In this document: piece after piece, positions 1 through 64,000 of the stretch
How positions within the stretch are numbered: the stretch's first letter is position 1
How the letters are laid out: every line of letters begins with the position of its first letter
Translations under genes and position numbers: made by a program
DNA from: a virus
Direction: 5' to 3' (one strand)
Length of the DNA stretch: 64,000 nt
IMG/VR virus record: IMGVR_UViG_3300042878_002532
Span: 49,294-113,293 of that record
The notes under the pieces: model-generated
What the model was told of the DNA's origin: nothing
Database searches by the model: none
Seen by the model: only the letters and a program-made list of their open reading frames with translations

Positions 1-498
1 AACTCTTTTGAATACTTGACAACCTTCTGACCAGTTTTCAACCCATGTTGAATCTTGTCCAGCTTTATGAATGTTGATACCATATAAACCTTCTGTGATT
101 TTGTTTTCATCGTAGTTTAAGTCTTTGTTTGCATCTCTGTAAACTTTAACATTTTTAGCTTGACCTAATGCTTCGTATTTACCTTGGTGTAATCTGATTG
201 TATGTGAACCTCTATATTGATTTGGTACTAATCTAGCTACTCCGTCTTTGTTATGAAATTCCATAACTCCTTTTTTACCTGGATCTGTTGTTGCTGCCCA
301 AATAAAAAACTTCCATTCACCATTTTCTTTAAATGATATTGTAAGATTATCATCAAATACATTTGTTACTTTTGTTCCTGTAGATGAGTTTCTTACTCCA
401 ACGATATTTACATCGTATCCTTTGTTTGCCGCATCGTCGAACCATACATATCCTTTTGATTTAACTGCAGCCTCGATTTGTTCTCTTGTATAAGACAT
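1..498 (-). CDS. Partial YkuD-like (L,D-transpeptidase-like) wall-enzyme candidate, cut by window edge
   Basis: N-terminal part of a protein that runs off the left edge. 166 codons are visible from the ATG at 496-498 and no stop is reached. Near the visible end it reads GINIHKAG, and 12 residues after that His comes SEGCQVF. A His followed about 12-17 residues later by S-x-G-C is the arrangement of the YkuD/L,D-transpeptidase Cys-His centre. I therefore infer a murein-acting Cys enzyme or a related fold. It could also be a non-enzymatic virion domain, because the rest of the fold is not visible. It starts 17 bp after the gene at 516..875 and is probably co-transcribed with it. Confidence 0.55.
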   Translation of the reverse strand, partial: MSYTREQIEAAVKSKGYVWFDDAANKGYDVNIVGVRNSSTGTKVTNVFDDNLTISFKENGEWKFFIWAATTDPGKKGVMEFHNKDGVARLVPNQYRGSHTIRLHQGKYEALGQAKNVKVYRDANKDLNYDENKITEGLYGINIHKAGQDSTWVENWSEGCQVFKRV

Positions 499-515
499 TT
501 TTTAAATGTTATTTT

Positions 516-875
516 TTATAGGCTAAAATCTTCAAAGCCTTTTATGTTTTCATCATCTCTATGTCTAGCATCATGTTCTGAGTGAGATGATTCTGGTCCA
601 CCTAATAGTGGTTTTTCTTCGTGATGTTCTTCTTCATGCTCTTCTGAATGACCTGCAAGAAAGTTGAATACTTCTTCTACATCATCCTTAGATGTTGCAA
701 TGTGGTCTAATGCCCAGTTGTGGCCGTTTGTAAGCATAGCGTCAACTTCTGCTTCATCCATTTCTAACATCTCATCAACTAATCTTTTGATTGTTTTAAG
801 ATTACCAAAGAACATATAATTTTGAGGACCACCATCATGGTCTTCTTTAAATAGTTTAAATTTTTTGATTTCCAT
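516..875 (-). CDS. Small tagged acidic protein, His/Glu-rich tail
   Basis: 119-aa protein of unknown function. The start at 875 (MEIKKFKLFKED) is preferred over 926, because 926 would overlap the end of the kinase gene and only 875 gives the charged-aromatic N-terminus seen in many proteins of this window. That N-terminus resembles a T4 capsid-targeting peptide, with F-K-E as a possible prohead-protease site. The middle (about residues 35-75) is a helical, acidic module containing NGHNWALDHI. Residues about 80-100 are a run of Glu and His that could bind metal. It lies 11 bp downstream of the polyphosphate kinase gene, in the same transcription unit. Confidence 0.7.
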   Translation of the reverse strand: MEIKKFKLFKEDHDGGPQNYMFFGNLKTIKRLVDEMLEMDEAEVDAMLTNGHNWALDHIATSKDDVEEVFNFLAGHSEEHEEEHHEEKPLLGGPESSHSEHDARHRDDENIKGFEDFSL

Positions 876-886
876 ATCGTTTACTT

Positions 887-2047
887 TTATTTTAGAATGT
901 TTACTACTTCTGGGTAGTATTTGCATATATTTTGATTCTTTCCTTCATAAGGAATGGCTGAAAGTGCGTATCTCATAGCATTTAATCTTCCAATCTTTTT
1001 GTCGTTTGAGTTTATTATAACCCAAGGTGTAGTCCTACTTGATGTAAGGTTGAACATCTGATTTTTGTAGTGTCCGATTATCTCCCATTTATCAACAACT
1101 TTGGCGTCATTCGGTGAGAACTTCCAGTATTTCAAAGGACTTTGTTGTCTTAAATCGAATCTTTTTAGTTGTTTTTCTTTGGTAATAGAGAACCAGAACT
1201 TAATAAGGTGAAGACCTTGTTTCTTTATCATTTTCTCTTCCCAATCTACCACTTTTTCCATGAAGTCTTTGTACTGATCTTCTGTACAATAACCCATTGC
1301 TGGTTCTACTACTGCTCTGTTGTACCAAGATCTATCAAAGAATACTATTTCTCCTTCTTTAGGCATGTGTGCCTCATATCTAGCGAACCAGTTTTCTTTC
1401 TCTTCTGGAGTTGGAAGTCCTAAAGCAACTACTCTGAATCCTTTTGGATTTAAGTATTCGACGAATCTTTTTATTGTAGAACCTTTTCCTGCAGAGTCTC
1501 GTCCTTCGAATACTATAGCTATTCTCTTACCGTTCTTCAGAACCCATTCTTGAAGTTTCATAAGCTCTACTTGTATCTGATATTTCTCTGATTCGTATTC
1601 TTTTCTAGTAAGTATAGATCTCTCACCTTCGAACTCATCAAAGTGTTGAGCCTGAGCACCAGTTTTAATAACTGATATCCTGTTATCTATAGATTTGGCG
1701 AAGTCATCAAACTGTTTTCTTATGTTACTTTTGGTATCTCTTCTTTTGAGTTCCATAAGTTGATTTATCTTCCTAAGAAGTGTGTCGATGTTTAAGTCTT
1801 GTACGACCTCTGGAGTGAACTCGTTGTTAAGTTCTCTCATTATTATATCTACTTCGATTTTTTCAAAGGATTTGTATTCTACTTTGTTTGTTTGAAAGTT
1901 GTAGACAATATTGTCCAATATAGAACTTTTATACTCTCCAAGTCTTGTCAGTATGTTCCTTTTTATCTGTTCGATATTTTCGGGATCCATCTTGTCAATC
2001 CTAAGCTCTTCTTTTATAAAATCCAAGAATTTACGTAAATTCTTCAT
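887..2047 (-). CDS. ppk2: Polyphosphate kinase 2 family protein
   Basis: 386-aa PPK2-family kinase. These enzymes move phosphate between polyphosphate and nucleoside mono- or diphosphates. The kinase domain covers about residues 150-380: Walker A EGRDSAGKGS at 181-190, lid region LPTPEEKENWFARYEAHMP, and Walker B with FFDRSWYNRA near 236-245. All key motifs look intact. About 145 residues precede the domain, more than in typical stand-alone PPK2. I chose the ATG at 2047 because it lies 20 nt after a late-promoter box and begins MKNLRKFLDFIKEE, a capsid-targeting-like peptide with an I-K-E site; the longer frame would read through the promoter. Phage PPK2 genes are unusual. Likely role (inference): making ADP/ATP or other NTPs from host polyphosphate. 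Confidence 0.9.
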   Translation of the reverse strand: MKNLRKFLDFIKEELRIDKMDPENIEQIKRNILTRLGEYKSSILDNIVYNFQTNKVEYKSFEKIEVDIIMRELNNEFTPEVVQDLNIDTLLRKINQLMELKRRDTKSNIRKQFDDFAKSIDNRISVIKTGAQAQHFDEFEGERSILTRKEYESEKYQIQVELMKLQEWVLKNGKRIAIVFEGRDSAGKGSTIKRFVEYLNPKGFRVVALGLPTPEEKENWFARYEAHMPKEGEIVFFDRSWYNRAVVEPAMGYCTEDQYKDFMEKVVDWEEKMIKKQGLHLIKFWFSITKEKQLKRFDLRQQSPLKYWKFSPNDAKVVDKWEIIGHYKNQMFNLTSSRTTPWVIINSNDKKIGRLNAMRYALSAIPYEGKNQNICKYYPEVVNILK

Positions 2048-2067
2048 ATATTTAGAATATTTTCTTT

Positions 2068-2079
2068 TATATATTAAAA
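2068..2079 (-). promoter_or_regulatory. Late-type promoter box for the ppk2 unit
   Basis: Minus strand reads CACTTTTAATATATA, ending 20 nt before the kinase ATG. Same box and spacing as before many structural genes here. Confidence 0.6.
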
Positions 2080-2087
2080 GTGAAAAG

Positions 2088-2990
2088 CTAAAGTTTTTTC
2101 TCAAATAGATAAAGGTCGTATAAAGTATTTCCTTTTACGTTCTTTATACTTTTAAGAACTTGTCCGGTAACAGAATCAAGCACTTTGAATACTCCTATTT
2201 GTTGATTTTTATCAGTCTGAATTTTCACAGTATTTCCTGGTTGACCCAAAGCCCCTAATACTGCAACATATTTGTTTCCATATACACTTTTTAAAAACGA
2301 TACTCTTAAAGTATTTGTATCTTTAATGTTGTTTATATAAGCGTTATCCATTACTTTTGTTAAATCTAACTGACTTTCAGTTTCTTTTACTACTATGGTC
2401 GCGAATTTTCTTTCTTCACCACCTAAAGTAATTTCTTCTCTGTTCTGAATTTTGTTTTGGTTTACAAGGTTTTGTTGGTTTCTTCTAATCTCACTAAAAT
2501 CTGCTTTAGCTATTATACCACCTCTCATACCTTTATCATTCATATTATAACCTGCAGGGGCTAATCTGTAGAACGATCCAGTAAAAGTCATAGAAAGTAT
2601 TCTATCTGTTCTAAAAAGTCTCCAGATCTTGTTTATGTGTCTTTTCTGAGACACCGACCATCCGTTTAGATGCCAACCTCTCAATAAAGTTTTGCCTTTT
2701 GAAGACCTCCCAATCACCATTGGGTATATAACTCGCTCATGGCCAGCAAAATGCGTATCTTCTTCTCCTTTGTAGTTGAGTAGGAAGATCATTCCGTATT
2801 TGATTGCCTTTATCATAGTCTGCTCGTTGTACTTGATAGGTTCGTTGATAGGTATATTGGCGATGTCTTTTACATTCTTCAATGAAAATCTAGGTATGAA
2901 CTCATTGTCCTCTATAAGTTCGTATCGTTCTTTAACGACGAATTCTACAGGCTTTGTATTGTAATATGCTTTTGTTTGCGCTAGGTTCAT
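2088..2990 (-). CDS. Unknown protein with WYL-like segment
   Basis: 300-aa protein not confidently recognised. Residues about 65-140 contain a pattern reminiscent of WYL domains: Y-x-G-E, then HERVIYPMVIG, KTLLRGWHLNGWS and WRLFRTDRILSMTF, spaced as in the ligand-sensing WYL fold. No helix-turn-helix is visible, so it is not an ordinary WYL repressor. The C-terminal 60 residues (VFKVLDSVTGQVLKSIKNVK and after) look like a small beta-rich domain. It is transcribed from its own late-type box and sits upstream of the polyphosphate kinase gene. Role unknown; it may be structural, since it shares the late promoter class. Confidence 0.75.
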   Translation of the reverse strand: MNLAQTKAYYNTKPVEFVVKERYELIEDNEFIPRFSLKNVKDIANIPINEPIKYNEQTMIKAIKYGMIFLLNYKGEEDTHFAGHERVIYPMVIGRSSKGKTLLRGWHLNGWSVSQKRHINKIWRLFRTDRILSMTFTGSFYRLAPAGYNMNDKGMRGGIIAKADFSEIRRNQQNLVNQNKIQNREEITLGGEERKFATIVVKETESQLDLTKVMDNAYINNIKDTNTLRVSFLKSVYGNKYVAVLGALGQPGNTVKIQTDKNQQIGVFKVLDSVTGQVLKSIKNVKGNTLYDLYLFEKKL

Positions 2991-3013
2991 AAAGTATATA
3001 TTTAATTATATTC

Positions 3014-3024
3014 TATATATTAAA
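3014..3024 (-). promoter_or_regulatory. Late-type promoter box
   Basis: Minus strand CACATTTAATATATAG, 23 nt before the ATG at 2990. It matches the late consensus. Confidence 0.6.
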
Positions 3025-3041
3025 TGTGAATGACGCAAAAT

Positions 3042-3077
3042 AAAAAAGCGAGGTCACATTTGATGTGCCTCGCTTTT
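3042..3077 (-). terminator. Rho-independent terminator after the lipoprotein gene
   Basis: Inverted repeat AAAAGCGAGG...CCTCGCTTTT with a TCACAT/ATGTG inner stem. On the minus strand it is followed by a T-run, so it ends the gene at 3108..3278. Confidence 0.85.
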
Positions 3078-3107
3078 CCAACATTCTGTTGTAACCTTCT
3101 GTGGTGA

Positions 3108-3278
3108 TTACTTAACTACAGTAGTATCTACTGAAACGGTAGATGCCGGAACAGCTGTAGTATCTACAGCAGCCTCAACGGCAGTCGTGTCAGTATTTGC
3201 AGCTTCTCCCTCAGGAGTCTTGCCACCGCAAGATGCAAGTACCACAGATGTGATTACTAAAAACAATGCTTTTTTCAT
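3108..3278 (-). CDS. Small lipoprotein
   Basis: 56-aa lipoprotein. The ATG at 3278 gives a compact signal peptide, MKKALFLVITSVVLASCGGK, with a lipobox (L-A-S-C) at residues 14-17; the in-frame start at 3320 adds an unlikely 14-residue leader. The mature part is short, low in complexity and rich in Asp, Thr, Val and Ala (DTTAVEAAVDTTAV), with no recognisable domain. Phage lipoproteins of this size often act at the host surface, for example in superinfection exclusion, but nothing here proves that. It is monocistronic, with a strong terminator directly downstream. Confidence 0.8.
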   Translation of the reverse strand: MKKALFLVITSVVLASCGGKTPEGEAANTDTTAVEAAVDTTAVPASTVSVDTTVVK

Positions 3279-3353
3279 AATTTTCTGTCTTGTTATTTTT
3301 TGTGAGATGTATATATCCAATTGAAGATTTTGTTTAGAAAAAGAAAAAATATA

Positions 3354-3365
3354 TTTAATATATAC
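3354..3365 (+). promoter_or_regulatory. Late-type promoter box
   Basis: TTTAATATATAC, 25 nt before the ATG at 3391, preceded by an A-rich tract. Confidence 0.6.
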
Positions 3366-3390
3366 ATATACAAGAAAATAATTCTAAGAA

Positions 3391-4101
3391 ATGTCAATAA
3401 AAAGTAGAGAAGATGCAAACAAATATTATCAAATCGTAAACGAGTTGGTAGACGAATACATGTCAAAGGGTAAAATCAGACCTTCTAATCTTAAAAGATA
3501 CCTTCAACCAGGTAGTGAGAGATTCAAAAAGTTTTTAATAAGAAACAAGTTGAACGAGATAACAGGAATAGACAGAGTTCTTTCTGATGTGATTGAAGAT
3601 AGAGCCAATATGGAATCTGACGGAGTTCTTACATTTGAAAACTTCAAATTCTTTGAATCTGATGAGTTCAAAATTGCTTCTATGAAACAATGTCTTTATA
3701 AAGGTATTGAAAAAGCGGATCTAAATATGGAAAAAGTATTGGCAGACGTTTTTGATACTAACTTAGGATCGATAGATATAGTAGATCCTGAAAAACATTG
3801 TTTTAAAATAGAGGATGAAGAAGAAGTTTTCATTTATTCAAAAGAAGACATTGATATAATAGGATTAAATATAATAGATCATCTATATGATGAGCTTTGT
3901 AAAAAAGATGTTGTACTTGCAGACGACATATCTATGAATCTTTCTGATTTGGTGGGAAAAGAAGCTTTTGAGAAAAAGATGCACGATTTTTTCACAGAAG
4001 AATTTTTACTAAAACTGATTGGAAAGTTACTTGATTCTGAATACTACAAAGAAGGTGAAAGTGTCGGAAAAGGAAACTACTTTGTTTGGAAAAAACTCTA
4101 A
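3391..4101 (+). CDS. Unknown acidic protein with a PGSE motif segment
   Basis: 236-aa protein, not recognised. Residues about 30-70 (LQPGSERFKKFL, then EITGIDRVLSD) resemble a segment of the Cys-cluster virion protein at 23411..24394 (FRPGSEAFYDVL, then NLTGLDKDLFES). The two may share a small helical domain. The rest is acidic and helical with no membrane segment or signal peptide. It has its own late-type promoter and precedes the endolysin on the same strand. It does not begin with the capsid-targeting-like peptide seen in many neighbours. A virion or assembly role is possible but unproven. Confidence 0.75.
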   Translation: MSIKSREDANKYYQIVNELVDEYMSKGKIRPSNLKRYLQPGSERFKKFLIRNKLNEITGIDRVLSDVIEDRANMESDGVLTFENFKFFESDEFKIASMKQCLYKGIEKADLNMEKVLADVFDTNLGSIDIVDPEKHCFKIEDEEEVFIYSKEDIDIIGLNIIDHLYDELCKKDVVLADDISMNLSDLVGKEAFEKKMHDFFTEEFLLKLIGKLLDSEYYKEGESVGKGNYFVWKKL

Positions 4102-4150
4102 AAACATGTAACATCATGATATACTAATAACTAATATTTGGTTTTTCTAT

Positions 4151-4174
4151 TTGGATATATAAATCAAAATAAAA
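4151..4174 (+). promoter_or_regulatory. 24-nt leader element shared with the spanin-like pair
   Basis: A 24-nt element with core GATATATAAAT, ending 8 nt before the endolysin ATG. A copy with 21 of 24 matches and the same 8-nt spacing lies at 43225..43248. Probably a promoter or translation element of lysis genes. Confidence 0.6.
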
Positions 4175-4182
4175 ATATCAGT

Positions 4183-4998
4183 ATGTTACTAAAAGTAGGA
4201 TCAAAAGGAGATGACGTAAAGTCACTTCAGGAAAAGCTGGGACTTACAGCTGACGGCTCGTTCGGACCTGGAACAGAGAAAGCCGTAAAAGAATGGCAAG
4301 CAAAAAACGGATTGACGGCAGACGGAGTTATCGGTGATAAAAGCTGGCAACTTTTGGCTTTATTCGGAACAAAAAAAGAAGAGGTTGTAATACCTGCAAG
4401 TGAATTTAAGCTTGAGGCATTAAAAGGACATCTTCCGGATTCAGTAATCGCTCAGATTCCTGACACAGCAAAAAAATTCAACATTACAAATGTATTGAGA
4501 CTATCTCACTTCTTGGCACAATGTGGTCATGAGTCTGGTGGATTCAAAGCGGTTTCTGAAAACCTAAACTATTCTTCTGACGGATTGAAAAAAATATTCG
4601 GAAAGTATTTCCCTGGTGATACTACGGCTTATGCTAGAAACCCGGAAAAGATTGCTTCTAAAGTTTATGCAAACAGAATGGGTAATGGAGACGAAAGTTC
4701 TAAAGAAGGATTCAAATTCAGAGGTAGAGGATATATCCAGTTGACCGGAAAATCAAACTATCAAGGATTCACAAAATTCATTGGAGAGGATTGCGTAGCA
4801 AATCCGGATTTAGTAGCGACTAAATATCCATTGGCTTCTGCGGCATTCTTTTTTGACTCTAATAAACTATGGTCTATTTGTGATAAAGGTGCAGATGATG
4901 CTACCGTAACTGCAGTTACTAAAAGAGTGAATGGTGGTACTATTGGATTACCGGATAGAATAAAACATTTCAAAGAGTTTTACAACTTACTTAAATAA
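4183..4998 (+). CDS. Endolysin: peptidoglycan-binding domain plus GH19 chitinase/lysozyme domain
   Basis: 271-aa lysin predicted to cut the glycan strands of the host wall. Residues 1-65 form a PG_binding_1 domain (GSKGDDVKSLQEKLGL, then DGSFGPGTEKAVKEWQ and DGVIGDKSW). Residues about 85-270 are a GH19 glycosidase: HFLAQCGHESGGF holds the catalytic Glu, RGRGYIQLTGKSNY is the substrate-cleft signature, and KRVNGGTIGLPDR closes the domain. There is no signal peptide, so release would need a holin or membrane rupture. The ATG at 4183 is chosen because it opens the binding domain at once and lies 8 nt after the shared leader. A bidirectional terminator follows. Confidence 0.92.
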   Translation: MLLKVGSKGDDVKSLQEKLGLTADGSFGPGTEKAVKEWQAKNGLTADGVIGDKSWQLLALFGTKKEEVVIPASEFKLEALKGHLPDSVIAQIPDTAKKFNITNVLRLSHFLAQCGHESGGFKAVSENLNYSSDGLKKIFGKYFPGDTTAYARNPEKIASKVYANRMGNGDESSKEGFKFRGRGYIQLTGKSNYQGFTKFIGEDCVANPDLVATKYPLASAAFFFDSNKLWSICDKGADDATVTAVTKRVNGGTIGLPDRIKHFKEFYNLLK

Positions 4999-5003
4999 AA
5001 AAA

Positions 5004-5033
5004 GAAAAGAGAGCCACAAAGCTCTCTTTTTTC
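5004..5033. terminator. Bidirectional terminator
   Basis: AAGAGAGC-CACAAA-GCTCTCTTTTTT between convergent genes (endolysin and 5032..5694), with A-run and T-run on its two sides. Confidence 0.8.
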
Positions 5034-5694
5034 ATGATAGAATATCTTTTATCTTAGCATCTCTGATTAGAACCTTTGATAGAATTCCTGATTGTTTGTC
5101 AATGGCTTCGAATATCTTTGTTTTTGAAAAGAATCCATTATAGATTGTGTTGAAATCGTCTTTCATATGTATAAGTTTCAAAAAAAGATTAGGTTGTAAT
5201 CTTATAATAAACTTTTCTACATATTTATCTTCTCTCAACTCTAAAATATAAGCTTGTTCCATTTCTGGTCCAAAATTGAACTCTGATGGTTCAAATCCTA
5301 AACTCTTTATAAAATCTAATACGAATGAATACTTTTCATATCGACATTTGAGTTTTGTTTCTGTGTCGTAGTATGAAAATCTCGAAGGCATCTGATTAAA
5401 ATCCATTTCGGTTCCTATATGATATGTGTCATTTTCCAATAGTTCCGAAAGATCAGATTCTCTCCTATCTTCTTTGTTTAAGATATTCTTTTTTTTAACA
5501 AAGTGAGATAGCTTAGTATCAAAAAGAAAATGTGTTTCTCCTGTTTCTTCTGCTCTTTTTTCACATTCGTCGATGAAATATTGATCTATCTCAGATCTTT
5601 CATATTCCCATGAAGATTCTTCTTGTATAAATCCTTCTGGTTTGCTACCATCGTCTATTTCTATAGTACCATCTGGTAATTGTCTAATATTCAT
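5032..5694 (-). CDS. Unknown protein, last gene of a four-gene operon
   Basis: 220-aa acidic protein, not recognised. It begins MNIRQLPDGTIEIDDGSKP and is otherwise a mixed alpha/beta sequence with many Glu, Asp and Lys. No transmembrane segment or known motif. Its ATG overlaps the stop of the upstream gene by 4 nt (ATGA), so it is probably translationally coupled. As part of the minus-strand unit 7727 to 5032 headed by a nucleotidyltransferase and read from a host-type promoter, it is more likely an early or middle gene than a structural one. Confidence 0.7.
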   Translation of the reverse strand: MNIRQLPDGTIEIDDGSKPEGFIQEESSWEYERSEIDQYFIDECEKRAEETGETHFLFDTKLSHFVKKKNILNKEDRRESDLSELLENDTYHIGTEMDFNQMPSRFSYYDTETKLKCRYEKYSFVLDFIKSLGFEPSEFNFGPEMEQAYILELREDKYVEKFIIRLQPNLFLKLIHMKDDFNTIYNGFFSKTKIFEAIDKQSGILSKVLIRDAKIKDILS

Positions 5695-5918
5695 GCTAAG
5701 GCATAGTTTTTTTCGTGGTCGAACCTTTCTTTTGAAAAGTCCAATAGAACTTTACACTTCTCATACTCTTCTCTTTCTTCGAAGTAGTACATTATTTTTT
5801 CGATAAAATCTAACGTGTATGGTTTAAAGGATATGTCATAACATTTACCTTTATTGATTCTATCATAAGTGCTATTCATCAAATAGCTGTAGTTGTGCAT
5901 AACAATTTTATCAGTCAT
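5691..5918 (-). CDS. Small unknown protein
   Basis: 75-aa protein rich in Tyr and charged residues; the C-terminal half is helical (DFIEKIMYYFEEREEYEKCK). Not recognised. It overlaps the next gene by 4 nt and follows the membrane-anchored protein by 1 nt, a tight operon arrangement that supports it as a real gene. No clue to function beyond its operon. Confidence 0.65.
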   Translation of the reverse strand: MTDKIVMHNYSYLMNSTYDRINKGKCYDISFKPYTLDFIEKIMYYFEEREEYEKCKVLLDFSKERFDHEKNYALA

Positions 5919-5919
5919 C

Positions 5920-6540
5920 TTATTTATTGCTTTGATTTTTCAAAAAATCTAATTCCTCTTGTGTTATTTTACTCATTCCGTGTTTACTAATCTTATCTAA
6001 GATTGAATCTACATCGAAACGGTCTTCGTTTTCTTCTACTATTCTTTCAATCTCCGTAGTTTCTTTCTTCATCATTAGGTTGTTCAGTTCCGCTTCTGGG
6101 TTTACACTTTCAAAATCTTTTAACTTAGATTCTAATTCCTCTCTAGAGATTGTCACACCCAATACTTCTACAACATCATCAATCTGTTTACCATATTGTT
6201 CATGTATATTACTTATTATATTTTCATTTAACTTTTTATCGATTGTCTCAGATGTATAGATACATTTATTTTCTTTGAAAATACAAACAATACTTTTATC
6301 CATAAGATAAACTACGTTTACAATATTGTAGTCTTTCAGTTTGGTATCTAACATTACTGTGTGATTTACCCTACTAACAAATACCGCTTGACCTTTTTTA
6401 ATATTAGATAATATCTCTTCGAATTGTAATATCATATCTTTCAGAAGCTTTTGGTCTTTGAAATGTTCTTTTATTTTGTCTACAATCTTCGCATATAGGA
6501 AGCCTAATATAAACATAAGTGTTAACGTCATTATACTCAT
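5920..6540 (-). CDS. Membrane-anchored protein with rhomboid-type C-terminal motif
   Basis: 206-aa protein with one N-terminal transmembrane segment (about residues 3-18, TLTLMFILGFLYAKIV) and a soluble, partly helical remainder. Residues about 173-203 read VDSILDKISKHGMSKITQEELDFL, nearly matching the C-terminus of the protein at 36626..37162. The same motif is known at the C-termini of rhomboid-like proteins of Bacteroidota, but here there is no protease domain. Its start overlaps the nucleotidyltransferase stop by 4 nt (ATGA). Function unknown; the motif suggests a host-derived interaction module. Confidence 0.75.
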   Translation of the reverse strand: MSIMTLTLMFILGFLYAKIVDKIKEHFKDQKLLKDMILQFEEILSNIKKGQAVFVSRVNHTVMLDTKLKDYNIVNVVYLMDKSIVCIFKENKCIYTSETIDKKLNENIISNIHEQYGKQIDDVVEVLGVTISREELESKLKDFESVNPEAELNNLMMKKETTEIERIVEENEDRFDVDSILDKISKHGMSKITQEELDFLKNQSNK

Positions 6541-7727
6541 AGTGTATTATATATATTTTTTCTGATTTTGATTAGTATTTCATTGACAAAAGATTCATCT
6601 ACTTTGTCTGGAAGGTTTGAGTTCGCGAACAGCTCGTCGATTTCTACGATTTCTGCCTCTACTTGATCAATAAGAGTCTGTAGGTCAATCTTTCCTTTTC
6701 TGATGTCGATTAGTTCTTGAGCATTTTCTCTACGAACGTTGATACCAAGACCCAATGCGATTTCTCTTGCCATATCCATAAGTCTTCGGGAGTGCATCAT
6801 GTTCTTACCGTCGATTTTTTGACCGTGAGATTTAACATCAACCCATCTTGCATCATTTTTATTTACTAACCAATCTTCATAAGACTTATAATCTTTACAG
6901 TGTTCGGAATAACCATCTTTATTATAAACAATATTACAGATTGGAGTTTCATCTTTTGGAATAGAAGAAAGTCTAAGAGCATTTGACTCAGCAACGTTAT
7001 CACCTTCACCAGTCTTTACAAGTCCTTTATAACCAAATCCCATTGAGTGACCTTCTTCTTTTCTCCATGCTTTAGCTTTTTCCCTCAAGTCTTCTGGAAT
7101 CCTTTCATTAAAACAGTTGTTAGCATCTGTATCAAAATAAACAGCATATGAATCTCTAGCATTTGGTACATTTACAACTCCACAGAACTTTTCTTCAAAC
7201 CCCTTATCAGAGTTCCATTTTTTCCAAGGAATAGATTTTGGTCCTTCAATCACATAAACAAAGTCGAGTACATCTTTACGAGTTACTTTATCTTTTTCCC
7301 AGTTTTGTTTTTTGTTTTGACCTTTTGCTTTTTGGATTTGCATTTTACCATAACCACCAAAAGATTTGGCACACACTTTGGTGATGAATTTATCTCTGTT
7401 ATCTAAGATAAGGTCGAAGATAGGATCTTTATAGATGATACAATCTTCTGGTGTGTTTAGAAGTTCTAATACGGTTGGATTATTGCTAGAAAGTAGTTGT
7501 AGAAATCTTTTGATTTCATAGATTACGGTATCATTTGTATCGTCGTTGATTTGTTCTTTGTAGTTGAATCCAAAGATGTCTTCTTGTGATTGAATGAATA
7601 CACCTGCGTAGTCTGTATCGGATGTTTCAATGTTTGTTCCATATGCATGTGATCCTCTAATAACGAGTAGTAGTGGTTTTGCGTTTGGAGACTTTTCTTC
7701 GATGAATCTAAATAGTTCTTCTTTCAT
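6537..7727 (-). CDS. Predicted nucleotidyltransferase
   Basis: 396-aa protein of the predicted nucleotidyltransferase group found in many large phages. The N-terminus has the pol-beta-type signature: RGSHAYGTN at about residues 24-32 (GS motif), then SDTDYAGVF with the metal-binding D-x-D. EIKRFLQLLSSNNPTVLELL follows, as in this group. The substrate is unknown; tRNA, nucleotide or protein nucleotidylation are all possible. It heads a four-gene overlapping operon and is preceded by TACATTTG, a host-type -7 box, 17 nt from the ATG, so it is probably transcribed before the late switch. Confidence 0.8.
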   Translation of the reverse strand: MKEELFRFIEEKSPNAKPLLLVIRGSHAYGTNIETSDTDYAGVFIQSQEDIFGFNYKEQINDDTNDTVIYEIKRFLQLLSSNNPTVLELLNTPEDCIIYKDPIFDLILDNRDKFITKVCAKSFGGYGKMQIQKAKGQNKKQNWEKDKVTRKDVLDFVYVIEGPKSIPWKKWNSDKGFEEKFCGVVNVPNARDSYAVYFDTDANNCFNERIPEDLREKAKAWRKEEGHSMGFGYKGLVKTGEGDNVAESNALRLSSIPKDETPICNIVYNKDGYSEHCKDYKSYEDWLVNKNDARWVDVKSHGQKIDGKNMMHSRRLMDMAREIALGLGINVRRENAQELIDIRKGKIDLQTLIDQVEAEIVEIDELFANSNLPDKVDESFVNEILIKIRKNIYNTL

Positions 7728-7744
7728 TTTCTTTATTTATTCTA

Positions 7745-7752
7745 CAAATGTA
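7745..7752 (-). promoter_or_regulatory. Host-type -7 box (TACATTTG)
   Basis: Minus strand TACATTTG matches the Bacteroidota primary-sigma -7 consensus TAnnTTTG, 17 nt before the ATG at 7727. I see no clear -33 TTTG at the ideal distance. Confidence 0.5.
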
Positions 7753-7790
7753 GTGATTAAAACTGAAATAAAAATAAAGCAACATTAAAA

Positions 7791-7802
7791 TTTAATATAT
7801 AC
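7791..7802 (+). promoter_or_regulatory. Late-type promoter box
   Basis: TTTAATATATAC, 20 nt before the ATG of the fibre-like gene at 7823. Confidence 0.6.
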
Positions 7803-7822
7803 CAAAAAAGAATAAAACTCAT

Positions 7823-8971
7823 ATGTCTACACAGAGTTATAATACGGGCAACACAATATATGATAGTAATGGTGGTAATCAAAACGTTGTTGCGGACTAT
7901 GCTTATATTTCAGATTTACTTGCCAATATACCTGATAATAATACAAACTTAATTGATGCAAAAGACGTTAGGGATGCGGTTTGGACTTTATGGAATAGAA
8001 TTGAAGATATAAATATAGGTTTATCCTCTTCTGGAATAAACATATATGCAACTGGATCAGGAACATTTTCGGCAGATTTAAGATATGATAGAACACGTCT
8101 ATCTAGTGCAGCACCTGTCGGTGGTGTTCCAACTGGATCAACATTTAGTGGAACTCTTCAGGATGTTTTTGATAGAATATTTTATCCATATACAGCACCA
8201 ACGTGTGCTTTGAGTGGTGGTAGTACTAGACAATTTGGTTCGAATACTTCGGTAACATTGAGTTTCACTCTTAATAAATTTGAAAAGCCTGTGACTGCAG
8301 TATCTATACAACTTCTTTCTGGAACATCACCGATAACACCAATACCTTCTGTGATAACTCAGAACAATACAAATCCTGCTAGTTTTGGTCCAAGTACTTT
8401 GTCTACCACTCCAGCATCTATTGTTACTTATGCTACACATAGTGCAACACCAACATCACTCAGTGAATCTAATACATACAATCTTACTATAGGTGATGGT
8501 CAAGCTTCCGCTGGTGCGTCAACTACCGTTACTTGGATGAACTATTTATATTATGGTACTTTAAATTTGAGTACACTTTCGGGTAATCCGAATCCTGATT
8601 TAACCGTAAGGCCCGATGGTAGCAATAGTGCAGCCGTTGCATCATCCATAGTGCAGATAACTGCAGCAATAGATAGCAATACCGTTAAGGCGACTGCCAA
8701 TACGTATGATAGAGTTTTGGTATCAAAAGTTTTTGCAACCAGTAGAACACTTAGTTTGGCGGACTATGCTGCCGGTAATAACTATCTTTTCTTTGCTTGG
8801 CCTACATTGTTTGGAACACCTACTTTTAAAATAAATGGATTGTCGAATAGTGCATTTACTAAAGTTAAAAGTGGTTTTGTATTCACAAATGAAAATGGAT
8901 TCTCAGGAGTAAATTATGATGTTTGGATAAGTAATACTGTCTATGGAACATCTACAATAAATATAAGTTAA
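7823..8971 (+). CDS. Fibre- or baseplate-associated structural protein
   Basis: 382-aa protein, rich in Ser, Thr, Asn and Gly and poor in Lys and Glu, typical of extracellular phage fibres. Residues about 45-75 (NLIDAKDVRDAVWTLWNRI) form a short helical attachment-like region. The rest looks like repeated beta-sandwich domains, ending FSGVNYDVWISNTVYGTSTI. No signal peptide. It has a late-type promoter and is followed 19 bp later by a second fibre-like gene. Role inferred from composition and neighbours: part of the tail fibre or decoration apparatus, perhaps contacting the host. Confidence 0.65.
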   Translation: MSTQSYNTGNTIYDSNGGNQNVVADYAYISDLLANIPDNNTNLIDAKDVRDAVWTLWNRIEDINIGLSSSGINIYATGSGTFSADLRYDRTRLSSAAPVGGVPTGSTFSGTLQDVFDRIFYPYTAPTCALSGGSTRQFGSNTSVTLSFTLNKFEKPVTAVSIQLLSGTSPITPIPSVITQNNTNPASFGPSTLSTTPASIVTYATHSATPTSLSESNTYNLTIGDGQASAGASTTVTWMNYLYYGTLNLSTLSGNPNPDLTVRPDGSNSAAVASSIVQITAAIDSNTVKATANTYDRVLVSKVFATSRTLSLADYAAGNNYLFFAWPTLFGTPTFKINGLSNSAFTKVKSGFVFTNENGFSGVNYDVWISNTVYGTSTINIS

Positions 8972-8990
8972 AAAAATAAGATAAAGATAT

Positions 8991-10334
8991 ATGCCAACTC
9001 AAAACGTAGGTACACTAGTAGGGGCTGCGATAAGGCCAATAGATGATGCAATGCCGATTGCTTCTGCATTTTCTTTTGAAATAAATGGAGGACATCACCA
9101 AGTTGCCACTTTGGTTGCTAGAGATGCCATAATTGTTCAAAGAAGACAATGGGGGATGTTGTGTACGGTTTATAACGATTCAACTTCTACAAACAATGCA
9201 ACATACCAACTTAAATATGGACATAACAATGGTAGTACCAATACTATGGATAACGCAAACTGGGTAGTTTTCTCAGGTGGTGGCGGTGCCGGTGGAAGTG
9301 CAAACTGGGTAGATCCTGTTCTTTCTGTTACAATGAGTACTCCTGGAATTTCGGCAGACGGAGATAGATATTTGGTTGGATTGGATGAGACTGCTTCGTT
9401 ATCTGGTAGTTTTGCCACACTTACTAATACTGGATATGTTGGAAACTTAGTTGGTGGATATATTGCTGAATATAACTCTAGTATAAGCAATTGGGTAACT
9501 ACATTACCAACCGATGGGATGACTCTAAGAGTCAATGATCAAGACAACTCATTTTATAGATATGAAGGAACTTATTCTACTGGTCAATGGTACAAAGAAA
9601 GAGTCAATCAAGTAAGATATCTTTCTGCGATTAGTGCAAATGGTGTTGATTATACTATAACCACTAATGATTTTTTTGAATACTCTACTGAAGTTGTATA
9701 TTTAGTTCAGTTTGGAACTGCTAACTCAGGAAGTACAGCTTCATTAAATATAAATGGTTTAGGTCAAACAAACATGAGAAAACAGAACGCACTTGGACTT
9801 TCTGATTTTTCTAAAAACGATTTGAATATTGTTGGAGTTTACAATCTTATATATGATGGAACTATTTTTAGAGTTGATCAACAAGCCGGAGAAGGTGGTG
9901 CTTTTACTTTAAAGTATAGGATTATCGATTCTGAAAGAATTGAAGTTCCTGCATATTCTGAATATTTACTTTATGGTGATTTAGAAGTAAATGGTATATT
10001 AGATATCAATGCTACTGGAAAAGTTGTTTTGGTAAATGGTGGATTGAATGTAAATGGTGGTACGGTTTCTAACTCAGGAAATATAGAATTTGTAACCGTT
10101 CCTCAGGCAGCATCGACTGGAGTTGCTGGATATGTTCCAAAATGGGCATCTACTACTGCAATATCTGCAACTTCTTCTATACAGGATAGTGGAACAAAAG
10201 TTACTTTGAGCTCTGTTTTGAATTTGACACCAAGTAGTCAACCTGCAACTGCTGCGGCTGGAGATATATACTTTGATAGTGGTACTAATAAGTTAAGAGC
10301 ATATGATGGTTCTGGTTGGAACGATCTTTGGTAA
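8991..10334 (+). CDS. Tail fibre-like protein
   Basis: 447-aa protein with fibre-like composition (Gly, Ser, Asn, Thr). Residues about 200-300 carry a module often seen in phage fibres (ANSGSTASLNINGLG). Residues about 315-375 contain short beta repeats suggesting a trimeric beta-helix (GDLEVNGILDINATGKVVLV). The C-terminus, GDIYFDSGTNKLRAYDGSGW, is a common ending of tail and neck fibres. It is probably co-transcribed with the upstream fibre-like gene and ends at a strong terminator. Receptor specificity cannot be read from the sequence. Confidence 0.75.
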   Translation: MPTQNVGTLVGAAIRPIDDAMPIASAFSFEINGGHHQVATLVARDAIIVQRRQWGMLCTVYNDSTSTNNATYQLKYGHNNGSTNTMDNANWVVFSGGGGAGGSANWVDPVLSVTMSTPGISADGDRYLVGLDETASLSGSFATLTNTGYVGNLVGGYIAEYNSSISNWVTTLPTDGMTLRVNDQDNSFYRYEGTYSTGQWYKERVNQVRYLSAISANGVDYTITTNDFFEYSTEVVYLVQFGTANSGSTASLNINGLGQTNMRKQNALGLSDFSKNDLNIVGVYNLIYDGTIFRVDQQAGEGGAFTLKYRIIDSERIEVPAYSEYLLYGDLEVNGILDINATGKVVLVNGGLNVNGGTVSNSGNIEFVTVPQAASTGVAGYVPKWASTTAISATSSIQDSGTKVTLSSVLNLTPSSQPATAAAGDIYFDSGTNKLRAYDGSGWNDLW

Positions 10335-10340
10335 TAAAAA

Positions 10341-10367
10341 AAGTCCTTCATTTGAAGGACTTTTTTT
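10341..10367. terminator. Bidirectional terminator
   Basis: AAGTCCTTCA-TTTG-AAGGACTTTTTTT between convergent genes. Confidence 0.85.
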
Positions 10368-10626
10368 ATGATATTATTTTAATAATATTTTCTAAGGAAA
10401 AACCATCTAATGGTTTGCCACCATTTTTAAGGTAGTCTCCATAGATGTTGTTATAGTCATCTATAGTATAGAACTTTGAATCTAAGTCACAAAATATAAC
10501 TGTAGTATCGTGTGCATTCACCGTTTTATTCTGAAGTCCTGTCTCTCCGTATCCTGGTCCCATAGGTCCAATCAGTTCGGTTCCGTTTACTTCTTCTTTT
10601 ATGAAATCTTCAAATCTTTTAATCAT
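10366..10626 (-). CDS. Small tagged protein
   Basis: 86-aa protein beginning MIKRFEDFIKEE, one of the clearest capsid-targeting-like N-termini here, with F-I-K-E matching the [IL]-x-E rule of T4-type prohead proteases. The downstream part (GPMGPGYGETG, then a short alpha/beta region VIFCDLDSKFYTIDDY) is not recognised. Three in-frame ATGs lie close together (10635, 10629, 10626); 10626 is preferred because the peptide then starts at residue 1. It overlaps the end of the upstream gene by 8 nt. Predicted to be a head-internal protein (inference). Confidence 0.7.
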   Translation of the reverse strand: MIKRFEDFIKEEVNGTELIGPMGPGYGETGLQNKTVNAHDTTVIFCDLDSKFYTIDDYNNIYGDYLKNGGKPLDGFSLENIIKIIS

Positions 10627-11083
10627 CATCCCCATTACTTGCTTCTATTTTTTCAAAGTATTCGTCTTGTTCTTGAAGAGAATATTCGTCTTTTTTGATA
10701 TTGTATATTATGTTGTACAAAAATCTGTCATCTAATCTATGTTTTTCACCACCTTTCATTGTTATGGTACATACATCGTCTTCAAAAACATTTTCAATCT
10801 TACTTATTTGAAGTCCAAACTTTCCATATTTGTCGTGAAGATTACATATAACTATTCTTTTTTCCTTTAAAAGGTCGTCTATTCTAGAATATGTCGAATT
10901 CTTTGATAGATACATGAAATCTTTCATGTAGTCCTCTCTTGTATGCTGATAGAGGTTCAGGAAATTTATTTCCTTATCAGAAAGCTTCTTGCTGCTGTTT
11001 ATCTTATCTAAGATACGGTTCAGCTCTATTTCTTTAATAGATTCGCCGAGAAGGTAATACTTTATGAGTTTTTTTATTTTCAT
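10619..11083 (-). CDS. Unknown helical protein
   Basis: 154-aa protein, not recognised. It starts MKIKKLIKYYLLGE; the first 70 residues are helical and basic, then a beta-rich region (RIVICNLHDKYGKFGLQISK, then DDVCTITMKGGEKHRL) and an acidic end. The ATG at 11083 is chosen over 11104 because 11104 lies inside the promoter box while 11083 is 20 nt downstream of it, the usual distance here. Transcribed divergently from the tape measure gene; its 3' end overlaps the next tagged gene. Confidence 0.7.
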   Translation of the reverse strand: MKIKKLIKYYLLGESIKEIELNRILDKINSSKKLSDKEINFLNLYQHTREDYMKDFMYLSKNSTYSRIDDLLKEKRIVICNLHDKYGKFGLQISKIENVFEDDVCTITMKGGEKHRLDDRFLYNIIYNIKKDEYSLQEQDEYFEKIEASNGDDD

Positions 11084-11103
11084 GTCGCTATTATTTTCTA
11101 TCA

Positions 11104-11113
11104 TATATATTAA
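11104..11113 (-). promoter_or_regulatory. Late-type promoter box, divergent
   Basis: Minus strand TTACACTTCTTAATATATA, 20 nt before the ATG at 11083. Divergent to the box at 11127..11138. Confidence 0.55.
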
Positions 11114-11126
11114 GAAGTGTAAACGA

Positions 11127-11138
11127 TTTTTATATATA
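11127..11138 (+). promoter_or_regulatory. Late-type promoter box for the tape measure gene
   Basis: TTTTTATATATA, 25 nt before the ATG at 11164. Confidence 0.55.
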
Positions 11139-11163
11139 GTTTATACTAAAATTATATAATCTA

Positions 11164-14100
11164 ATGGATCAAAAGTTACTTAGTGCATTAAACAATTTAT
11201 CCGAAGGCCTGGAGGCCATCGCAGAGGCACTTAAAGAAAGTGGGGGTAGTGGTAATAAATCTGCCACTACTTCCGCACTACAAGGTGGAAGTTTTACTAA
11301 AGAGATTCAGGAAATAAATGTTGGTGTCAAGCAATTGATGAAAGATTCTAAACAGATTCTGAAGAACCAAGAAACTATAATAAGTTTATCTAAGAAGTCT
11401 GCAGGTGATAAAAAGAGTGACTTTGAAAAGGCGGGTGGTGATAAGAAGAAAGAAAGCCAGATTAAAAAAGGTATTGGAACTATATTGCTTATTGCAGTTG
11501 CTGTACTTGCCATAGGAATGGCATTTAAACTTGTTGGTAAAATTGATTTTCTATCGGTTGTAGGTTTAGGATTAGCCATGTTGATAATGTCTGAGGCGTT
11601 TGTAAAAATAGCCAAAACAAAAATGACTATAAAAGAGGCTGCTATTGCATCACTTGCAATGGTTATGATGGCAATTGCCGTTACTCTTTCATCATGGGTA
11701 TTAAAAATGATTAGTCCAATCGGAATAGCACAGTTACTAACGGGTATTGCAATAACTGCAATGTTTTATATTATGGCTCCTAAATTCGCGATGTTATTGA
11801 ATGCTGTTAATAATAGCTTCAAAAAAGTGAGTTATGCAGACATAATCAAAGTTACTGTAATCTTAGTTGCTATGTCTGTGGCGATAACTCTTTCATCATG
11901 GGTATTGAGATTAATCACACCATTGAGTCTTGGACAGATTATAACGGGTATTGGTATAACCGTGATGTTCTATGTTGTGTCTAACTTTTTACCTAAGCTT
12001 GCCATTTCGGTAATCGCGGTTAGTAAAATAATGAGTAAAAAAGACTTGGCGTTGTTGCCAATCATGTTGGTTGCATTTTCTATTGCGATAACACTTTCGT
12101 CATGGATATTGAGAATGATTGCACCAATGTCGTTTGGACAAATAATAACAGGGATTGCAATAACTGCGATGTTCTGGATTGTATCTAACTTCTTGCCTAA
12201 GCTTGCACTTGCTGTAATCGCGGTTAGTAAAATAATGAGTAAAAAGGACTTAGTTTTACTACCACTTATGATGGTTGCATTTTCTATCGCGATTATGCTT
12301 TCTTCTTTAATATTAAAATTGATTCAACCACTATCGTTTGGTCAGATAATAACAACAATAGTTGTTACTGCAGTATTTTGGGCAATTTCGATGTTTTTAA
12401 CAGATATCGCAATTGGTGTTATAATGGTTGATAAAATATTGGGTAAAAATAAAATATGGATGATTCCATTGGTTTATGTTGCGATATCTGCTGCCATAAT
12501 GGTTGCCGGTTTCCTTTTCTCGATGACTCCAGAATTGGGTTGGAAACAAATGGTTGGTATTCTATTGATTGGTTTGATATTTGCTGGATTGGCTTATGTT
12601 ATGCCTGATATGGCGATTGGTCTTGTTATCATGGAGAAGGCCTTGGGTAAAGGTAAAATGTGGTTGATTCCTTTGGTTTATGTTGCGATTGCTGCTGCCA
12701 TAATGGTTTCGTCTCACATTCTTAATGCTAGTGCTGAAATACCTTGGATGAAGCTACTTAACATATTGGTATTCTCTGTTGTATTAGTGATTGCAGTTGC
12801 TTTAATCGGATTACTATCTTTACTTTTAGTCAAAGTTATTGGATTAACCACTATACTAAAAGGATCTCTTTGTATTGTGGCTATAGCCACTTCAATAATG
12901 TTGGCATCATGGCTTCTTACTAAGGGTAGTTATAAAAAATATCCTGATTGGAAATGGGTACTTTTTGCAGCATTGGCAATTGTGGTATTTGGTTTAATAG
13001 GATGGTTATTGATGAAGATTGGTAGTCTCAGTACGTATATAAAGGGTGGTATTGCCATATTGGCGGTTGCTACTACTATTATGTTGACTTCGCATATAAT
13101 AAATGCTGGAAACTATAAAAAATATCCTAAACTGGCTTGGTCTCTAGGTGTTGGTGCTGCATTGTTGGCATTTGGTTTGGCTGCGGTTGGATTGGGGTTA
13201 GTGATGATGTTTGATGGTGGTTTATCTCTTTTATTAGGTTCTCTTGGTATTTTAGGAGTATCTGCAACTATAGTTGCTGCCTCACACATACTTGCTCAGG
13301 GTAAATATGGTAAATTTCCTTCACTTGGATGGTCTGTTTCTGTTGGTTTAGCATTGGCTGCCTTTGGTGGTGGAATGGTTCTTTTGGGTGGTCTTATAAT
13401 AGCATCTTTTGGTATTGGTGGTCTTATGCTTGCAGCAGGTGCTAAGGCTGTTTTGAAGGTCGCAGAAACTATAGTAAAGTCATCACACATATTAGCCAAA
13501 GGAAATTGGAAAAAGGGTCCTACGGTTGAATGGGCATCGGGAGTTGCAATTGCACTTGGTGCTTTTGCACCAATCTATAGTATGTTGTTGGAAAACGCAC
13601 CTGGACTTTTCAGTGCGGGTGGTGGTGTTGGTCCAGACGATTTTGCAAGGGCCATAGTAACCGTTAGTAAGGGTATAATGACTGCAGCGGCTGAATTCGC
13701 CTCTCCTAAGAATAAAAGTGTTTGGAAAGGTGGACCTACACAAGCTTGGGCGACTGGTGTTGGTATAGCATTAGGTGCATTCGCCCCAGTTTATATGATG
13801 TTGCTTAACAATGCACCTGGTATATTCAGTAAGGGTGGTGGTGTCGGACCTGAAGATTTTGCAAAGGCAGTTATGACGGTTTCTAGAGGTATAATAGCAG
13901 CTGCTGGAGTATTTGCGTTAAATACCGCACAATTCGAAGAAGGTAAATATCCTTCTGTTAAATGGGGTCAAGGTGTAGGTGCTGCACTTAATGCCTTTGC
14001 TCCTGTATTTACCGCGTTGAGTAAAGATACTGGTTGGTTTACATCGGGTGATGAGGTTATAACCAACATGGTAAGTGGTGTCATTAGACTAGCGGGTGCC

Positions 14101-15330
14101 ATCGTCACAGTTGCACAAATATTCGAATGGGCTAAGATGAAGTGGGATTCAGCTCCTAGTAAAAATTGGTCATGGAATGTCGGAGTTGCCGTTAGGTCAT
14201 ATGCAAAATTGGCTTCTGATATAAGTAAAAATACGGACTTTTTTGGTATAGGATTGTCTTTGCCTGTTAAAATCGTATCTTCAATTATTTCTGTAGGACA
14301 TATTATACAAAAAAACAAAAAGGCACTAACAAGTTATTTGAATCCTGCATTTGTGCCTATTTTGGCAGTAAGTGTTAGGGGTTATGTTAGGTTAACTGAC
14401 TTTGTTGCAAAAAGTGCTGGTATGTTAATGAACGAAAGTGGTGTTAGAACCGTTGCTGTTCAGATGGCCACTACTGCCAAAATATTAGAAAAAAACAAAA
14501 AGTATTTCTCTTATTTGATTCCGAGAAACTTTATAGCCAATTTGGCACCTAACTTATTAGGGTATGCTACAATGGCAAGGGCTTTGGAGAAGATGATGAC
14601 GATTACCGAAAAGAAATTCATACCTTTAAGTGCATTGGGTGGAACCGACGTTAGTTATAAGACTACTAGACCTGCAGATATTTCTATTGTCAATAGAGTT
14701 GCTGCACAGATGTCTTTGACTGCAGCTATTATTGGTAAGAATGCTAAATATTTCAATACTAAAATAGATCCTAACTTCATGAAATCGGTAGGGTCAAATC
14801 TTTTCTATTATATGACTATTGCTAAAAAACTACAATCACAACAAAGTTTTGGATCTATGATAAAAAGTGCTTTTGGTCTTGATCCTATGAGTCAAATGGC
14901 AAATGGTATGATTAAACTTGCCAAAGGATATGATAGTCTTGCATCTTCCATAAAAAAGATGGGTTCTGCAATGAGCCAAATCAACGACAAGAAGCTTTCA
15001 CAGATGGAAAGAATGGCTAGACTGGGTAGAAGTCAGAACCAAAGTAAAGGATTCTTAGGTTCTCTTGGTGAGGCTGCTGGTTCTGTTGTTGGTGCTGTGG
15101 GTGGACTTGTTGGTGGTGCTCTCAATATGGTTACTCCTGGTGGTGGTCCTGGATCTAAATCAAGTAGTAGAGAAAAGGAAAAAGTTGGTAAATATGGTAA
15201 TGTTAACAAACAGAATGATATGATTATAGAACTACTTATGGAATTGAATAGTAAGATTGGTGCAGGTTCAAATATCGATACTGCTATGTTGAAAAAGTTG
15301 AACGAGAAAAAAGATTCTAAACTTCAGTAA
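11164..15330 (+). CDS. Tape measure protein built of tandem repeats
   Basis: 1388-aa protein, the best candidate for the tail tape measure (T4 gp29 role), which sets tail length and helps DNA pass the inner membrane. Residues 1-105 are soluble and helical. Residues about 110-720 are extremely hydrophobic. Residues about 720-1240 are amphipathic, and the end is a Gly/Ser-rich linker with a terminal helix. About residues 160-1230 can be read as roughly 16 tandem units of 60-80 aa, most clear where ITLSSWVLRLI, LGQIITGI and AVSKIMSKKDL recur. At about 1.5 angstroms per residue a tail near 200 nm would be expected. No peptidase domain is seen. An integral membrane protein is the alternative, but size, context and repeats favour tape measure. 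Confidence 0.75.
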   Translation: MDQKLLSALNNLSEGLEAIAEALKESGGSGNKSATTSALQGGSFTKEIQEINVGVKQLMKDSKQILKNQETIISLSKKSAGDKKSDFEKAGGDKKKESQIKKGIGTILLIAVAVLAIGMAFKLVGKIDFLSVVGLGLAMLIMSEAFVKIAKTKMTIKEAAIASLAMVMMAIAVTLSSWVLKMISPIGIAQLLTGIAITAMFYIMAPKFAMLLNAVNNSFKKVSYADIIKVTVILVAMSVAITLSSWVLRLITPLSLGQIITGIGITVMFYVVSNFLPKLAISVIAVSKIMSKKDLALLPIMLVAFSIAITLSSWILRMIAPMSFGQIITGIAITAMFWIVSNFLPKLALAVIAVSKIMSKKDLVLLPLMMVAFSIAIMLSSLILKLIQPLSFGQIITTIVVTAVFWAISMFLTDIAIGVIMVDKILGKNKIWMIPLVYVAISAAIMVAGFLFSMTPELGWKQMVGILLIGLIFAGLAYVMPDMAIGLVIMEKALGKGKMWLIPLVYVAIAAAIMVSSHILNASAEIPWMKLLNILVFSVVLVIAVALIGLLSLLLVKVIGLTTILKGSLCIVAIATSIMLASWLLTKGSYKKYPDWKWVLFAALAIVVFGLIGWLLMKIGSLSTYIKGGIAILAVATTIMLTSHIINAGNYKKYPKLAWSLGVGAALLAFGLAAVGLGLVMMFDGGLSLLLGSLGILGVSATIVAASHILAQGKYGKFPSLGWSVSVGLALAAFGGGMVLLGGLIIASFGIGGLMLAAGAKAVLKVAETIVKSSHILAKGNWKKGPTVEWASGVAIALGAFAPIYSMLLENAPGLFSAGGGVGPDDFARAIVTVSKGIMTAAAEFASPKNKSVWKGGPTQAWATGVGIALGAFAPVYMMLLNNAPGIFSKGGGVGPEDFAKAVMTVSRGIIAAAGVFALNTAQFEEGKYPSVKWGQGVGAALNAFAPVFTALSKDTGWFTSGDEVITNMVSGVIRLAGAIVTVAQIFEWAKMKWDSAPSKNWSWNVGVAVRSYAKLASDISKNTDFFGIGLSLPVKIVSSIISVGHIIQKNKKALTSYLNPAFVPILAVSVRGYVRLTDFVAKSAGMLMNESGVRTVAVQMATTAKILEKNKKYFSYLIPRNFIANLAPNLLGYATMARALEKMMTITEKKFIPLSALGGTDVSYKTTRPADISIVNRVAAQMSLTAAIIGKNAKYFNTKIDPNFMKSVGSNLFYYMTIAKKLQSQQSFGSMIKSAFGLDPMSQMANGMIKLAKGYDSLASSIKKMGSAMSQINDKKLSQMERMARLGRSQNQSKGFLGSLGEAAGSVVGAVGGLVGGALNMVTPGGGPGSKSSSREKEKVGKYGNVNKQNDMIIELLMELNSKIGAGSNIDTAMLKKLNEKKDSKLQ
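11640..14850 (+). repeat. Divergent tandem protein repeats inside the tape measure gene
   Basis: About 16 units of roughly 60-80 codons. Units near 11850-12470 are close enough to be visible at DNA level (for example AATCGCGGTTAGTAAAATAA occurs twice, about 200 bp apart). Later units diverge but keep a small-residue helix, a K-x-P-x-x-x-W-x-x-G turn and a second helix. Confidence 0.65.
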
Positions 15331-15359
15331 ACAATTTGATTGTTATTCATATAATAGAT

Positions 15360-15794
15360 ATGAATAAAAATGTTTCCATCTTTAAAAAGATTAGACTTTT
15401 CTCTTTTTATAAAAAAGTTATCAAAGAAAATAGTGAAGAGCTTGAGAGAAACTTTGGCCTTAGAGTTGATAAGGCACAAAGGTTATATACCGTTCTAAAC
15501 ATTCCTGAAGAAATAATAGGAGAGTCTTTTTCTCTTAAAAAATCTGATATCGATCGTATATCAGAAAACTATATAAAAGAGTATAACACCGAAGTAAACC
15601 GTATATTAAATGCAAAGGGACTTGGAGAGCTTTTTGGTCTTTATGAGGTTAAAAAGGTTGATAAGTACTCATATTTGGTGGTTATCGGATATTCACTTTT
15701 CAAAAGTAATGAGTATTATAATAAACTATATTGGAGAGTATATCCTATTATTGGGATAGTATCAATCATTACTACAATTTTACTACTTGTTTAG
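15360..15794 (+). CDS. Small tail-anchored protein
   Basis: 144-aa protein, not recognised. Basic N-terminus (NVSIFKKIRLFSFYKKVIKE), a central helical region and a single C-terminal transmembrane segment at about residues 127-143 (VYPIIGIVSIITTILLLV) with no following domain, giving a tail-anchored layout. The ATG at 15360 is used; the TTG 24 nt upstream is less likely. It follows the tape measure gene by 29 nt and is probably co-transcribed. With a single membrane anchor it could be involved in holin or membrane functions, but this is only a possibility. Confidence 0.65.
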   Translation: MNKNVSIFKKIRLFSFYKKVIKENSEELERNFGLRVDKAQRLYTVLNIPEEIIGESFSLKKSDIDRISENYIKEYNTEVNRILNAKGLGELFGLYEVKKVDKYSYLVVIGYSLFKSNEYYNKLYWRVYPIIGIVSIITTILLLV

Positions 15795-15846
15795 TAAACT
15801 TTTAATCAAAAATGTATTATAAATAAAAATTCAAAATATAAAAATT

Positions 15847-16293
15847 ATGGCAAAAGAAACAGCAGAAGCATTCTATGAGTTAGATGAGACAACAGAAGAG
15901 CTTTTTATGGATGTCTTCAACAAGAAGTCGTTTCCGGTTAATGTTAACTTTCAATTTATTGGGAGCTCTAAACAAAAGCAATTGATAAAAGTAGCTAAAA
16001 TCGCGGATGATTTTGCCTTTGTTCTTAAAAAAGAACTTAAAGTTATCATCAATGAAGATCTTTTAAACGTATTTGATGAAGAGTCTATAACTATTCTTAT
16101 CGAGCAAGAGATTGATAAAATCAATATCAATATGGAAAGTGGTAAGATTAAGTTGGTAGGAACAGATTTAAACACATTTTCTTCTATTGTAAACAAATAT
16201 GGTGTTGAGAAAGTAGCAAGAGCTAACAAAGTTGAAGAACTTTATAGTGAACAACAAAAAGATGCTAAGACAGACGAAGAATTTATTATCTAA
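15847..16293 (+). CDS. Conserved-looking phage protein of unknown function
   Basis: 148-aa acidic protein. Residues about 50-105 (ADDFAFVLKKELKVIINEDL, then ILIEQEIDKI) resemble a family common in large phages sometimes labelled putative metallopeptidase, but no HExxH or other metal site is present here, so I do not assign an activity. It is followed 2 bp later by a small gene and 285 bp later by another, forming a three-gene cluster. The upstream region is AT-rich without a clear late box. Confidence 0.7.
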   Translation: MAKETAEAFYELDETTEELFMDVFNKKSFPVNVNFQFIGSSKQKQLIKVAKIADDFAFVLKKELKVIINEDLLNVFDEESITILIEQEIDKININMESGKIKLVGTDLNTFSSIVNKYGVEKVARANKVEELYSEQQKDAKTDEEFII

Positions 16294-16295
16294 TC

Positions 16296-16553
16296 ATGAG
16301 TATTATAACTAAAAAATACGTATCTGCGCTTCAAAAAAGATACGAAGCTGAGATGGCTGAGGCAGAAGCAAACATAGCACTTTATCTATCTGGTCATAAT
16401 CTTGCAGCAATCGGAGAGCACTCTGATTTGATGGAAGAACAAGATAAGTGGATCGAAAAATATACGAATGCTAAAGATAAATTGGAAACTTTAAAATCTT
16501 TGGATTTGAATGATTCGGATTTAGATAAAAAGTCGGAAAGAATTAACAGCTAG
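16296..16553 (+). CDS. Small coiled-coil protein
   Basis: 85-aa almost entirely helical protein (RYEAEMAEAEANIALYLSGH, then EEQDKWIEKYTNAKDKLETL), probably a coiled-coil oligomer. Not recognised. Starts 2 bp after the preceding gene, so likely translationally coupled with it. Could be a chaperone or accessory partner of one of its neighbours. Confidence 0.65.
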   Translation: MSIITKKYVSALQKRYEAEMAEAEANIALYLSGHNLAAIGEHSDLMEEQDKWIEKYTNAKDKLETLKSLDLNDSDLDKKSERINS

Positions 16554-16578
16554 GCTGTACAAAAATAAAAACAAAAAT

Positions 16579-17265
16579 ATGTCAAATATTGAAACAAACG
16601 TAGTAAAACCAGAGATTAAATTCTTTGAAAATAACACTGAGAATTTAGTTATTGATCCTATCAATGAAGTTATTTTAGATAGTAAAATCAAATCTATCGA
16701 AGACTATATGGTCAACAATGATGGAACTAATAAAAGTGATGAAGAAAAAGATAATCTTTATAAAGTATCACAAGGATTTTGGAAAGAGTATACTGATGCT
16801 TTAAGAGATGCTAAATACAACTTCCATCTTAATAGAGTTCAATGGAAATTCTTAACAGATTTAATCTTACAAAAATTAGAGTATGATGTAAACACTGTTT
16901 TCTTCGCAATCGAATTAACTGAGTTATTGGGAACAATGAGAGATGTTAAATATACAAACGATGATGAGTTAATCGCTTTCCCTGTTAATGCAACAGAAAT
17001 CACTTACATCTACCATTTAATATCAAAACATAAAGTTAAAGGTCTTACTAAAGATTCTTATACATTCTCTAAAGTTTTGATGAGAATAGGAACTATTAGT
17101 AAACTTTTCAACTATTACGATTCTTATGCAAAAAGTTTATCTACAGATATCCAGGATTGGGTTGCTTCTTTTGAAGAAGGTATCATTGCAGAAGGTGTTG
17201 AGAAAAAGAAAAGAAAATCAGAAACAGTTGAAGCTACGGTAATCGAACCAAGTTCAAACAACTAA
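16579..17265 (+). CDS. Unknown, probably abundant protein
   Basis: 228-aa protein, not recognised. A disordered, acidic N-terminus (about 50 residues) is followed by a compact helical domain (NFHLNRVQWKFLTDLILQKL, then VNTVFFAIELTELLGTMRD). The basic tail EKKKRKSE precedes a polar end. It prefers TTA, AAC and ATC codons like the capsid gene, unlike most neighbours, which hints at high expression. It closes the 15847 cluster and ends at a bidirectional terminator. Structural or core function is possible. Confidence 0.65.
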   Translation: MSNIETNVVKPEIKFFENNTENLVIDPINEVILDSKIKSIEDYMVNNDGTNKSDEEKDNLYKVSQGFWKEYTDALRDAKYNFHLNRVQWKFLTDLILQKLEYDVNTVFFAIELTELLGTMRDVKYTNDDELIAFPVNATEITYIYHLISKHKVKGLTKDSYTFSKVLMRIGTISKLFNYYDSYAKSLSTDIQDWVASFEEGIIAEGVEKKKRKSETVEATVIEPSSNN

Positions 17266-17286
17266 TCATTGATTTAGTTTAATAAA

Positions 17287-17314
17287 AAAGCCTTTAGATT
17301 TTCTAAAGGCTTTT
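17287..17314. terminator. Bidirectional terminator
   Basis: AAAGCCTTTAGA-TTT-TCTAAAGGCTTTT between convergent genes. Confidence 0.85.
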
Positions 17315-17317
17315 CTT

Positions 17318-20300
17318 TTAATATACTGGCTCAATCGGAGTAAATGGTCCGATTATGTCTCTCATTCCTGAAGAATCAACTAAATCTTTTATTCCACGTA
17401 TTTCGTAGTTTTTTCTGTCTCTATAAACTGCCCCATATCCATTTTCTGAAGATATCTCTATTACAATGAATGGATCTATGTTAGAATCTAACGCAAAGTT
17501 GAATGGTGCTATTATTGGTGTTTTATGTGGACCATTTTCTTTCATAGAAATAATAGAATGTGTTGCACCGACTTTTGGTGGTGGAAGTATTCTTCTATAT
17601 TCGTCTATTGTCTGTACCGGTTCTAAATCTATTTCTAACCACTCTGTTATATTCAACCAATTTTGGTCATCTCCTTGGTCTAATACCGGTGGTATTGCAG
17701 AATAAGTTGCACCAAGTCCACTATAAACAAACATCTCTCTATTATATTTTACTATGTTTGTTACTCCATATGTTCCATTTGCATCCCAATCTTCCACATC
17801 TTCATTTTTTCTTGGACTTTTAACCTTATTGTTGTCTTGTGCAGACTCATATATCTTTCCATAATAAGTTACTTTATCACCTTTCATATAGTTTGTAAAT
17901 GGTGCCCATTCTTTATATGTTTTATATGTTCTAATCTTTATAGTAAAGTATTCTGGTAGAACCATATTTTCTTTAAACTCATAATATGGTCTTGGTGGTG
18001 GAACTAAACCTGTTGGATTTTTGTCTGCACCTACTCCATCTACTATAGTATAGAAGTCTAATACACAGTTGTAGACGGTAGATCCACTATTAACCGGCAT
18101 CAAATAAGCTTCGTTTAGTTTAAATGATATTGGTGTCATACTTTCTCTTATGTTGACTATTCTCATATCATGAACTCTATGAGTAATCTGTGTACCACCT
18201 GTAAAGTAAGCTCTTCCTGTTATGTCTAGTATTTTGTGAGTTAGTGGAATTATATTACTTTTCAACCAGAATTTTAATCCTTGTAGTTTTATCGTTATAT
18301 CATCTATACTATATCCAAGTAAATTGTTTCCTTCTTTGTCTGTTATAAAGTATGTTAGATTGAATAGGTTTGTCTCTTCAAAGTTCTCGTTTGGAAAAGT
18401 ATGCTTTACAAAGTCGTTTTCTGTCCATCCTTCCACAGAGTTGTCAAATATATCTGGTATTTCTACTTTGAATAGTTTTAAAAAGTTTTCTGAAGTAGTA
18501 TTTATATTTCTATAGTATTCGTTTAGTTGTAAATCGTTGTATCCAAAGAAGTTTATTGCGTTTATTATGGATTTGTATGATCCAATATAAGGATATATCA
18601 AATGCTTCATCATCAAAAGTTCTTTTCTCTTCATGTTTAAGAAGTTCCAATCTACACCACCTTCTAATATGTCATAATCTTTAAATATGAATATCTCATT
18701 ATGACCTATATTTTTTCCTACATTTCCTAATTCTATTTTGAATCTTGGATCTTCTATTTCAGTCTGTCCTATTGTTTTAAATCTAGCAATCTCTCTATCT
18801 GTAACAAATAAAGTTGTTTTTAGGTATGTAGTTGTTCCTGATTTTGGATAGTCGGTTATTACAGTTTTTTCACTTTCAAAGAAGTCTAAATCTATGTTAA
18901 AGAAATCTACTATTATAGTTTTGTTGTAGATTTCTGATATCTTAACTACATATCCACTATTTGTTGATATGTACTGATTTTTAGTATTTGTTATATCCTT
19001 TATTTCGATTCCTAAATATTGTCCTACTTTCAAACCTTTACCTATAAAAGTCTCTTCTGACATCATGTTGAGTTTTATTTGTCCTCTTTTGTATCCGTCT
19101 GAAGTAAGTGTGTCAAATGATATAATAGTGTCATTTGTAGGAGTACTGGTGATACTAAACTCTACTTCTTCTCTTTTATAAAGTTGTAAAAATGAACTAT
19201 ATGCACCTTCTTCGGGTGCTTTAAATCCTAAGAATAGTTGAAGTGGTGTTGGCTCTGTAGAAACATCATCTTGGTCATCTATGTAACTAAGTTCATATTC
19301 AACACTATCAAAAACGATTTGTTGATATTCAGGTAAATCCACTTTGTTTATGTCTCTGTTAGGATATTTGTTTAAAGGAACATCTTTGAATGGTTTTGGT
19401 CCTTTATATGTATAAGGACCTGTCTTTTCAAGTTGCTCTCCGCTCAAATCATATATGAAGAATTCTGGATTTTCATCTGTCAACCATCTCCAATAGTATT
19501 TTACTGCAACATCACCTTCAAAGTTTTCTCTTGGTCTTCTGACACATTCATATGCCTTTACCCAAAGTTCTGTTGGTTTTACGTAATTTGGATTTAAAGT
19601 ACCAAATTGTCCTTCGTCTATCGAACTTCCTGTTACTCCAATTATGTCAACTATACTATTTACGGTTGGTTTTATTACAAAAACATTTGCCATCGATGGT
19701 TGTAAAGTCCATATAGATTTGTCTTCTGGGTTGTATAGTATTCTTTTACTTATGGCTGGCGTCGTTTCTGTATGAACCACTACTCCATTTGCAGAATCCA
19801 CAACACAAACTGTGCTTGTTGTATCCGATGCTAAATATACACCACCATCATATTGGTTTAGTGCCATTCTACCATATATTGATGGATTTCTATCTATGTT
19901 TATGGTATTGTCTGTAAGATTCAAAGATCTGAATCTAAAAGTCTTGTCAGAAACGTTCATCTCGCCTGTAAGGTTGTTGTAAATTACATCCACAAACTCA
20001 CTCATGGTCATTCCTGGTACTGATGCAGTCAGTCCATTATCTATTCTCCAAAGTTGTGCATCTGCATAAACATATACAGATTCGTTTACTGGTTCATAGA
20101 ATATAGAAGATTGTGCAAGATCAGGAATATTGTAAGATGTTTGTATATCTCTCGTTGCACCATTTACTCTAATCAATAAATCTGCGTCGGTAGTTATGTA
20201 TATGTCTTTTTCAAACTCGTTGTATACCATTTTCCCTGTTTTTGTGTCTGTAGGTGATGGTGTTGTGAGATTTGTTATTAAAACGTTTTTATAACTGAAT

Positions 20301-23300
20301 ATTGATATTGTCGGGCTATTTTCGTAAGTAACGTAGATATCACCGTTGTCTGTGTTTATCAACATGTCCGCTGCCGTGTTGGTTAATGTTATAGATGTTA
20401 CTATTATGTTTAATACAGGATCGACAACCCATAATTTGGTTTTTGATAGACAATATAGGAAGCTATTGAAAGTATTGAATTCTATCTCTATACTATCAGT
20501 GTTTCCTGTAAGATATATTGTAGATAGATATACTCCGGTATATGCATCCATTGCACTAAGATTGTCTCCTAACACAAAAACAGAGTTGGATAGCTGTATG
20601 TATTTCATATCAATAAGATTTGAAACTCCAGGCTGTCCACTTATGTTATAGTTTATTGTTTCGTAGTCGTTGAAGTTATAGTTTACACCAAACATCTCTT
20701 GATTATGTTGTATAGGGTTGAATGGCCCTCCTTGTCCTGTTGGTCCTACCGCAGGATCACACGTAGTCTGTCCAAATCCTATAGTGAATGCTAAAGTTAT
20801 GAATCCAGATGATCTACAAGGTGCACTTTCTAATCCCCAGAAAGGTCCTTGGTAGTTAAGACTCATAATCTTTGGATCAACACTAAGAAGATTATATTTT
20901 ACGTCTTGTAAAGGATGAGGTGTACTATTTACACCAATTACTCTTCCTGTTCCAAACCCCGCATCTTCAAAAGATGAATTTGCATCGGATTTTATTAGTC
21001 TTACTTCATTTCCAGTAACAATAGTTCCTTTGTTTCCTTTAATCTTTTTAGTTATCACATAGTCTGTCTGACCAGGTAGCATAATCTTACCGGTCTTTAT
21101 GGTATAGTCAAGTCTTCTGTCTGTTCTTTTGACATCAAACTTCAATAGATTATTTATACTTTTAACTATTATTCCGTATGTTTCTAATACTGGAGCATGT
21201 TCTTCTGTCCATGCTACCAATGTTGCGGGAATATCCGGTAATTTCACGGTTGCGGTTGATGATGTTGATGATACGGTCGCACCTGTGTTGTCAAGGAAGG
21301 TTCCGTATATTGTCTGCATCTCATATGGTTTGCTGTTTATTGTAAACGATAGATTTCCACCTATTTCATTGAATAAAACTTTAGAGTGTTCTATATGATA
21401 ATCTGCGGTTGTTCCTACTTCTATTCGATTTATTTCTATAGGTATGTTAGGATATTCCGATCTTATTACAATGGCGTTGTAGAATGGTGAAACATAACTT
21501 CCTAAGTATTCTAAATCTGCTGTGATTCCTAATGCACGAAGTCTGACAAAGTTTCTAGATAACCAGTTTCTTAGAGTTCTATCTATAGTTCTTTGCATAT
21601 CTGGTGCCGCACCTGAATATATCCAAGCCACTTCTTCTTCATATACTTGTTTGTTGATTACTAACTTTATTCCAAACTCATCTATATCTGTAAAGACTAT
21701 ATTATATTTGTAGTTTTCTGAGTAGTCGTAGTTTAACTCTTGTGTGAACTTTTCTTTTATCTCAATAAGTCTTTCATTAGTTTGAAATTGCTTACCTATC
21801 AAATAAGAGCTACAATTTGCGACCTCTGTATCGTATAGATTTGATAGAAACAAATAGTTATTTGATGGTATAGAACTCGATGATGATAAATCTGGTGGCA
21901 TCGAAAAAAGTTCTATTGCTTTTCTAATGATGAATGCTTCTCTATCTCCTAAATTTGCCAAACATGTACTTACGGTCTCTGTGTGGTAGAAATTAACTTC
22001 TGCATACTTACTTGGATACATCAAATCTGCTTTCAGTACTCCCTTATTTAAGTATAAATCTATATTTAATGAACTAAAATCGTCTTTATATTTTTCTGCA
22101 GCCATTGCTAATGTAACAGAACTACTTTGTGTATATCCCTGTTCAAAATATAGTCTATCTGTTGTTAAATAGATTTGACAATTGTTTACTATTTCATCAG
22201 TAAGTACTTGATCAACTGAAATATATGTTGGTTTTCCCCAATACTCTTTTGAGTTGGCGGGAGTGACAAATTGTGTGTTTACATTTGAATAGTCTTGTGT
22301 GTATGCCTTTATACATTGGTATACGTTGTTGTTATATAAAACCTGAGACTTTTCTGTATACACAACAAGTTCTGTTATGTTAGCAAAGTTGGGTACGTTA
22401 CTAACTGTAAGAAAGTTTGTATTTAATGTAGATCCAATTATTTTAAACTCTCTACCCGATTTTAATATTTTTGGAAATGCATTCAGATTTTTGAATGTTA
22501 TTCTACCATTTGCAATGGTTATTCCTCCGTCGTATATTTTAGGAACATCGGTTTTAGATATAAGTTCAATAAGAAGATTTTTATCAGTCTCAATATTTTT
22601 AAGGTAGTATTCAAAATGTACTGCATCAGTCACTTCGTTTTCTTTAACTGTATAGACACCATCATTTTTTTCACTATTTACTATATTTAGTTTTTTACCT
22701 GCGTAGTATTTGTCGTAAAAGTTTGGTTCGTTCCATTCCGAAAGGTTGTTTTTGTAGTCTGCGTCTATATAGTTGTATATTCCTAAGAGATTTGAACCTC
22801 TAAGTGTTACATCTTTTATCGATCCATTTGTGTATTCGACATAGTACATTGATTCAAACGTCGCGTTATCTACGTCTGTTAGTATCATTACTGCACCTTT
22901 TTTAGAACCGATTACTGCATAAGTCTTTTTAGTATCTTGAAACTCCAAAAACTCACTATCAAACATTATAAAAGTTCCAATAGGGAAAAATCTTTCAAAA
23001 TCCACACCGTATATCCATTTAGAATAGAAGCTTGGATCATTATTTACAGGTTCTATTGCAGCCATAGAAAATGTTCCTAATCTTGCTCCATAGAAGTGCA
23101 TTCCCCATTCGTTGAATATCTGAAACTTACTTAGAGTTAAATCTCCAGAAACTGCATATTCAAATGCCGGAAGATATTCCATTGTATATAGACCAATTGT
23201 CTTATAGATGTCTGATGAACTTTGGTGAAAAAGTAAATCTCCTTCGAATCTATCGACAGTGTTGTTGTACTTTATGTTTAGGTAATCGCCTTCCTTATTG

Positions 23301-23329
23301 AAGAAAACTAAGCTTTTATGGTTAGACAT
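17318..23329 (-). CDS. Giant baseplate/fibre protein with beta-propeller
   Basis: 2003-aa structural protein, the largest in the window. Residues about 320-370 hold a small module resembling carbohydrate-binding repeats (VLYNNNVYQCIKAYTQ, then SKEYWGKP), and two similar modules lie at about 1800-1900 (GDKVTYYGKIYESAQ, then IVKYNREMFVYSGLG). Residues about 910-1230 look like a YVTN/NHL-type beta-propeller with repeated strands (DIYVTYENSPTISIFSY, GGVYLASDTTSTVCVVDS). Residues about 1540-1710 (LMMKHLIYPYIGSYKSIINA and after) resemble a conserved baseplate segment, possibly related to P2 gpI/T4 wedge proteins. I infer a baseplate-anchored adhesin or wedge protein; the propeller and binding modules would face the host surface. 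Exact T4 equivalent unclear. Confidence 0.7.
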   Translation of the reverse strand: MSNHKSLVFFNKEGDYLNIKYNNTVDRFEGDLLFHQSSSDIYKTIGLYTMEYLPAFEYAVSGDLTLSKFQIFNEWGMHFYGARLGTFSMAAIEPVNNDPSFYSKWIYGVDFERFFPIGTFIMFDSEFLEFQDTKKTYAVIGSKKGAVMILTDVDNATFESMYYVEYTNGSIKDVTLRGSNLLGIYNYIDADYKNNLSEWNEPNFYDKYYAGKKLNIVNSEKNDGVYTVKENEVTDAVHFEYYLKNIETDKNLLIELISKTDVPKIYDGGITIANGRITFKNLNAFPKILKSGREFKIIGSTLNTNFLTVSNVPNFANITELVVYTEKSQVLYNNNVYQCIKAYTQDYSNVNTQFVTPANSKEYWGKPTYISVDQVLTDEIVNNCQIYLTTDRLYFEQGYTQSSSVTLAMAAEKYKDDFSSLNIDLYLNKGVLKADLMYPSKYAEVNFYHTETVSTCLANLGDREAFIIRKAIELFSMPPDLSSSSSIPSNNYLFLSNLYDTEVANCSSYLIGKQFQTNERLIEIKEKFTQELNYDYSENYKYNIVFTDIDEFGIKLVINKQVYEEEVAWIYSGAAPDMQRTIDRTLRNWLSRNFVRLRALGITADLEYLGSYVSPFYNAIVIRSEYPNIPIEINRIEVGTTADYHIEHSKVLFNEIGGNLSFTINSKPYEMQTIYGTFLDNTGATVSSTSSTATVKLPDIPATLVAWTEEHAPVLETYGIIVKSINNLLKFDVKRTDRRLDYTIKTGKIMLPGQTDYVITKKIKGNKGTIVTGNEVRLIKSDANSSFEDAGFGTGRVIGVNSTPHPLQDVKYNLLSVDPKIMSLNYQGPFWGLESAPCRSSGFITLAFTIGFGQTTCDPAVGPTGQGGPFNPIQHNQEMFGVNYNFNDYETINYNISGQPGVSNLIDMKYIQLSNSVFVLGDNLSAMDAYTGVYLSTIYLTGNTDSIEIEFNTFNSFLYCLSKTKLWVVDPVLNIIVTSITLTNTAADMLINTDNGDIYVTYENSPTISIFSYKNVLITNLTTPSPTDTKTGKMVYNEFEKDIYITTDADLLIRVNGATRDIQTSYNIPDLAQSSIFYEPVNESVYVYADAQLWRIDNGLTASVPGMTMSEFVDVIYNNLTGEMNVSDKTFRFRSLNLTDNTINIDRNPSIYGRMALNQYDGGVYLASDTTSTVCVVDSANGVVVHTETTPAISKRILYNPEDKSIWTLQPSMANVFVIKPTVNSIVDIIGVTGSSIDEGQFGTLNPNYVKPTELWVKAYECVRRPRENFEGDVAVKYYWRWLTDENPEFFIYDLSGEQLEKTGPYTYKGPKPFKDVPLNKYPNRDINKVDLPEYQQIVFDSVEYELSYIDDQDDVSTEPTPLQLFLGFKAPEEGAYSSFLQLYKREEVEFSITSTPTNDTIISFDTLTSDGYKRGQIKLNMMSEETFIGKGLKVGQYLGIEIKDITNTKNQYISTNSGYVVKISEIYNKTIIVDFFNIDLDFFESEKTVITDYPKSGTTTYLKTTLFVTDREIARFKTIGQTEIEDPRFKIELGNVGKNIGHNEIFIFKDYDILEGGVDWNFLNMKRKELLMMKHLIYPYIGSYKSIINAINFFGYNDLQLNEYYRNINTTSENFLKLFKVEIPDIFDNSVEGWTENDFVKHTFPNENFEETNLFNLTYFITDKEGNNLLGYSIDDITIKLQGLKFWLKSNIIPLTHKILDITGRAYFTGGTQITHRVHDMRIVNIRESMTPISFKLNEAYLMPVNSGSTVYNCVLDFYTIVDGVGADKNPTGLVPPPRPYYEFKENMVLPEYFTIKIRTYKTYKEWAPFTNYMKGDKVTYYGKIYESAQDNNKVKSPRKNEDVEDWDANGTYGVTNIVKYNREMFVYSGLGATYSAIPPVLDQGDDQNWLNITEWLEIDLEPVQTIDEYRRILPPPKVGATHSIISMKENGPHKTPIIAPFNFALDSNIDPFIVIEISSENGYGAVYRDRKNYEIRGIKDLVDSSGMRDIIGPFTPIEPVY

Positions 23330-23349
23330 TTATATTGAATACTTTTTGA

Positions 23350-23362
23350 TATATATTAAAAA
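23350..23362 (-). promoter_or_regulatory. Late-type promoter box
   Basis: Minus strand ACACATTTTTAATATATA, 20 nt before the ATG at 23329. Divergent partner of 23378..23386. Confidence 0.6.
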
Positions 23363-23377
23363 TGTGTTTCTTGATAA

Positions 23378-23386
23378 TAATATATA
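23378..23386 (+). promoter_or_regulatory. Late-type promoter box
   Basis: AATAATATATAG, 24 nt before the ATG at 23411; a weaker match than its divergent neighbour. Confidence 0.45.
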
Positions 23387-23410
23387 GAGTATAAAAATCT
23401 TAAATAAATT

Positions 23411-24394
23411 ATGGCCAAAATAGATAAAGTGGAAAAATTCTTAAAAGAAGAAAAACCAAAGAAAATAAAAAATCTTGAAGTAGGTTTTGACATAGATTCT
23501 TTTGAAAAAGAAGAAGATACGGATACTCTTGGATTTAGATCAGAGTTTGAACCAATCGCTAAAGGTAAAGAAAAAACTCTTAAAAAAGAAATACAAGTTA
23601 CTACACCAGGATTAAAAAAATCTATCAAAAAGTTTGAGGATTTCAAGATTTCTATTTCTATTGATGAAGTAGAACCAGAAGAAGGTGTTCTTATGGGTGG
23701 TTTAACACCTAATGATGATGAAACTTGTTCAGATTGTGAATCTAATCCATGTGGGTGTGGATGTTCTGATTGTGATTGTGATCCTTGCGAATGTGGTGTT
23801 GGTGAAGAAGATGTTGCAAAGTTTTCTAACTTTAATGATGTCATTGGAGACTTATTTTCAGAGAGTTTAAAGTATCATTTGAAAAATAATAAACCAATCA
23901 CTGAAAACATATTTAGACCAGGTTCTGAGGCTTTCTATGATGTTCTTAAAGAAGCTAGAACACATTTTGATTCTAATAGAGTAAATCTAACGGGATTGGA
24001 TAAAGATTTGTTTGAGTCTACTGAAATAGGAAAGTTTGCTAAGTTCAATGGTGAGATAGTTCCTTTGGATCTTCCAATGGAAACGATTGAAGAAATGAAT
24101 GAGGCCGAATACAAAGGTAGAGAAGTTGAGTTGAATCATCCAATGAGAGGTGGTACTAAGAAGTATCATGTTTATGTTAAGAATCCTAAAACAGGTAATG
24201 TTAAAAAGATTGCGTTTGGTGATGTTCACGGTGGATTGACCGCAAAGGTTAGTGATCCTAAGGCTAGAAAGTCTTTTGCTGCTAGGCACAAATGTGATAT
24301 GAAGAAAGATAAGACTAAGGCCGGATATTGGGCTTGTAGAATAAACAAATACGGACATCTTTGGGGTGGAAAAACTTATCCTGGATACTGGTAA
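23411..24394 (+). CDS. Cys-cluster virion-type protein
   Basis: 327-aa protein with several parts. The start MAKIDKVEKFLKEEK is a weak capsid-targeting-like peptide with L-K-E. Residues about 105-128 are a striking Cys cluster (CSDC, NPCGCGCSDC, CDPCECG), likely metal-binding. Residues about 150-205 share the PGSE/TG[IL]D segment with the protein at 3391..4101. The end (GREVELNHPMRGGTKKYHVY, then KSFAARHKCD and YWACRI) is a basic domain seen at the C-terminus of many phage proteins of unknown function, with two Cys. I infer a head-associated or DNA-contacting virion protein. It is followed 3 bp later by the cupin-like gene. Confidence 0.75.
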   Translation: MAKIDKVEKFLKEEKPKKIKNLEVGFDIDSFEKEEDTDTLGFRSEFEPIAKGKEKTLKKEIQVTTPGLKKSIKKFEDFKISISIDEVEPEEGVLMGGLTPNDDETCSDCESNPCGCGCSDCDCDPCECGVGEEDVAKFSNFNDVIGDLFSESLKYHLKNNKPITENIFRPGSEAFYDVLKEARTHFDSNRVNLTGLDKDLFESTEIGKFAKFNGEIVPLDLPMETIEEMNEAEYKGREVELNHPMRGGTKKYHVYVKNPKTGNVKKIAFGDVHGGLTAKVSDPKARKSFAARHKCDMKKDKTKAGYWACRINKYGHLWGGKTYPGYW

Positions 24395-24397
24395 AAT

Positions 24398-24667
24398 ATG
24401 ACACTTCCATATAAAGAAACTAAAATAAGTGATAATACATTTATCAGAGAATTTAGTCAAGATACTGACTCTGGTGAGTTTATGTGGCATCGTGATAGGG
24501 AAGATAGAATAATCGAATCTATCGACGAAACTGATTGGATGGTGCAGATAGACAACGAACTACCAAAGAAGATAGAAGGTGAAGTTTTTATACCGATGGG
24601 TATTTATCATCGGTTGATAAAGGGAACTAACAATCTTAAAGTAAAGGTAATAAAGTTAAAAAAATGA
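24398..24667 (+). CDS. Small cupin-like protein
   Basis: 89-aa protein. The pattern FMWHRDREDRII, then WMVQIDNELPKKI and FIPMGIYHRLIKG looks like a minimal double-stranded beta-helix (cupin or dioxygenase-like) with His31, Asp33 and His75 placed to bind a metal. Similar small proteins occur in other T4-like phages, especially marine ones, but without known function. It starts 3 bp after the Cys-cluster protein gene, so the two may be made together and might interact. Enzymatic activity is unproven. Confidence 0.7.
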   Translation: MTLPYKETKISDNTFIREFSQDTDSGEFMWHRDREDRIIESIDETDWMVQIDNELPKKIEGEVFIPMGIYHRLIKGTNNLKVKVIKLKK

Positions 24668-24673
24668 TTTTTT

Positions 24674-24686
24674 TTTTAATATATAC
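24674..24686 (+). promoter_or_regulatory. Late-type promoter box
   Basis: TTTTAATATATACTCTATA, 20 nt before the ATG at 24707, with an upstream AAAAAAATGATTTTTT A/T-tract element. Confidence 0.65.
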
Positions 24687-24706
24687 TCTATAAAAAAATA
24701 CTAAAT

Positions 24707-25090
24707 ATGAAACACTTAAAAAAATTTAATGAAGGATTCTTTTCGAATCTTTTTAAAGGAAAAGAAGATGAAACACCAGTAACTCCTGAAGAAGTTAAAT
24801 CAAAATCAACATCAGGTTCGGCTTTTGATAGAGATGAATTAAAAATTGAAGCGGAAGAAAAATTTAATTCTCTAGTAAAAGAATTAGATAGTAAGTTAAG
24901 AAATACAACTGAAAATTATATTGAAGTAAAACAAAATCCTGCCTTTAAAACCAAAAGTACAAAATCGGTAAACTCTTTTTTATTGAAAATGATTGAAGAT
25001 CATTATACACAAAGAGGATTTATAACCAATAGATCGTATGATGGTAGAGATAATGCTAAACATGATTGGTTTAGAATAATCGCTGACTAA
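24707..25090 (+). CDS. Tagged probable head-internal protein
   Basis: 127-aa basic and helical protein beginning MKHLKKFNEGFF, a clear capsid-targeting-like peptide with F-N-E as possible cleavage site. The remainder (a helical stretch at 45-75, then VNSFLLKMIEDHYTQRGFIT) is not recognised. Monocistronic, with a perfect late-type box and a terminator. I predict it is packaged in the head with the DNA, like T4 internal proteins, but no sequence similarity to those is claimed beyond the N-terminus. Confidence 0.75.
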   Translation: MKHLKKFNEGFFSNLFKGKEDETPVTPEEVKSKSTSGSAFDRDELKIEAEEKFNSLVKELDSKLRNTTENYIEVKQNPAFKTKSTKSVNSFLLKMIEDHYTQRGFITNRSYDGRDNAKHDWFRIIAD

Positions 25091-25112
25091 ACAATACTAA
25101 AATAAAGTAATA

Positions 25113-25140
25113 AAAAAACCACTCTAATGAGTGGTTTTCT
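25113..25140. terminator. Bidirectional terminator, CCACTC family
   Basis: AAACCACTCTAATGAGTGGTTT with a flanking A-run and T-run between convergent genes. Confidence 0.8.
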
Positions 25141-25143
25141 TTT

Positions 25144-26268
25144 TTAGTCAATCTTTGACTTATAGTTTTCGTTGTAGAGTCTGATTACTTCGTCATACTC
25201 GCTTAGTATTCCATCTTTGAAATCAGAGTTCTCATATTTCTGTCTATCAATATATTCTCTGATATAAGTTTCATATTCAAGCTTTATAGAGATGTCCATA
25301 GATTCTTCATCTATCTCAACTGCTTCTGAGATAATATCTTCTCCATCTTCATTCTTTTGTACTATGTCGTCTATATACTCAACAGATGCGAAATTACCTT
25401 TCTCTAACATCATTTCAAGCTTTCTACGAAGCTTTCTATTATTGATAAGTAGATTGTTTGATATGGCTAAATCTATGTAGTCCTTCGTGTCCTTAATCTC
25501 ATCTAATCTATCAATATCCTCTTCAGTTATTACTCTGAACTTTCTGAATACTGGTGAGTAGTTGTTTGCATGAAAAGATACTTCATTTGTATCTAAATCT
25601 AATATAGTGATTCCTTTTTGGTCTCCCGTATCGTTTCTATCCATTTGGTACAAAGACCCTATGAATCTAAAATTTTTGTTCTGTTGAACAAGATGAATAT
25701 GGCCCGAAAATACATCTTTGTATCCACTAAAGTTCTCTACATCAATCTTATCTGCGTTTCTATGTGCAACAGAGTTTAGGTGCATTTTACAACCATTTAA
25801 GTCTGAGTGGCAAAATAGATAGTCTCCTGGATTACTACCAAGTTCTTTAATCATATCGAGTCTTTTCTCTACCCATGGTATTAGAACAAGCTTTTGATTG
25901 TTTACTTCGATTGTGGTAGTTTTTTCATATACGGTTATGTTTTTGTTCATATAACTGAACAATCTAACAGAGTTGACTTCGTTTGATCCTTTGTTAAATA
26001 AATCGTGGTTTCCAACCATTATATGAATTGGTATAATATCAGAGATATCTTTAAGTATTTTTTCCACTTTATTTGATATGTTTATAGGAATGGATGTTCT
26101 ATTATCGAATAAATCACCTAAGTGAATCAGTATGTCACCAGGCTTCGCGTTTTCTTTTAGATAGGGGATTACATAGTTATAGAATGTTGATTCCATCATA
26201 TTCATCCATTTATCTAGGTTGTTTAGATAGATACCAAAATGGGTATCTGTTATCATATATACTTTCAT
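25144..26268 (-). CDS. 47: Mre11/SbcD-type recombination nuclease (T4 gp47-like)
   Basis: 374-aa metallophosphoesterase subunit of the gp46/gp47 (Rad50/Mre11) complex, which resects DNA ends for recombination-dependent replication. All metal motifs are present: TDTHFG at 7-12, HLGDLFDNR near 49, VGNHD near 85, CHSD near 153 and SGHIH near 189. The C-terminal 130 residues form the capping and partner-binding region with long acidic helices. The ATPase partner gp46 is not in the window. Only an AT-rich leader precedes it, with no clear late box, in keeping with an early or middle gene. Length is close to T4 gp47 (339 aa). Confidence 0.9.
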   Translation of the reverse strand: MKVYMITDTHFGIYLNNLDKWMNMMESTFYNYVIPYLKENAKPGDILIHLGDLFDNRTSIPINISNKVEKILKDISDIIPIHIMVGNHDLFNKGSNEVNSVRLFSYMNKNITVYEKTTTIEVNNQKLVLIPWVEKRLDMIKELGSNPGDYLFCHSDLNGCKMHLNSVAHRNADKIDVENFSGYKDVFSGHIHLVQQNKNFRFIGSLYQMDRNDTGDQKGITILDLDTNEVSFHANNYSPVFRKFRVITEEDIDRLDEIKDTKDYIDLAISNNLLINNRKLRRKLEMMLEKGNFASVEYIDDIVQKNEDGEDIISEAVEIDEESMDISIKLEYETYIREYIDRQKYENSDFKDGILSEYDEVIRLYNENYKSKID

Positions 26269-26357
26269 TGAAAATGATAATTTTTTGTATGATTTATATG
26301 ATTTTTATGTATTTAAGTTTAAATAAGTGAAAATGGAAAAAAATTGCTTTTTTAATA

Positions 26358-26425
26358 TAATATATACATTATAGTTAAGCCTTTAAAAAAACAGAAGGTA
26401 AAAAAATATTAATATATACATTATA
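26358..26425 (+). promoter_or_regulatory. Two perfect 16-bp promoter repeats before the tube gene
   Basis: TAATATATACATTATA occurs at 26358..26373 and again at 26410..26425. Both match the late box; probably tandem promoters for the abundant tube protein. The first is preceded by GAAAAAAATTGCTTTTT. Confidence 0.65.
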
Positions 26426-26463
26426 ATTGTTTACCAATTACATAAAAAATAAATAAAAAAAAT

Positions 26464-27087
26464 ATGCCATTACCACATTATACGCAGATTTCCAATGTTG
26501 GTTCTCCAGGTGGACCTGGAACACTACCAGATGAAGTAGTATACCTAAACTTGTTTGAGGTAACATTCGTGTTACCAGTTATCTTACAGGCACAAAAAAG
26601 AGATGCTCTTTTATTGTTAGAAAACGCTACTAAAATAAGTTTAGCAAACTTAACAGAGTTTGATACTGCTGCCAAAGAGCAAAGATTCAAATACTCTACA
26701 AGAGTTTTTCAAACAACTCCTACTAAGACTAGTGGTACGTTGGCAATACCTTTCCAGGTAAATGTTAATAACAATGGTTCTATGGAAGTTTGGAATACTT
26801 TGAAAGCTTGGTATGACTTACTTTTTAACTCTCAAAATGGTTCTCTTCACTACAAAAGTGATATGATTGGAACTATTATCGTAAATCAACATGATAAAAA
26901 GGGTGTTGTATTGAGAAGGGTTACTTTCCAAAACTGTCAAATGTCGAAACTTGCAGGTTACGAACTTGATTGGGCATCAAATGATATCATTCCAACAGTT
27001 AGTGCTGATTTTGTATATGATTACTTCATTGATGAATACATTGACTCAGGATTCTCTATTAATCCTCCACTTATTTCAGGATATTAA
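26464..27087 (+). CDS. 19: Tail tube protein (T4 gp19-like)
   Basis: 207-aa protein matching the T4 gp19 tube subunit in size and pattern; hexamers stack to form the inner tail tube. LPDEVVYLNLFEVTFVLP opens the conserved beta-sandwich. RFKYSTRVF, then VWNTLKAWYDLLFNSQNGSL and KKGVVLRRVTFQNCQMSKL, with YELDWASNDI near the end, are typical of the family. The 194-bp leader with two identical promoter boxes fits very high expression. It lies next to the chaperone and sheath genes on the opposite strand. Confidence 0.85.
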   Translation: MPLPHYTQISNVGSPGGPGTLPDEVVYLNLFEVTFVLPVILQAQKRDALLLLENATKISLANLTEFDTAAKEQRFKYSTRVFQTTPTKTSGTLAIPFQVNVNNNGSMEVWNTLKAWYDLLFNSQNGSLHYKSDMIGTIIVNQHDKKGVVLRRVTFQNCQMSKLAGYELDWASNDIIPTVSADFVYDYFIDEYIDSGFSINPPLISGY

Positions 27088-27098
27088 TACTAAATATA

Positions 27099-27127
27099 AA
27101 AACCCACTCAATCGAGTGGGTTTTTTT
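27099..27127 (+). terminator. Terminator after the tube gene, CCACTC family
   Basis: AACCCACTCAATCGAGTGGGTTTTTTT, 12 bp after the stop. Confidence 0.9.
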
Positions 27128-27146
27128 ATGTCTATTTTTATAACTA

Positions 27147-27177
27147 AAAAACCCACTCAAAATTTGAGTGGGTTTTT
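27147..27177 (-). terminator. Terminator of the chaperone unit, CCACTC family
   Basis: AAACCCACTCAAAATTTGAGTGGGTTT. On the minus strand it is followed by a T-run and ends the gene at 27181. Same 10-bp stem as its neighbour at 27099. Confidence 0.85.
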
Positions 27178-27180
27178 CTA

Positions 27181-27399
27181 TTAGAATTTTGGCATGCTTA
27201 TATTGCTTGTCATACTCGATGCGTTCTTCATCATCGAACCTGTATCTGGCATTCCTTTTTGTTGCTCTCCTTCGTCTTTCTTTCTTTGATTGTCTTCTTC
27301 TTCGACAATTTCGTTAACAAGTTTGATGTTTTCTTCAAACATCCAGAAAGGCCAATCATCCATTGACACTTCCTGTGTGTGAAAGTGTTTTTGGAGCAT
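27181..27399 (-). CDS. Small tail-assembly protein, second of chaperone pair (gp51-like?)
   Basis: 72-aa protein starting MLQKHFHTQEVSMDDWPFWM. The acidic helix FEENIKLVNEIVEEEDNQRK and a Met/Ser-rich tail follow. The ATG at 27399 lies 4 nt after the stop of the upstream gene in the +1 frame (TAAATTAATG). The same frame is also open upstream for about 33 codons, so a +1 frameshift fusion cannot be excluded. In contractile phages a tail assembly chaperone pair is encoded between tube/sheath and tape measure genes. T4 gp26/gp51 occupy this role in baseplate hub assembly. Assignment rests on position and the pair arrangement. Confidence 0.6.
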   Translation of the reverse strand: MLQKHFHTQEVSMDDWPFWMFEENIKLVNEIVEEEDNQRKKDEGEQQKGMPDTGSMMKNASSMTSNISMPKF

Positions 27400-27403
27400 T
27401 AAT

Positions 27404-28345
27404 TTATTCTTTAATATATGCTTCAAAGGCATCATGAATAACGAAAATACTTGAGGCTCCGTTGGGAAATTGCATATCTGTGTGGACCTCCTCACCACAC
27501 TGGCATAACTTTTTAAGTTCTTTTATTCCAAATGTCATCTTGCCCACAGCTGCATTCAAAAATTGAAATGAGATATCATCCATTTCTTCAAATTCTTTAA
27601 CTTTTGCTTTTACTCCGTCATATGTTATAGAAGTTCTACCATTCATCATAAAAGGAATGATTTTTAAGAAAGCTAAATTAGGATTTCTTTTTTCATTATT
27701 TTCTTTCATAATGTATTCTGTGAAAGCCTTTTGAAGTCCAATGTTAGGTGGAGTCAATTCAAAGGCTTTACCATTAACTGTTTTGAAATGATATGATCCT
27801 GAATTTCTGTTGTAGAATCTTTCAAGTTTTTCATCTATTTCATGGAAAACAAAGTTTTCTTTGTTTAGTGAGATTGCCACTTCTTCGCCACAACTACATT
27901 TTGCATTTACTGATAATGAATTTCCTGATTGGAAAGTAAGTTCTCTGATAAGAAAAACTAAGAATAGTCTATCTTGATCTTTGATATCTAAATAAGATCC
28001 TATTTTACCATCAGAATATTTAACTCTAACACATGATTGTAAAATATCATTCATTTTTTCCACTATGTCGTAGAAGTTCTGGTCGTCTACCATAGAGTAT
28101 GCTTGAATCTCTTTTACTTGTGCTGGTCTTACCATGAAAAGAGTTCCTGTTGGATAGAATTGTCCACAAGGTAATTCTCTGATATCGAAGTTGAAGTATT
28201 GTAAGTCACTTACTCTAGTTCCCTCTACTACAGGTTTTTGTGCGGTTGTATTGTCATTAAAGTTGTTCTGATTCTTACTTGGATCGATATCGTTTAGATG
28301 TCTCTTTAGGTAGTCCTCTTCACTCATTTCTTGTTCTTTAGACAT
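27404..28345 (-). CDS. Tail assembly chaperone / baseplate hub assembly protein (gp26-like)
   Basis: 313-aa protein. N-terminal 45 residues are polar and probably disordered. A conserved-looking core follows (RELPCGQFYPTGTLFMVRPA, then VKEIQAYSM), resembling the T4 gp26-type baseplate family. It has two CxCGEEV knuckles (CSCGEEV near 148 and CQCGEEV near 285) that could together bind one zinc. It follows the sheath gene and precedes the small overlapping gene at 27181, as in tail chaperone pairs. A late-type box TAATATATA lies 23 nt upstream. Function inferred: chaperoning the tape measure or hub during tail assembly. Confidence 0.6.
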   Translation of the reverse strand: MSKEQEMSEEDYLKRHLNDIDPSKNQNNFNDNTTAQKPVVEGTRVSDLQYFNFDIRELPCGQFYPTGTLFMVRPAQVKEIQAYSMVDDQNFYDIVEKMNDILQSCVRVKYSDGKIGSYLDIKDQDRLFLVFLIRELTFQSGNSLSVNAKCSCGEEVAISLNKENFVFHEIDEKLERFYNRNSGSYHFKTVNGKAFELTPPNIGLQKAFTEYIMKENNEKRNPNLAFLKIIPFMMNGRTSITYDGVKAKVKEFEEMDDISFQFLNAAVGKMTFGIKELKKLCQCGEEVHTDMQFPNGASSIFVIHDAFEAYIKE

Positions 28346-28368
28346 AATGTTATTTGTTATTTTTTAAA

Positions 28369-28377
28369 TATATATTA
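28369..28377 (-). promoter_or_regulatory. Late-type promoter box (weak)
   Basis: Minus strand CTAATATATA, 23 nt before the ATG at 28345. Confidence 0.45.
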
Positions 28378-28432
28378 GATATATCTCTCTTCCTTATATC
28401 TTCAAATAACTATAAAGTTTTCATAAAACAAA

Positions 28433-28460
28433 AAAACCTCAAATTTCTTTGAGGTTTTTT
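28433..28460 (-). terminator. Terminator after the sheath gene
   Basis: AAAACCTCAAA-TTTC-TTTGAGGTTTTTT, 16 bp beyond the sheath stop on the minus strand. Confidence 0.85.
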
Positions 28461-28475
28461 TATTTTTAGTGTATA

Positions 28476-31400
28476 TTATGCGAATCCACCTGCTGCAATA
28501 GCTCCTGTTCTTAGTATAGTTACATTGTTAACAATGATTCCCATACCTTTGATAGGTTCTACGTAAGTATCAAGTACACCGATTTGGTTATCGATAATCT
28601 CAGTCGTATTGTTTTCCTCATCCATTTTATTGAAGTAGTTGTACAATCCATTTTTACTTACATATGTTTCACAGATTACGTCAGCTCTAAGTTTGATTTC
28701 AGCTCTGATGTCTGGTGTGTTATATCTCCATTGGAAGTCTAACAACATTCTTGATAACTCTCTTTCAAGCTCGATAAGTACCTCTCTAACGTGAATGTAA
28801 GAAAGTGCCGATTTGTAAAGAGTTTGTGCTGTATTCTCAGTCTCAATAACGTTTCCTCTATTTCTTTTGAAAACGATTGGGTTGATTTGAGCACCATTTA
28901 ACCACTCTATGTCAGATGGAGTAAAGTCCATTTCTAATCCAGCGATGTTTGTGATTCTACCGTTAGTAACACCCGCTGCGATTGTCCAAGGAGTAATAGA
29001 TCCAACATTTGATGTATGTTTTCTCATATACGTTGTTGCTGCATGAGATGCTGGTGGCATATCTAATGGTCTTCCATTGTCATTTACTGTTAAGTAAGGC
29101 ATGAAGTAACCAACACAAGTTGTACCTGCTCCGTCACCGAATGAGTAAAGGAATGCTGGTCCACTTTCAGGATCTCCACCTTTGGCAATAAACTCTGCTT
29201 GAAGAACTCCTTCTGCGTTTACGAATGTTGGAGAGCTTGAGTTTTTGAATGACTTCATAGAAGGCATATTCAAGAATCCAAATGCGTCTAATCTATCTCC
29301 ACAGATGTCAACTAATTGTTGTTTAGATCTTTCTGTCAATCCTAATCCAAATGAATCGATTAAGTATCTGAAGTCTAAAGCTTCTTTGTTAGTTATTGCT
29401 TTGAACAATGGTGTTCCTTTTGAAACAAGATTTAATACTGCATTTTGTCTAGCTTCAGTTCCATCAGGTAATGATGCTTCTCTTACTCTGAATCCTTTTA
29501 AAGAGATTGCTTTGTAAGTTGTTGCATAGTTATCAACAGTTTTGTATCTTGTTGTTTGCCAGTCTCCACTAAAATTAACCTTTTTGATTTCAGAATCACA
29601 AGTTATTTCAACTAAGTCTGCGTTTCCAGTGTATTGTCTTTTTGAAACAATTCTTGTTAGTTTTCTTGGATATTGACCAATGTTTAGTGTTAGTTCATTA
29701 TACTTAGCCTCTAAGAAGTCTCCAACTTTTACTTCAGTATATCTAGCTCCCGCTACAAGAACTTTGTTAGGAACTTCAACATATCCAGCAGGATACTCAA
29801 TCTCTAAAGATTGTTTGTAGTTTGTTATTGCAGAGTTTATTTCGAATGTTCCTGCTGTTTCGATATCTACATCCTCATATGAATTAAATGTTTCATCCAT
29901 AAAAGATACATTTAAAACTTCTCCATCAACATACATTTTAAGGTAGTGTTTAGTGTTGAAGTCTGATATTATAGAAACGTTTTGTACTCTTTCGTAAGAA
30001 GTTTCTTCGTTTACTTTATATACGTGTGTGAATATTCCAGCACCATTATCCATAGTACCAAAAAGATTATCTGATATGATTGTGAAAGTTCCTGTGTTTG
30101 TAACCGCACCTTTTATAGAAATCACGTCGTATAAAGAAAGCTCGTCTAAATCTGCTGCGTTAAATGCGATATAATCGTATCCTGCTGCAGAAGAAGTAGG
30201 TCCTACGTTTACTCCAGCAGTTAATCCAAATACAGTAACTGCAGATTCACCATCAAAGAAGTAAACATCAGATATGTATTCAGCACCCGCTACATAAGGA
30301 GTTGCATTTGCTTTTTCTAATATTGTTTTAGATGTTTTGTTTGCATAGAAGAAATCTCCAGTGTTTACAACACCATCATAGTATCTTCCGTATAGTTTAG
30401 AGTATTTTCCAACTACACCAAAACTATTTCCATCAGCAACTTCTACTTGTGTTTTTACACCTTTGGCACCTAATATAAATTCGTTATCTACTGTATAGAA
30501 TACTAAGAAACCTTTTAAGATGTCTTGTAAATCTGCTAGTTCGAAAGGAAGTTTAAGTTCGAAAGATTTATCTTGTGTAGAAGAAGTAACAATATTTGAT
30601 ATTGAAACGTCTGCTAAACTAATCTTATCTCCTTTGTAGTTGTTAAGACCTTTTTTAAAGCTTTTAAGCATTGCCATTTTAACTTTGTTAGGACTATCGA
30701 TTAGATCAACAAGTCTGTTAAACATTTTGAATCTTCTGTATTGTGCGTAGTCTTTAACGTTTATAGAAGAGTCTGTATCTGTAAAGGTTACTTTAATAGA
30801 TCCTGTTGCTCCAGTTACTGCTTCTATGAAGTAGTCTGCACCTGATGCCGTACCAAATACGAAGTTGTTAAATCCACCTTGTTTAAGGTTTACGTTTGTC
30901 CAAACTGGAGTTCCTGTTATTTGTTGTTCTAATACTCTGAACTTAACAGATGCTAATACAGTATCTGTAGATGCTACTGAAGGATTGTTTGCGTTTGTAC
31001 TATTTACAACTTTAAATTTTCCTGTAGAGTCTACTACGAATGCAGATGAATATGTTGCTGCAGTTGAACTGTATACGTAGTTACTTCCTAATATACTAAG
31101 TGTTGCAGTTCCTGAAATAGGTACTTGTTTGTCTCCAACAACAACAAATGCGTCATAGTCTGGATACATAAGTGAGTAAGTAGCTACGATTGATGCAGTT
31201 GAATAACTAAATGTTGCAGCAAGTTCTACGTTATAGATATATCCTTCTGAGAAGTATGATGTTCTTTCATCACCATTAGTAACCCATCCTTTTACTTTAG
31301 GAGTTTCATATGCGTGGTGTGTTCCAGTCTCATATGCCCAAGATGCTGAACCACCTAATAAAGCAGTTACGTTTCCTGGTAAATCTAATGGATTTGAAAC

Positions 31401-32408
31401 GATTTCAATCTCTTCTGATATTACTTCTTGGTAAGAAAGGAAATCAATATTAGTTTCATTTTTACCTGCGATTGTATGGCCGATTAAGTCAAGTCTTCCG
31501 TTGAAGAAGTCTGTTTCTACTAAGTCACTATTAAACGCACAAAATATACCAGTTCTGTCTGTATCTCTATTTACTACTGTTTCGATGAAGACGTTTCTAC
31601 CGTTTGCATCTCTAAAATATGGAATTAAAGAAAGTCCTTCGTAGAATGCTAAAAGCGTAATGTTTCTATCATTTGCGAATTCTCTAACTTTGTCTTTTCT
31701 AAGTCCTGTAGCATTGAAGTAAGCACTCCATCTAGAATCTACTGCTAAAGTTTTGTAGTCTGACCAATCACCACCAACTACAACAACATCAACCATATAG
31801 TCAGATGCGTAATCATTAGTGCTAACATAAGGAGGCATTTTTTCTGCCGAACCATACCATTCGATAAGAGTTCTGTCAAATCCAGCTACTGCTGATTTGA
31901 AAACAAATACAGTTACGAATTTATCAGATAAGTTTGTTAAACTGAATGCTCTTTCAGAGTATCCTGTGTTATTTTTAGTAAGATTTATGAAAGACTCAGT
32001 GTCTCTTTTCCAGAAACCTGTAGTGTCAAAAAATCTTCTATAAGGACCAGTTCTTTCCACGTCGTTTAAAGTATCTGCAGAAGTAGATAGAGACTTATAT
32101 TCAATAACGTCTAAATTATCGTCTGTAAGAAGCAAGTTTATTGCATAAACTGGGGCTGTCTCCAACATTTTAGAAACTGTTCTATGAAAGAACGAACCCT
32201 TTCTCTCCAATCCTCTATCCAATTGACCGAATATTGCTTCTAAGTCAGTTGTGTTACTAACCATTATCGGTGTATTGACAGGTCCTTTTTTAGACACGCC
32301 TATTACCAAGTTTGTAAGTCCTTCAACAACTGGAGTCGCGATAACGGAGTTATCATATTCCTCTAGGAATATTCCTGGTCTTTTGTATTTTCCAATTTGA
32401 ATTGCCAT
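28476..32408 (-). CDS. 18: Contractile tail sheath protein (T4 gp18-like), unusually large
   Basis: 1310-aa sheath subunit; it contracts to drive the tube into the host. The N-terminus (KYKRPGIFLEEYDNSVIATP, then GVSKKGPVNTPIMVSN) is the classic sheath start. The C-terminal 300 residues hold the conserved polymerising domain: KAITNKEALDFRYLIDSFG, then PPASHAATTYMRKHTSN and LNGAQINPIVFKRNRG, ending with helices and the strand GMGIIVNNVTILRTG. T4 gp18 has 659 residues, so about 650 extra residues, mostly Thr/Val/Gly/Asp-rich beta-type sequence at roughly 350-950, are inserted between the ends. These probably form outer decoration domains. Transcribed from a late box 29 nt upstream. Confidence 0.9.
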   Translation of the reverse strand: MAIQIGKYKRPGIFLEEYDNSVIATPVVEGLTNLVIGVSKKGPVNTPIMVSNTTDLEAIFGQLDRGLERKGSFFHRTVSKMLETAPVYAINLLLTDDNLDVIEYKSLSTSADTLNDVERTGPYRRFFDTTGFWKRDTESFINLTKNNTGYSERAFSLTNLSDKFVTVFVFKSAVAGFDRTLIEWYGSAEKMPPYVSTNDYASDYMVDVVVVGGDWSDYKTLAVDSRWSAYFNATGLRKDKVREFANDRNITLLAFYEGLSLIPYFRDANGRNVFIETVVNRDTDRTGIFCAFNSDLVETDFFNGRLDLIGHTIAGKNETNIDFLSYQEVISEEIEIVSNPLDLPGNVTALLGGSASWAYETGTHHAYETPKVKGWVTNGDERTSYFSEGYIYNVELAATFSYSTASIVATYSLMYPDYDAFVVVGDKQVPISGTATLSILGSNYVYSSTAATYSSAFVVDSTGKFKVVNSTNANNPSVASTDTVLASVKFRVLEQQITGTPVWTNVNLKQGGFNNFVFGTASGADYFIEAVTGATGSIKVTFTDTDSSINVKDYAQYRRFKMFNRLVDLIDSPNKVKMAMLKSFKKGLNNYKGDKISLADVSISNIVTSSTQDKSFELKLPFELADLQDILKGFLVFYTVDNEFILGAKGVKTQVEVADGNSFGVVGKYSKLYGRYYDGVVNTGDFFYANKTSKTILEKANATPYVAGAEYISDVYFFDGESAVTVFGLTAGVNVGPTSSAAGYDYIAFNAADLDELSLYDVISIKGAVTNTGTFTIISDNLFGTMDNGAGIFTHVYKVNEETSYERVQNVSIISDFNTKHYLKMYVDGEVLNVSFMDETFNSYEDVDIETAGTFEINSAITNYKQSLEIEYPAGYVEVPNKVLVAGARYTEVKVGDFLEAKYNELTLNIGQYPRKLTRIVSKRQYTGNADLVEITCDSEIKKVNFSGDWQTTRYKTVDNYATTYKAISLKGFRVREASLPDGTEARQNAVLNLVSKGTPLFKAITNKEALDFRYLIDSFGLGLTERSKQQLVDICGDRLDAFGFLNMPSMKSFKNSSSPTFVNAEGVLQAEFIAKGGDPESGPAFLYSFGDGAGTTCVGYFMPYLTVNDNGRPLDMPPASHAATTYMRKHTSNVGSITPWTIAAGVTNGRITNIAGLEMDFTPSDIEWLNGAQINPIVFKRNRGNVIETENTAQTLYKSALSYIHVREVLIELERELSRMLLDFQWRYNTPDIRAEIKLRADVICETYVSKNGLYNYFNKMDEENNTTEIIDNQIGVLDTYVEPIKGMGIIVNNVTILRTGAIAAGGFA

Positions 32409-32437
32409 ATTTTTTAGTTTAATTTTTTATAGTTAAA

Positions 32438-32449
32438 GTATATATAAAA
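32438..32449 (-). promoter_or_regulatory. Late-type promoter box for the sheath gene
   Basis: Minus strand CATTTTATATATAC, 29 nt before the ATG, preceded by GAGAAAAATATCGCTTTTT. Confidence 0.65.
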
Positions 32450-32477
32450 TGTAAAAAGCGATATTTTTCTCTTTTTT

Positions 32478-33020
32478 TTAAAAGGAGGTTATTTTTTTAG
32501 AAGAATCTTGCATTTCTTTTTTTATTTCCTCCATTTTCTTTTTTTGTTCTGCGGTTGCAGTCAATAGGGCTTTTTTTAAATCGACAATCTCCTGAGTCTT
32601 TATCTTTTGATTAGATTTTATGTCGTTTACGGTCTTTAATTTGGCGGAAGTGTCTACTTTCTGACTTGATAGTTGCTTTAAATCTTCTTCGTTTTTATAA
32701 AGATCATCATTGTACTTCATCAACTCATCTTGAACATACTTTATTTTCATTTGAAGGTTCATCATTCGTGTGTACTCTTCTATGAATGGATTATTCAAAA
32801 ACTTTTTATTTATTTCCTCTATCTTTTTATTTAATAACTCATTGTCTTTGTCACTTTTTAGATTCATGAAAGCTTTATCAAGTTCTGCCTTTACTGCAGG
32901 AAAATCTTTTAAACTTTTTTCAAGGTTATTAGTTTCTTCTTTGGCAAGTTTTACGTCAGGCTCATCAGTTATTTCGACTTCCACGTTTTCAAAACGTTTA
33001 AAATTCTTTAGATATTTCAT
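32478..33020 (-). CDS. Tagged coiled-coil protein
   Basis: 180-aa Lys/Glu-rich protein, almost all helical, beginning MKYLKNFKRFENVEV, a strong capsid-targeting-like peptide. Heptad-like patterns run from about residue 60 to the end (VQDELMKYNDDLYKNEEDLK, QKKKMEEIKKEMQDSSKK), so it is probably an elongated coiled coil. Not recognised. It lies 17 bp downstream of the 1141-aa tagged protein gene and shares its promoter. Predicted to be head-internal, perhaps part of the core, by analogy with T4 internal and core proteins. Confidence 0.75.
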   Translation of the reverse strand: MKYLKNFKRFENVEVEITDEPDVKLAKEETNNLEKSLKDFPAVKAELDKAFMNLKSDKDNELLNKKIEEINKKFLNNPFIEEYTRMMNLQMKIKYVQDELMKYNDDLYKNEEDLKQLSSQKVDTSAKLKTVNDIKSNQKIKTQEIVDLKKALLTATAEQKKKMEEIKKEMQDSSKKITSF

Positions 33021-33037
33021 TTTTTAAACACTTTTAT

Positions 33038-36000
33038 TTAAGCTCTGGTGATTTCAACTTTGCTCGCGTCACTTCCGTTAATCATATTTACGATCGTGGA
33101 AATTCCCGCCACTTTGGCTATCTGCTTGTTTAGTTTTTCGACCTTCTCTTTGTCTTTACCTATTTCTTTTCCAAATTCTATCGCGTTGAAAAGAACGTTT
33201 TTGCCATCCACCTCTTTTGTGATCCAATATGCTCCGATCACTTCTATTTTTTCGGTGGTGATTTTTTTCTGACCGTCCGCACTCATCATTCCGACTTCTA
33301 TAGTACCTGGTGATAATAACAATTTCAAGAAATCATCTCTTTTAACTTTGGTGAAATGTGAAAGTGCTTTAGATTCTTTTACCTGTAAATCACCACCTAC
33401 TAAATTATTAGCATGTCCTAAAACAGAGGCGTCTAGAAGAGGATTGAATGTGCCAAAGTTTTTACTACACTGCATATATGCATATGCACCATCTATCTCT
33501 TGAATGTAGAATGCTCTCTGTGCCTCGTTGCCATCTTTGTCTTTTATCTTCAATACAAAAAACGTGTATTTTACAGGATAAACGGCTTTTTTACCATCGT
33601 CACTAACCGCGTTTTCACTTTTTGTGGCCTTTATCTTAGTAGCGCTTGCTTCTATCCCTTCTACAATCTCTTGGTTATTTTCTTCATCTTTTTCCAAAAA
33701 TGTTCCTCCTTTGTTGATTGCAGTACCTATCTTCTCGTCCGGTTTTCCAAAGTATTCGTCTAAAAGCTCTGCTTGTTTTCCTCTTCCTGAATCACCATAT
33801 CCACTTTTAGATTTGTAAAGACTATCACCATCTAACATATCGGTCATGAACTTTCTCAGATTGGCACCACCGTTTGGTCTGATTTCGTTTCCTACTCTTA
33901 GGTTTGTCTTCGGGTCGAAGATGAATTCGTATTTTCTATCTTTCATTAAATCCAAAACTGCATTTTCCCAAACATCGAATATTTTGTCGTTTCTATAAGG
34001 ACCTTTGTCTCCAAACGAAGTATATTCTGCTTCGGTACTTACACCAGGTCCGGTACTTCTTTTTGTTATGTATTTTGCCATATAAAGCTTGTATGCTCTG
34101 TTGAACAATTTCAATATCTCGATTATTGGATCGTATCCGTCTATTATGAATCCGTCTTTGTCTTTTTCTAACTTTTCGAAGTTTGCTCTAACTTTCTCAA
34201 ACTCTGTTTTATCCATTGTGTAGTCTTTTACATTTCTACACTTTCTCTCAAAGTAGTCTTGTATCCTTTCGACTCTAGACATACTAGATCTTGGATCACT
34301 TGCACTTGTACTTCCTTGAGTTTCTGTTGACTCTGGAGTCTCTTCTGTAGTCACTGGTTCTTCTGCTTCTTTTATGTAAGACATGAATCTGTCGAATTTA
34401 AGCAATCTTCCTACAGGTTTACTACTGCTCTTCAATGCTTCGTTTAATTCCAACATAATAACACGCATTCCAGCTTGTATCTCCATTAATTTTGAGATAT
34501 AAACACTTTCGTTTACCGATTCGTCAAGCTTGTCCAGGTCGGCTTTCATTTTATCTATGTTTGCTAGTATCTTCGCTTTTTTTGGGTTATCTTTTTTAAG
34601 TTCCAATGCTTTTTTAGTCGCACTTTCTATATCTTTTATAAGCTCGTCCTTTTTATATTTGGTCTCTCTTGCCTTTTGGTCTACATAAGGTGAAAGATCT
34701 GATTTTGAAACTCCAAAAGAAATTTTCGAATCGTCGTACACAACAGATAGTGTATCTTCCTTTGGAAGTTTTCCACCTTCTGCGTCGTCTTTAGTTGCCC
34801 ACTTTTTATCATCGCCCATTTTCATTACATGAGTCTTCGAAACCAAAGTCACAACTCTCTTATCGCCTTTTCCGTCTGTGTATATGTATTTTTGACCAAC
34901 GTTGTATTTGCTTTCCTTTTTCTTTTCCTCGCTTTGCTCTGAATACTCTGTCTTAACATTGACAATTGGATTTTTCATCAAAACCTTTAATGTCTCAACA
35001 AACTTTTTAAGCGGATCTGCCAATTCTCCTAAACCACCATAAAGATTCTTCCCATCAAACTGTAAAGCTCTCTTTGCGAATCTTGCGATTTTTTCCGCAA
35101 CAACTTCAATCTTACCACCATTTGGATTTTTCTCACTTCTTGGCATTAGATATTCGTAAGACTCTTTATATAAAGAATCTTTTTCTTGAATCGTTTGCTT
35201 TTTGTCACCTACCAAATACCTATTTATATTGTCGTATAAGGCCATTATGAGTGTATCGTTTTTACCATCTTTATGTTTGGCTAATAGTATTCTGACAAAC
35301 TCTTCACTTATTGGTAGCTTTTGGTCTTTTGTATCTATAAGAGATGTTATATCTTTTGTTAATTTTCCAAATGCTTGAGTCAAATGATCTTCTTCTTTAT
35401 AGACATTATTTCCATCTACACTATTTCCTTGTTTCTCTAATACTAATTCAAGTCCTGCTTTTAAAGTTATCTTTTCCTTTTTAGTGTTAAGTTTCGTAGC
35501 AGCAGCGAGTGTTGCTTTCAATTCTAGTTCGTTTTTGGCAAAAATTTTATCAATATTTGCACTTGAAAAAGTAACTCCTTTGTTTATATCGGAGTTGTTC
35601 AGTATCGATGTTAATGTGTCACCTGCTACAGTTACATAAGGAACTGGTTTCTTTGCATCTGCCTCTTCTTTTTTGTTGAAGTTTAAAAGATTTACACTTT
35701 TGTAATTTTTTAAGATATAGTAAAGTGCACTTAGATTCTTAATCATGGTTGGAAGGCTTTCTTCTAACTTTGAATATTTATCCTCATTCTCTTCAGAATC
35801 TTCTTCACTTTGACCCTGTCCTTGACCCTGTCCTTGACCTTGTGCTTGACCCTGTCCTTGACCTTGTGCTTGACCTTGTGCTTGACCTTGTGCTTGACCC
35901 TGTGCTTGACCCTGTGCTTCTATTTTTTTTAGTTCCTCTAAGAAACCCTCAAGTTCTTCAAGTAATTTAGCCTTTACTGTAGTATCAATATCGGTTTCTT

Positions 36001-36463
36001 TCATCTCTTCTGTTGCTGTGATTGCACTTTCTGTAAGATTTATTATAATATTAGTCTCAGAACCATTTTCAACGGCCTCGTTCAATGCAAAAAAGAATGA
36101 ATACAAAATACTTTTTGCATAAAGTTTCTTATCTTCAGGATTCATGTTGTATGCAAATCCAGATGCTGCTATCCTATCAAATTCACCTTCTAGTCTTGAG
36201 ATTAATGGCTTTATTCTTCTAAGGTTGTTAGCGACTTTTGCTTTTCTAACAAGGTGATTTAAAAACCTACCTACTAATGAATCATGCCATCCAATATCAT
36301 TCGCCATTGGTCCTGATCCGTGGTTGCTGGCATATTCACTTTCTTTTATAAGTTCTTGATATAGTTCATTTCCTGATATTTTTGCGTCTCTTAGAAATTC
36401 AGATTTTTCGTCTAATCTTTTGGCTTCTCTTAAAAAGTCATTTCTTTTAATAAGATATTTCAT
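33038..36463 (-). CDS. Large tagged protein with Gln/Gly repeat and internal second tag
   Basis: 1141-aa protein, not recognised. It begins MKYLIKRNDFLREAKR (F-L-R-E could be a protease site). Residues about 20-130 are helical. Residues about 178-218 are a Gly-Gln-Ala-Gln low-complexity run shared in style with the protein at 44210. Residues about 220-680 are Lys-rich and mixed. At about 684-702 a second tag-like peptide appears, LLKFDRFMSYIKEAEEP, followed by a Thr/Glu/Ser linker and a second half of about 440 residues with its own alpha/beta pattern. It may be a fusion of two head-internal proteins or a polyprotein cut by the prohead protease. Late-type promoter. Confidence 0.75.
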   Translation of the reverse strand: MKYLIKRNDFLREAKRLDEKSEFLRDAKISGNELYQELIKESEYASNHGSGPMANDIGWHDSLVGRFLNHLVRKAKVANNLRRIKPLISRLEGEFDRIAASGFAYNMNPEDKKLYAKSILYSFFFALNEAVENGSETNIIINLTESAITATEEMKETDIDTTVKAKLLEELEGFLEELKKIEAQGQAQGQAQGQAQGQAQGQGQGQAQGQGQGQGQGQSEEDSEENEDKYSKLEESLPTMIKNLSALYYILKNYKSVNLLNFNKKEEADAKKPVPYVTVAGDTLTSILNNSDINKGVTFSSANIDKIFAKNELELKATLAAATKLNTKKEKITLKAGLELVLEKQGNSVDGNNVYKEEDHLTQAFGKLTKDITSLIDTKDQKLPISEEFVRILLAKHKDGKNDTLIMALYDNINRYLVGDKKQTIQEKDSLYKESYEYLMPRSEKNPNGGKIEVVAEKIARFAKRALQFDGKNLYGGLGELADPLKKFVETLKVLMKNPIVNVKTEYSEQSEEKKKESKYNVGQKYIYTDGKGDKRVVTLVSKTHVMKMGDDKKWATKDDAEGGKLPKEDTLSVVYDDSKISFGVSKSDLSPYVDQKARETKYKKDELIKDIESATKKALELKKDNPKKAKILANIDKMKADLDKLDESVNESVYISKLMEIQAGMRVIMLELNEALKSSSKPVGRLLKFDRFMSYIKEAEEPVTTEETPESTETQGSTSASDPRSSMSRVERIQDYFERKCRNVKDYTMDKTEFEKVRANFEKLEKDKDGFIIDGYDPIIEILKLFNRAYKLYMAKYITKRSTGPGVSTEAEYTSFGDKGPYRNDKIFDVWENAVLDLMKDRKYEFIFDPKTNLRVGNEIRPNGGANLRKFMTDMLDGDSLYKSKSGYGDSGRGKQAELLDEYFGKPDEKIGTAINKGGTFLEKDEENNQEIVEGIEASATKIKATKSENAVSDDGKKAVYPVKYTFFVLKIKDKDGNEAQRAFYIQEIDGAYAYMQCSKNFGTFNPLLDASVLGHANNLVGGDLQVKESKALSHFTKVKRDDFLKLLLSPGTIEVGMMSADGQKKITTEKIEVIGAYWITKEVDGKNVLFNAIEFGKEIGKDKEKVEKLNKQIAKVAGISTIVNMINGSDASKVEITRA
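35810..35930 (-). repeat. Gln/Gly/Ala codon repeat in the 1141-aa gene
   Basis: Tandem copies of a 12-nt unit related to GGTCAAGGACAG (minus strand), encoding GQGQ/AQGQ runs. Related to the longer tract at 44486..44875. Confidence 0.8.
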
Positions 36464-36485
36464 GTAGTTATGATTATATTTTGTT

Positions 36486-36497
36486 TATATATTAAAA
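36486..36497 (-). promoter_or_regulatory. Late-type promoter box
   Basis: Minus strand TTACACTTTTAATATATA, 22 nt before the ATG at 36463. Confidence 0.65.
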
Positions 36498-36568
36498 GTG
36501 TAATCTCTATTTTATTTGTATTTTTGTATCTGAAAGATTGATATTAGTATAAATAAAAGATAGAATAA

Positions 36569-36600
36569 TTTGTGTGAATAGAATAAATGTCTTATATTTG
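36569..36600 (+). promoter_or_regulatory. Host-type promoter (TTTG, 20 nt, TATATTTG)
   Basis: TTTG at 36569..36572 and TATATTTG at 36593..36600 with a 20-nt spacer match the Bacteroidota -33/-7 consensus. ATG at 36626. Confidence 0.65.
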
Positions 36601-36625
36601 TAAAACAAACAAACAAACAGAAACT

Positions 36626-37162
36626 ATGAAAATCAACTTCGATAAAATAATCTGCATAAACTTGACATCATTGAGCTCTCAACAACTATTTGCAGTATGT
36701 GAGACTTACTTTATAGGTTTTGAAGAACTTTATAGAAGAAAAACAGAAACAAAAGTATCTATGTACTGGATTTCAGAAGGTAAAATTGTTGCTTTTATTA
36801 TCGGTGGTTTCTTTCGTTTAGGTACAGACTTTGCTTCTCTTTCTAAAGAAGATCAAGATAAAATAAAAGCCATCAAACCGGTGAAAACTCCAAAGATGCC
36901 AAAAACTGAACAAACTCTTAGAAACTACAAAGCTTTTTTAGCAGAAGGTTATGACATACGAACTCCATCTATGGATTCAAAGTTGTATAACTTAGAGTCT
37001 CGAAAAGATTCTGTTTATGTTAAAGATGTTGTTAAAGATGTTGTTGAAGTTAAACAAGATTTACCTGTTGTTTTAGAAGTAGATGCAATCTTAGAAAAAA
37101 TATTCAAATACGGAATAGCTTCTATCACTGCAGAAGAAAAAGATTTATTAGATAATCAATAA
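36626..37162 (+). CDS. Unknown protein with rhomboid-type C-terminal motif
   Basis: 178-aa protein, not recognised. It begins MKINFDKIICINLTSLSSQQ. Residues about 40-70 hold a hydrophobic strand-rich stretch (WISEGKIVAFIIGGFFRLG), followed by a Lys/Pro linker. The C-terminus VDAILEKIFKYGIASITAEE closely matches the C-terminus of the membrane protein at 5920..6540. The start at 36626 is used, since the ATG at 36587 falls within the promoter. The upstream promoter is the best host-type one in the window, so this is probably an early gene acting on host functions. Confidence 0.75.
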   Translation: MKINFDKIICINLTSLSSQQLFAVCETYFIGFEELYRRKTETKVSMYWISEGKIVAFIIGGFFRLGTDFASLSKEDQDKIKAIKPVKTPKMPKTEQTLRNYKAFLAEGYDIRTPSMDSKLYNLESRKDSVYVKDVVKDVVEVKQDLPVVLEVDAILEKIFKYGIASITAEEKDLLDNQ

Positions 37163-37183
37163 TATAACTTTGTTTGTGTGTGT

Positions 37184-37208
37184 GCCTCGGATAAATCCGA
37201 GGCTTTTT
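37184..37208 (+). terminator. Rho-independent terminator
   Basis: GCCTCGG-ATAAA-TCCGAGGC followed by TTTTTT, 22 bp after the stop. Confidence 0.85.
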
Positions 37209-37277
37209 TATTTAGCAAATATTTAATACCATTTTTCTCTTTAGAATCAACACTTTTAAATTTTATTTTTTTGGTAG

Positions 37278-37338
37278 TTTAAAAAATCCGCCATTAAATC
37301 GATTTCGGTTTTTTTCCTTACCTAAAATTAAATATATA
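37278..37338 (+). promoter_or_regulatory. Late-type box with capsid-gene-like upstream element
   Basis: TTAAAAAATCCGCC near 37283, then CGGTTTTTTT, then TAAATATATA at 37329..37338, 23 nt before the ATG at 37362. Same order of parts as before the protease and capsid genes. Otherwise the 199-bp gap 37163..37361 holds only the terminator. Confidence 0.45.
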
Positions 37339-37361
37339 ACGTATAAAAAAAATCTCCAAAC

Positions 37362-37646
37362 ATGAGATACCTAGAGTTGAAACAAAATGGTAAGGTCTTT
37401 ACCAATGAAAGAGAAATAAATCAAATATTACTATCTAACAAATTTTACTGGCTTATAGATTCCGAATTTGAGAACGCAGTTCTTGAGTTGAAAAAAGAAA
37501 CTATAATTTGGCATAGTGGTGACTTCTATTCCGGAAATTGGCATTATGGCATATTCAAAGGTGGGTCTTTCCATGGGACCTGGGAAAACGGAATTTTCGA
37601 AAACGGAAACTTCACCGGTGAATGGAAAGACGGCATCAAATTATGA
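37362..37646 (+). CDS. Small protein with MORN-like repeats
   Basis: 94-aa protein. The C-terminal half has about four short repeats of the type F-x-x-G-x-W-x-x-G-I-F (SGDFYSGNWHYGIFKGGSFH, then WENGIFENG and FTGEWKDG), resembling MORN or similar beta-hairpin repeats. The first 45 residues are helical and start MRYLELKQNG. Not otherwise recognised. It ends 27 nt before the next ATG and is probably co-transcribed with it. Repeat type suggests a binding or scaffold role. Confidence 0.65.
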   Translation: MRYLELKQNGKVFTNEREINQILLSNKFYWLIDSEFENAVLELKKETIIWHSGDFYSGNWHYGIFKGGSFHGTWENGIFENGNFTGEWKDGIKL

Positions 37647-37673
37647 GTGACGACAAAAAATAAAATAACAACT

Positions 37674-38129
37674 ATGAAAAGGAGAAAACTAGCTCTAAAA
37701 TCAGTAGGCAAAAACGATGTTTATAACAACGGTATTGTGAGAGTAACAAAAGAAGAAGATTCATACTTCTTTGAAATTGGAAACGAACTAACCAGTGATA
37801 TCGCCGAAGCAGTTGCCTTGTTGATGAGAAAAGTGGATTGGAATGATGGAATATGGGATATGGAATTGGAAGATATAAATATAGATAACATCACACCTGA
37901 GAAATCATTGTTTTGGTTAACTGGTGGATATACAGAATGGAGAACATTAGAAAACTATAACAAGCCTTGGTGTGACTGTTACCTTGATTTTCAAGAAGAG
38001 TTTGGAATGTTAATATTCAACATAGTAAAAAGAAACAAAAAACTAAAAGAAATAAGAAGCAACTACTATAAATACTTAAACTTACCGATACTTTATGATT
38101 TTGCGTTAAGTAAGAACATGATAAAATAA
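37674..38129 (+). CDS. Unknown protein
   Basis: 151-aa protein, not recognised. A basic start (MKRRKLALKSVGKND) leads into an alpha/beta region (YNNGIVRVTKEEDSYFFEIG, then EAVALLMRKVDWNDGIWDME). The ATG at 37674 is preferred; a GTG 27 nt upstream directly abuts the previous stop. No transmembrane segment or known catalytic motif. Co-transcribed with the MORN-like gene and followed by a terminator. Confidence 0.65.
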   Translation: MKRRKLALKSVGKNDVYNNGIVRVTKEEDSYFFEIGNELTSDIAEAVALLMRKVDWNDGIWDMELEDINIDNITPEKSLFWLTGGYTEWRTLENYNKPWCDCYLDFQEEFGMLIFNIVKRNKKLKEIRSNYYKYLNLPILYDFALSKNMIK

Positions 38130-38130
38130 A

Positions 38131-38163
38131 AAGAAAACCCATCATTTGATGGGTTTTCTTTTT
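38131..38163 (+). terminator. Rho-independent terminator
   Basis: AAAGAAAACCCATCA-TTT-GATGGGTTTTCTTTTTT just after the stop at 38129. Its T-run merges into the next promoter box. Confidence 0.85.
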
Positions 38164-38172
38164 TTATATATA
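38163..38172 (+). promoter_or_regulatory. Late-type box abutting the start codon
   Basis: TTTATATATACTATATGG: only 4 nt separate the box from the ATG at 38177. The same 18 bases occur before 40065 (minus) and 51720. Confidence 0.55.
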
Positions 38173-38176
38173 CTAT

Positions 38177-38416
38177 ATGGAAAAATTAATGAACGTTTGT
38201 AAGAGTCCTTGGTGTAAGGCACATTTCGAATATTTTGAAAATGAGATTACAATTGTTGATGGTAATGGAGTAGTACCCAAAACATGTCCAAAATGTAGAA
38301 GCTTTGATACAGAGCTTAGTGGTGGTGTCACCTGGACCGACAAAGAATATGAAGGTAGTAGATTTGACGGAAAACCACATGAGATAAAATACAAAATAAC
38401 GAATTTTAAACTATGA
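38177..38416 (+). CDS. Small zinc-ribbon-like protein
   Basis: 79-aa protein. CKSPWCKAHF at residues 8-17 and CPKCRSF near 37-43 give two Cys pairs about 25 residues apart, a likely zinc ribbon. The remainder is short and polar with no other motif. The stop overlaps the next ATG by 4 nt, so the two genes are probably translated together. Predicted leaderless transcript from the abutting box. Possibly a nucleic-acid or protein-binding partner of the HAD-like protein that follows. Confidence 0.7.
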   Translation: MEKLMNVCKSPWCKAHFEYFENEITIVDGNGVVPKTCPKCRSFDTELSGGVTWTDKEYEGSRFDGKPHEIKYKITNFKL

Positions 38417-39258
38417 GAGCACACTTCTTCGATATAGAAACCATTTTAGTCATGGATAGTAAAGTCTGGATAGTAGATAAATCAAATCCAAAAGTACCTA
38501 TTATGAAAATATCTAGATCAGATTTTAATCTGATAAAGAGTGGAATATACAAAAGTCAAAATAATTCTATTTATTTTGGTGGTGCCACCTATTGGGTTCC
38601 TGAAAAACTGATGAACACTCTAAAGATTAAATGTAAGAATCTAAAAATAGATATTACAAAACTTATATTTTCTATGCAGGAATACATGAATCCTGAGATA
38701 ATAGAAACACTTGACTATGATATAAACATAGAAAACTTACAACATCTTAAAAACACGACTGATGACATATACTTTATTTGCTCAAAGAACACTAAAAACA
38801 ACTATGAGAAGATAATAAAGAAAATAGAGGAAAAGCTTGAGAAGATAGGATTGACTGTTAAAAAATACTATTTCATATCTGATACTTTTTACAATAGAGA
38901 CTTAGATGAAGTTTCTCATAAAAAAGTAAGACTTCTTCTTCAACATCTTATTGGTATGAAAACAGAAGGTGATAAGTTTATAGAAGAAGAACTTCAAAAA
39001 TATGATGAGATTGAATTCTATGAAGATGATGAAAAGACTATTAGTCTTGCAATAGATTGTAATAAACTACTTCAACTTCTTATAGATAATAGTGAGTCTA
39101 GTATAAAGTCTAATCTAAAAAATCTTCTTAAATCAGAAACTCTACTTTATGTAAACTTTGTGAGTCCTAATAAGGTTAAAAGATTTTCTAAAACAAAAGT
39201 CGTGGTTGAATATCACAATCTTATAAAGACTTTTGAAAGATTTAACTTCAAAAAGTAG
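38413..39258 (+). CDS. Degenerate HAD-like protein
   Basis: 281-aa protein. FFDIETILVMDSKVWIV at the start resembles HAD motif I but has Glu where the second catalytic Asp of DxD is expected. IYFICSKNTKNNY looks like motif II, and IEFYEDDEKTISLAI resembles the acidic motif IV. The order and spacing fit a HAD fold with altered or lost phosphatase chemistry. The C-terminal 60 residues are basic and helical. Overlaps the zinc-ribbon gene by 4 nt. May be a nucleic-acid end-processing relative; activity uncertain. Confidence 0.65.
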   Translation: MRAHFFDIETILVMDSKVWIVDKSNPKVPIMKISRSDFNLIKSGIYKSQNNSIYFGGATYWVPEKLMNTLKIKCKNLKIDITKLIFSMQEYMNPEIIETLDYDINIENLQHLKNTTDDIYFICSKNTKNNYEKIIKKIEEKLEKIGLTVKKYYFISDTFYNRDLDEVSHKKVRLLLQHLIGMKTEGDKFIEEELQKYDEIEFYEDDEKTISLAIDCNKLLQLLIDNSESSIKSNLKNLLKSETLLYVNFVSPNKVKRFSKTKVVVEYHNLIKTFERFNFKK

Positions 39259-39259
39259 T

Positions 39260-39880
39260 TTATTTAATCTTATCCTGAGCTTTGTTCAACATTGCCTGCT
39301 TTATCATCTCGTTCAATTCTCGATTTGTTGTAACTTCACCTTCTGGACTTTTATTTTCCGATTCAATAGGTAGTGCTTCCTGTTCTATTTCGTTGTATCC
39401 TAAGTCTTTTCTGAGTGTCTTATAGAACTTTTCAAGTTCCGTCTTTTGGCCTGATAAAAATTTAGCATTTTCTCTAATTTGACCGACTGTCTGATTAACT
39501 ACTTCATGCATTCTTGCAGAGTTATCACCATTATCTACCTGTCTCATCTGTGTAAGAAGGTTCTTTCTTGTCATCTTAGTCAGAAATATAGCTTCGGCGT
39601 AAACCATAGCATCTTCTTTCATCTTGCTTTTTATATAAGGGTGTTCTTTTAACTTAGGTACGTCACCTAGGTATAGATCCACAAGTGGTTCTAATACGTC
39701 CATTGCTTGTTGACTGGCTACAGTTAGATCTGAGTCATAGTCATATATTTCAATCTCACCTAAATCCGGTAAGTCTTCTGGTCTGGCTAGATGTTTAGAA
39801 AAATCAAAGTCTCCGTTTTCCGATTGTATTTCATCGAACTCGTATTTTATTCTGTTTTTTTCGTTTTCTTCTTTAGACAT
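39260..39880 (-). CDS. Candidate small terminase or packaging accessory protein (gp16-like?)
   Basis: 206-aa acidic, helical protein, encoded head-to-head with the large terminase. Residues about 45-140 are helix-rich (QQAMDVLEPLVDLYLGD, then AEAIFLTKMTRKNLLTQMRQ), followed by a coiled-coil-like stretch and a polar linker with a C-terminal helix. T4 gp16 is similar in size and largely helical with a central coiled coil, and packaging genes usually sit together. I infer a small terminase or packaging accessory role from size, composition and position; no motif proves it. It lies 2 bp downstream of the ribbon-helix-helix gene. Confidence 0.55.
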   Translation of the reverse strand: MSKEENEKNRIKYEFDEIQSENGDFDFSKHLARPEDLPDLGEIEIYDYDSDLTVASQQAMDVLEPLVDLYLGDVPKLKEHPYIKSKMKEDAMVYAEAIFLTKMTRKNLLTQMRQVDNGDNSARMHEVVNQTVGQIRENAKFLSGQKTELEKFYKTLRKDLGYNEIEQEALPIESENKSPEGEVTTNRELNEMIKQAMLNKAQDKIK

Positions 39881-39882
39881 GT

Positions 39883-40065
39883 TTAAACATAATTATTTTT
39901 GGTAAGTTTGGCGTCTTCTCTTTCCAAGAAGCCTTTTAATATCTTGTCTATTAGTTTAGACTTGTTTATAGAGTTCTCTTCGCAATACTGCTCGAACTCT
40001 TTATAGGTCTCTATATCAATAGAGAAACCTACTTTTAGCTTGTTGACACCTGATTTCCTTCCCAT
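39883..40065 (-). CDS. Ribbon-helix-helix DNA-binding protein
   Basis: 60-aa protein with the CopG/Arc ribbon-helix-helix pattern: a basic strand (KLKVGFSIDIETYKEF) then two helices (QYCEENSINKSKLIDKILKG). It should bind DNA as a dimer. It is transcribed divergently from the terminase, so it could regulate this shared 79-bp control region or act with its neighbour in packaging-site recognition. Its promoter box lies only 4 nt before the ATG. Short basic tail follows. Confidence 0.8.
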   Translation of the reverse strand: MGRKSGVNKLKVGFSIDIETYKEFEQYCEENSINKSKLIDKILKGFLEREDAKLTKNNYV

Positions 40066-40069
40066 ATAG

Positions 40070-40079
40070 TATATATAAA
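40070..40079 (-). promoter_or_regulatory. Late-type box abutting the start codon
   Basis: Minus strand TTTATATATACTATATGG, 4 nt from box to ATG at 40065. Identical 18-mer to 38163 and 51706. Confidence 0.55.
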
Positions 40080-40111
40080 TAGAAAAAAATGTATTTTTTC
40101 CACTTTTACCC

Positions 40112-40123
40112 TTTTATATATAC
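40112..40123 (+). promoter_or_regulatory. Late-type promoter box for terL
   Basis: TTTTATATATAC, 21 nt before the ATG at 40145, preceded by AGAAAAAAATGTATTTTTTC. Confidence 0.6.
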
Positions 40124-40144
40124 AAAAAACAAAAAATACTATAT

Positions 40145-42298
40145 ATGGCTGTAAAAGCAAACGAAACCGAAAGGCAGATGATTTTTACCACCAAATTTGT
40201 CGATGAGGCAACTGATAAGATAAACGACGGTATAGTCGTCAAAAGATATCAGAATCCTTGGATGAAGAGCGAAGTCGGTATCAGAAGAGCAGGCGTCTCT
40301 TTTAGAATGACTCCCGAAGAACAACAAGAATACGTAAGATGTGCATTAGATATACATTACTTTACTGAGAAGTATTGTAAGACAAAAAGAGAAGATGGTT
40401 CTGTTGGTTCGATAACTCTTAGAGATTACCAAAAAGAAATCTTAGACAACTTTGTCAACAACAGATTCAATATACTTATGGCATCGAGACAGGTTGGTAA
40501 AACCGTGTCTTCTGCTATTTTCATACTACATACGATATTATTCAGTAATGATAAGAACTGTATGATTGTTGCCAACAAAGGTGATACTGCAATTGAGATT
40601 GTGGATAAAGTAAAATCGATATACACACTTCTTCCATTCTTCTTAAAACCAGGTGTAAAGACTTGGAATCAAAAATCTCTTACATTTGAGAATGGTTGTA
40701 GAATAAAAACATCTGCAAGATCTAAGACTCCTGCGATTGGTTTTACCATTGACGTTCTTTACTTAGATGAGTTTGCACATATTCCATCGAATATCATCGA
40801 ACCATACTATACCGCTGCGTTTCCGACCGTTTCTGCGGTACAAAACTCAAAGATTATCATTACATCAACACCAAATGGTATGAACTTATTTCATAGGTTA
40901 TTAACAGATGCTGAAAGACCTGATGGTGATCCAATGAAGAATAACTACAAACCTATGAGGGTTTACTGGTATCAGGTTCCTGGTAGGTTTGTGACTTATA
41001 TAAGATTGAATCCACACAAACTTTATGAATATGGTGTTACAAAAGACGACATATTTAAATTAGTACAAGATACGTTTGGTGAAGTCACAAAGACAAAGAT
41101 TGAGTTTAACTTAGACCAGCAGAAAGATGTTATTCATGTATTTAACAATGAAAAGTGTACAGATGAAGAAGTTAAATCACTTCATTTTATAGACAAAAAT
41201 GGATTTGAGACTTCTATATTAGCCATTGCAGAGATGACAACGTGGAAAGACGAAGCTGTGAAGGATATTGGTGGAGAAGATGCGTTCAATCAAGAGTATG
41301 GACTTAGATTTATTAACTCAAGTAAGTCTCTTTTGAATGAGGCCATAATAGATGAACTTTTAAAATCTAAAAAGAACTATATCTATGAAGAAATATTTGA
41401 GTTTAAGAACAAACTGAGGTTTATGTATGAAGACTTAAAATGGATTGATGATGATGAAGTACATATGCCATTAAAAAGAAAAGAATATAAATATGTTCTT
41501 TCTGTCGATATATCCGAAGGTTTAGGACAAGATTACTCTATCATAAACATATTTAAAGTTTCTGAAAAACCTGTAGATTTAATAGAAACACAAAAACACA
41601 AATACAAGGCCATTACTGATTTCTTCAGACTTGAACAGGTTGGATTATACAGAAACAACTTTGTTTCTGTCAAACAATTAGCAGAACTTCTTTATCTTCT
41701 TGTTTTTGAATATTTGAATCCTGATAATGTAAGAGTAGTTCTTGAGTTAAACAACTATGGAAACACACTATTGGCGGAGATGCCGCACGTTTTTGATGGT
41801 AACAACAACTATGGTTCATCGGTGTTTGTTAGGTATAAACATAGAATAGATTCGACTGAAGAAAAACTTGGACTAAAAGTTGGTGAGAATAAAAACATGA
41901 TGGTTAAAGACTATCAAGAACTTATGTATAGTAGAGGATTTCATATTACAAATGAGGATAATATTAGAGAAATAACAACTTTTGTTAAGCATGTCACTAC
42001 CGCAGGTAACGTAAGATATGCAGCAGACGTAGGACATGATGATACGGTTATGACCGTGGTCAATGCCACTTCTATTTTTGCCAAATCAGAATTCAAAGAG
42101 ATGGTCGAAGAGTGGGGTAATAAATATAGTCCTAAAGAGTTTATGGCTTATGTCAACGACTGTATGAAAAACATGGATTATGTACAAGGAATTGACTATA
42201 GTCAGGTTCTTAGTGTTAGAAGACAGGTTATGTCACGAAATAAAGTGTCTAATGTAGGATCTAATCCGAATGGAATAAACTGGTTCAATAGACCTTAA
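40145..42298 (+). CDS. terL: Terminase large subunit (T4 gp17-like)
   Basis: 717-aa packaging motor and nuclease. ATPase domain: adenine-binding region RDYQKEILDNF, Walker A ASRQVGKTVSS (about residues 113-123), Walker B VLYLDEFAHIP near 205, coupling motif IITSTPNGMNLF. Nuclease domain: VDISEGLGQDYS near 455 (catalytic Asp), VVLELNNYGN near 535 and AADVGHDDTVM near 630, the RNase H-like acidic triad. Length is somewhat above T4 gp17 (610 aa). It forms a complex with the portal at 56176. Late promoter upstream and a bidirectional terminator downstream. Confidence 0.95.
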   Translation: MAVKANETERQMIFTTKFVDEATDKINDGIVVKRYQNPWMKSEVGIRRAGVSFRMTPEEQQEYVRCALDIHYFTEKYCKTKREDGSVGSITLRDYQKEILDNFVNNRFNILMASRQVGKTVSSAIFILHTILFSNDKNCMIVANKGDTAIEIVDKVKSIYTLLPFFLKPGVKTWNQKSLTFENGCRIKTSARSKTPAIGFTIDVLYLDEFAHIPSNIIEPYYTAAFPTVSAVQNSKIIITSTPNGMNLFHRLLTDAERPDGDPMKNNYKPMRVYWYQVPGRFVTYIRLNPHKLYEYGVTKDDIFKLVQDTFGEVTKTKIEFNLDQQKDVIHVFNNEKCTDEEVKSLHFIDKNGFETSILAIAEMTTWKDEAVKDIGGEDAFNQEYGLRFINSSKSLLNEAIIDELLKSKKNYIYEEIFEFKNKLRFMYEDLKWIDDDEVHMPLKRKEYKYVLSVDISEGLGQDYSIINIFKVSEKPVDLIETQKHKYKAITDFFRLEQVGLYRNNFVSVKQLAELLYLLVFEYLNPDNVRVVLELNNYGNTLLAEMPHVFDGNNNYGSSVFVRYKHRIDSTEEKLGLKVGENKNMMVKDYQELMYSRGFHITNEDNIREITTFVKHVTTAGNVRYAADVGHDDTVMTVVNATSIFAKSEFKEMVEEWGNKYSPKEFMAYVNDCMKNMDYVQGIDYSQVLSVRRQVMSRNKVSNVGSNPNGINWFNRP

Positions 42299-42310
42299 TG
42301 ATTGAAAATA

Positions 42311-42337
42311 AAAAATCCACTCATTGAGTGGATTTTT
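42311..42337. terminator. Bidirectional terminator, CCACTC family
   Basis: AAAATCCACTCA-T-TGAGTGGATTTTTTT between convergent genes. Confidence 0.85.
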
Positions 42338-42341
42338 TTTA

Positions 42342-42620
42342 TTAGTTAGCTTCCATTGTTACTGAAAGTCCTGCAGTTTTTAGTTTTTCTTTCATTGTAG
42401 AGATTGTATCGTAGTCTCCATATTTCACATCACATTTACCTCTAAAGTGAACTATATGTGCACACTGATTTGCTTGTTCCTGCTCATGTTTACATATTTT
42501 CATAAGACACGTTATTACCCAATCAAACGAGTTGTAGTCATCATTGTGAAGGTCTAATCGATAAGGCTTTGACAGAATTTCTTCAACTTTCGATTCTACT
42601 TGTTCTTTAATTTTACCCAT
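42342..42620 (-). CDS. clpS: ClpS-like adaptor
   Basis: 92-aa protein matching ClpS, the adaptor that delivers N-degron substrates to ClpAP/ClpCP protease. YRLDLHNDDYNSFDWVITCL contains the NDD...F region of the binding pocket, and KHEQEQANQCAHIVHFRGKC (near 43-62) is the typical helix and strand; GDYDTISTMKEKLKTAGLS completes the fold. The N-terminal extension that docks to the Clp ATPase is present (about 18 residues). The sequence style resembles Bacteroidota ClpS, so a host origin is likely. Possible jobs: redirecting host proteolysis or mopping up N-degrons (inference). Probably in one unit with the HAD gene upstream. Confidence 0.85.
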   Translation of the reverse strand: MGKIKEQVESKVEEILSKPYRLDLHNDDYNSFDWVITCLMKICKHEQEQANQCAHIVHFRGKCDVKYGDYDTISTMKEKLKTAGLSVTMEAN

Positions 42621-42649
42621 AGTGTATTATCTTATTTTTTGATTATATA

Positions 42650-43183
42650 TTATATACTAGATCCTTGAATAGTTGTTTCTGTTTTGTTAACAACGTCTAC
42701 TATTGTACTTTTGATATCTTGCTCTTTTGCCCATTCTACGAATTTAGGCAAGTGTGCTTCTCTATCGTCGTAGAACTTCAATTCTTTCACTCCTAATTTT
42801 TTGATTGTTCTTTCTAATAAGTTGCATTTGAAAATAAATGTGTCACTTCCCCAGTTTAAGTGAACTTCATCAAATTCTATGTTGTTGTCTCTTAGAATCT
42901 TTTCAACGCCTTCTCTCATACCGGGAACTTTGTCTAATCTACCAGTTGCTAAAATTACATAAGCGTCTGGGTCAGCTATTGCTTCCAGATATTTTTGGTA
43001 AGTCCATTCGTTTCTTGGAATGTTGAATATCTCATCATCGATAGATTCTGGTTTACCCCACCAACCTCTATGTGGCCAATCTGTTCCTGTTTTTTCTTTC
43101 CAAACTACTTTTCCATCTTCTGGAAGTGGAGTGTGAAATAATGTGTCGTCAAAATCAAAACAGATAAGTCTTTTATACTGCAT
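42650..43183 (-). CDS. HAD-family phosphatase, RNA-repair type
   Basis: 177-aa HAD protein with intact motifs: ICFDFDDTLFHTP (motif I, D9 and D11), VILATGRLDK (motif II), a Lys in the IFKCNLLERTIK region, and LKFYDDREAHLPKF (motif IV). The cap-like segment WPHRGWWGKPESID is typical of HAD domains associated with nucleic-acid repair proteins in phages, so 3'-phosphate removal from RNA or DNA ends is a fair guess. Preceded by the host-type box TATATTTG, suggesting early expression. Followed by clpS 29 bp later. Confidence 0.8.
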   Translation of the reverse strand: MQYKRLICFDFDDTLFHTPLPEDGKVVWKEKTGTDWPHRGWWGKPESIDDEIFNIPRNEWTYQKYLEAIADPDAYVILATGRLDKVPGMREGVEKILRDNNIEFDEVHLNWGSDTFIFKCNLLERTIKKLGVKELKFYDDREAHLPKFVEWAKEQDIKSTIVDVVNKTETTIQGSSI

Positions 43184-43206
43184 AATGGTTCGTTTTATTT
43201 TATGTA

Positions 43207-43214
43207 CAAATATA
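43207..43214 (-). promoter_or_regulatory. Host-type -7 box (TATATTTG)
   Basis: Minus strand TATATTTGTACATAAAAT, 23 nt before the ATG at 43183. Confidence 0.5.
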
Positions 43215-43224
43215 TATATAATAT

Positions 43225-43248
43225 TTTGATATATAAATTAAAATAGAA
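43225..43248 (+). promoter_or_regulatory. 24-nt leader element shared with the endolysin gene
   Basis: A 24-nt element with core GATATATAAAT, ending 8 nt before the ATG at 43257. It differs at 3 of 24 positions from 4151..4174. Confidence 0.6.
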
Positions 43249-43256
43249 GAAAAATT

Positions 43257-43667
43257 ATGAAAATAGATTTAAAAAAGACACTTTTGTATTTTATCGGTGC
43301 TTGTTTATTAGTTTCTGTGTTTCTAAACTTCAAAGGTTGTAACAGAGAATCTTTTGATAAATTGGAGGAAAAAAACAGATTGTTAGAGAAGACAAGAGAT
43401 TCTCTTAAATATACAAACCAAAATCTTAAAAAAGAATTTGATAATATTCAAGTGATTATTGATAAAAGAGATGCACGTATAGCAGATCTACAGATACAGA
43501 TAGAAGTATCTAAGCAAAATGTTATGGATTATAAGAATCGCGCGGATAAAGCAAACAAAGATTTGATAGAAACGAATAAAAAACTTGAAAATCTTAGAAA
43601 GAACCCAATCAAAAGAGACGATGATGACCTTATCAACTCTTTCAAAAACAAACTTAAAACCCCATGA
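43257..43667 (+). CDS. Membrane-anchored coiled-coil protein, spanin-like (inner)
   Basis: 136-aa protein with one N-terminal transmembrane segment (about residues 9-26, LLYFIGACLLVSVFLNF) and a long periplasmic-type coiled coil (EEKNRLLEKTRDSLKYTNQN, then IEVSKQNVMDYKNRADKANK). This is the layout of an inner-membrane spanin (Rz type), which joins with an outer partner to fuse membranes at lysis. The next gene overlaps by 4 nt and also makes a membrane-bound coiled coil. The shared 24-nt leader with the endolysin supports a lysis role. No sequence family recognised. Confidence 0.65.
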   Translation: MKIDLKKTLLYFIGACLLVSVFLNFKGCNRESFDKLEEKNRLLEKTRDSLKYTNQNLKKEFDNIQVIIDKRDARIADLQIQIEVSKQNVMDYKNRADKANKDLIETNKKLENLRKNPIKRDDDDLINSFKNKLKTP

Positions 43668-44149
43668 AAATAATATTGAGTATAATGCTTGTTCTTATTT
43701 CTTTCCTATCGTATTCTCAGGAATATCCTAAGATTGAACTAAATCAAAAAGGTGAGAAAGTTGTCATCTTCACTTTAAGTCAGGCACAAAAAATAGACAA
43801 CGATTTAGAAATACTAAATATTTTAGAAAAGTCTAAAATACAATGTGATAGTTTAAATGTTTCCTATATTAAGATAGTTGATGCACAGAACCATCAGATA
43901 GTATTACTTGAAAAAAACGTTTCTGAACTAAATTTACAAGTAAATGATAAAGACTCTCAAATAAACAACCTATCTACTCAGGTAAAAAATCTTGAAGAAA
44001 GTAATAAGATATGTGATGAGCAGAAATGTATAAAAGATAAGCAGATGGATGGTCTCAAAGATGATTTGAAAAAAGAGAAGATTAAAAAGTGGTTATTTGG
44101 AGGTGTAGGTCTCGCGGTCGGAATATTGGCAATCTTAATAGCACATTAA
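43664..44149 (+). CDS. Exported coiled-coil protein with C-terminal anchor, spanin-like partner
   Basis: 161-aa protein. An N-terminal signal peptide (ILSIMLVLISFLSYSQEY, probable cut before QEY) is followed by a coiled coil (ILNILEKSKIQCDSLNVS, then LQVNDKDSQINNLSTQVKN). A C-terminal transmembrane segment (KWLFGGVGLAVGILAILIAH) ends the chain. The ATG overlaps the previous stop by 4 nt. Together with the upstream gene it forms a pair of membrane-attached coiled coils, as in two-component lysis systems, although a C-terminal anchor instead of a lipid is unusual for an outer partner. Tail-sheath or exclusion functions are alternatives. Confidence 0.6.
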   Translation: MKIILSIMLVLISFLSYSQEYPKIELNQKGEKVVIFTLSQAQKIDNDLEILNILEKSKIQCDSLNVSYIKIVDAQNHQIVLLEKNVSELNLQVNDKDSQINNLSTQVKNLEESNKICDEQKCIKDKQMDGLKDDLKKEKIKKWLFGGVGLAVGILAILIAH

Positions 44150-44174
44150 AAGTGTAAAAAATGATATTTTTTAC

Positions 44175-44184
44175 TTAATATATA
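44175..44184 (+). promoter_or_regulatory. Late-type promoter box
   Basis: TTAATATATAAC, 25 nt before the ATG at 44210, with an upstream AAAAAATGATATTTTTTA element. Confidence 0.6.
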
Positions 44185-44209
44185 ACTATATAAAAAATTA
44201 AACCAAAAC

Positions 44210-44908
44210 ATGAAACATATCAGACAATTTGAAAGTTTTAGAGTTCAGAAAAACAGACAAGAAATAATCAGCGAAGCTGTTCTTCAAGTGAACGATATCT
44301 ATAAGGTTAAAACTATGATCGATATTCCACAATCTTTAATCAATTCTTATGTTAAGAAAGTTAAAGATACTACAGGAAAAAATCTTCGTCAGTTTTTCGG
44401 TGATGTTGACATCGCGGAAGAGATTGTAAAATACATAACTCTTAACAATACAGACGTTGAGAAGATTCCTGGAAACGCTTTAATGGGCGGTGCACAAGGA
44501 CAAGTTCAAGGACAGGGTCAAGGACAGGTTCAAGTTCAAACTGAAGGTGAGGCACAAACTCAAGGACAGGAACAAGCTCAACCACAAGCTCAACCACAGG
44601 GTCAAGGTCAAGAACAAGCTCAACCACAAGGACAGGGTCAAGAACAAGCTCAACCACAAGCACAATCACAAGAAGGTGATTTTGAAGAGCCACAAGCTCA
44701 ACCACAAGGACAAGGACAGGAACAAGCTCAACCACAGGCACAAGGACAAGCTCAAACTGGTCAAGGACAAGCTCAAGGACAGGGTCAAGGACAAGCTCAA
44801 GGACAGGGTCAAGGACAAGGACAGGGACAACCACAAGGACAGGGTCAAGCTCAAGGACAAGGACAGGGTCAAGAAGAAGATGAAGATGAAGAAGAACTTC
44901 CAGCTTAA
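44210..44908 (+). CDS. Tagged protein with long Gln/Gly/Ala/Pro repeat
   Basis: 232-aa protein. It begins MKHIRQFESFRVQKN, a strong capsid-targeting-like peptide, with I-I-S-E near residue 19 as a possible cut. Residues 1-90 are helical (SLINSYVKKVKDTTGKNLRQ). Residues about 93-220 are almost only Gln, Gly, Ala and Pro (QGQGQAQGQGQ type), ending in an acidic tail EEDEDEEELPA. The repeat resembles the shorter tract in the 1141-aa protein, which also carries a tag. Such a flexible, uncharged chain may fill space, bind DNA or phase-separate in the head (inference). Confidence 0.75.
   Translation: MKHIRQFESFRVQKNRQEIISEAVLQVNDIYKVKTMIDIPQSLINSYVKKVKDTTGKNLRQFFGDVDIAEEIVKYITLNNTDVEKIPGNALMGGAQGQVQGQGQGQVQVQTEGEAQTQGQEQAQPQAQPQGQGQEQAQPQGQGQEQAQPQAQSQEGDFEEPQAQPQGQGQEQAQPQAQGQAQTGQGQAQGQGQGQAQGQGQGQGQGQPQGQGQAQGQGQGQEEDEDEEELPA
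44486..44875 (+). repeat. Gln/Gly-rich 6/12-nt tandem repeat tract
   Basis: About 390 bp of imperfect copies of CAAGGACAGGGT/CAAGCTCAACCA encoding QGQG/QAQP units. Prone to length change by slippage. Shorter related tract at 35810..35930. Confidence 0.9.
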
Positions 44909-44935
44909 TCAAAAATACTAGTATCTAGAAATTAA

Positions 44936-44963
44936 AAACCTATCAGAAATGATGGGTTTTTTT
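44936..44963 (+). terminator. Rho-independent terminator
   Basis: AAACCTATCA-GAAA-TGATGGGTTTTTTT, one G-T wobble pair. Its T-run leads into the next promoter box. Confidence 0.75.
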
Positions 44964-44964
44964 A

Positions 44965-44975
44965 TTTAATATATA
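44965..44975 (+). promoter_or_regulatory. Late-type box abutting the start codon
   Basis: TTTAATATATAAAATATG: 4 nt from box to ATG at 44980. Confidence 0.55.
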
Positions 44976-44979
44976 AAAT

Positions 44980-45627
44980 ATGAAAAAAATCATTACATGG
45001 GAAGAGTTTAATGAATCTTATAATAAACCAAGAGTAGGTGGTAAAAAGAGATGGTCTGTTAAATATAAAAAAACAATAGACTGTAATAATCCTAAAGGTT
45101 TTTCACAAAAACAATATTGTAAGAGAAAAAGAAAAGGTGGTAATTATAAGTCTGTTAAAGAAAACTTTGGTCTATCTGACCAAGAAATAGAAAATAAGAT
45201 AATGGAAGTATGGAAAGTAGATCCATATGAGTTTAAAGACTACATTACTTCATCTATGGATCATGGTGACTTATATGGAAGTTGTAATTTGACTTTTGTT
45301 CTTTGGTATCCTTATCCAGATTCTAATGTCGAACCATGTGCCATATTTATGTTAGAAGATAACGAATGGAAGAAAGGACCTTGGTATGACAATATGGATG
45401 CTATATTGAAAAGTGAAAGATATGAAGTTGGTATAGAAGCTTGGGTTCCGGATGTTGGTGGTAATCATGAAAAGATAGAGAAGTTTTACAACTACGCAAA
45501 CAGAGTTCTACAGGAAGCGGATATACCATACATTGCATCTTATCCAGATGTTCGACACGAAGGAAAGATACTTTTAGAGTATGGCTATACCTGGGGTTAT
45601 AAAACAAAATTCATTGGCGACGAATAA
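44980..45627 (+). CDS. Tagged protein with Cys/basic phage motif
   Basis: 215-aa protein beginning MKKIITWEEFNESYN, a capsid-targeting-like peptide with F-N-E. Residues about 28-50 (TIDCNNPKGFSQKQYCKRKR) match a short Cys-containing basic motif often seen in phage virion-associated proteins. The remaining 150 residues are an alpha/beta domain (GSCNLTFVLWYPYPDSNVEP, then VGIEAWVPDVGG) not recognised. Predicted head-internal protein with a nucleic-acid-binding patch (inference). First of four closely spaced genes (44980 to 46912). Confidence 0.75.
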   Translation: MKKIITWEEFNESYNKPRVGGKKRWSVKYKKTIDCNNPKGFSQKQYCKRKRKGGNYKSVKENFGLSDQEIENKIMEVWKVDPYEFKDYITSSMDHGDLYGSCNLTFVLWYPYPDSNVEPCAIFMLEDNEWKKGPWYDNMDAILKSERYEVGIEAWVPDVGGNHEKIEKFYNYANRVLQEADIPYIASYPDVRHEGKILLEYGYTWGYKTKFIGDE

Positions 45628-45642
45628 ATCTAAATGAGAAAA

Positions 45643-45651
45643 TAATATATA
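45643..45651 (+). promoter_or_regulatory. Late-type box abutting the start codon
   Basis: TAATATATAGTAAATG: 4 nt from box to ATG at 45656. Confidence 0.5.
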
Positions 45652-45655
45652 GTAA

Positions 45656-46306
45656 ATGAGATACCTAAAAACGTTCGAAAGCCACAGCAGTAAAGACATT
45701 CTTATTGTTGTTGATGTTCAAAAATCATTCAAAAAATTCTTCAATGAGATTTATCTTCATGAGTTGAAAAAGTATTGTAATGAGTTCAGTAAGGTATATC
45801 AAATCTGGGACAACCACGTAGATGGAAAGAACGTCGATAAAGACTATCTATATGATGAAGATCCTGAAATACCTGTTCATAAAGATCTTTATCACTTTCC
45901 TAACCAAACTGACTTGATTGAGAAAAGATACAACTATGACGTTGATGCAGACTTCTATAAAAAAGTTCTTACACCGGAAACCTATGAAGAAGTTAAGACT
46001 AAAGAAGATGCAAACGAATTGAAAAAGGGAGATTTCTTTCCTACAGAAGAAGGAACTCTTATTATATATGTCGGAAATAACCACAAATGGTATCATATGC
46101 CAAAGAAACTTCACGAACTTTTTACAGAAGTTGCAGAGGCACAAAATATGAATGAAGGATTGAGTGAGGTTAAAGATGTGATTCTTGTAGGTGGTGCAGA
46201 TGGAGAATGTCTTACAGATGTTGAAACTGCAGCAGAGGCAATGGGTGTAAAACTGAGACTTAATCACAAATATATCTATAGTGCTAGCCACTGTCCAATA
46301 AAATAA
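45656..46306 (+). CDS. Isochorismatase-like cysteine hydrolase with N-terminal tag
   Basis: 216-aa protein of the isochorismatase/nicotinamidase fold. The catalytic triad seems complete: Asp20 in IVVDVQKSF, Lys90 in LIEKRYNYD and Cys185 in GGADGECLTDVETAAEA. The family hydrolyses nicotinamide, isochorismate or related amides; the substrate is not evident, though an Asp and two His (W-D-N-H, HKDLYH) could hold the nicotinamidase-type metal. It begins MRYLKTFESHSS, matching the tag of neighbouring head-internal candidates, about 12 residues before the enzyme domain. Possible role (inference): modifying host NAD metabolism right after injection. Confidence 0.8.
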   Translation: MRYLKTFESHSSKDILIVVDVQKSFKKFFNEIYLHELKKYCNEFSKVYQIWDNHVDGKNVDKDYLYDEDPEIPVHKDLYHFPNQTDLIEKRYNYDVDADFYKKVLTPETYEEVKTKEDANELKKGDFFPTEEGTLIIYVGNNHKWYHMPKKLHELFTEVAEAQNMNEGLSEVKDVILVGGADGECLTDVETAAEAMGVKLRLNHKYIYSASHCPIK

Positions 46307-46315
46307 GATTTATAT

Positions 46316-46696
46316 ATGAGACTTATATTAGAGTTTGATAAATATAGTGTTATTGAAGATGTTGTTGCTGAGATGTCTAAGATATTTCCTCATGTGAAAA
46401 TGAAAGGAAGTGTTCTATATGCTTCTTCTATTTTAGACAAAGGTGGAAATCCTCTTGTGAGAATAGACTCAAAACAACCATTGATGGCACTTTTGATTCA
46501 ATTTATTGGTGATCATATTGTTATAAAATCATTTGTAAACTCTGTAAGAGAACCTAACTTCTCAAAAAGATTTATGGATGGTCTTTCAAATGTTTTAGAA
46601 CCAAAATATACCATAGTAGTTGATCAAGATGTGAGTCAAGGATATTGGGACCATATAATCGAAAAGTATCCTCAATTTAATTGGATTAAAAAATAG
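46316..46696 (+). CDS. Small protein in the tagged gene run
   Basis: 126-aa protein starting MRLILEFDKYSVIEDVV, a looser version of the tag, or simply the start of an alpha/beta domain. The rest (PHVKMKGSVLYASSILDKGG, then LIQFIGDHIVIKSFVNSVRE) is a compact fold not recognised. TTTATAT runs directly into the ATG, another case of an AT box at the start codon. It follows the hydrolase by 9 bp and precedes the small basic gene by 9 bp. Confidence 0.7.
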   Translation: MRLILEFDKYSVIEDVVAEMSKIFPHVKMKGSVLYASSILDKGGNPLVRIDSKQPLMALLIQFIGDHIVIKSFVNSVREPNFSKRFMDGLSNVLEPKYTIVVDQDVSQGYWDHIIEKYPQFNWIKK

Positions 46697-46705
46697 TTTC
46701 ATTTC

Positions 46706-46912
46706 ATGCCAGCAAAGTCAAAACAACAATTCAAATATGTTTACGCAATGCGTAATAAATATGGTTCTAAGAAAAAGGCTCCTAAAAACATGAAGTGGGT
46801 ATTCAACAAAGAATGGACTGATGTGAGTTTTAAAGATTTACCCAAGAAAATAAAGGAAAAGTGTATATATGATTATGTAAACTTTTTGAATGAAGTGTAT
46901 TTCAAATACTAA
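46706..46912 (+). CDS. Small basic protein
   Basis: 68-aa protein starting MPAKSKQQFKYVYAMRNKYG, resembling small basic phage proteins that start MPAKSKxQ (DUF3008-like). About 17 Lys or Arg residues give it a high charge, so DNA contact in the head is plausible. Last of the plus-strand run. Its stop overlaps the gp25 stop on the opposite strand by 4 nt, with no terminator visible between them. Confidence 0.7.
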   Translation: MPAKSKQQFKYVYAMRNKYGSKKKAPKNMKWVFNKEWTDVSFKDLPKKIKEKCIYDYVNFLNEVYFKY

Positions 46913-47286
46913 CCAACCACCAAATATACATCTAAGTCTCTTATCTGGAAAAATACTTCCATGTATTCTTGATATCTTTCTGGATCTTCAAAAAATGATA
47001 CAGTTAATGTATATTCTATTCCGTTTATTTCTGGAATATAGCTACCAATCTGTTGTTTAAGATCACTTTCTATACTATCCGAAGAAAGTCTCGTCTGGTG
47101 AAGATAGAAAGGAAGGTCTCCTCCGAATTCAGTATCAAAAAAAACCTCACCTTTGTTCGTAAATAGAATCATCTCCCATTTTTGAACGATTACTCTTATT
47201 ACATCGTCTTCTATGAGATCTAATGCTCTGAATCTTGGATGTCCAGGATATCCTAAATAAAAGTCTGTGAAATTAAAGTTCGCCAT
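46909..47286 (-). CDS. 25: Baseplate wedge protein (T4 gp25-like)
   Basis: 125-aa protein of the gp25/GPW family, the part of the baseplate that starts sheath polymerisation. The pattern DDVIRVIVQKWEMILFTNKG, then GEVFFDTEFGGDLPFYLHQT, matches the family core, including the acidic E-F-G-G-D turn. A strand pair ends the domain (EYTLTVSFFED). Length equals that of T4 gp25 (132 aa) within a few residues. The ATG follows a late-type box by 4 nt. Confidence 0.85.
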   Translation of the reverse strand: MANFNFTDFYLGYPGHPRFRALDLIEDDVIRVIVQKWEMILFTNKGEVFFDTEFGGDLPFYLHQTRLSSDSIESDLKQQIGSYIPEINGIEYTLTVSFFEDPERYQEYMEVFFQIRDLDVYLVVG

Positions 47287-47290
47287 GAGT

Positions 47291-47300
47291 TATATATTAA
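47291..47300 (-). promoter_or_regulatory. Late-type box abutting the start codon
   Basis: Minus strand TTAATATATAACTCATG: 4 nt between box and ATG at 47286. Confidence 0.5.
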
Positions 47301-47314
47301 CTTTGGCATATCCT

Positions 47315-48274
47315 TTATTTTAAAATATCTCTAAACTTCCCTATTATCGTCATACCTAATACAATCGGATCTGTGTTTGTTTCCAGCTTACTTGTATAGT
47401 CTGCTATGACATAGTTACATTCAAACAGTTTATCGATATTTTTACCATTTTCAATAGACCAGTCTATGAATGGCTTACCTAATAACTTAATCATTGAATC
47501 AATCTTCTCTGCACCAAAGTTTGACATAAGAAAATGATAAACACTTTCATAGTTTCCACTTTCATAGATAAAGTTGTACAAATCTTTTTTTACTTTATTG
47601 GATACGTTACTTACTCCATTGTTTATATCTCCTGTCTCTAAAAAATCCTGTACTTCTACAAGAATACCTCTAAAGTCTGGGAACTTTTTGTTTATTATAG
47701 AAACTAAATTTTCTTTAGATATTTCTCGTTCTTCTTTTGGTAAAATAGTGTCTTGTATTCTTTTGTACAACTCCATTTTTAGATGTTTTTCTTCTTCCAC
47801 ATCTATACAATCAAAGTTTACAGTCTTTATTCTAGACTTTAATCCGTCTGAAATTTTGTTGATGTGATTCGTCGTGATTATAAATCTTACACTATTGTTA
47901 TATTTTTCTATGAATGCTTTGAATGCGTCTTGGAATTGTGCAGAAACTCTTTCAAACTCATCTAAAAAAACATATTTTATATCGGAACTTGACTCAAACA
48001 TTGGAGTGAACTTACAGAAATTCTGTATTTCTTCTCTAAGAACATCTATAGAAGTATCTAAAGAACAGTTAAGTTCTAAGTATGGTGTTTCTTTTGTATA
48101 TTTTCCAACAAGTATTCTTGCCAAACTGGTTTTCCCAGTTCCATAGTGACCATAGAAAATATAATGTTGGTTGATACCGTTTTCGAATTGTTTCTTTATT
48201 CGTGGAAGAAGTATGATGTCTTCTAGACGTTTTGGTCTCCATTTCTCCCAAAGCAATAAGTTTTTAACTGACAT
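47315..48274 (-). CDS. 44: Sliding-clamp loader ATPase (T4 gp44-like)
   Basis: 319-aa AAA+ clamp loader large subunit, which opens the gp45 clamp for the replicase. LWEKWRPKRLEDIILLPRI is the typical start; Walker A GHYGTGKTSLA near 42-52, Walker B YVFLDEFERVS near 105, sensor 1 FIITTNHINKI and arginine-finger-type GLKSRIKTVNF follow. Length equals T4 gp44 (319 aa). The small subunit gp62 and clamp gp45 are not seen in the window. No late box is seen, consistent with early or middle expression. Confidence 0.92.
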   Translation of the reverse strand: MSVKNLLLWEKWRPKRLEDIILLPRIKKQFENGINQHYIFYGHYGTGKTSLARILVGKYTKETPYLELNCSLDTSIDVLREEIQNFCKFTPMFESSSDIKYVFLDEFERVSAQFQDAFKAFIEKYNNSVRFIITTNHINKISDGLKSRIKTVNFDCIDVEEEKHLKMELYKRIQDTILPKEEREISKENLVSIINKKFPDFRGILVEVQDFLETGDINNGVSNVSNKVKKDLYNFIYESGNYESVYHFLMSNFGAEKIDSMIKLLGKPFIDWSIENGKNIDKLFECNYVIADYTSKLETNTDPIVLGMTIIGKFRDILK

Positions 48275-48323
48275 ATTAAAGTTTTTTTACACATGATATA
48301 TTGTCGGGTAGAAAGAAAGTTTA

Positions 48324-48334
48324 TTTAATATATA
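48324..48334 (+). promoter_or_regulatory. Late-type box abutting the start codon
   Basis: TTTAATATATATTGATATG: 5 nt between box and ATG at 48340. Confidence 0.5.
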
Positions 48335-48339
48335 TTGAT

Positions 48340-49488
48340 ATGATTGGAGATAGTTTTAATTTCGAAGATGTCTTTTTTAGAGACCTTACCGTCTGCGTAT
48401 TAGATACGCTTGAGGGACAAATAAAGTGGACAAATCGATTCACATCAGGTGATGTGTTTGTTCAGGTTCCTATATACTACTCTCTTACAGGAGATGAAAG
48501 GTTCTTATTGGACTCATTTTCAGATGATATTGTTTCCGAAAACAGGTTCATTGAGTTAAATACTGATTTGATACCAAGAGGTCATCTTACTATGACAAGC
48601 TTTAATATAAAGTCTGACGAATTTGCCAATCCAAATGTTTGGCTTAGAATGGTTGTTGAGAATGATTTTGAAATAAGAAAGGTTCTTGGAAAAGTTAGAG
48701 CTATTCCAATAACGGTCAACTACGACTTAGAAATCACACTATCAAGTGAGATTGATACATTCAAATGTAGTCAAGCTATATTAGATACTCTTTGGATTTA
48801 TAAGTTTATGTACTTCGAGCACAACTTCATGAACATAGATGCTGTTCTTGTTATGCCAGATTCCAACACAATAGAGATGAGTAGAGATAAGAACTTGACG
48901 AGTGATAACAATATCAAATTGAAATGTTCCTTTACCGTTGAGACTTACTATCCGGCTTTTAGAAGAGATAGAGTAACATCTACTGGATATCCAAGAGAAT
49001 ATGGATCTGGTATGAAAGATGGTAATGGTTTTGCACTTACGGGTGGAGTATCTGACTATTTTGAACAACCGAGTCAGGGTGGAACTATAAATACGGGTAG
49101 TGTAAATACAAATGAAACTGTTGGTGTTGATCCAAATTCACCAAATGGTGGAGGTGGTGCTTCAAGACCGGTCTTTCCATCCACAGGACCTGCAGGAACT
49201 ACTACAGGACCTAATACCGGACCTAATGGTAAACCATGGATAAATGGACCATTTAATCCAAACAATCCATTACCTGGATATGGTCAGACTGGTACTTTTA
49301 ACAATACTGGAGGTAGCACGAACCCTTCGGATCCTTACGGAACTTTTGGTCAAGACGGATATGCAATAGAGCCAAAAAGAACAAGATGGTTCAATAATAT
49401 ACTTAGATCTAGAGAGAGAGCGGGTGGTAGTTCGACTGATCCAGTAACCGGACAACAGAATGTAACACCTCGTACGCCAAATCAATAA
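48340..49488 (+). CDS. Tail terminator / sheath stabiliser (T4 gp15-like) with disordered tail
   Basis: 382-aa protein. The first 215 residues resemble gp15-type tail terminators: FFRDLTVCVLDTLEGQIKW, VFVQVPIYYSLTGDERFL, IPRGHLTMTSFNIKSDEF, then a strand-rich region ending FTVETYYPAFRRD. gp15 caps the tail and joins it to the neck. The last about 150 residues are Gly/Pro/Asn/Thr-rich and disordered (TGPAGTTTGPNTGPNGKP), absent from T4. The ATG at 48340 is preferred over a TTG at 48301 because it opens a compact domain right after a late box. Confidence 0.65.
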   Translation: MIGDSFNFEDVFFRDLTVCVLDTLEGQIKWTNRFTSGDVFVQVPIYYSLTGDERFLLDSFSDDIVSENRFIELNTDLIPRGHLTMTSFNIKSDEFANPNVWLRMVVENDFEIRKVLGKVRAIPITVNYDLEITLSSEIDTFKCSQAILDTLWIYKFMYFEHNFMNIDAVLVMPDSNTIEMSRDKNLTSDNNIKLKCSFTVETYYPAFRRDRVTSTGYPREYGSGMKDGNGFALTGGVSDYFEQPSQGGTINTGSVNTNETVGVDPNSPNGGGGASRPVFPSTGPAGTTTGPNTGPNGKPWINGPFNPNNPLPGYGQTGTFNNTGGSTNPSDPYGTFGQDGYAIEPKRTRWFNNILRSRERAGGSSTDPVTGQQNVTPRTPNQ

Positions 49489-49514
49489 AAATAGAAAAAA
49501 ATGGCTTTTTGTAG

Positions 49515-49525
49515 TTAATATATAC
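49515..49525 (+). promoter_or_regulatory. Late-type promoter box
   Basis: TTAATATATACTCTATAC, 28 nt before the ATG at 49554, with upstream GAAAAAAATGGCTTTTT. Confidence 0.65.
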
Positions 49526-49553
49526 TCTATACATAAAAAAAATATCAAAAAAT

Positions 49554-50837
49554 ATGAAGAATCTTAAACTTGAATTGTTTAACTTTAAAAAGAATCTTTC
49601 TCTAGAACAAGATGAGATTTCTACGATAGTTGAGGGACACATGAATGCTTGTAATGAAGCTTCTGAAAAATCCATCGTAATTTCGTTAAACGAAAGACTT
49701 AAACCTTATACTTACGATAAAAGCGTTAAATCTCTTTTAGAGGGATTGAATGATGACATGAAGAACTTTGAGTTACTTTATGAGTTGAAAAACCTTTATA
49801 ATGTTCTTAATACTAAAAATAGTGGTGAACTTTATAGACAACCTATCAACGTACTTTTACAAACTATCAACCTTGAGACTGATCAAGACAGAATGTCTAA
49901 AGTTTTGAACGAACTTGCTATTTATGACTGGGTTCCTGAAATCAAATTATTCGTACATAACTTAACAAAATCACCTGAGCAAAGAACAAACTTATTAAGT
50001 GGTGGTAAAGGTGAATCTATCTTTACAATCGTTGAGTCTGTTGAAGATGGACACATTGCTTTGGTTAGAGATTCTTGGTTTCTTTTAAGTGAAAACGTAA
50101 TCGAAAAAACATTGGTTGAAAACCACGTTAAAGACGAAGAGTCTTTAAAATCATTGAGAATGTTAGAAACTGCAATGAAATATGCTTCTGTAACAGAAGA
50201 TAGAGTTAACTTCAGAATTTCTGAATATTTAACAATCGGATTATCTGTTGCTAAAAAAGGTAAAGTATTCATCAATGATGATGAAATGAATGACGAAACT
50301 ACATTAGAAAGTTTATTTAACTCTCCAATCGTTCCAATCGTTAACAAAAACTTTTATCCAATCTTACTTGAGGTTTCTAAAAACTTAGATAAGTTTGTTG
50401 AGTTAGACGTAGTTAAAAGAGTAAACAACTTGATTAATCCATTTTTAGAGTGTTTTGCATTCAACTATAAAAAAGCTACTTTCTTATACAGATGTGACGA
50501 AAGATATGGTAACTCATTCTTCAAATACGAATCTGCTTTAGAGTTAGTAAACGAGGTAAGAAACGAGCTTAACTATGACTTGACTTACTTCTTCGAAAAT
50601 AAATTAGGAAAAGAATTAGTTGTTAAAAGAAAGTTAGAAGACAAAGAAAGAGAAATCACACTTAAATTAGAAGACGTTAGTTTCAACATTGAAAAACTTA
50701 AAGGATCTATGAAGATGATTGGAGAATCTGAAGTATTGACAACGGCACTTAAAAACTTAGAAAAAAGAAAAACGGTTTTAGACGCAGAATTATATGGTGT
50801 TAAAGAAGTACAGTATAAAGAAAGATTAAGATCTTAA
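49554..50837 (+). CDS. Unknown abundant structural or core protein
   Basis: 427-aa mainly helical protein, not recognised. The start MKNLKLELFNFKKNLSLEQD resembles the tag only loosely. Residues about 130-190 contain SPEQRTNLLSGGKGESIFTI, and the C-terminal 60 residues form a coiled coil (KLKGSMKMIGESEVLTTALK). Codon choice (TTA, AAC, ATC, GTT) is like the capsid gene and unlike most neighbours, suggesting high expression. A strong late-type promoter and a terminator frame it. A major head, core or tail component is likely. Confidence 0.7.
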   Translation: MKNLKLELFNFKKNLSLEQDEISTIVEGHMNACNEASEKSIVISLNERLKPYTYDKSVKSLLEGLNDDMKNFELLYELKNLYNVLNTKNSGELYRQPINVLLQTINLETDQDRMSKVLNELAIYDWVPEIKLFVHNLTKSPEQRTNLLSGGKGESIFTIVESVEDGHIALVRDSWFLLSENVIEKTLVENHVKDEESLKSLRMLETAMKYASVTEDRVNFRISEYLTIGLSVAKKGKVFINDDEMNDETTLESLFNSPIVPIVNKNFYPILLEVSKNLDKFVELDVVKRVNNLINPFLECFAFNYKKATFLYRCDERYGNSFFKYESALELVNEVRNELNYDLTYFFENKLGKELVVKRKLEDKEREITLKLEDVSFNIEKLKGSMKMIGESEVLTTALKNLEKRKTVLDAELYGVKEVQYKERLRS

Positions 50838-50860
50838 TATTTATTTATTGATAATTTTTA

Positions 50861-50886
50861 AAAATCCCCTTTATGGGGATTTTTTG
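50861..50886 (+). terminator. Rho-independent terminator
   Basis: AAAATCCCC-TTTAT-GGGGATTTTTTG, 24 bp after the stop. Confidence 0.85.
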
Positions 50887-50969
50887 TTTTATAAACTTTT
50901 TCATGTTCGATGTCTATAACATGAAAGCATGAAAATCCTTTATGGATACCAAAAAATAAATGCTTATTA

Positions 50970-51335
50970 ATGTACTTAAATAATAGAGAACTTTACATAG
51001 AATTAGTAGTCAGCAAAGCACAGGGAAGACTTACAAGGCCCGCTCAAAAAATGCTAGAGCTTTTAGCAAAGAAAACAATCAAAAAAATGAGATATTGGTC
51101 GAATGACGACAAGATGGACTGTTACCAAAGTGGACTTCTATATGTATTTCAAAACTGGTATAACTTCAACGAAGAGAAATCAGTAAATGCCTTCGCTTAT
51201 TTCACCGAAATCTTTAAAAGGGGAATAGCCAAAGGATATAACGATCTTTATAAAAAGAAAGGTGACAACGAACATCAAATAAGACTTATTTCCATAGAAG
51301 GATCTAATGACGGAATGGGTCTACACTCTTTATAG
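50970..51335 (+). CDS. 55: Late-transcription sigma factor (T4 gp55-like)
   Basis: 121-aa protein related to T4 gp55, the divergent sigma factor that directs RNA polymerase to late promoters through the -10 region. YIELVVSKAQGRLTRPAQKM, then DCYQSGLLYVFQNWYNFNEE and NAFAYFTEIFKRGIAKGYND, correspond to the sigma region 2-like core of gp55 homologues. It ends soon after IRLISIEGSNDG, shorter than T4 gp55 (185 aa), so the C-terminal clamp-binding tail may be reduced or absent. Its presence fits the many TTTTAATATATAC boxes in the window. Confidence 0.88.
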   Translation: MYLNNRELYIELVVSKAQGRLTRPAQKMLELLAKKTIKKMRYWSNDDKMDCYQSGLLYVFQNWYNFNEEKSVNAFAYFTEIFKRGIAKGYNDLYKKKGDNEHQIRLISIEGSNDGMGLHSL

Positions 51336-51485
51336 ATGATATCAACAACAAAAATATTTACATACGACATAGTCGCCGCTCCTAGTTTTGGAATGGCTAC
51401 TATGTCTTTTAATATGACTATAAATCCTTCGAGGAGAACTCTTAGAAGAAGCAAGATCAAGAAGGTATTTCTACAATCTTTATAG
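51336..51485 (+). CDS. Candidate 49-aa small gene directly after gp55
   Basis: Open frame starting with the ATG right after the gp55 stop codon (TAGATG), ending TAG at 51483-51485. It encodes a protein starting MISTTKIFTYDIVAAPSFGM with a basic end (RRTLRRSKIKKVFLQSL). The direct junction suggests coupling to gp55. It overlaps the 3' end of the gene on the opposite strand by 29 nt. Too short for certain recognition; its basic helix could bind nucleic acid or RNA polymerase. Might carry a function split from the short gp55. Confidence 0.4.
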   Translation: MISTTKIFTYDIVAAPSFGMATMSFNMTINPSRRTLRRSKIKKVFLQSL

Positions 51486-51657
51486 TTATCTCTATCTCTA
51501 CATTCTTATCTTTGAATTCTGCTAATTTTGCGTCAACAAAATCTGATGGATTGTGAAGGCTCACATGATTTTTCTTAATACGGGTTTCAATACCAAAATT
51601 GTCTTTTGCTTCAAATACTCGTCCTTGGTATTTTTCTGTGTTGCTTGATGAAATCAT
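51457..51657 (-). CDS. Small unknown protein
   Basis: 66-aa protein, start MISSSNTEKYQGRVFEAKDN, mainly beta strands (a small barrel-like pattern with FGIETRIKKNHV and NVEIEITIKIVEI). The start at 51657 gives a neat domain; the alternative at 51702 adds 15 residues. Not recognised; a small OB- or SH3-like protein is possible. Tail-to-tail with gp55 and divergent from the cyclase gene. Confidence 0.6.
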   Translation of the reverse strand: MISSSNTEKYQGRVFEAKDNFGIETRIKKNHVSLHNPSDFVDAKLAEFKDKNVEIEITIKIVEIPS

Positions 51658-51705
51658 AATATCTATTTTTATGCTAATATATGTATTATTTATTACATCC
51701 ACAAA

Positions 51706-51715
51706 TTTATATATA
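51706..51715 (+). promoter_or_regulatory. Late-type box abutting the start codon
   Basis: TTTATATATACTATATGG: 4 nt from box to ATG at 51720. Same 18-mer as before 38177 and 40065. Confidence 0.55.
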
Positions 51716-51719
51716 CTAT

Positions 51720-52403
51720 ATGGAGAGAATAGATAGATTTAATGTATTTGAGGCCAAAATTGTTCCTTTGAACAGAATGCCCAGAAGTAGCCGAAAACCA
51801 GAGAGATCCGGAAGATCCGGAAGATTACTTACTGATGAACAAAAATACTATGATGAAAACCAAATAGAAGATACAAGTGGTCCAAAACCCGCTATGTTAT
51901 TTACAGATGTTGTAGGATCTTCTAAAATGTGGTCCGACGATCCACAAACTATGAGCATACAACTCGATAAACATTTTAAGATTATGGATAATCTTGCTAG
52001 AAAGTATGGTGGTTTTGTGGTTAAAACAATCGGTGACGCCTTTATGGTATATTTTCCAAAAAACGAAAAGTCATTAGAAAATGCTGTTGATTTTGCGGTA
52101 GAGGTAATCAAAATTGAAGAGCTTCCACTTAGAATAGGAATATGCTCTGGTAATATGACTGCCAAAAAATGTAGAATACAGAATGTTGAGCTTGTAGACT
52201 TTTTTGGAGATGTTGTGAACACTGCATCAAGAATGGAGTCCAAAGTTGCAGAGCAGGGTGGTATTGCATTTACCTCTGTTGATAATATTGATAATCAAAT
52301 GGAGTCTATTTCAAAAAAATACAAATTGGTTAAGATAACTGGTAAAGGTATTCCAGATTTAAAAGGTGTGAAAGTCGAATTTGCTTATAAGTTAAAAGTA
52401 TAA
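51720..52403 (+). CDS. Class III adenylate cyclase with N-terminal tag
   Basis: 227-aa class III nucleotidyl cyclase (about residues 55-225). Metal-binding Asp63 (LFTDVVGSS) and Asp106 (KTIGDAFMVYF), the transition-state pair Asn167 and Arg171 (NTASRME), and the purine-selecting pair Lys102 and Asp160 (DFFGD) are all present. The Lys/Asp pair points to ATP, giving cAMP. The N-terminus MERIDRFNVFEAKIV resembles the head-targeting tag, followed by a basic linker with repeated RSGRSG. The box TTTATATATAC sits 4 nt before the ATG. Stand-alone, no sensor domain. Inference: a packaged or late-made enzyme raising cAMP or confusing cyclic-nucleotide defence signals. Confidence 0.85.
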   Translation: MERIDRFNVFEAKIVPLNRMPRSSRKPERSGRSGRLLTDEQKYYDENQIEDTSGPKPAMLFTDVVGSSKMWSDDPQTMSIQLDKHFKIMDNLARKYGGFVVKTIGDAFMVYFPKNEKSLENAVDFAVEVIKIEELPLRIGICSGNMTAKKCRIQNVELVDFFGDVVNTASRMESKVAEQGGIAFTSVDNIDNQMESISKKYKLVKITGKGIPDLKGVKVEFAYKLKV

Positions 52404-52432
52404 AAAAACCCACTCAAATGAGTGGGTTTTTA
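52404..52432. terminator. Bidirectional terminator, CCACTC family
   Basis: AAACCCACTCAAATGAGTGGGTTT with a flanking A-run and T-run between cyclase and glutamine synthetase. Confidence 0.85.
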
Positions 52433-52435
52433 GTT

Positions 52436-53509
52436 TTAGTTTTCTTCCAAAACTTCTTCGTCTTGTAGAATAGTTCTTACCATTCTATCAACTATTAAAT
52501 ATGGATCTCCGTTAGATGCTGGTCTTCTATCTTCGATATAACCAATCGCATTTGGATCGTTTATCGTAGAAGGAATTCTAATAGATTTAGTTCTATCTCC
52601 AATACCCCATCCAAAGTCTTTGATAGACGATGTTTCGTTCGCACCGGTTAGTCTTTCGTCATTGTTCTCTCCATATACCGCTATATGTTCTGCATGAGTC
52701 TTCTCAAGCTTCTTACACATTTCGATTGCAATCTCTTTTTTGTTTACTTTGTCTTCTCTAATATTTTTTGTCGAAAAGTTTACATGCATACCTGAACCAT
52801 TCCAATCATTTCCTTTAAATGGTTTTGGATCTAATTCGATTCTATAATCAAACTCTTCACTCAATCTATGTAAAATGTATCTTGAAATCCATAGTTGATC
52901 CGCACCGTCTTCTGCAAATACAGTTCCTACTTGATATTCCCATTGTCCTAAAGCAACTTCTGCATTTGTTCCGGATATAGAGATTCCTGCATTAAGACAA
53001 AGGTCTGTATGTGCTTCTACAAACTCTCTTCCTACTACATTGTTAGCACCAACTGAACAATAGTATTCACCTTGTTCTCTTGGCTCATCTTCTGTTGGCC
53101 ATCCTAATGGTCTATTTGTTTTGTTATCAAAGATAAAATACTCTTGTTCCCATCCATACATAGTTTCATCGTCATATTTTTTTAACGATTCGGTCATTTT
53201 AACTCTTGTATTACTTTCGTGTGGAGTACCATCAATATTATAAACCTCACAAAGAACTAAAATAGAGTTTGTTGTAAATGGATTATGAAAATAGTTTTTA
53301 GGAACTAATAGTAATTCTGATTTAGATGTTTCTGCTTGGTATGTTGAAGATCCATCAAAGTTCCATACTGGTGCTTTTCTCAAACCATTTTTGTATGAAT
53401 CTAAAATATTTGTTTCATCTTCGATGTGTTTCAGATTTACGACTTTTGTTTTTGTACGTATTTGTTGTGTTTTGGCACCATCCAACCAAATATATTCTAA
53501 CTTTTGCAT
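52436..53509 (-). CDS. glnA: Glutamine synthetase, type II-like
   Basis: 357-aa glutamine synthetase (glutamate + NH3 + ATP to glutamine). It is the short GSII type, also found in flavobacteria. The beta-grasp start and substrate loop PVWNFDGSST, the metal-binding GWEQEYFIFD, GTNAEVALGQWEYQVG, NGSGMHVNFST, RLTGANETSS and YIEDRRPASNGDPY motifs are all intact, so it should be active. Such genes are rare in phages and are probably host-derived. Glutamine is the amide donor for purine, CTP and amino sugar synthesis, so the enzyme could feed DNA replication. Expression is from an AT-rich leader with a strong hairpin upstream. Confidence 0.93.
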   Translation of the reverse strand: MQKLEYIWLDGAKTQQIRTKTKVVNLKHIEDETNILDSYKNGLRKAPVWNFDGSSTYQAETSKSELLLVPKNYFHNPFTTNSILVLCEVYNIDGTPHESNTRVKMTESLKKYDDETMYGWEQEYFIFDNKTNRPLGWPTEDEPREQGEYYCSVGANNVVGREFVEAHTDLCLNAGISISGTNAEVALGQWEYQVGTVFAEDGADQLWISRYILHRLSEEFDYRIELDPKPFKGNDWNGSGMHVNFSTKNIREDKVNKKEIAIEMCKKLEKTHAEHIAVYGENNDERLTGANETSSIKDFGWGIGDRTKSIRIPSTINDPNAIGYIEDRRPASNGDPYLIVDRMVRTILQDEEVLEEN

Positions 53510-53560
53510 AATGTGTATGTTTTTTCTTATATTTATTAAAAAAAAGCTGTTCCGTTTTGC

Positions 53561-53588
53561 ACATGGCCCCTATTTTTTAGGGCCATGT
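53561..53588. other. Perfect hairpin without T-run upstream of glnA
   Basis: ACATGGCCC-10 nt-GGGCCATGT, a 9-bp GC-rich stem in a very AT-rich gap (53510..53665). No terminator T-run directly follows on either strand. It lies about 50 nt upstream of the glnA ATG, so it could be a leader structure or protein-binding site. Confidence 0.65.
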
Positions 53589-53626
53589 TGAAAAAAAATG
53601 TATTTTTATTTAAAATAAACTTTTAC

Positions 53627-53634
53627 TATATTTG
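53627..53634 (+). promoter_or_regulatory. Host-type -7 box (TATATTTG)
   Basis: TATATTTGAATATAAAAT, 31 nt before the ATG at 53666. Confidence 0.45.
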
Positions 53635-53665
53635 AATATAAAATCTATAACTATTTTTTAATATT

Positions 53666-53968
53666 ATGAACAAGGTTATTTTACAGATTTGGGAAGAATC
53701 AGAGAGAGGCTGGGGAACACGACCAGATGGTTGCTCTATGCACATAGACTTAAAAGAAAGAGAAAACTACATACAGACTATCTATGATAGTAGAAAGTCT
53801 GATGAATCTATACCTAATGAGTATGATAGGATTGTTGGTGAAGGTGTTGAAGCATTCATCGAAGATGCACTTTTCAAACTTGTGGAAAAAGACAAATCTG
53901 TTAGACTTACTCAATACCAGATGAACAATCTTATGGGTATGGAAGAAATAACAATAAAAGAAGCATGA
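53666..53968 (+). CDS. Conserved-looking small phage protein
   Basis: 100-aa acidic protein. ILQIWEESERGWGTRPDGCS at the start resembles a small family found in several large phages without known function. The remainder is helical (VEAFIEDALFKLVEKDKSVR). No catalytic motif seen. A host-type -7 box upstream suggests early expression. The stop overlaps the next ATG by 4 nt. Confidence 0.75.
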   Translation: MNKVILQIWEESERGWGTRPDGCSMHIDLKERENYIQTIYDSRKSDESIPNEYDRIVGEGVEAFIEDALFKLVEKDKSVRLTQYQMNNLMGMEEITIKEA

Positions 53969-54312
53969 TTACAGGATTTTACGCGATGTTATTCGCATTT
54001 ATATTTTCGGAAATATACCATTTTTTCAACAAAAAAAGACTTGATTTAATTTTCAAGAACAAAGACACTAAAACTATAAGAAAGGTTGACATTGTTTTTT
54101 ACATGTCAAAACTTTTATCTATATTTTGGCCGATTGTGGGATTGTTTTCCAGTTTTAGTCATCTATTCCTATTGATAATAGTGATGAATCTAATGAAGTT
54201 TGTTTTTTATCATTTAAACGACCACATATATAAAGTATATATTAGTGCTCTTCCTTGGATGAACGTTGTAGTTTATATAACGATATTATCTTTTAAATTC
54301 TTTATACACTAA
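53965..54312 (+). CDS. Small multi-pass membrane protein
   Basis: 115-aa hydrophobic protein with three to four transmembrane segments (residues about 3-20, 45-62, 64-82 and 93-112) separated by a basic loop (FNKKRLDLIFKNKDTKTIRK). Not recognised. Size and topology would suit a holin or a membrane-exclusion protein; neither is shown. Coupled to the upstream gene by a 4-nt overlap, and its 3' end overlaps the opposite-strand gp4 gene by 11 nt. Confidence 0.65.
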   Translation: MITGFYAMLFAFIFSEIYHFFNKKRLDLIFKNKDTKTIRKVDIVFYMSKLLSIFWPIVGLFSSFSHLFLLIIVMNLMKFVFYHLNDHIYKVYISALPWMNVVVYITILSFKFFIH

Positions 54313-54829
54313 AGTTTTTAAGATTTTCTTCAGTTATTATAATGAAAGAAAATCCTTTTTTGTTACACCAGTTTATCATAGTCTCCCATTTTTGTTTGTT
54401 CTTATAAGCCATCTTTAGATCATACTCAAAACTTTTAAGTTTCTTCATTCCTTTTTCAGGAACTGTAAGTTTACCTTCTGTTAAAGCGATTACCATTTTG
54501 TATTCTTTCATAGGCTTAACCTCAACCACTACTTCTTTTAAAACGCCGTCTGCACCTCTCATTCTATAAAAGAAGTCTGGATAGTATCTATGTGCTTTTA
54601 TACGTGTATCTCCATTTTCAAAGTGTGTCATCTGATAAGGTATTTCTAAACATTCTGCACCCCATTGAAATATCTCTTCTTTTAAATCAAGCCATACCAT
54701 TATCTTCTGTTCCCAAGAACTTCTATAATATACACCACCCTGTGTGTTTAACTTTAAAACCTTGTCTTTATTGGTTGGTATGAAGTTTCCACCGTGATAT
54801 CTACTATTGTTAGGTTTAGAATTTATCAT
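54302..54829 (-). CDS. 4: Head completion protein (T4 gp4/50-like)
   Basis: 175-aa protein like T4 gp4, needed to finish filled heads before tail joining. NSRYHGGNFIPTNKDKVLKL, then the signature GGVYYRSSWEQKIMVWLD and YYPDFFYRMRG with VVVEVKPMKEYKM, recall the nuclease-like core (E...D...E-x-K) of this family. The last 40 residues are basic. It is transcribed divergently from 54875 with a shared palindromic box. It is of the length expected (T4 gp4 has 150 aa). Confidence 0.8.
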   Translation of the reverse strand: MINSKPNNSRYHGGNFIPTNKDKVLKLNTQGGVYYRSSWEQKIMVWLDLKEEIFQWGAECLEIPYQMTHFENGDTRIKAHRYYPDFFYRMRGADGVLKEVVVEVKPMKEYKMVIALTEGKLTVPEKGMKKLKSFEYDLKMAYKNKQKWETMINWCNKKGFSFIIITEENLKNFSV

Positions 54830-54846
54830 GTATTTGATTCTTTTTA

Positions 54847-54858
54847 TTTATATATAAA
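54847..54858. promoter_or_regulatory. Palindromic bidirectional late box
   Basis: TTTATATATAAA is its own reverse complement and lies 16-17 nt from both divergent ATGs (54829 minus, 54875 plus). Confidence 0.55.
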
Positions 54859-54874
54859 AGAAAAAACTTTACAT

Positions 54875-55570
54875 ATGAGTCCATTAGAAGGAAGAGTTCG
54901 ATTGAGTCTATTGGTTTATGGTAATAGTATAGAAGATAACTTTAAAAACAATTCTTTTTTCTTTGCCGAAAAATATTCCAAAAGTGATGAAATGGTCACT
55001 GCAAAACGTACAGAAGACATACAGATTGGTGGTTTTTACTTTCTACATTACCTTGATGACTCCAACTGGATGAAGTATTCTCCAGTATTTGTAGTGGAAC
55101 AAAAGAATTTTGGAAATCAAATCATATTATTTGCAGTAAACTTAAACTTTATACCTCTTCAGATAAGAGCTCTTATATTCGACCAATATATAGCCGAAAA
55201 TTATTTTGAAAATGATACTTTTTTGAAAGTAGACTATGTCGGTATGTATAAAGAGCTTGTCAAGTTTGGATTCGAATATGCTCTAATGGAGTATAATGTT
55301 ATTCAGATAAAGAAAGTTCATAAGATTCACATGGAAATACTTCCGCGTTTCTTCTTTTCACAGCACCCTAAGGCAACGTATGATCCAAAGAAACTGATGG
55401 ATATATGGCATAAAAAACTCGAAACAAAATCTGCCAGAAATCAAGAGATGATGAAGTCTATGGTAGATGAATTCTATGATATAAACAACGAAATATCAGA
55501 GAAGTATAAGGTTATGAAAGGTCATATAGAAAGAATTCAAAAAAGCTTAAAAAAATATGGTGGAAAGTAA
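54875..55570 (+). CDS. Probable head/neck virion protein
   Basis: 231-aa protein. FYFLHYLDDSNWMKYSPVFV, then ILFAVNLNFIPLQIRALIFD, recalls a domain recurrent in T4-like and other large phages (the G-x-N-L-x-x-L-P-x-x-x-R pattern), usually near neck and DNA-ejection genes; no activity is known. The end is a helical basic region (MKGHIERIQKSLKKYG). The ATG at 54875 is chosen over 54794, which would overlap the divergent gene and the promoter. Adjacent to head completion and portal genes, in keeping with a head-neck role. Confidence 0.65.
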   Translation: MSPLEGRVRLSLLVYGNSIEDNFKNNSFFFAEKYSKSDEMVTAKRTEDIQIGGFYFLHYLDDSNWMKYSPVFVVEQKNFGNQIILFAVNLNFIPLQIRALIFDQYIAENYFENDTFLKVDYVGMYKELVKFGFEYALMEYNVIQIKKVHKIHMEILPRFFFSQHPKATYDPKKLMDIWHKKLETKSARNQEMMKSMVDEFYDINNEISEKYKVMKGHIERIQKSLKKYGGK

Positions 55571-55578
55571 AAAATGAG

Positions 55579-55586
55579 TATCTTTG
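55579..55586 (+). promoter_or_regulatory. Host-type -7 box (TATCTTTG)
   Basis: TATCTTTG, 34 nt before the ATG at 55621. Confidence 0.45.
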
Positions 55587-55620
55587 TAGAGTAAATAAAA
55601 ACAAAAAAAACTCTCTCTCT

Positions 55621-56070
55621 ATGAATTACTCAACTTACATTTCTGCAGCAGAAAAGCTATCAACTTTTGGTCAAAAACAAAAAGCATTGGCTCTTATTAA
55701 CCATGCCAACGATTTGGAAAGAAAAAAAATAAACGAACTAAAATTCAATATTTTAGTTGGTGAAGTAAGACCTTTTAAAGATGCAAAGTTTCACTCCGTA
55801 CAGGTTATAAGAGAAAGAGAAGCAAACACAATCATGTGTATCTTCCAATCTGATATGGTTAATACTCACAGAATCAACGCAAAGATAAAACCGGGTGGTG
55901 AGGTTCAGTGGTCTGATGGTAATCTATTCATGGATAGACAATCTGTTAAGTCTTATCAAAGACTATTAGACTATCTAACTAACTATCAAAGTGAAGTTCA
56001 GAAACTTCTTGGAGAAATTGAGATAAAGCGAGACGATATTAAGGTCGTAAATCGAAGCTTTTATATTTAA
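55621..56070 (+). CDS. Unknown small protein
   Basis: 149-aa protein, not recognised. A helical N-terminus (SAAEKLSTFGQKQKALALIN) is followed by a beta-rich middle (FHSVQVIREREANTIMCIFQ) and C-terminal helices. No membrane segment or catalytic motif. Preceded by a TAnnTTTG box and an unusual leader ending CTCTCTCTCT; followed by a terminator. Single-gene unit between head genes. Confidence 0.65.
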   Translation: MNYSTYISAAEKLSTFGQKQKALALINHANDLERKKINELKFNILVGEVRPFKDAKFHSVQVIREREANTIMCIFQSDMVNTHRINAKIKPGGEVQWSDGNLFMDRQSVKSYQRLLDYLTNYQSEVQKLLGEIEIKRDDIKVVNRSFYI

Positions 56071-56075
56071 AAATA

Positions 56076-56102
56076 AAGGGTAGTTTTTGCTACCCTTTTT
56101 TG
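56076..56102 (+). terminator. Rho-independent terminator
   Basis: AAGGGTAG-TTTTTG-CTACCCTTTTTTG, 6 bp after the stop. Confidence 0.85.
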
Positions 56103-56140
56103 TTTTCCTATACCACCACTCTTAAAAGAGGTACGTCATA

Positions 56141-56152
56141 TTTTATATATAC
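56141..56152 (+). promoter_or_regulatory. Late-type promoter box for the portal gene
   Basis: TTTTATATATAC, 23 nt before the ATG at 56176. Confidence 0.6.
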
Positions 56153-56175
56153 CTTAAAATTTTAAATAAATTTTA

Positions 56176-57888
56176 ATGGCATCGTATAACTATAACAACA
56201 ATCAAGAAGGACAGGGCATGGGCTTTGTAAATTCTGCAGTAGAGAATAAAGGTCTTTTTAGTAGAATACTTAGAACTCTTTCAAACTACGGAATGAACTA
56301 TGACGATATGATAATTCGAAACCAAGTAGGTATTGGTATAAACGAAGATCCATATGCAGCCAAAGGAAACTCTATGTACGACTTCTTTTCACAAAGAGCT
56401 GTTGCATCGGTTTTAAATAGAAAGTCTATTCCTTACTTAGATAAGGCTTATGCTGACAAAAGAAGGATTCTTAGAGAATATTCTATCAAAGACGAAATTC
56501 GTGATATGATTAGTGCCGTTGCGGATGAATGTATCGTTTACAATGATGATAGAGACTTCTGTTCTCCTAGAGCAATATCAAACGATTATTCTCAAGAAAT
56601 AAAAGACAAATACCAAGAGTATTTTGAGAAAATCTATAATAAATATGGATTTTCAGATAGTATCACTGCTTGGAATATGATAAAAGACTTTCTTATTGAT
56701 GGTTATGTTGCAGTAGAGATTGTTTATGATGATAAAAAGAAGAATATCATTGCATTCAACAGACTTAGACCTGAAAGTTTAGTTCCTGCATATGAACCAA
56801 ATGTAGGACATTTATGGATTCAGTTTCCTGAAGATCCTCAGCTTAGAAGAATATTTTTGGATTCACAGATTGTATTCATTTCTTATTCTACACAAAATGA
56901 TTATTCAGAGACTTCTTATATTGAAGGACTTATTAAACCATATAACCAGTTAAAGATTCTTGAACAAACTAGAATCATGTTCAACGTAATCAATGCAACT
57001 ATTTATCAAAAGTTTACTATTCCAATTAAAGGTCTTTCTAGACAAAGAGCGGAAGAACAGATTGGTCAGTTGATACATGACTACTCTGAGGAAGTTGAAT
57101 GGGATGACACACTTGGTACACTTACCTTGAATGGATCTAAACATCTTCCTTATAACAAACAAGTTTGGTTTCCTGATGGTGATGCAGGTACTCCTAATAT
57201 GACATTAGAATCTCCACAAGGACATGACTTAAATGAAGAATCAATGCTTAAGTGGTTCCACCAGGCACTTAAAAGAGCTAGTAAAATTCCATTGACACGT
57301 TTCGAAGGAGAAGGTGGTGGTGGTAATCTAATATCAGATGCTGCTGAGATGACAAGAGATGAGATTAAGTTCCATAACTTTATATCTAGAATACGAGCAA
57401 ACTTTAAAGAACTTATAGTTAAACCACTTAAACTACAGATGCTTATCGAGTTTCCTGAGTTGAAAGAAGATGAGATTGTTCTTAATCAAATGGATATAAT
57501 CTTCTACACTAATCAAATATTTGAAGAGTGGAAAAAGATAAACAATTTGTCTAAAAAGGCGGAAGCACTTGGAACTCTTACTGCAGTAATGAATGGTGAG
57601 AAACCTTACTTCCATATCGAATGGTTGATGGATAATGTCTTCAAACTTACTCCTGAAGAGAAAGCGGAAAACCAAAAATACTGGGCAAAAGAGGCTGCTG
57701 GTGCCGGTGCTGGACCTGCGGGTGCTGCTGGTGCCGAAGGTGGTGCCCCTGCACAAGGTGGTGAAGGTGGTGAAGCTCCTGCTGAAGGTGGACAAGCAGC
57801 CGCTGAAGCTCCTGCACAGGGTGGACAAGCAGCTCCTGAAGCTCCTGCCGAAGGTGGTGCCGAAGGTGGTGCAGAATTTGAATTCTAA
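56176..57888 (+). CDS. 20: Portal protein (T4 gp20-like)
   Basis: 570-aa portal subunit; twelve copies form the DNA entry ring. Conserved gp20 features include REYSIKDEIRDMISAVADEC, NDDRDFCSPRAI, the stem/wing segment MIKDFLIDGYVAVEIVYDDK and LKILEQTRIMFNVINATIYQ, with LTRFEGEGGGGNLISDAAEM near 375. The last 60 residues are an Ala/Gly/Glu/Gln-rich tail (GGAPAQGGEGGEAPAEGG), absent from T4. It is probably flexible, and similar in spirit to the Gln/Gly tracts in other head proteins of this phage. Late promoter and terminator frame the gene. Confidence 0.93.
   Translation: MASYNYNNNQEGQGMGFVNSAVENKGLFSRILRTLSNYGMNYDDMIIRNQVGIGINEDPYAAKGNSMYDFFSQRAVASVLNRKSIPYLDKAYADKRRILREYSIKDEIRDMISAVADECIVYNDDRDFCSPRAISNDYSQEIKDKYQEYFEKIYNKYGFSDSITAWNMIKDFLIDGYVAVEIVYDDKKKNIIAFNRLRPESLVPAYEPNVGHLWIQFPEDPQLRRIFLDSQIVFISYSTQNDYSETSYIEGLIKPYNQLKILEQTRIMFNVINATIYQKFTIPIKGLSRQRAEEQIGQLIHDYSEEVEWDDTLGTLTLNGSKHLPYNKQVWFPDGDAGTPNMTLESPQGHDLNEESMLKWFHQALKRASKIPLTRFEGEGGGGNLISDAAEMTRDEIKFHNFISRIRANFKELIVKPLKLQMLIEFPELKEDEIVLNQMDIIFYTNQIFEEWKKINNLSKKAEALGTLTAVMNGEKPYFHIEWLMDNVFKLTPEEKAENQKYWAKEAAGAGAGPAGAAGAEGGAPAQGGEGGEAPAEGGQAAAEAPAQGGQAAPEAPAEGGAEGGAEFEF
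57715..57885 (+). repeat. Gly/Ala/Glu-coding low-complexity tail of the portal gene
   Basis: Imperfect copies of GAAGGTGGT/GCTCCTGCT-type units encoding EGG/APA runs. Confidence 0.75.
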
Positions 57889-57903
57889 AAACATATCAGA
57901 TAT

Positions 57904-57933
57904 AAAAAAAGCCACTCATTTGAGTGGCTTTTT
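57904..57933. terminator. Bidirectional terminator, CCACTC family
   Basis: AAAAAAAGCCACTCATTTGAGTGGCTTTTTT between convergent genes. Confidence 0.85.
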
Positions 57934-57936
57934 TAT

Positions 57937-58413
57937 TTATGCTGCTGTTTCATATGTGTCTACATAGAAGTAAACTACTTTATTATCTATTATATGCGGC
58001 CTTAAATCGACGGTCATTGAATTTTCCATAAGTTCTTTTACTACTTTACCCATAGGAGTTGACAAAACTTTACATCTTAAAGTTAGTTTTTCCACTTTGT
58101 TTTCTTTTAAAATAAAAGACATTGATTTTATTGTAAGTACACTCATTTGTAGTGAAAGAATATTTCCACTATTTCCAAGCTGAGCAAACATAGATATTGA
58201 TTCTATATCGAATTGTATTTTTTTACCAGATTCTAAAATACTTGTTAGTCTAATATCTCTTTTGAACGAAGTCCACTCTTTGTATCTAGACATCAAATCT
58301 TCAAATTGATCCAAAGTATTGTTTTGTAACAATACTTCGTAATCAAAATATTCTAGATTATCATCTGATTCAGAAGGATCTAAATGAGACCAATCTTTGA
58401 ATAACTGTCCCAT
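57937..58413 (-). CDS. Unknown protein coupled to RNase R
   Basis: 158-aa protein, not recognised. A short acidic start (LFKDWSHLDPSESDDNLEYF) precedes an alpha/beta domain (IQFDIESISMFAQLGNSGNI, then KLTLRCKVLSTPMGKVVKEL). Its ATG overlaps the RNase R stop by one base (TAATG), so translation is probably coupled and the two proteins may act together. No sign of nucleic-acid-binding motifs. Confidence 0.7.
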   Translation of the reverse strand: MGQLFKDWSHLDPSESDDNLEYFDYEVLLQNNTLDQFEDLMSRYKEWTSFKRDIRLTSILESGKKIQFDIESISMFAQLGNSGNILSLQMSVLTIKSMSFILKENKVEKLTLRCKVLSTPMGKVVKELMENSMTVDLRPHIIDNKVVYFYVDTYETAA

Positions 58414-60296
58414 TAGAATCTCATGAAGTTTATCTGTTTCTTCTCTAAATCTACTGATTTAACAACCGCTTTAATAGGATCTCCCAATCTAATCTGTTCT
58501 CCAAACTCATTGTATGCTAAATATTTATCTACATCTGCAGTCCATTTCCCATTAAGAGTTTCTAATCTTATCAAACCTTCACATTTGTTTTCTGTAATCT
58601 CTACATAGATTCCTCTATCCATTACTCCGGTAACAATACCATCGAATACCTGACCGATTCGGTCCTGAAGATATTCAGCTTGTTTGTATTTGATAGAATC
58701 TCTTTGTGCTCTGGATGCCACAAGTTCTCTAGCAGAACACCATTTTGCTTGTTCTTCAATCTTTGTAGGATTTCCTTGCTTTCCAGTCGTTAGTTTATCA
58801 AATAATATTCTATGTGTTATTAAATCTGGATATCTTCTGATTGGAGAAGTAAAGTGTGAATAGTGTGTGAATCCTAATCCATAGTGTCCTATGTTCTTTA
58901 TAGTATATACTGCCTTCGACATTGATCTCGTAACCAAAGTCTCAATCATATTTTCTTCAGGAGATCCTTTTATCTCTTTTAAAAGGTGATTAAGGTTATT
59001 TTTCAGTACATCTCCTTCCTCATCTAACTCAAGCTTGTAACCAAAATTGGTACATATACTTTGAAGAGATGCTAGCTTGTCACCGTTTGGTTTGTCGTGT
59101 ACTCTATATACGTTGTGCCATTGGTCTTTTGCTAAAAGTTTGGCAACTGATTTGTTTGCCAATAACATATATTCTTCAATCAATTTGTTTGCATCTTTCT
59201 GTTCTTTGAAGTAGACTCCGATTGGTTTTTTGTCATCTTCTGCAAGTTTGAACTTTACTTCAATACCACCCATTTCGATAGATCCATTTTTTATTCTAGT
59301 TCTTCTGATTTTTTTAGCCAATGTGTCTAATTGTCTAATCTCTTTATGATAGTCTCCATCTAATCCTTCGATTATCTCTTGTGCTTCTTCGTATGCATAT
59401 CTTCTGTCAGAGTGTATTACAGTCTTTCCGTGCCAAGTATCTTTTATCTTTCCGTCTTTATCTAATGTAAATACTGTTGAAAATGCCAATCTATCCACAT
59501 TTGGTTTAAGTGAGCATATTCCATTAGAAAGTCTTTCGGGAAGCATAGGTACACATCTGTCTACTAAATAAACTGATGTTGCTCTTTTGAACGCTTCTTT
59601 ATCTAATTCTGTTCCAAACTTTACATAGTGTGCAACGTCTGCAATATGTACTCCTACTTTTATGTTATTAGGATCTCTCATATCTATTGAGATGGCATCA
59701 TCAAAATCTTTTGCGTCTACAGGATCTATTGTTATAGTAGTCACGTCACGCATATCCTTTCTTGATTTAATTTCTTTTTCGGATATTATCTCAGGAACAA
59801 GTTCTGCTTCGTTAAGTACTTCTTGTGGAAATTCAACAGGTAGTCCATATTCGTACATAATGGCATTCATTTCCGTATTGTTATCTCCAACAAATCCAAG
59901 TATCTTAGTAATCTTTCCTCTTGGTGATTTTTTGTCAAGATCCCAGTCTAAAAACTCTACTAACACTTTTTGTCCATTTTCAACATCCGACTTTCCTTTT
60001 ATGTAGAAGTCTACCGCCATTTTAGAACTATCGGGTACTACAAAGATTGTATCGTTTTTTACTTGAGCAGTTCCCACAAACTCTGTTTTAAATCTTGAAG
60101 TTGTTTCTAATACTTTACCTTCTAGTTTTTTTTGTCCTTGGAATATCTCTACTCGAGCAGTATCTAAGTGAAGTGCATTAGCAGTCTTCTTTTTATGTAT
60201 AAAGATTTCTTTACCATCTACTTTTATATTGGCGTTTCCTGACGTGGAGAATTCTACTTGCGTTTCGAATATGTCTCCTTCTTTAATTTTATTCAT
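58413..60296 (-). CDS. rnr: RNase R / RNase II family 3'-5' exoribonuclease
   Basis: 627-aa exoribonuclease that degrades RNA 3' to 5'. Domain order: a cold-shock-like OB domain (GNANIKVDGKEIFIHKK), a second OB domain, then the RNB catalytic domain with DPVDAKDFDDA at 191-201 holding the four metal-binding Asp residues, HIADVAHYV, RRYPDLITHRIL near 510, and a C-terminal S1 domain (GQVFDGIVTGVMDRGIYVEI). All catalytic residues look intact. The ATG at 60296 is chosen because it starts directly before the OB domain. Phage-encoded RNB nucleases are unusual. Likely jobs are host mRNA decay, RNA recycling or maturation. Overlaps the preceding gene by 8 nt. Confidence 0.93.
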   Translation of the reverse strand: MNKIKEGDIFETQVEFSTSGNANIKVDGKEIFIHKKKTANALHLDTARVEIFQGQKKLEGKVLETTSRFKTEFVGTAQVKNDTIFVVPDSSKMAVDFYIKGKSDVENGQKVLVEFLDWDLDKKSPRGKITKILGFVGDNNTEMNAIMYEYGLPVEFPQEVLNEAELVPEIISEKEIKSRKDMRDVTTITIDPVDAKDFDDAISIDMRDPNNIKVGVHIADVAHYVKFGTELDKEAFKRATSVYLVDRCVPMLPERLSNGICSLKPNVDRLAFSTVFTLDKDGKIKDTWHGKTVIHSDRRYAYEEAQEIIEGLDGDYHKEIRQLDTLAKKIRRTRIKNGSIEMGGIEVKFKLAEDDKKPIGVYFKEQKDANKLIEEYMLLANKSVAKLLAKDQWHNVYRVHDKPNGDKLASLQSICTNFGYKLELDEEGDVLKNNLNHLLKEIKGSPEENMIETLVTRSMSKAVYTIKNIGHYGLGFTHYSHFTSPIRRYPDLITHRILFDKLTTGKQGNPTKIEEQAKWCSARELVASRAQRDSIKYKQAEYLQDRIGQVFDGIVTGVMDRGIYVEITENKCEGLIRLETLNGKWTADVDKYLAYNEFGEQIRLGDPIKAVVKSVDLEKKQINFMRF

Positions 60297-60681
60297 TATC
60301 TTTTTTCTTTTTTGATATATTGTCGACTCCGTATTTTTCAATCAGAGTGTTTTTCATTTTTGACAATACTTTTTTATTCTGTATGGGATAGTCTACTCCG
60401 AAGTTTTTTCTTAGAGTTTCTTTTCGTTTGACCTCTGAGCATTTTCTACACGAATAGTCTCCCCAGTTTTTGTTGTCGTATTTTAAGTAGTTTTTGTAGA
60501 TGACTTCTTTTTCAGTGCCACATCCATCACATTTGCATTTTACTTTATAATGTGATCCGTTTGGTAGAAGTCCAACGGGAATGATTATTATCTCACCTAT
60601 TGAAATATCGTATCCTAAGTCCTCATAGTATTGGTAGTTGGACTCGTTTATTTTAATTTCAATTTCTCTTGTAAGTATCAT
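60289..60681 (-). CDS. Zinc-finger plus DUF723-like fragment (homing-endonuclease-related)
   Basis: 130-aa protein. CKCDGCGTEKEVIYKNYLKY and YSCRKCSEVKRKETLRKNFG contain Cys pairs (CxCxxC and CxxC) likely to bind zinc. NFGVDYPIQNKKVLSKMKNT, then EKYGVDNIS, are the repeated GVD[NY]PxQ units found in phage homing-type endonucleases. The nuclease domain that usually follows is missing: the chain ends abruptly at KKKKDNE. I read it as a truncated mobile-element relative or a domesticated DNA-binding fragment. It overlaps RNase R by 8 nt. A small hairpin (GGTGGAT/ATCCACC) sits before its ATG. Confidence 0.65.
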   Translation of the reverse strand: MILTREIEIKINESNYQYYEDLGYDISIGEIIIIPVGLLPNGSHYKVKCKCDGCGTEKEVIYKNYLKYDNKNWGDYSCRKCSEVKRKETLRKNFGVDYPIQNKKVLSKMKNTLIEKYGVDNISKKKKDNE

Positions 60682-60790
60682 GTTTCTATTTTGGTGGATA
60701 TAAAAAATCCACCCATTCTTTTTATAAAAAAACATGATTTAGTTTTGTTAATGGTGATTTTTTTTTATAAAAAAATAAAAATAAGACACT

Positions 60791-60843
60791 TCTATAAAAA
60801 ATCCACCTTTATAATTTCTACGGTTTTGAAGGTTTATATATAC
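60791..60843 (+). promoter_or_regulatory. Late promoter with capsid upstream element (protease/scaffold gene)
   Basis: TCTATAAAAAATCCAC at 60791..60806, CGGTTTT, then TTTATATATAC at 60833..60843, 35 nt before the ATG. The 16-mer recurs before the capsid gene. Confidence 0.6.
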
Positions 60844-60878
60844 TCTAATAATTATACAAAAAAAAACACAACTATTTC

Positions 60879-62981
60879 ATGAAACCAGTTCTAATTGTAG
60901 AAAATTCAACGAACTCTCTTATAAGAGAAAGTTCAAGCACTGGTAAGAAGGACTATATTTTGGGTGGTACATTCACTGAATTCGGCGTTAAAAACCGTAA
61001 TGAGAGAATCTACACTGCTGCAAAATTCCTTCCTGCTTTAGAGGAGATGAATGAAAGAATGAACAATCTTGGAATTGTCTACGGTGAATTTGATCATCCA
61101 GACGTTTTCGATACTTCACTTTCAAGAGCTTCTCACGTAATTACGAAAGCTAATTACGTAAAAGAATCAAACTTGGTAGAAGGTGAAATCAGATTATTAA
61201 GCACTTATTGGGGAAAAGAGGCAAAATCGTTAGTAGACGATGGTTGTCCTATTTTCGTTTCATCTAGGGCTGCAGGTATTACTGAATCTGATGGCACTGT
61301 ATCATTAAAAAAACTATTTACTTACGACATCGTTGCTGACCCAGGTTTTGCATCGGCTAAAATGAGTGTAAAGGTTCTTAATGAGTCACTTGGTTATGAC
61401 AACCCAAAATCTAACTTTAGGATATATGATTTATCCAACGAGTCAAAAACGGAAGAGTTATTTAATATGAACAACAACGAATTTGTTACTAAACAACAAC
61501 TAACTGACTACTCTCAGTATTTGGTTAAAGAGTTGGCATCAACTAAAAAAGAAGTTAAGACTGCCATTACTAAAGGGAATATGAACCCTAAAAAACTTGA
61601 GCAATTGCTTGAGTATTACGATGAATTGAACAACACTAATTCACAAGTAGCTAAATATTTAGATTACTTAGCTGAGAAAGTTCAAATTATGGTAAATGAA
61701 AACAAGTCTTTGAAAGAAACTACAGAGAAATTAATCAAACATAACGATTATTTAGCTGAAAATCTTGAAAAGGCTGTAAACTATTCTGAATACTTAGCAG
61801 AAAACTTAGATAAGAACATTGCTTATTCTGAATATGTTGCTGAAAACTTAGACAAAAACATTGCTTATTCTGAGTATGTTGCTGAAAACGTAGACAAAAA
61901 CATTTCTTACACAGAATATGTTGCTGAAAACTTAGACAAAAACATTGCTTACTCTGAATACTTAGCAGAAAACTTAGACAAAAACATTGCTTACTCTGAA
62001 TACATTGCTGAGAGCTTAGACAAATCTATTGCTTATGGTGAGTATATCGCAGAACACGTTGATAACTCTATTGCTTACTCTGAATACTTAGCAGAACACG
62101 TTGAAGGTAACATCGCTTACTCTGAATACATTGCTGAACATTTAGATGATAATATTGCTTACTCTGAATACATTGCTGAAAATTTAGACAAATCTATTAA
62201 CTACCAAGGATTAATCGTTGAGAAGTTAAACGGTGGTAAATTGAACGAATCAGAAGGAGCATTCCCATCATTAAATGCTGCAGGATTTGAAGATCTTGAA
62301 GATGAAAACGATGATGAAAATGAAAATGCATATGGATCTGAAGAAGAAGACGAAGATGAAAACGGAATCGCAGAAATGACTCCTAATCATGCATACGCAC
62401 ACGAAGATAATGAAGATGAGAATGAAGATGAGGATTGTGGCCCAGGTGTTACAGGAAACTCAGATTCAGAATTATCAGAATCTATTGATAAATTAATCGA
62501 AGAAGCTAAAAAACGTAAAGTTTCTGAGACATCAGATTTGAATTTCTTGAAATTCATGTCTAAATCACAAGTTGATAGCTACTATGCTTTAACTAACGAA
62601 GAACAAGAGACAGTAAAACTACACATAAACGAAAGTAGCTACTTCACACAAAAAGAAGTATTGTCTTTAATCTCTGAAGCGTTATCAACTAAAAACGAAT
62701 CTCTTGAAGAAAGAGTAATCAGAATGATGCCTGAGAACACAAAGGCTATCTGGAATCAGTTAAATGAGTCTGCAAAAAAATCTATCATTTCACAAGCTAG
62801 ATTATATCCTGCAGAAGTATTAATGACTGAAGGTCAAGTTGAACATTTTTGGGCAACAAGAAACCTAAAAAAGAATGAATCTGTATCTAAAAAACTTGTT
62901 TCTCACGAAGCTCTTATCCAAGAAGATAAGTTGTCTGATAATGACGTAACAGCTATTATGGAAAGATTCAAAAACATTTAA
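60879..62981 (+). CDS. 21: Prohead protease fused to scaffold/core protein (gp21-gp22-like)
   Basis: 700-aa single open frame combining two T4 functions. Residues about 20-170 are a gp21-type serine protease: His73 in YGEFDHPDVF, Ser128 or Ser129 in IFVSSRAAG, and FTYDIVADPGFASAKM. Residues about 200-690 look like a scaffold core (gp22 role): helical, with eleven 14-aa repeats at 288-441, an acidic linker (EEEDEDENG) and a C-terminal region ending DVTAIMERFKNI. In T4 gp21 (212 aa) and gp22 (269 aa) are separate. A likely self-cleavage site is L-I-R-E at residue 17. The protease would cut scaffold, capsid protein and tagged proteins during head maturation. Confidence 0.85.
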   Translation: MKPVLIVENSTNSLIRESSSTGKKDYILGGTFTEFGVKNRNERIYTAAKFLPALEEMNERMNNLGIVYGEFDHPDVFDTSLSRASHVITKANYVKESNLVEGEIRLLSTYWGKEAKSLVDDGCPIFVSSRAAGITESDGTVSLKKLFTYDIVADPGFASAKMSVKVLNESLGYDNPKSNFRIYDLSNESKTEELFNMNNNEFVTKQQLTDYSQYLVKELASTKKEVKTAITKGNMNPKKLEQLLEYYDELNNTNSQVAKYLDYLAEKVQIMVNENKSLKETTEKLIKHNDYLAENLEKAVNYSEYLAENLDKNIAYSEYVAENLDKNIAYSEYVAENVDKNISYTEYVAENLDKNIAYSEYLAENLDKNIAYSEYIAESLDKSIAYGEYIAEHVDNSIAYSEYLAEHVEGNIAYSEYIAEHLDDNIAYSEYIAENLDKSINYQGLIVEKLNGGKLNESEGAFPSLNAAGFEDLEDENDDENENAYGSEEEDEDENGIAEMTPNHAYAHEDNEDENEDEDCGPGVTGNSDSELSESIDKLIEEAKKRKVSETSDLNFLKFMSKSQVDSYYALTNEEQETVKLHINESSYFTQKEVLSLISEALSTKNESLEERVIRMMPENTKAIWNQLNESAKKSIISQARLYPAEVLMTEGQVEHFWATRNLKKNESVSKKLVSHEALIQEDKLSDNDVTAIMERFKNI
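61740..62201 (+). repeat. Eleven tandem 42-bp repeats (14-aa) in the scaffold region
   Basis: Units of the form YSEY[LVI]AENLDKNIA, 11 in a row without gaps; a further related unit precedes them with a 14-residue insert. 14 residues equals two heptads, so the array should form one long coiled coil. Copies are very similar in DNA, implying recent expansion. Confidence 0.92.
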
Positions 62982-63032
62982 TCTATAAAAAATCCACACC
63001 TGTAAAAATAAGGTTTTTGGACGATATATATA
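62982..63032 (+). promoter_or_regulatory. Late-type promoter with upstream element for the capsid gene
   Basis: TCTATAAAAAATCCAC near 62983, then AAGGTTTTTGG and ATATATATAG at 63024..63033, about 34 nt before the ATG at 63067. The box is a weaker match than most. Confidence 0.5.
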
Positions 63033-63066
63033 GATTATTACAAAAAACAAAAAAATAAAAAAAATT

Positions 63067-64000
63067 ATGTCACACATTAGAATAGACAAAGCGAAAGCTA
63101 CAAAGAAATGGGCTCCTGTTCTTGAGAACATGGGAGTTACTGGTGATAGAGTTGAATGGATGGCGGAATACGCTGAGTTTCACTCAATCAACGAAAACGC
63201 ATACGTAAACGCATCTAACGTTGCTGGTATGGGTGGTGTATTTGCTGCACAACCAGGAAGTTATGCTGGACAAACAAACGGTGGTACTTTAGCTACTGCA
63301 GCTTCAGTTGGAACAATCGGTTCAGGTGATGTTGGTCAAAACTTATTGCCAGTTGCAATGAAAATTGCTGCTCAAACAATCGGTTTAGACTTAGTTGCTG
63401 TTAAACCAACTCCAGGTCCGAAAATCGATTTACTTTACATCGATTTCCAATATGATGATACTAGATTAGGTGCATCTGACGAAAGACCACAAGTTTTCAA
63501 ATTAAATGTTGGTGCATCTGCATCTGTATTTAATGCTGCAATCCAAACAGGTGTTGGTTCAACAATCGCACAAAATCAAGGTGGATTACAAAATGGTAGA
63601 TATTTCTACTCAATCAATGGTGCTGGTACTCAGTCATTAGGTAACCCAACAATCTTGAGCGGAAACGTTGCTGGTGCAACAGTTTCAACTACTGAGCCTT
63701 TACAAAAAACTGGTGTTGTTGAGTTCTTAGGATTCTCTAGAATTGATGGTTTCCCAATGTTCAGAGCGTTTAGACAAGCTAACACTGCACACACTGCAGT
63801 TGATCAAGCTAACCTTGCTTGGACATTAGATCCATCAAGAAACACATTTACTGCTACTGCATCTATGACTTCTAAAATCACTCACCTTGCTGGTCTTACT
63901 ATTGCATCTGGAACTGTGACTATTGAGTTAATCTCTGCATTAGAAGATCATATCCCAGGTTTCTCAACAAACTTTGGTGGTGTTCCTTCTGGATCTGCAC
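63067..64000 (+). CDS. 23: Major capsid protein (T4 gp23-like), partial at window end
   Basis: N-terminal 311 residues of the capsid protein; the rest lies beyond the window. SHIRIDKAKATKKWAPVLEN is the N-terminal prosegment. FHSINE at 38-43 gives an I-N-E site like those cut by T4 gp21, so the mature protein probably starts at Asn44. Then come GDVGQNLLPVAMKIAAQTIG, LVAVKPTPGPKIDLLYIDFQ and FNAAIQTGV, as in gp23-family HK97-fold proteins. Codon choice is highly biased (TTA, AAC, ATC, GGT), in line with the most abundant virion protein. It follows the protease/scaffold gene by 85 bp. Confidence 0.9.
   Translation, partial: MSHIRIDKAKATKKWAPVLENMGVTGDRVEWMAEYAEFHSINENAYVNASNVAGMGGVFAAQPGSYAGQTNGGTLATAASVGTIGSGDVGQNLLPVAMKIAAQTIGLDLVAVKPTPGPKIDLLYIDFQYDDTRLGASDERPQVFKLNVGASASVFNAAIQTGVGSTIAQNQGGLQNGRYFYSINGAGTQSLGNPTILSGNVAGATVSTTEPLQKTGVVEFLGFSRIDGFPMFRAFRQANTAHTAVDQANLAWTLDPSRNTFTATASMTSKITHLAGLTIASGTVTIELISALEDHIPGFSTNFGGVPSGSA

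What the first reader, a model, noticed from the sequence alone, without database searches (positions are those of the whole stretch)
33038..36463. 1141-aa tagged protein contains a second, internal tag and may be a polyprotein
Seen: N-terminal MKYLIKRNDFLREAK and, at about residues 684-702, LLKFDRFMSYIKEAEEP, which looks like a second capsid-targeting peptide with its own I-K-E site, followed by a polar linker and a second domain. Inference: either two ancestral head-internal genes fused, or a polyprotein cut by the prohead protease into separate packaged proteins.
Basis: inference. Interest (0 to 1): 0.75.

Follow-up and report, generated by a model that had tools for sequence, protein, structure and literature searches.

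The report
Megaphage head polyprotein with internal tag
A 1141-residue protein of a giant bacterial virus carries, besides the packaging tag at its start, a second packaging tag and protease site in its middle, kept in 66 of 71 relatives, so it is probably packed into the virus head as one chain and cut there into two proteins.

Summary
The ORF (33038-36463, minus strand) starts with a tag and has a second one, L687-LKFDRFMSYIKE-699, before A700. The internal element has the T4 capsid-targeting pattern (aromatic-xx-F plus I/L-x-E|A; T4 IPIII: MKTYQEFIAE|A).

Searches gave 71 non-redundant full-length relatives, most from queries that excluded the tag. 66 carry an intact tag in the same inter-domain linker (shuffled linkers: mean 2.8, maximum 10), 2 a degenerate one and 3, a single clade, none. 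In a 41-row alignment E699 with I/L/V at P3 occurs in all 37 tagged rows. AlphaFold gives residues 681-725 low confidence, between domains. The phage encodes a T4-type prohead protease, and its capsid protein shows the same kind of site (INE|NA).

"Two ancestral genes fused" is not supported: N and C parts are always one ORF, on both sides of the tree's deepest split. "Polyprotein cut by the prohead protease" is the best reading, but the cut is inferred. No proteomics exist, and the N part could be a removed propeptide. Neither part matches a known family or fold. The gene lies beside the tail-sheath gene in 69 of 71 relatives.

The parts
33038..36463 (-). whole ORF, 1141 aa: head-internal precursor
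   Evidence: 71 non-redundant full-length relatives
36341..36463 (-). residues 1-41: N-terminal tag MKYLIKRNDFLR... ending at LIKE41|S42
   Evidence: an I/L/V-x-E shortly before the N domain in 67 of 71 relatives; residues 40-49 have pLDDT <50
34367..36340 (-). residues 42-699: predicted N product, mostly helical
   Evidence: AlphaFold model; conserved GPMANDIxWxDSLxGR motif
35813..35917 (-). residues 183-217: QGQA/QGQG low-complexity spacer, variable between relatives
   Evidence: pLDDT <50 at 188-231
34688..34891 (-). residues 525-592: small beta-barrel (Tudor/SH3-like) insertion found mainly in close relatives
   Evidence: alignment gap 0.77-0.89; Foldseek prob 1.00 to PHF1/PHF19 Tudor chains but E about 0.5
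34367..34405 (-). residues 687-699 LLKFDRFMSYIKE: internal capsid-targeting-like tag with protease site; predicted cut E699|A700
   Evidence: intact in 66/71 relatives; E699 in 37/37 tagged rows; pLDDT <50 over 681-725
34283..34366 (-). residues 700-727: polar/acidic linker after the cut
33041..34366 (-). residues 700-1141: predicted C product (core 728-910 most conserved; beta-rich 942-1091)
   Evidence: A6/A8 alignments; AlphaFold mean pLDDT 80.9 for residues 726-1141
32478..33020 (-). next gene, 180 aa, N-terminal tag MKYLKNFKRFE
   Evidence: found next to the focus gene by BLAST in 51/71 relatives
28476..32408 (-). tail sheath gene, conserved neighbour
   Evidence: PHROG tail sheath E 4.8e-94; nearby downstream in 69/71
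38413..39258 (+). 281-aa neighbour with the tag motif at its extreme C-terminus (LIKTFERFNFKK)
   Evidence: 62 of 69 relatives
60879..62981 (+). predicted prohead protease fused to a scaffold-like repeat region (the inferred cutter)
   Evidence: PHROG_207 head maturation protease E 1.6e-29 over residues 2-279; 11 YxxYxxE motifs
63067..63999 (+). 5' part of the major capsid protein gene (gp23-like) with N-terminal site YAEFHSINE|NAY
   Evidence: ORF; PF07068 weak here (17 bits), over cut-off in W01 and W02; same site in both

Best explanation
This is a two-part head-internal precursor of a T4-like megaphage. The N-terminal tag, helped by a second internal copy of the same kind of tag, draws the uncut chain into the prohead core. 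The T4-type prohead protease then removes the N-terminal tag at E41|S42 and cuts after the internal tag at E699|A700. This gives an N product of about 658 aa (mostly helical, with the spent internal tag as its C-terminus) and a C product of about 442 aa. One tagged chain thus delivers two domains in a fixed 1:1 ratio and frees them from each other only inside the head. Shown: the two tags, the two motif-matching sites, their conservation, the low-confidence (probably disordered) setting, and a protease and capsid protein of the right kind. Inferred: targeting, cutting, retention of both products, and any function after ejection.
For: Internal tag intact in 66/71 relatives, most found with queries that exclude it. 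E699 with I/L/V at P3 in 37/37 tagged rows; only E41 and E782 are comparable I/L/V-x-E columns, and E782 lies inside the conserved C core. Residue choice matches the T4 CTS: positions 4 and 7 govern targeting and 8 and 10 processing, and gp21 cuts at L/I-x-E (PMC9026906); T4 IPIII read from AF158101 is MKTYQEFIAE|A. P3 is I/L/V in 64 of 67 tags; P1' is A in 48. The spacing between aromatics and site varies while the motif stays. Residues 681-725 and 40-49 have pLDDT <50. Prohead protease and a capsid protein with INE|NA in three genomes. 11-13% of proteins in the two full genomes start with this tag, against 1.1-1.3% of internal Met positions.
Against: No proteomics or protease assay exists, and no isolate of this lineage is known from the papers read. 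Three relatives (one clade, 100/100 support) lack the tag yet keep N and C in one ORF, so a cut is not needed in every phage. In about ten relatives P1' is K, R or N and the acidic linker is missing, which may mean no cut there. There is no depletion of other I/L-x-E sites in either part, so nothing shows that both parts are retained. Relatedness inflates the shuffle test.
Confidence: 0.6

Rival explanations
1. Giant propeptide: the cut happens, but residues 1-699 act as a core or scaffold part that is degraded or expelled, and only the C product stays in the virion.
For: SPN3US removes propeptides up to 254 aa by multiple cuts (PMC10052503), and T4 gp22/gp67 are cut into fragments (PMC9026906). 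The N part is mostly helical and variable in length; I/L-x-E-A/S/G sites are slightly above shuffled there (1.23) and slightly below in the C part (0.89), but the value for large W01 proteins is 1.15.
Against: No further I/L/V-x-E column inside the N part is conserved beyond 59%; the N part has well conserved motifs.
Confidence: 0.17
2. Targeting or docking only: the internal tag is an extra scaffold-binding motif that is not cut, or not completely.
For: In T4 an Asp at CTS position 10 blocks processing but not targeting (PMC9026906). The conserved neighbour (38413-39258) carries the motif at its extreme C-terminus, generally without an I/L-x-E site, so the motif can apparently serve without cutting.
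Against: Here the I/L/V-x-E is the most conserved part of the internal tag, which binding alone would not require.
Confidence: 0.15
3. Recent fusion of two once separate tagged genes explains the second tag.
For: The internal tag resembles N-terminal tags with the start Met replaced by an E-S-containing stretch.
Against: No relative has separate genes (83 complete single ORFs); tag and fusion lie on both sides of the deepest split of a midpoint-rooted tree; no hit in the genome-contig scan. An ancient fusion before the common ancestor cannot be excluded.
Confidence: 0.06
4. Internal translation start, making the C part as a second protein.
For: M694 lies within the tag.
Against: A Met within 12 residues upstream of the site occurs in only 19 of 67 relatives; M694 is the residue in 24% of rows; no obvious ribosome site upstream by eye.
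Confidence: 0.02

Closest known systems
T4 internal proteins IPI/II/III and their capsid targeting sequence
   Same: Tag with aromatic-xx-F and I-x-E|A; packaged by the core and cut by gp21 (MKTYQEFIAE|A)
   Different: In T4 the CTS is N-terminal and about 10 aa long; here a second copy is internal, at residue 687 of a 1141-aa two-part protein with no sequence similarity to IPs detected
T4 gp22, gp67 and Alt processing by gp21
   Same: Internal or C-terminal cuts at L/I-x-E by the prohead protease (PMC9026906)
   Different: gp22 and gp67 are scaffold/core proteins cut into fragments; here one conserved cut would separate two long domains
SPN3US / phiKZ head proteins with long propeptides
   Same: Giant-phage head proteins cut by a prohead protease, sometimes several times (PMC10052503)
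   Different: Different cut motif (S/A-x-E in phiKZ, PMC9026906); no aromatic tag described in the passages read; SPN3US propeptides are 20-254 aa
Polyvalent proteins, e.g. P1 DarA and DdrB
   Same: Large packaged multidomain proteins, proteolytically processed, likened to polyproteins (PMC5512222)
   Different: Those carry known effector domains and often their own peptidase; none found here

Membership tests
T4-type capsid targeting sequence | aromatic-xx-aromatic core followed by I/L-x-E | tested here: met
   66/71 relatives; window K-F-D-R-F...I-K-E|A
T4-type capsid targeting sequence | located at the N-terminus | tested here: not met
   Internal copy at residues 687-699; the N-terminal element of the same protein is at the N-terminus. 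So the internal element is CTS-like, not a classical CTS
T4-type capsid targeting sequence | sufficient to direct a protein into the prohead | not testable with these tools
   needs a fusion experiment
gp21-type prohead protease substrate | L/I-x-E at the cut, exposed | tested here: met
   37/37 tagged rows I/L/V-x-E; pLDDT <50
gp21-type prohead protease substrate | actual cleavage | not testable with these tools
   no virion proteomics
T4-like phage head system | own prohead protease and gp23-like capsid protein | tested here: met
   PHROG_207; PF07068 over cut-off in two relatives, weak in the truncated window copy
T4 internal proteins (IP I-III) | small proteins homologous to IPs | tested here: not met
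   no PHROG or Pfam match over cut-off; 1141 aa
Fusion of two genes | separate genes in some relatives | tested here: not met
   83/83 complete two-part ORFs; the single split gene breaks elsewhere
Polyvalent proteins | recognisable effector or peptidase domains | tested here: not met
   Pfam and PHROGs without match over cut-off

The most novel reading that the evidence does not exclude
In this megaphage lineage one short motif organises head filling. It repeats 11 times in the protease-scaffold fusion (YSEY[LIV]AE|N, mostly every 14 aa), starts about 11-13% of all encoded proteins, ends a conserved neighbour, and divides this protein internally. Cargo tags would mimic the scaffold repeat to co-assemble into the core, and the protease then clips scaffold, tags and this polyprotein at the same motif.
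Probability: 0.35. Interest if true: 0.8.

Novelty: new variant of a known kind. Interest (0 to 1): 0.6.

Why it matters
An internal, conserved packaging tag plus protease site would be a clear sequence case of a tailed-phage head polyprotein: two cargo domains packed in equal numbers from one gene and released inside the head. It gives precise, testable cut positions (E41|S42, E699|A700) in a phage lineage with genomes over 600 kb and no isolate known from the papers read, and a motif from which the internal cargo of these phages can be predicted from sequence.

Tried and rejected
Pfam and PHROGs for the protein and divergent relatives: nothing over cut-off. Foldseek of the full model and of the C part against PDB: no match with E <= 0.001; against viral models one, an unnamed 746-aa protein of an uncultured marine phage (E 1.9e-9). 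Phage records: only LR745206 and LR756502. Genome contigs with the C core: no relative. Paralogues of N, middle or C part in the three genomes: none convincing. Depletion of I/L-x-E sites as a sign of retained products: no signal. The second same-genome match (residues 183-252) overlaps the QGQ low-complexity stretch and was set aside. Recent fusion of two genes and internal start: rejected as above.

Full report
What is there. The ORF at 33038-36463 (minus strand, 1141 aa) is real and has an N-terminal tag (MKYLIKRNDFLR...) and an internal segment L687-LKFDRFMSYIKE-699|AEEP. The window is the end of a 113-kb virus record. The only relatives in the phage records are LR745206.1 (635 kb) and LR756502.1 (642 kb), huge phages that PMC9723777 places as sister group to the marine megaphage Mar_Mega_1. 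The window also encodes a terminase large subunit, portal and tail tube, a tail sheath and a prohead protease and the start of a gp23-like capsid gene, so this is a T4-like tailed phage.

Is the internal tag real? Queries limited to residues 770-910 (A6) or 50-180 (A7), which exclude the tag, brought in most relatives; earlier queries brought the rest. Among 71 non-redundant full-length relatives, 66 have an intact tag at the same place, 2 a degenerate one (L269, L276) and 3 none (L111, L218, L270) (hand-corrected: the regular expression hit a chance site in L269 and L276 and missed a longer spacer in L282). Typical forms: KQESKLLKYDSYLTLIRE|AEGD, TKESVISKYSSFLSYIKE|ADED, KKESRLFRYYDFINE|AEEG, LLKYNSFMRINE|ADEA. 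In shuffled linkers the pattern appears in 2.8 of 71 on average (maximum 10) against 66 observed; the 75 residues on either side give 4 and 8. Shuffling ignores relatedness, so this is a guide and not a probability. In a 41-row alignment information content peaks at F690, F693, I697 and E699 inside a gapped linker, and E699 is a glutamate with I, L or V two before it in all 37 rows that have the segment.

Is it the same thing as the N-terminal tags? A matrix trained on 77 N-terminal tags of other proteins ranks the LR745206 internal segment first among 3209 internal candidate sites, and the window's 18th. T4 IPIII and IPII, read from AF158101, start MKTYQEFIAE|A. In T4, CTS residues 4 and 7 govern targeting and 8 and 10 processing, and gp21 cuts after L/I-x-E (PMC9026906). 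The compact versions here (YYDFINE|A, YLDFIKE|A) have the T4 spacing exactly.

Is the place suitable for a cut? AlphaFold on 39 sequences gives pLDDT below 50 for 681-725 and 40-49, between better-predicted stretches. The C part, folded alone, has mean pLDDT 80.9. Low pLDDT is consistent with disorder but does not prove it. The capsid proteins of all three phages share YAEFH[SQ]INE|NAY, which supports the same specificity for the phage's own protease; that those capsid proteins are cut there is itself inferred from T4 relatives.

One gene or two? All 83 complete ORFs that hold both parts are single genes. One gene is broken (contig 3300012665_001944, L190/L249), but in the middle domain. The internal tag occurs on both sides of the deepest split of a midpoint-rooted tree; the tag-less three form one clade nested beside tagged L114. 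So tag and fusion are old and the tag was probably lost once. This speaks against a recent fusion; an ancient one before the common ancestor cannot be excluded.

Neighbourhood. The order focus gene - 180-aa tagged gene - tail sheath holds widely: sheath in 69/71, tagged gene found by BLAST in 51/71. The 281-aa neighbour keeps the motif at its extreme C-terminus in 62 of 69 relatives. Thus the motif is found at the N-terminus, in the interior and at the C-terminus of neighbouring genes.

Mechanism and limits. The best reading is a head polyprotein: targeted by tags, cut at E41|S42 and E699|A700, giving products of about 658 and 442 aa. My estimates: the internal tag is a selected element, 0.95; it is cut, about 0.75; both products stay in the head, about 0.5 to 0.6. 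Alternatives left open are a giant propeptide (precedent: SPN3US) and targeting without cutting. I found no fold or family for either product, so what they do once inside the head or the host is not known; a head-internal structural or ejected role is an inference from the tags and neighbours.

Novelty. Multiple prohead-protease cuts, N- and C-terminal propeptides and packaged multidomain proteins are known. An internal targeting tag that divides one protein into two domains was not described in the papers I read or found in the searches I made; most subscription papers are not held in that library. I therefore call it a new variant of a known kind.

Noticed in passing
60879-62981, residues 260-435 of the product; also W01:198546 and W02:225272: The predicted protease-scaffold fusion holds 11 YxxY[LIV]xE motifs (mostly YSEY[LIV]AE), ten of them in a strict 14-aa register, each resembling the T4 CTS YQEFIAE; conserved in all three phages. 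Cargo tags may mimic the scaffold repeat.
   Followed up: partly
LR745206.1 and LR756502.1, whole genomes: 108 of 944 and 123 of 970 called proteins (11-13%) start with a CTS-like tag, against 1.1-1.3% of internal Met positions; I/L/V-x-E follows in 63% against about 30% of untagged proteins. Possibly about 100 different packaged proteins per phage.
   Followed up: partly
38413-39258: 281-aa gene between terminase and the focus gene ends in a conserved C-terminal tag (LIKTFERFNFKK; 62 of 69 relatives), generally without a cleavage site.
   Followed up: partly
4138-4998: Peptidoglycan-binding plus GH19-like lysin ends in RIKHFKEFYNLLK, another C-terminal tag-like motif.
   Followed up: no
23411-24394, residues about 70-90 of the product: Another internal tag-like segment, SIKKFEDFKISISIDE|VEPEEG, in a 327-aa protein; possible second polyprotein.
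   Followed up: no
34688-34891: A Tudor/SH3-like small barrel is inserted in the focus protein mainly in close relatives of the window.
   Followed up: no
contig IMGVR_UViG_3300012665_001944 (L190, L249): The only relative with the gene split in two ORFs; the break is in the middle domain, probably a frameshift or sequencing error.
   Followed up: no
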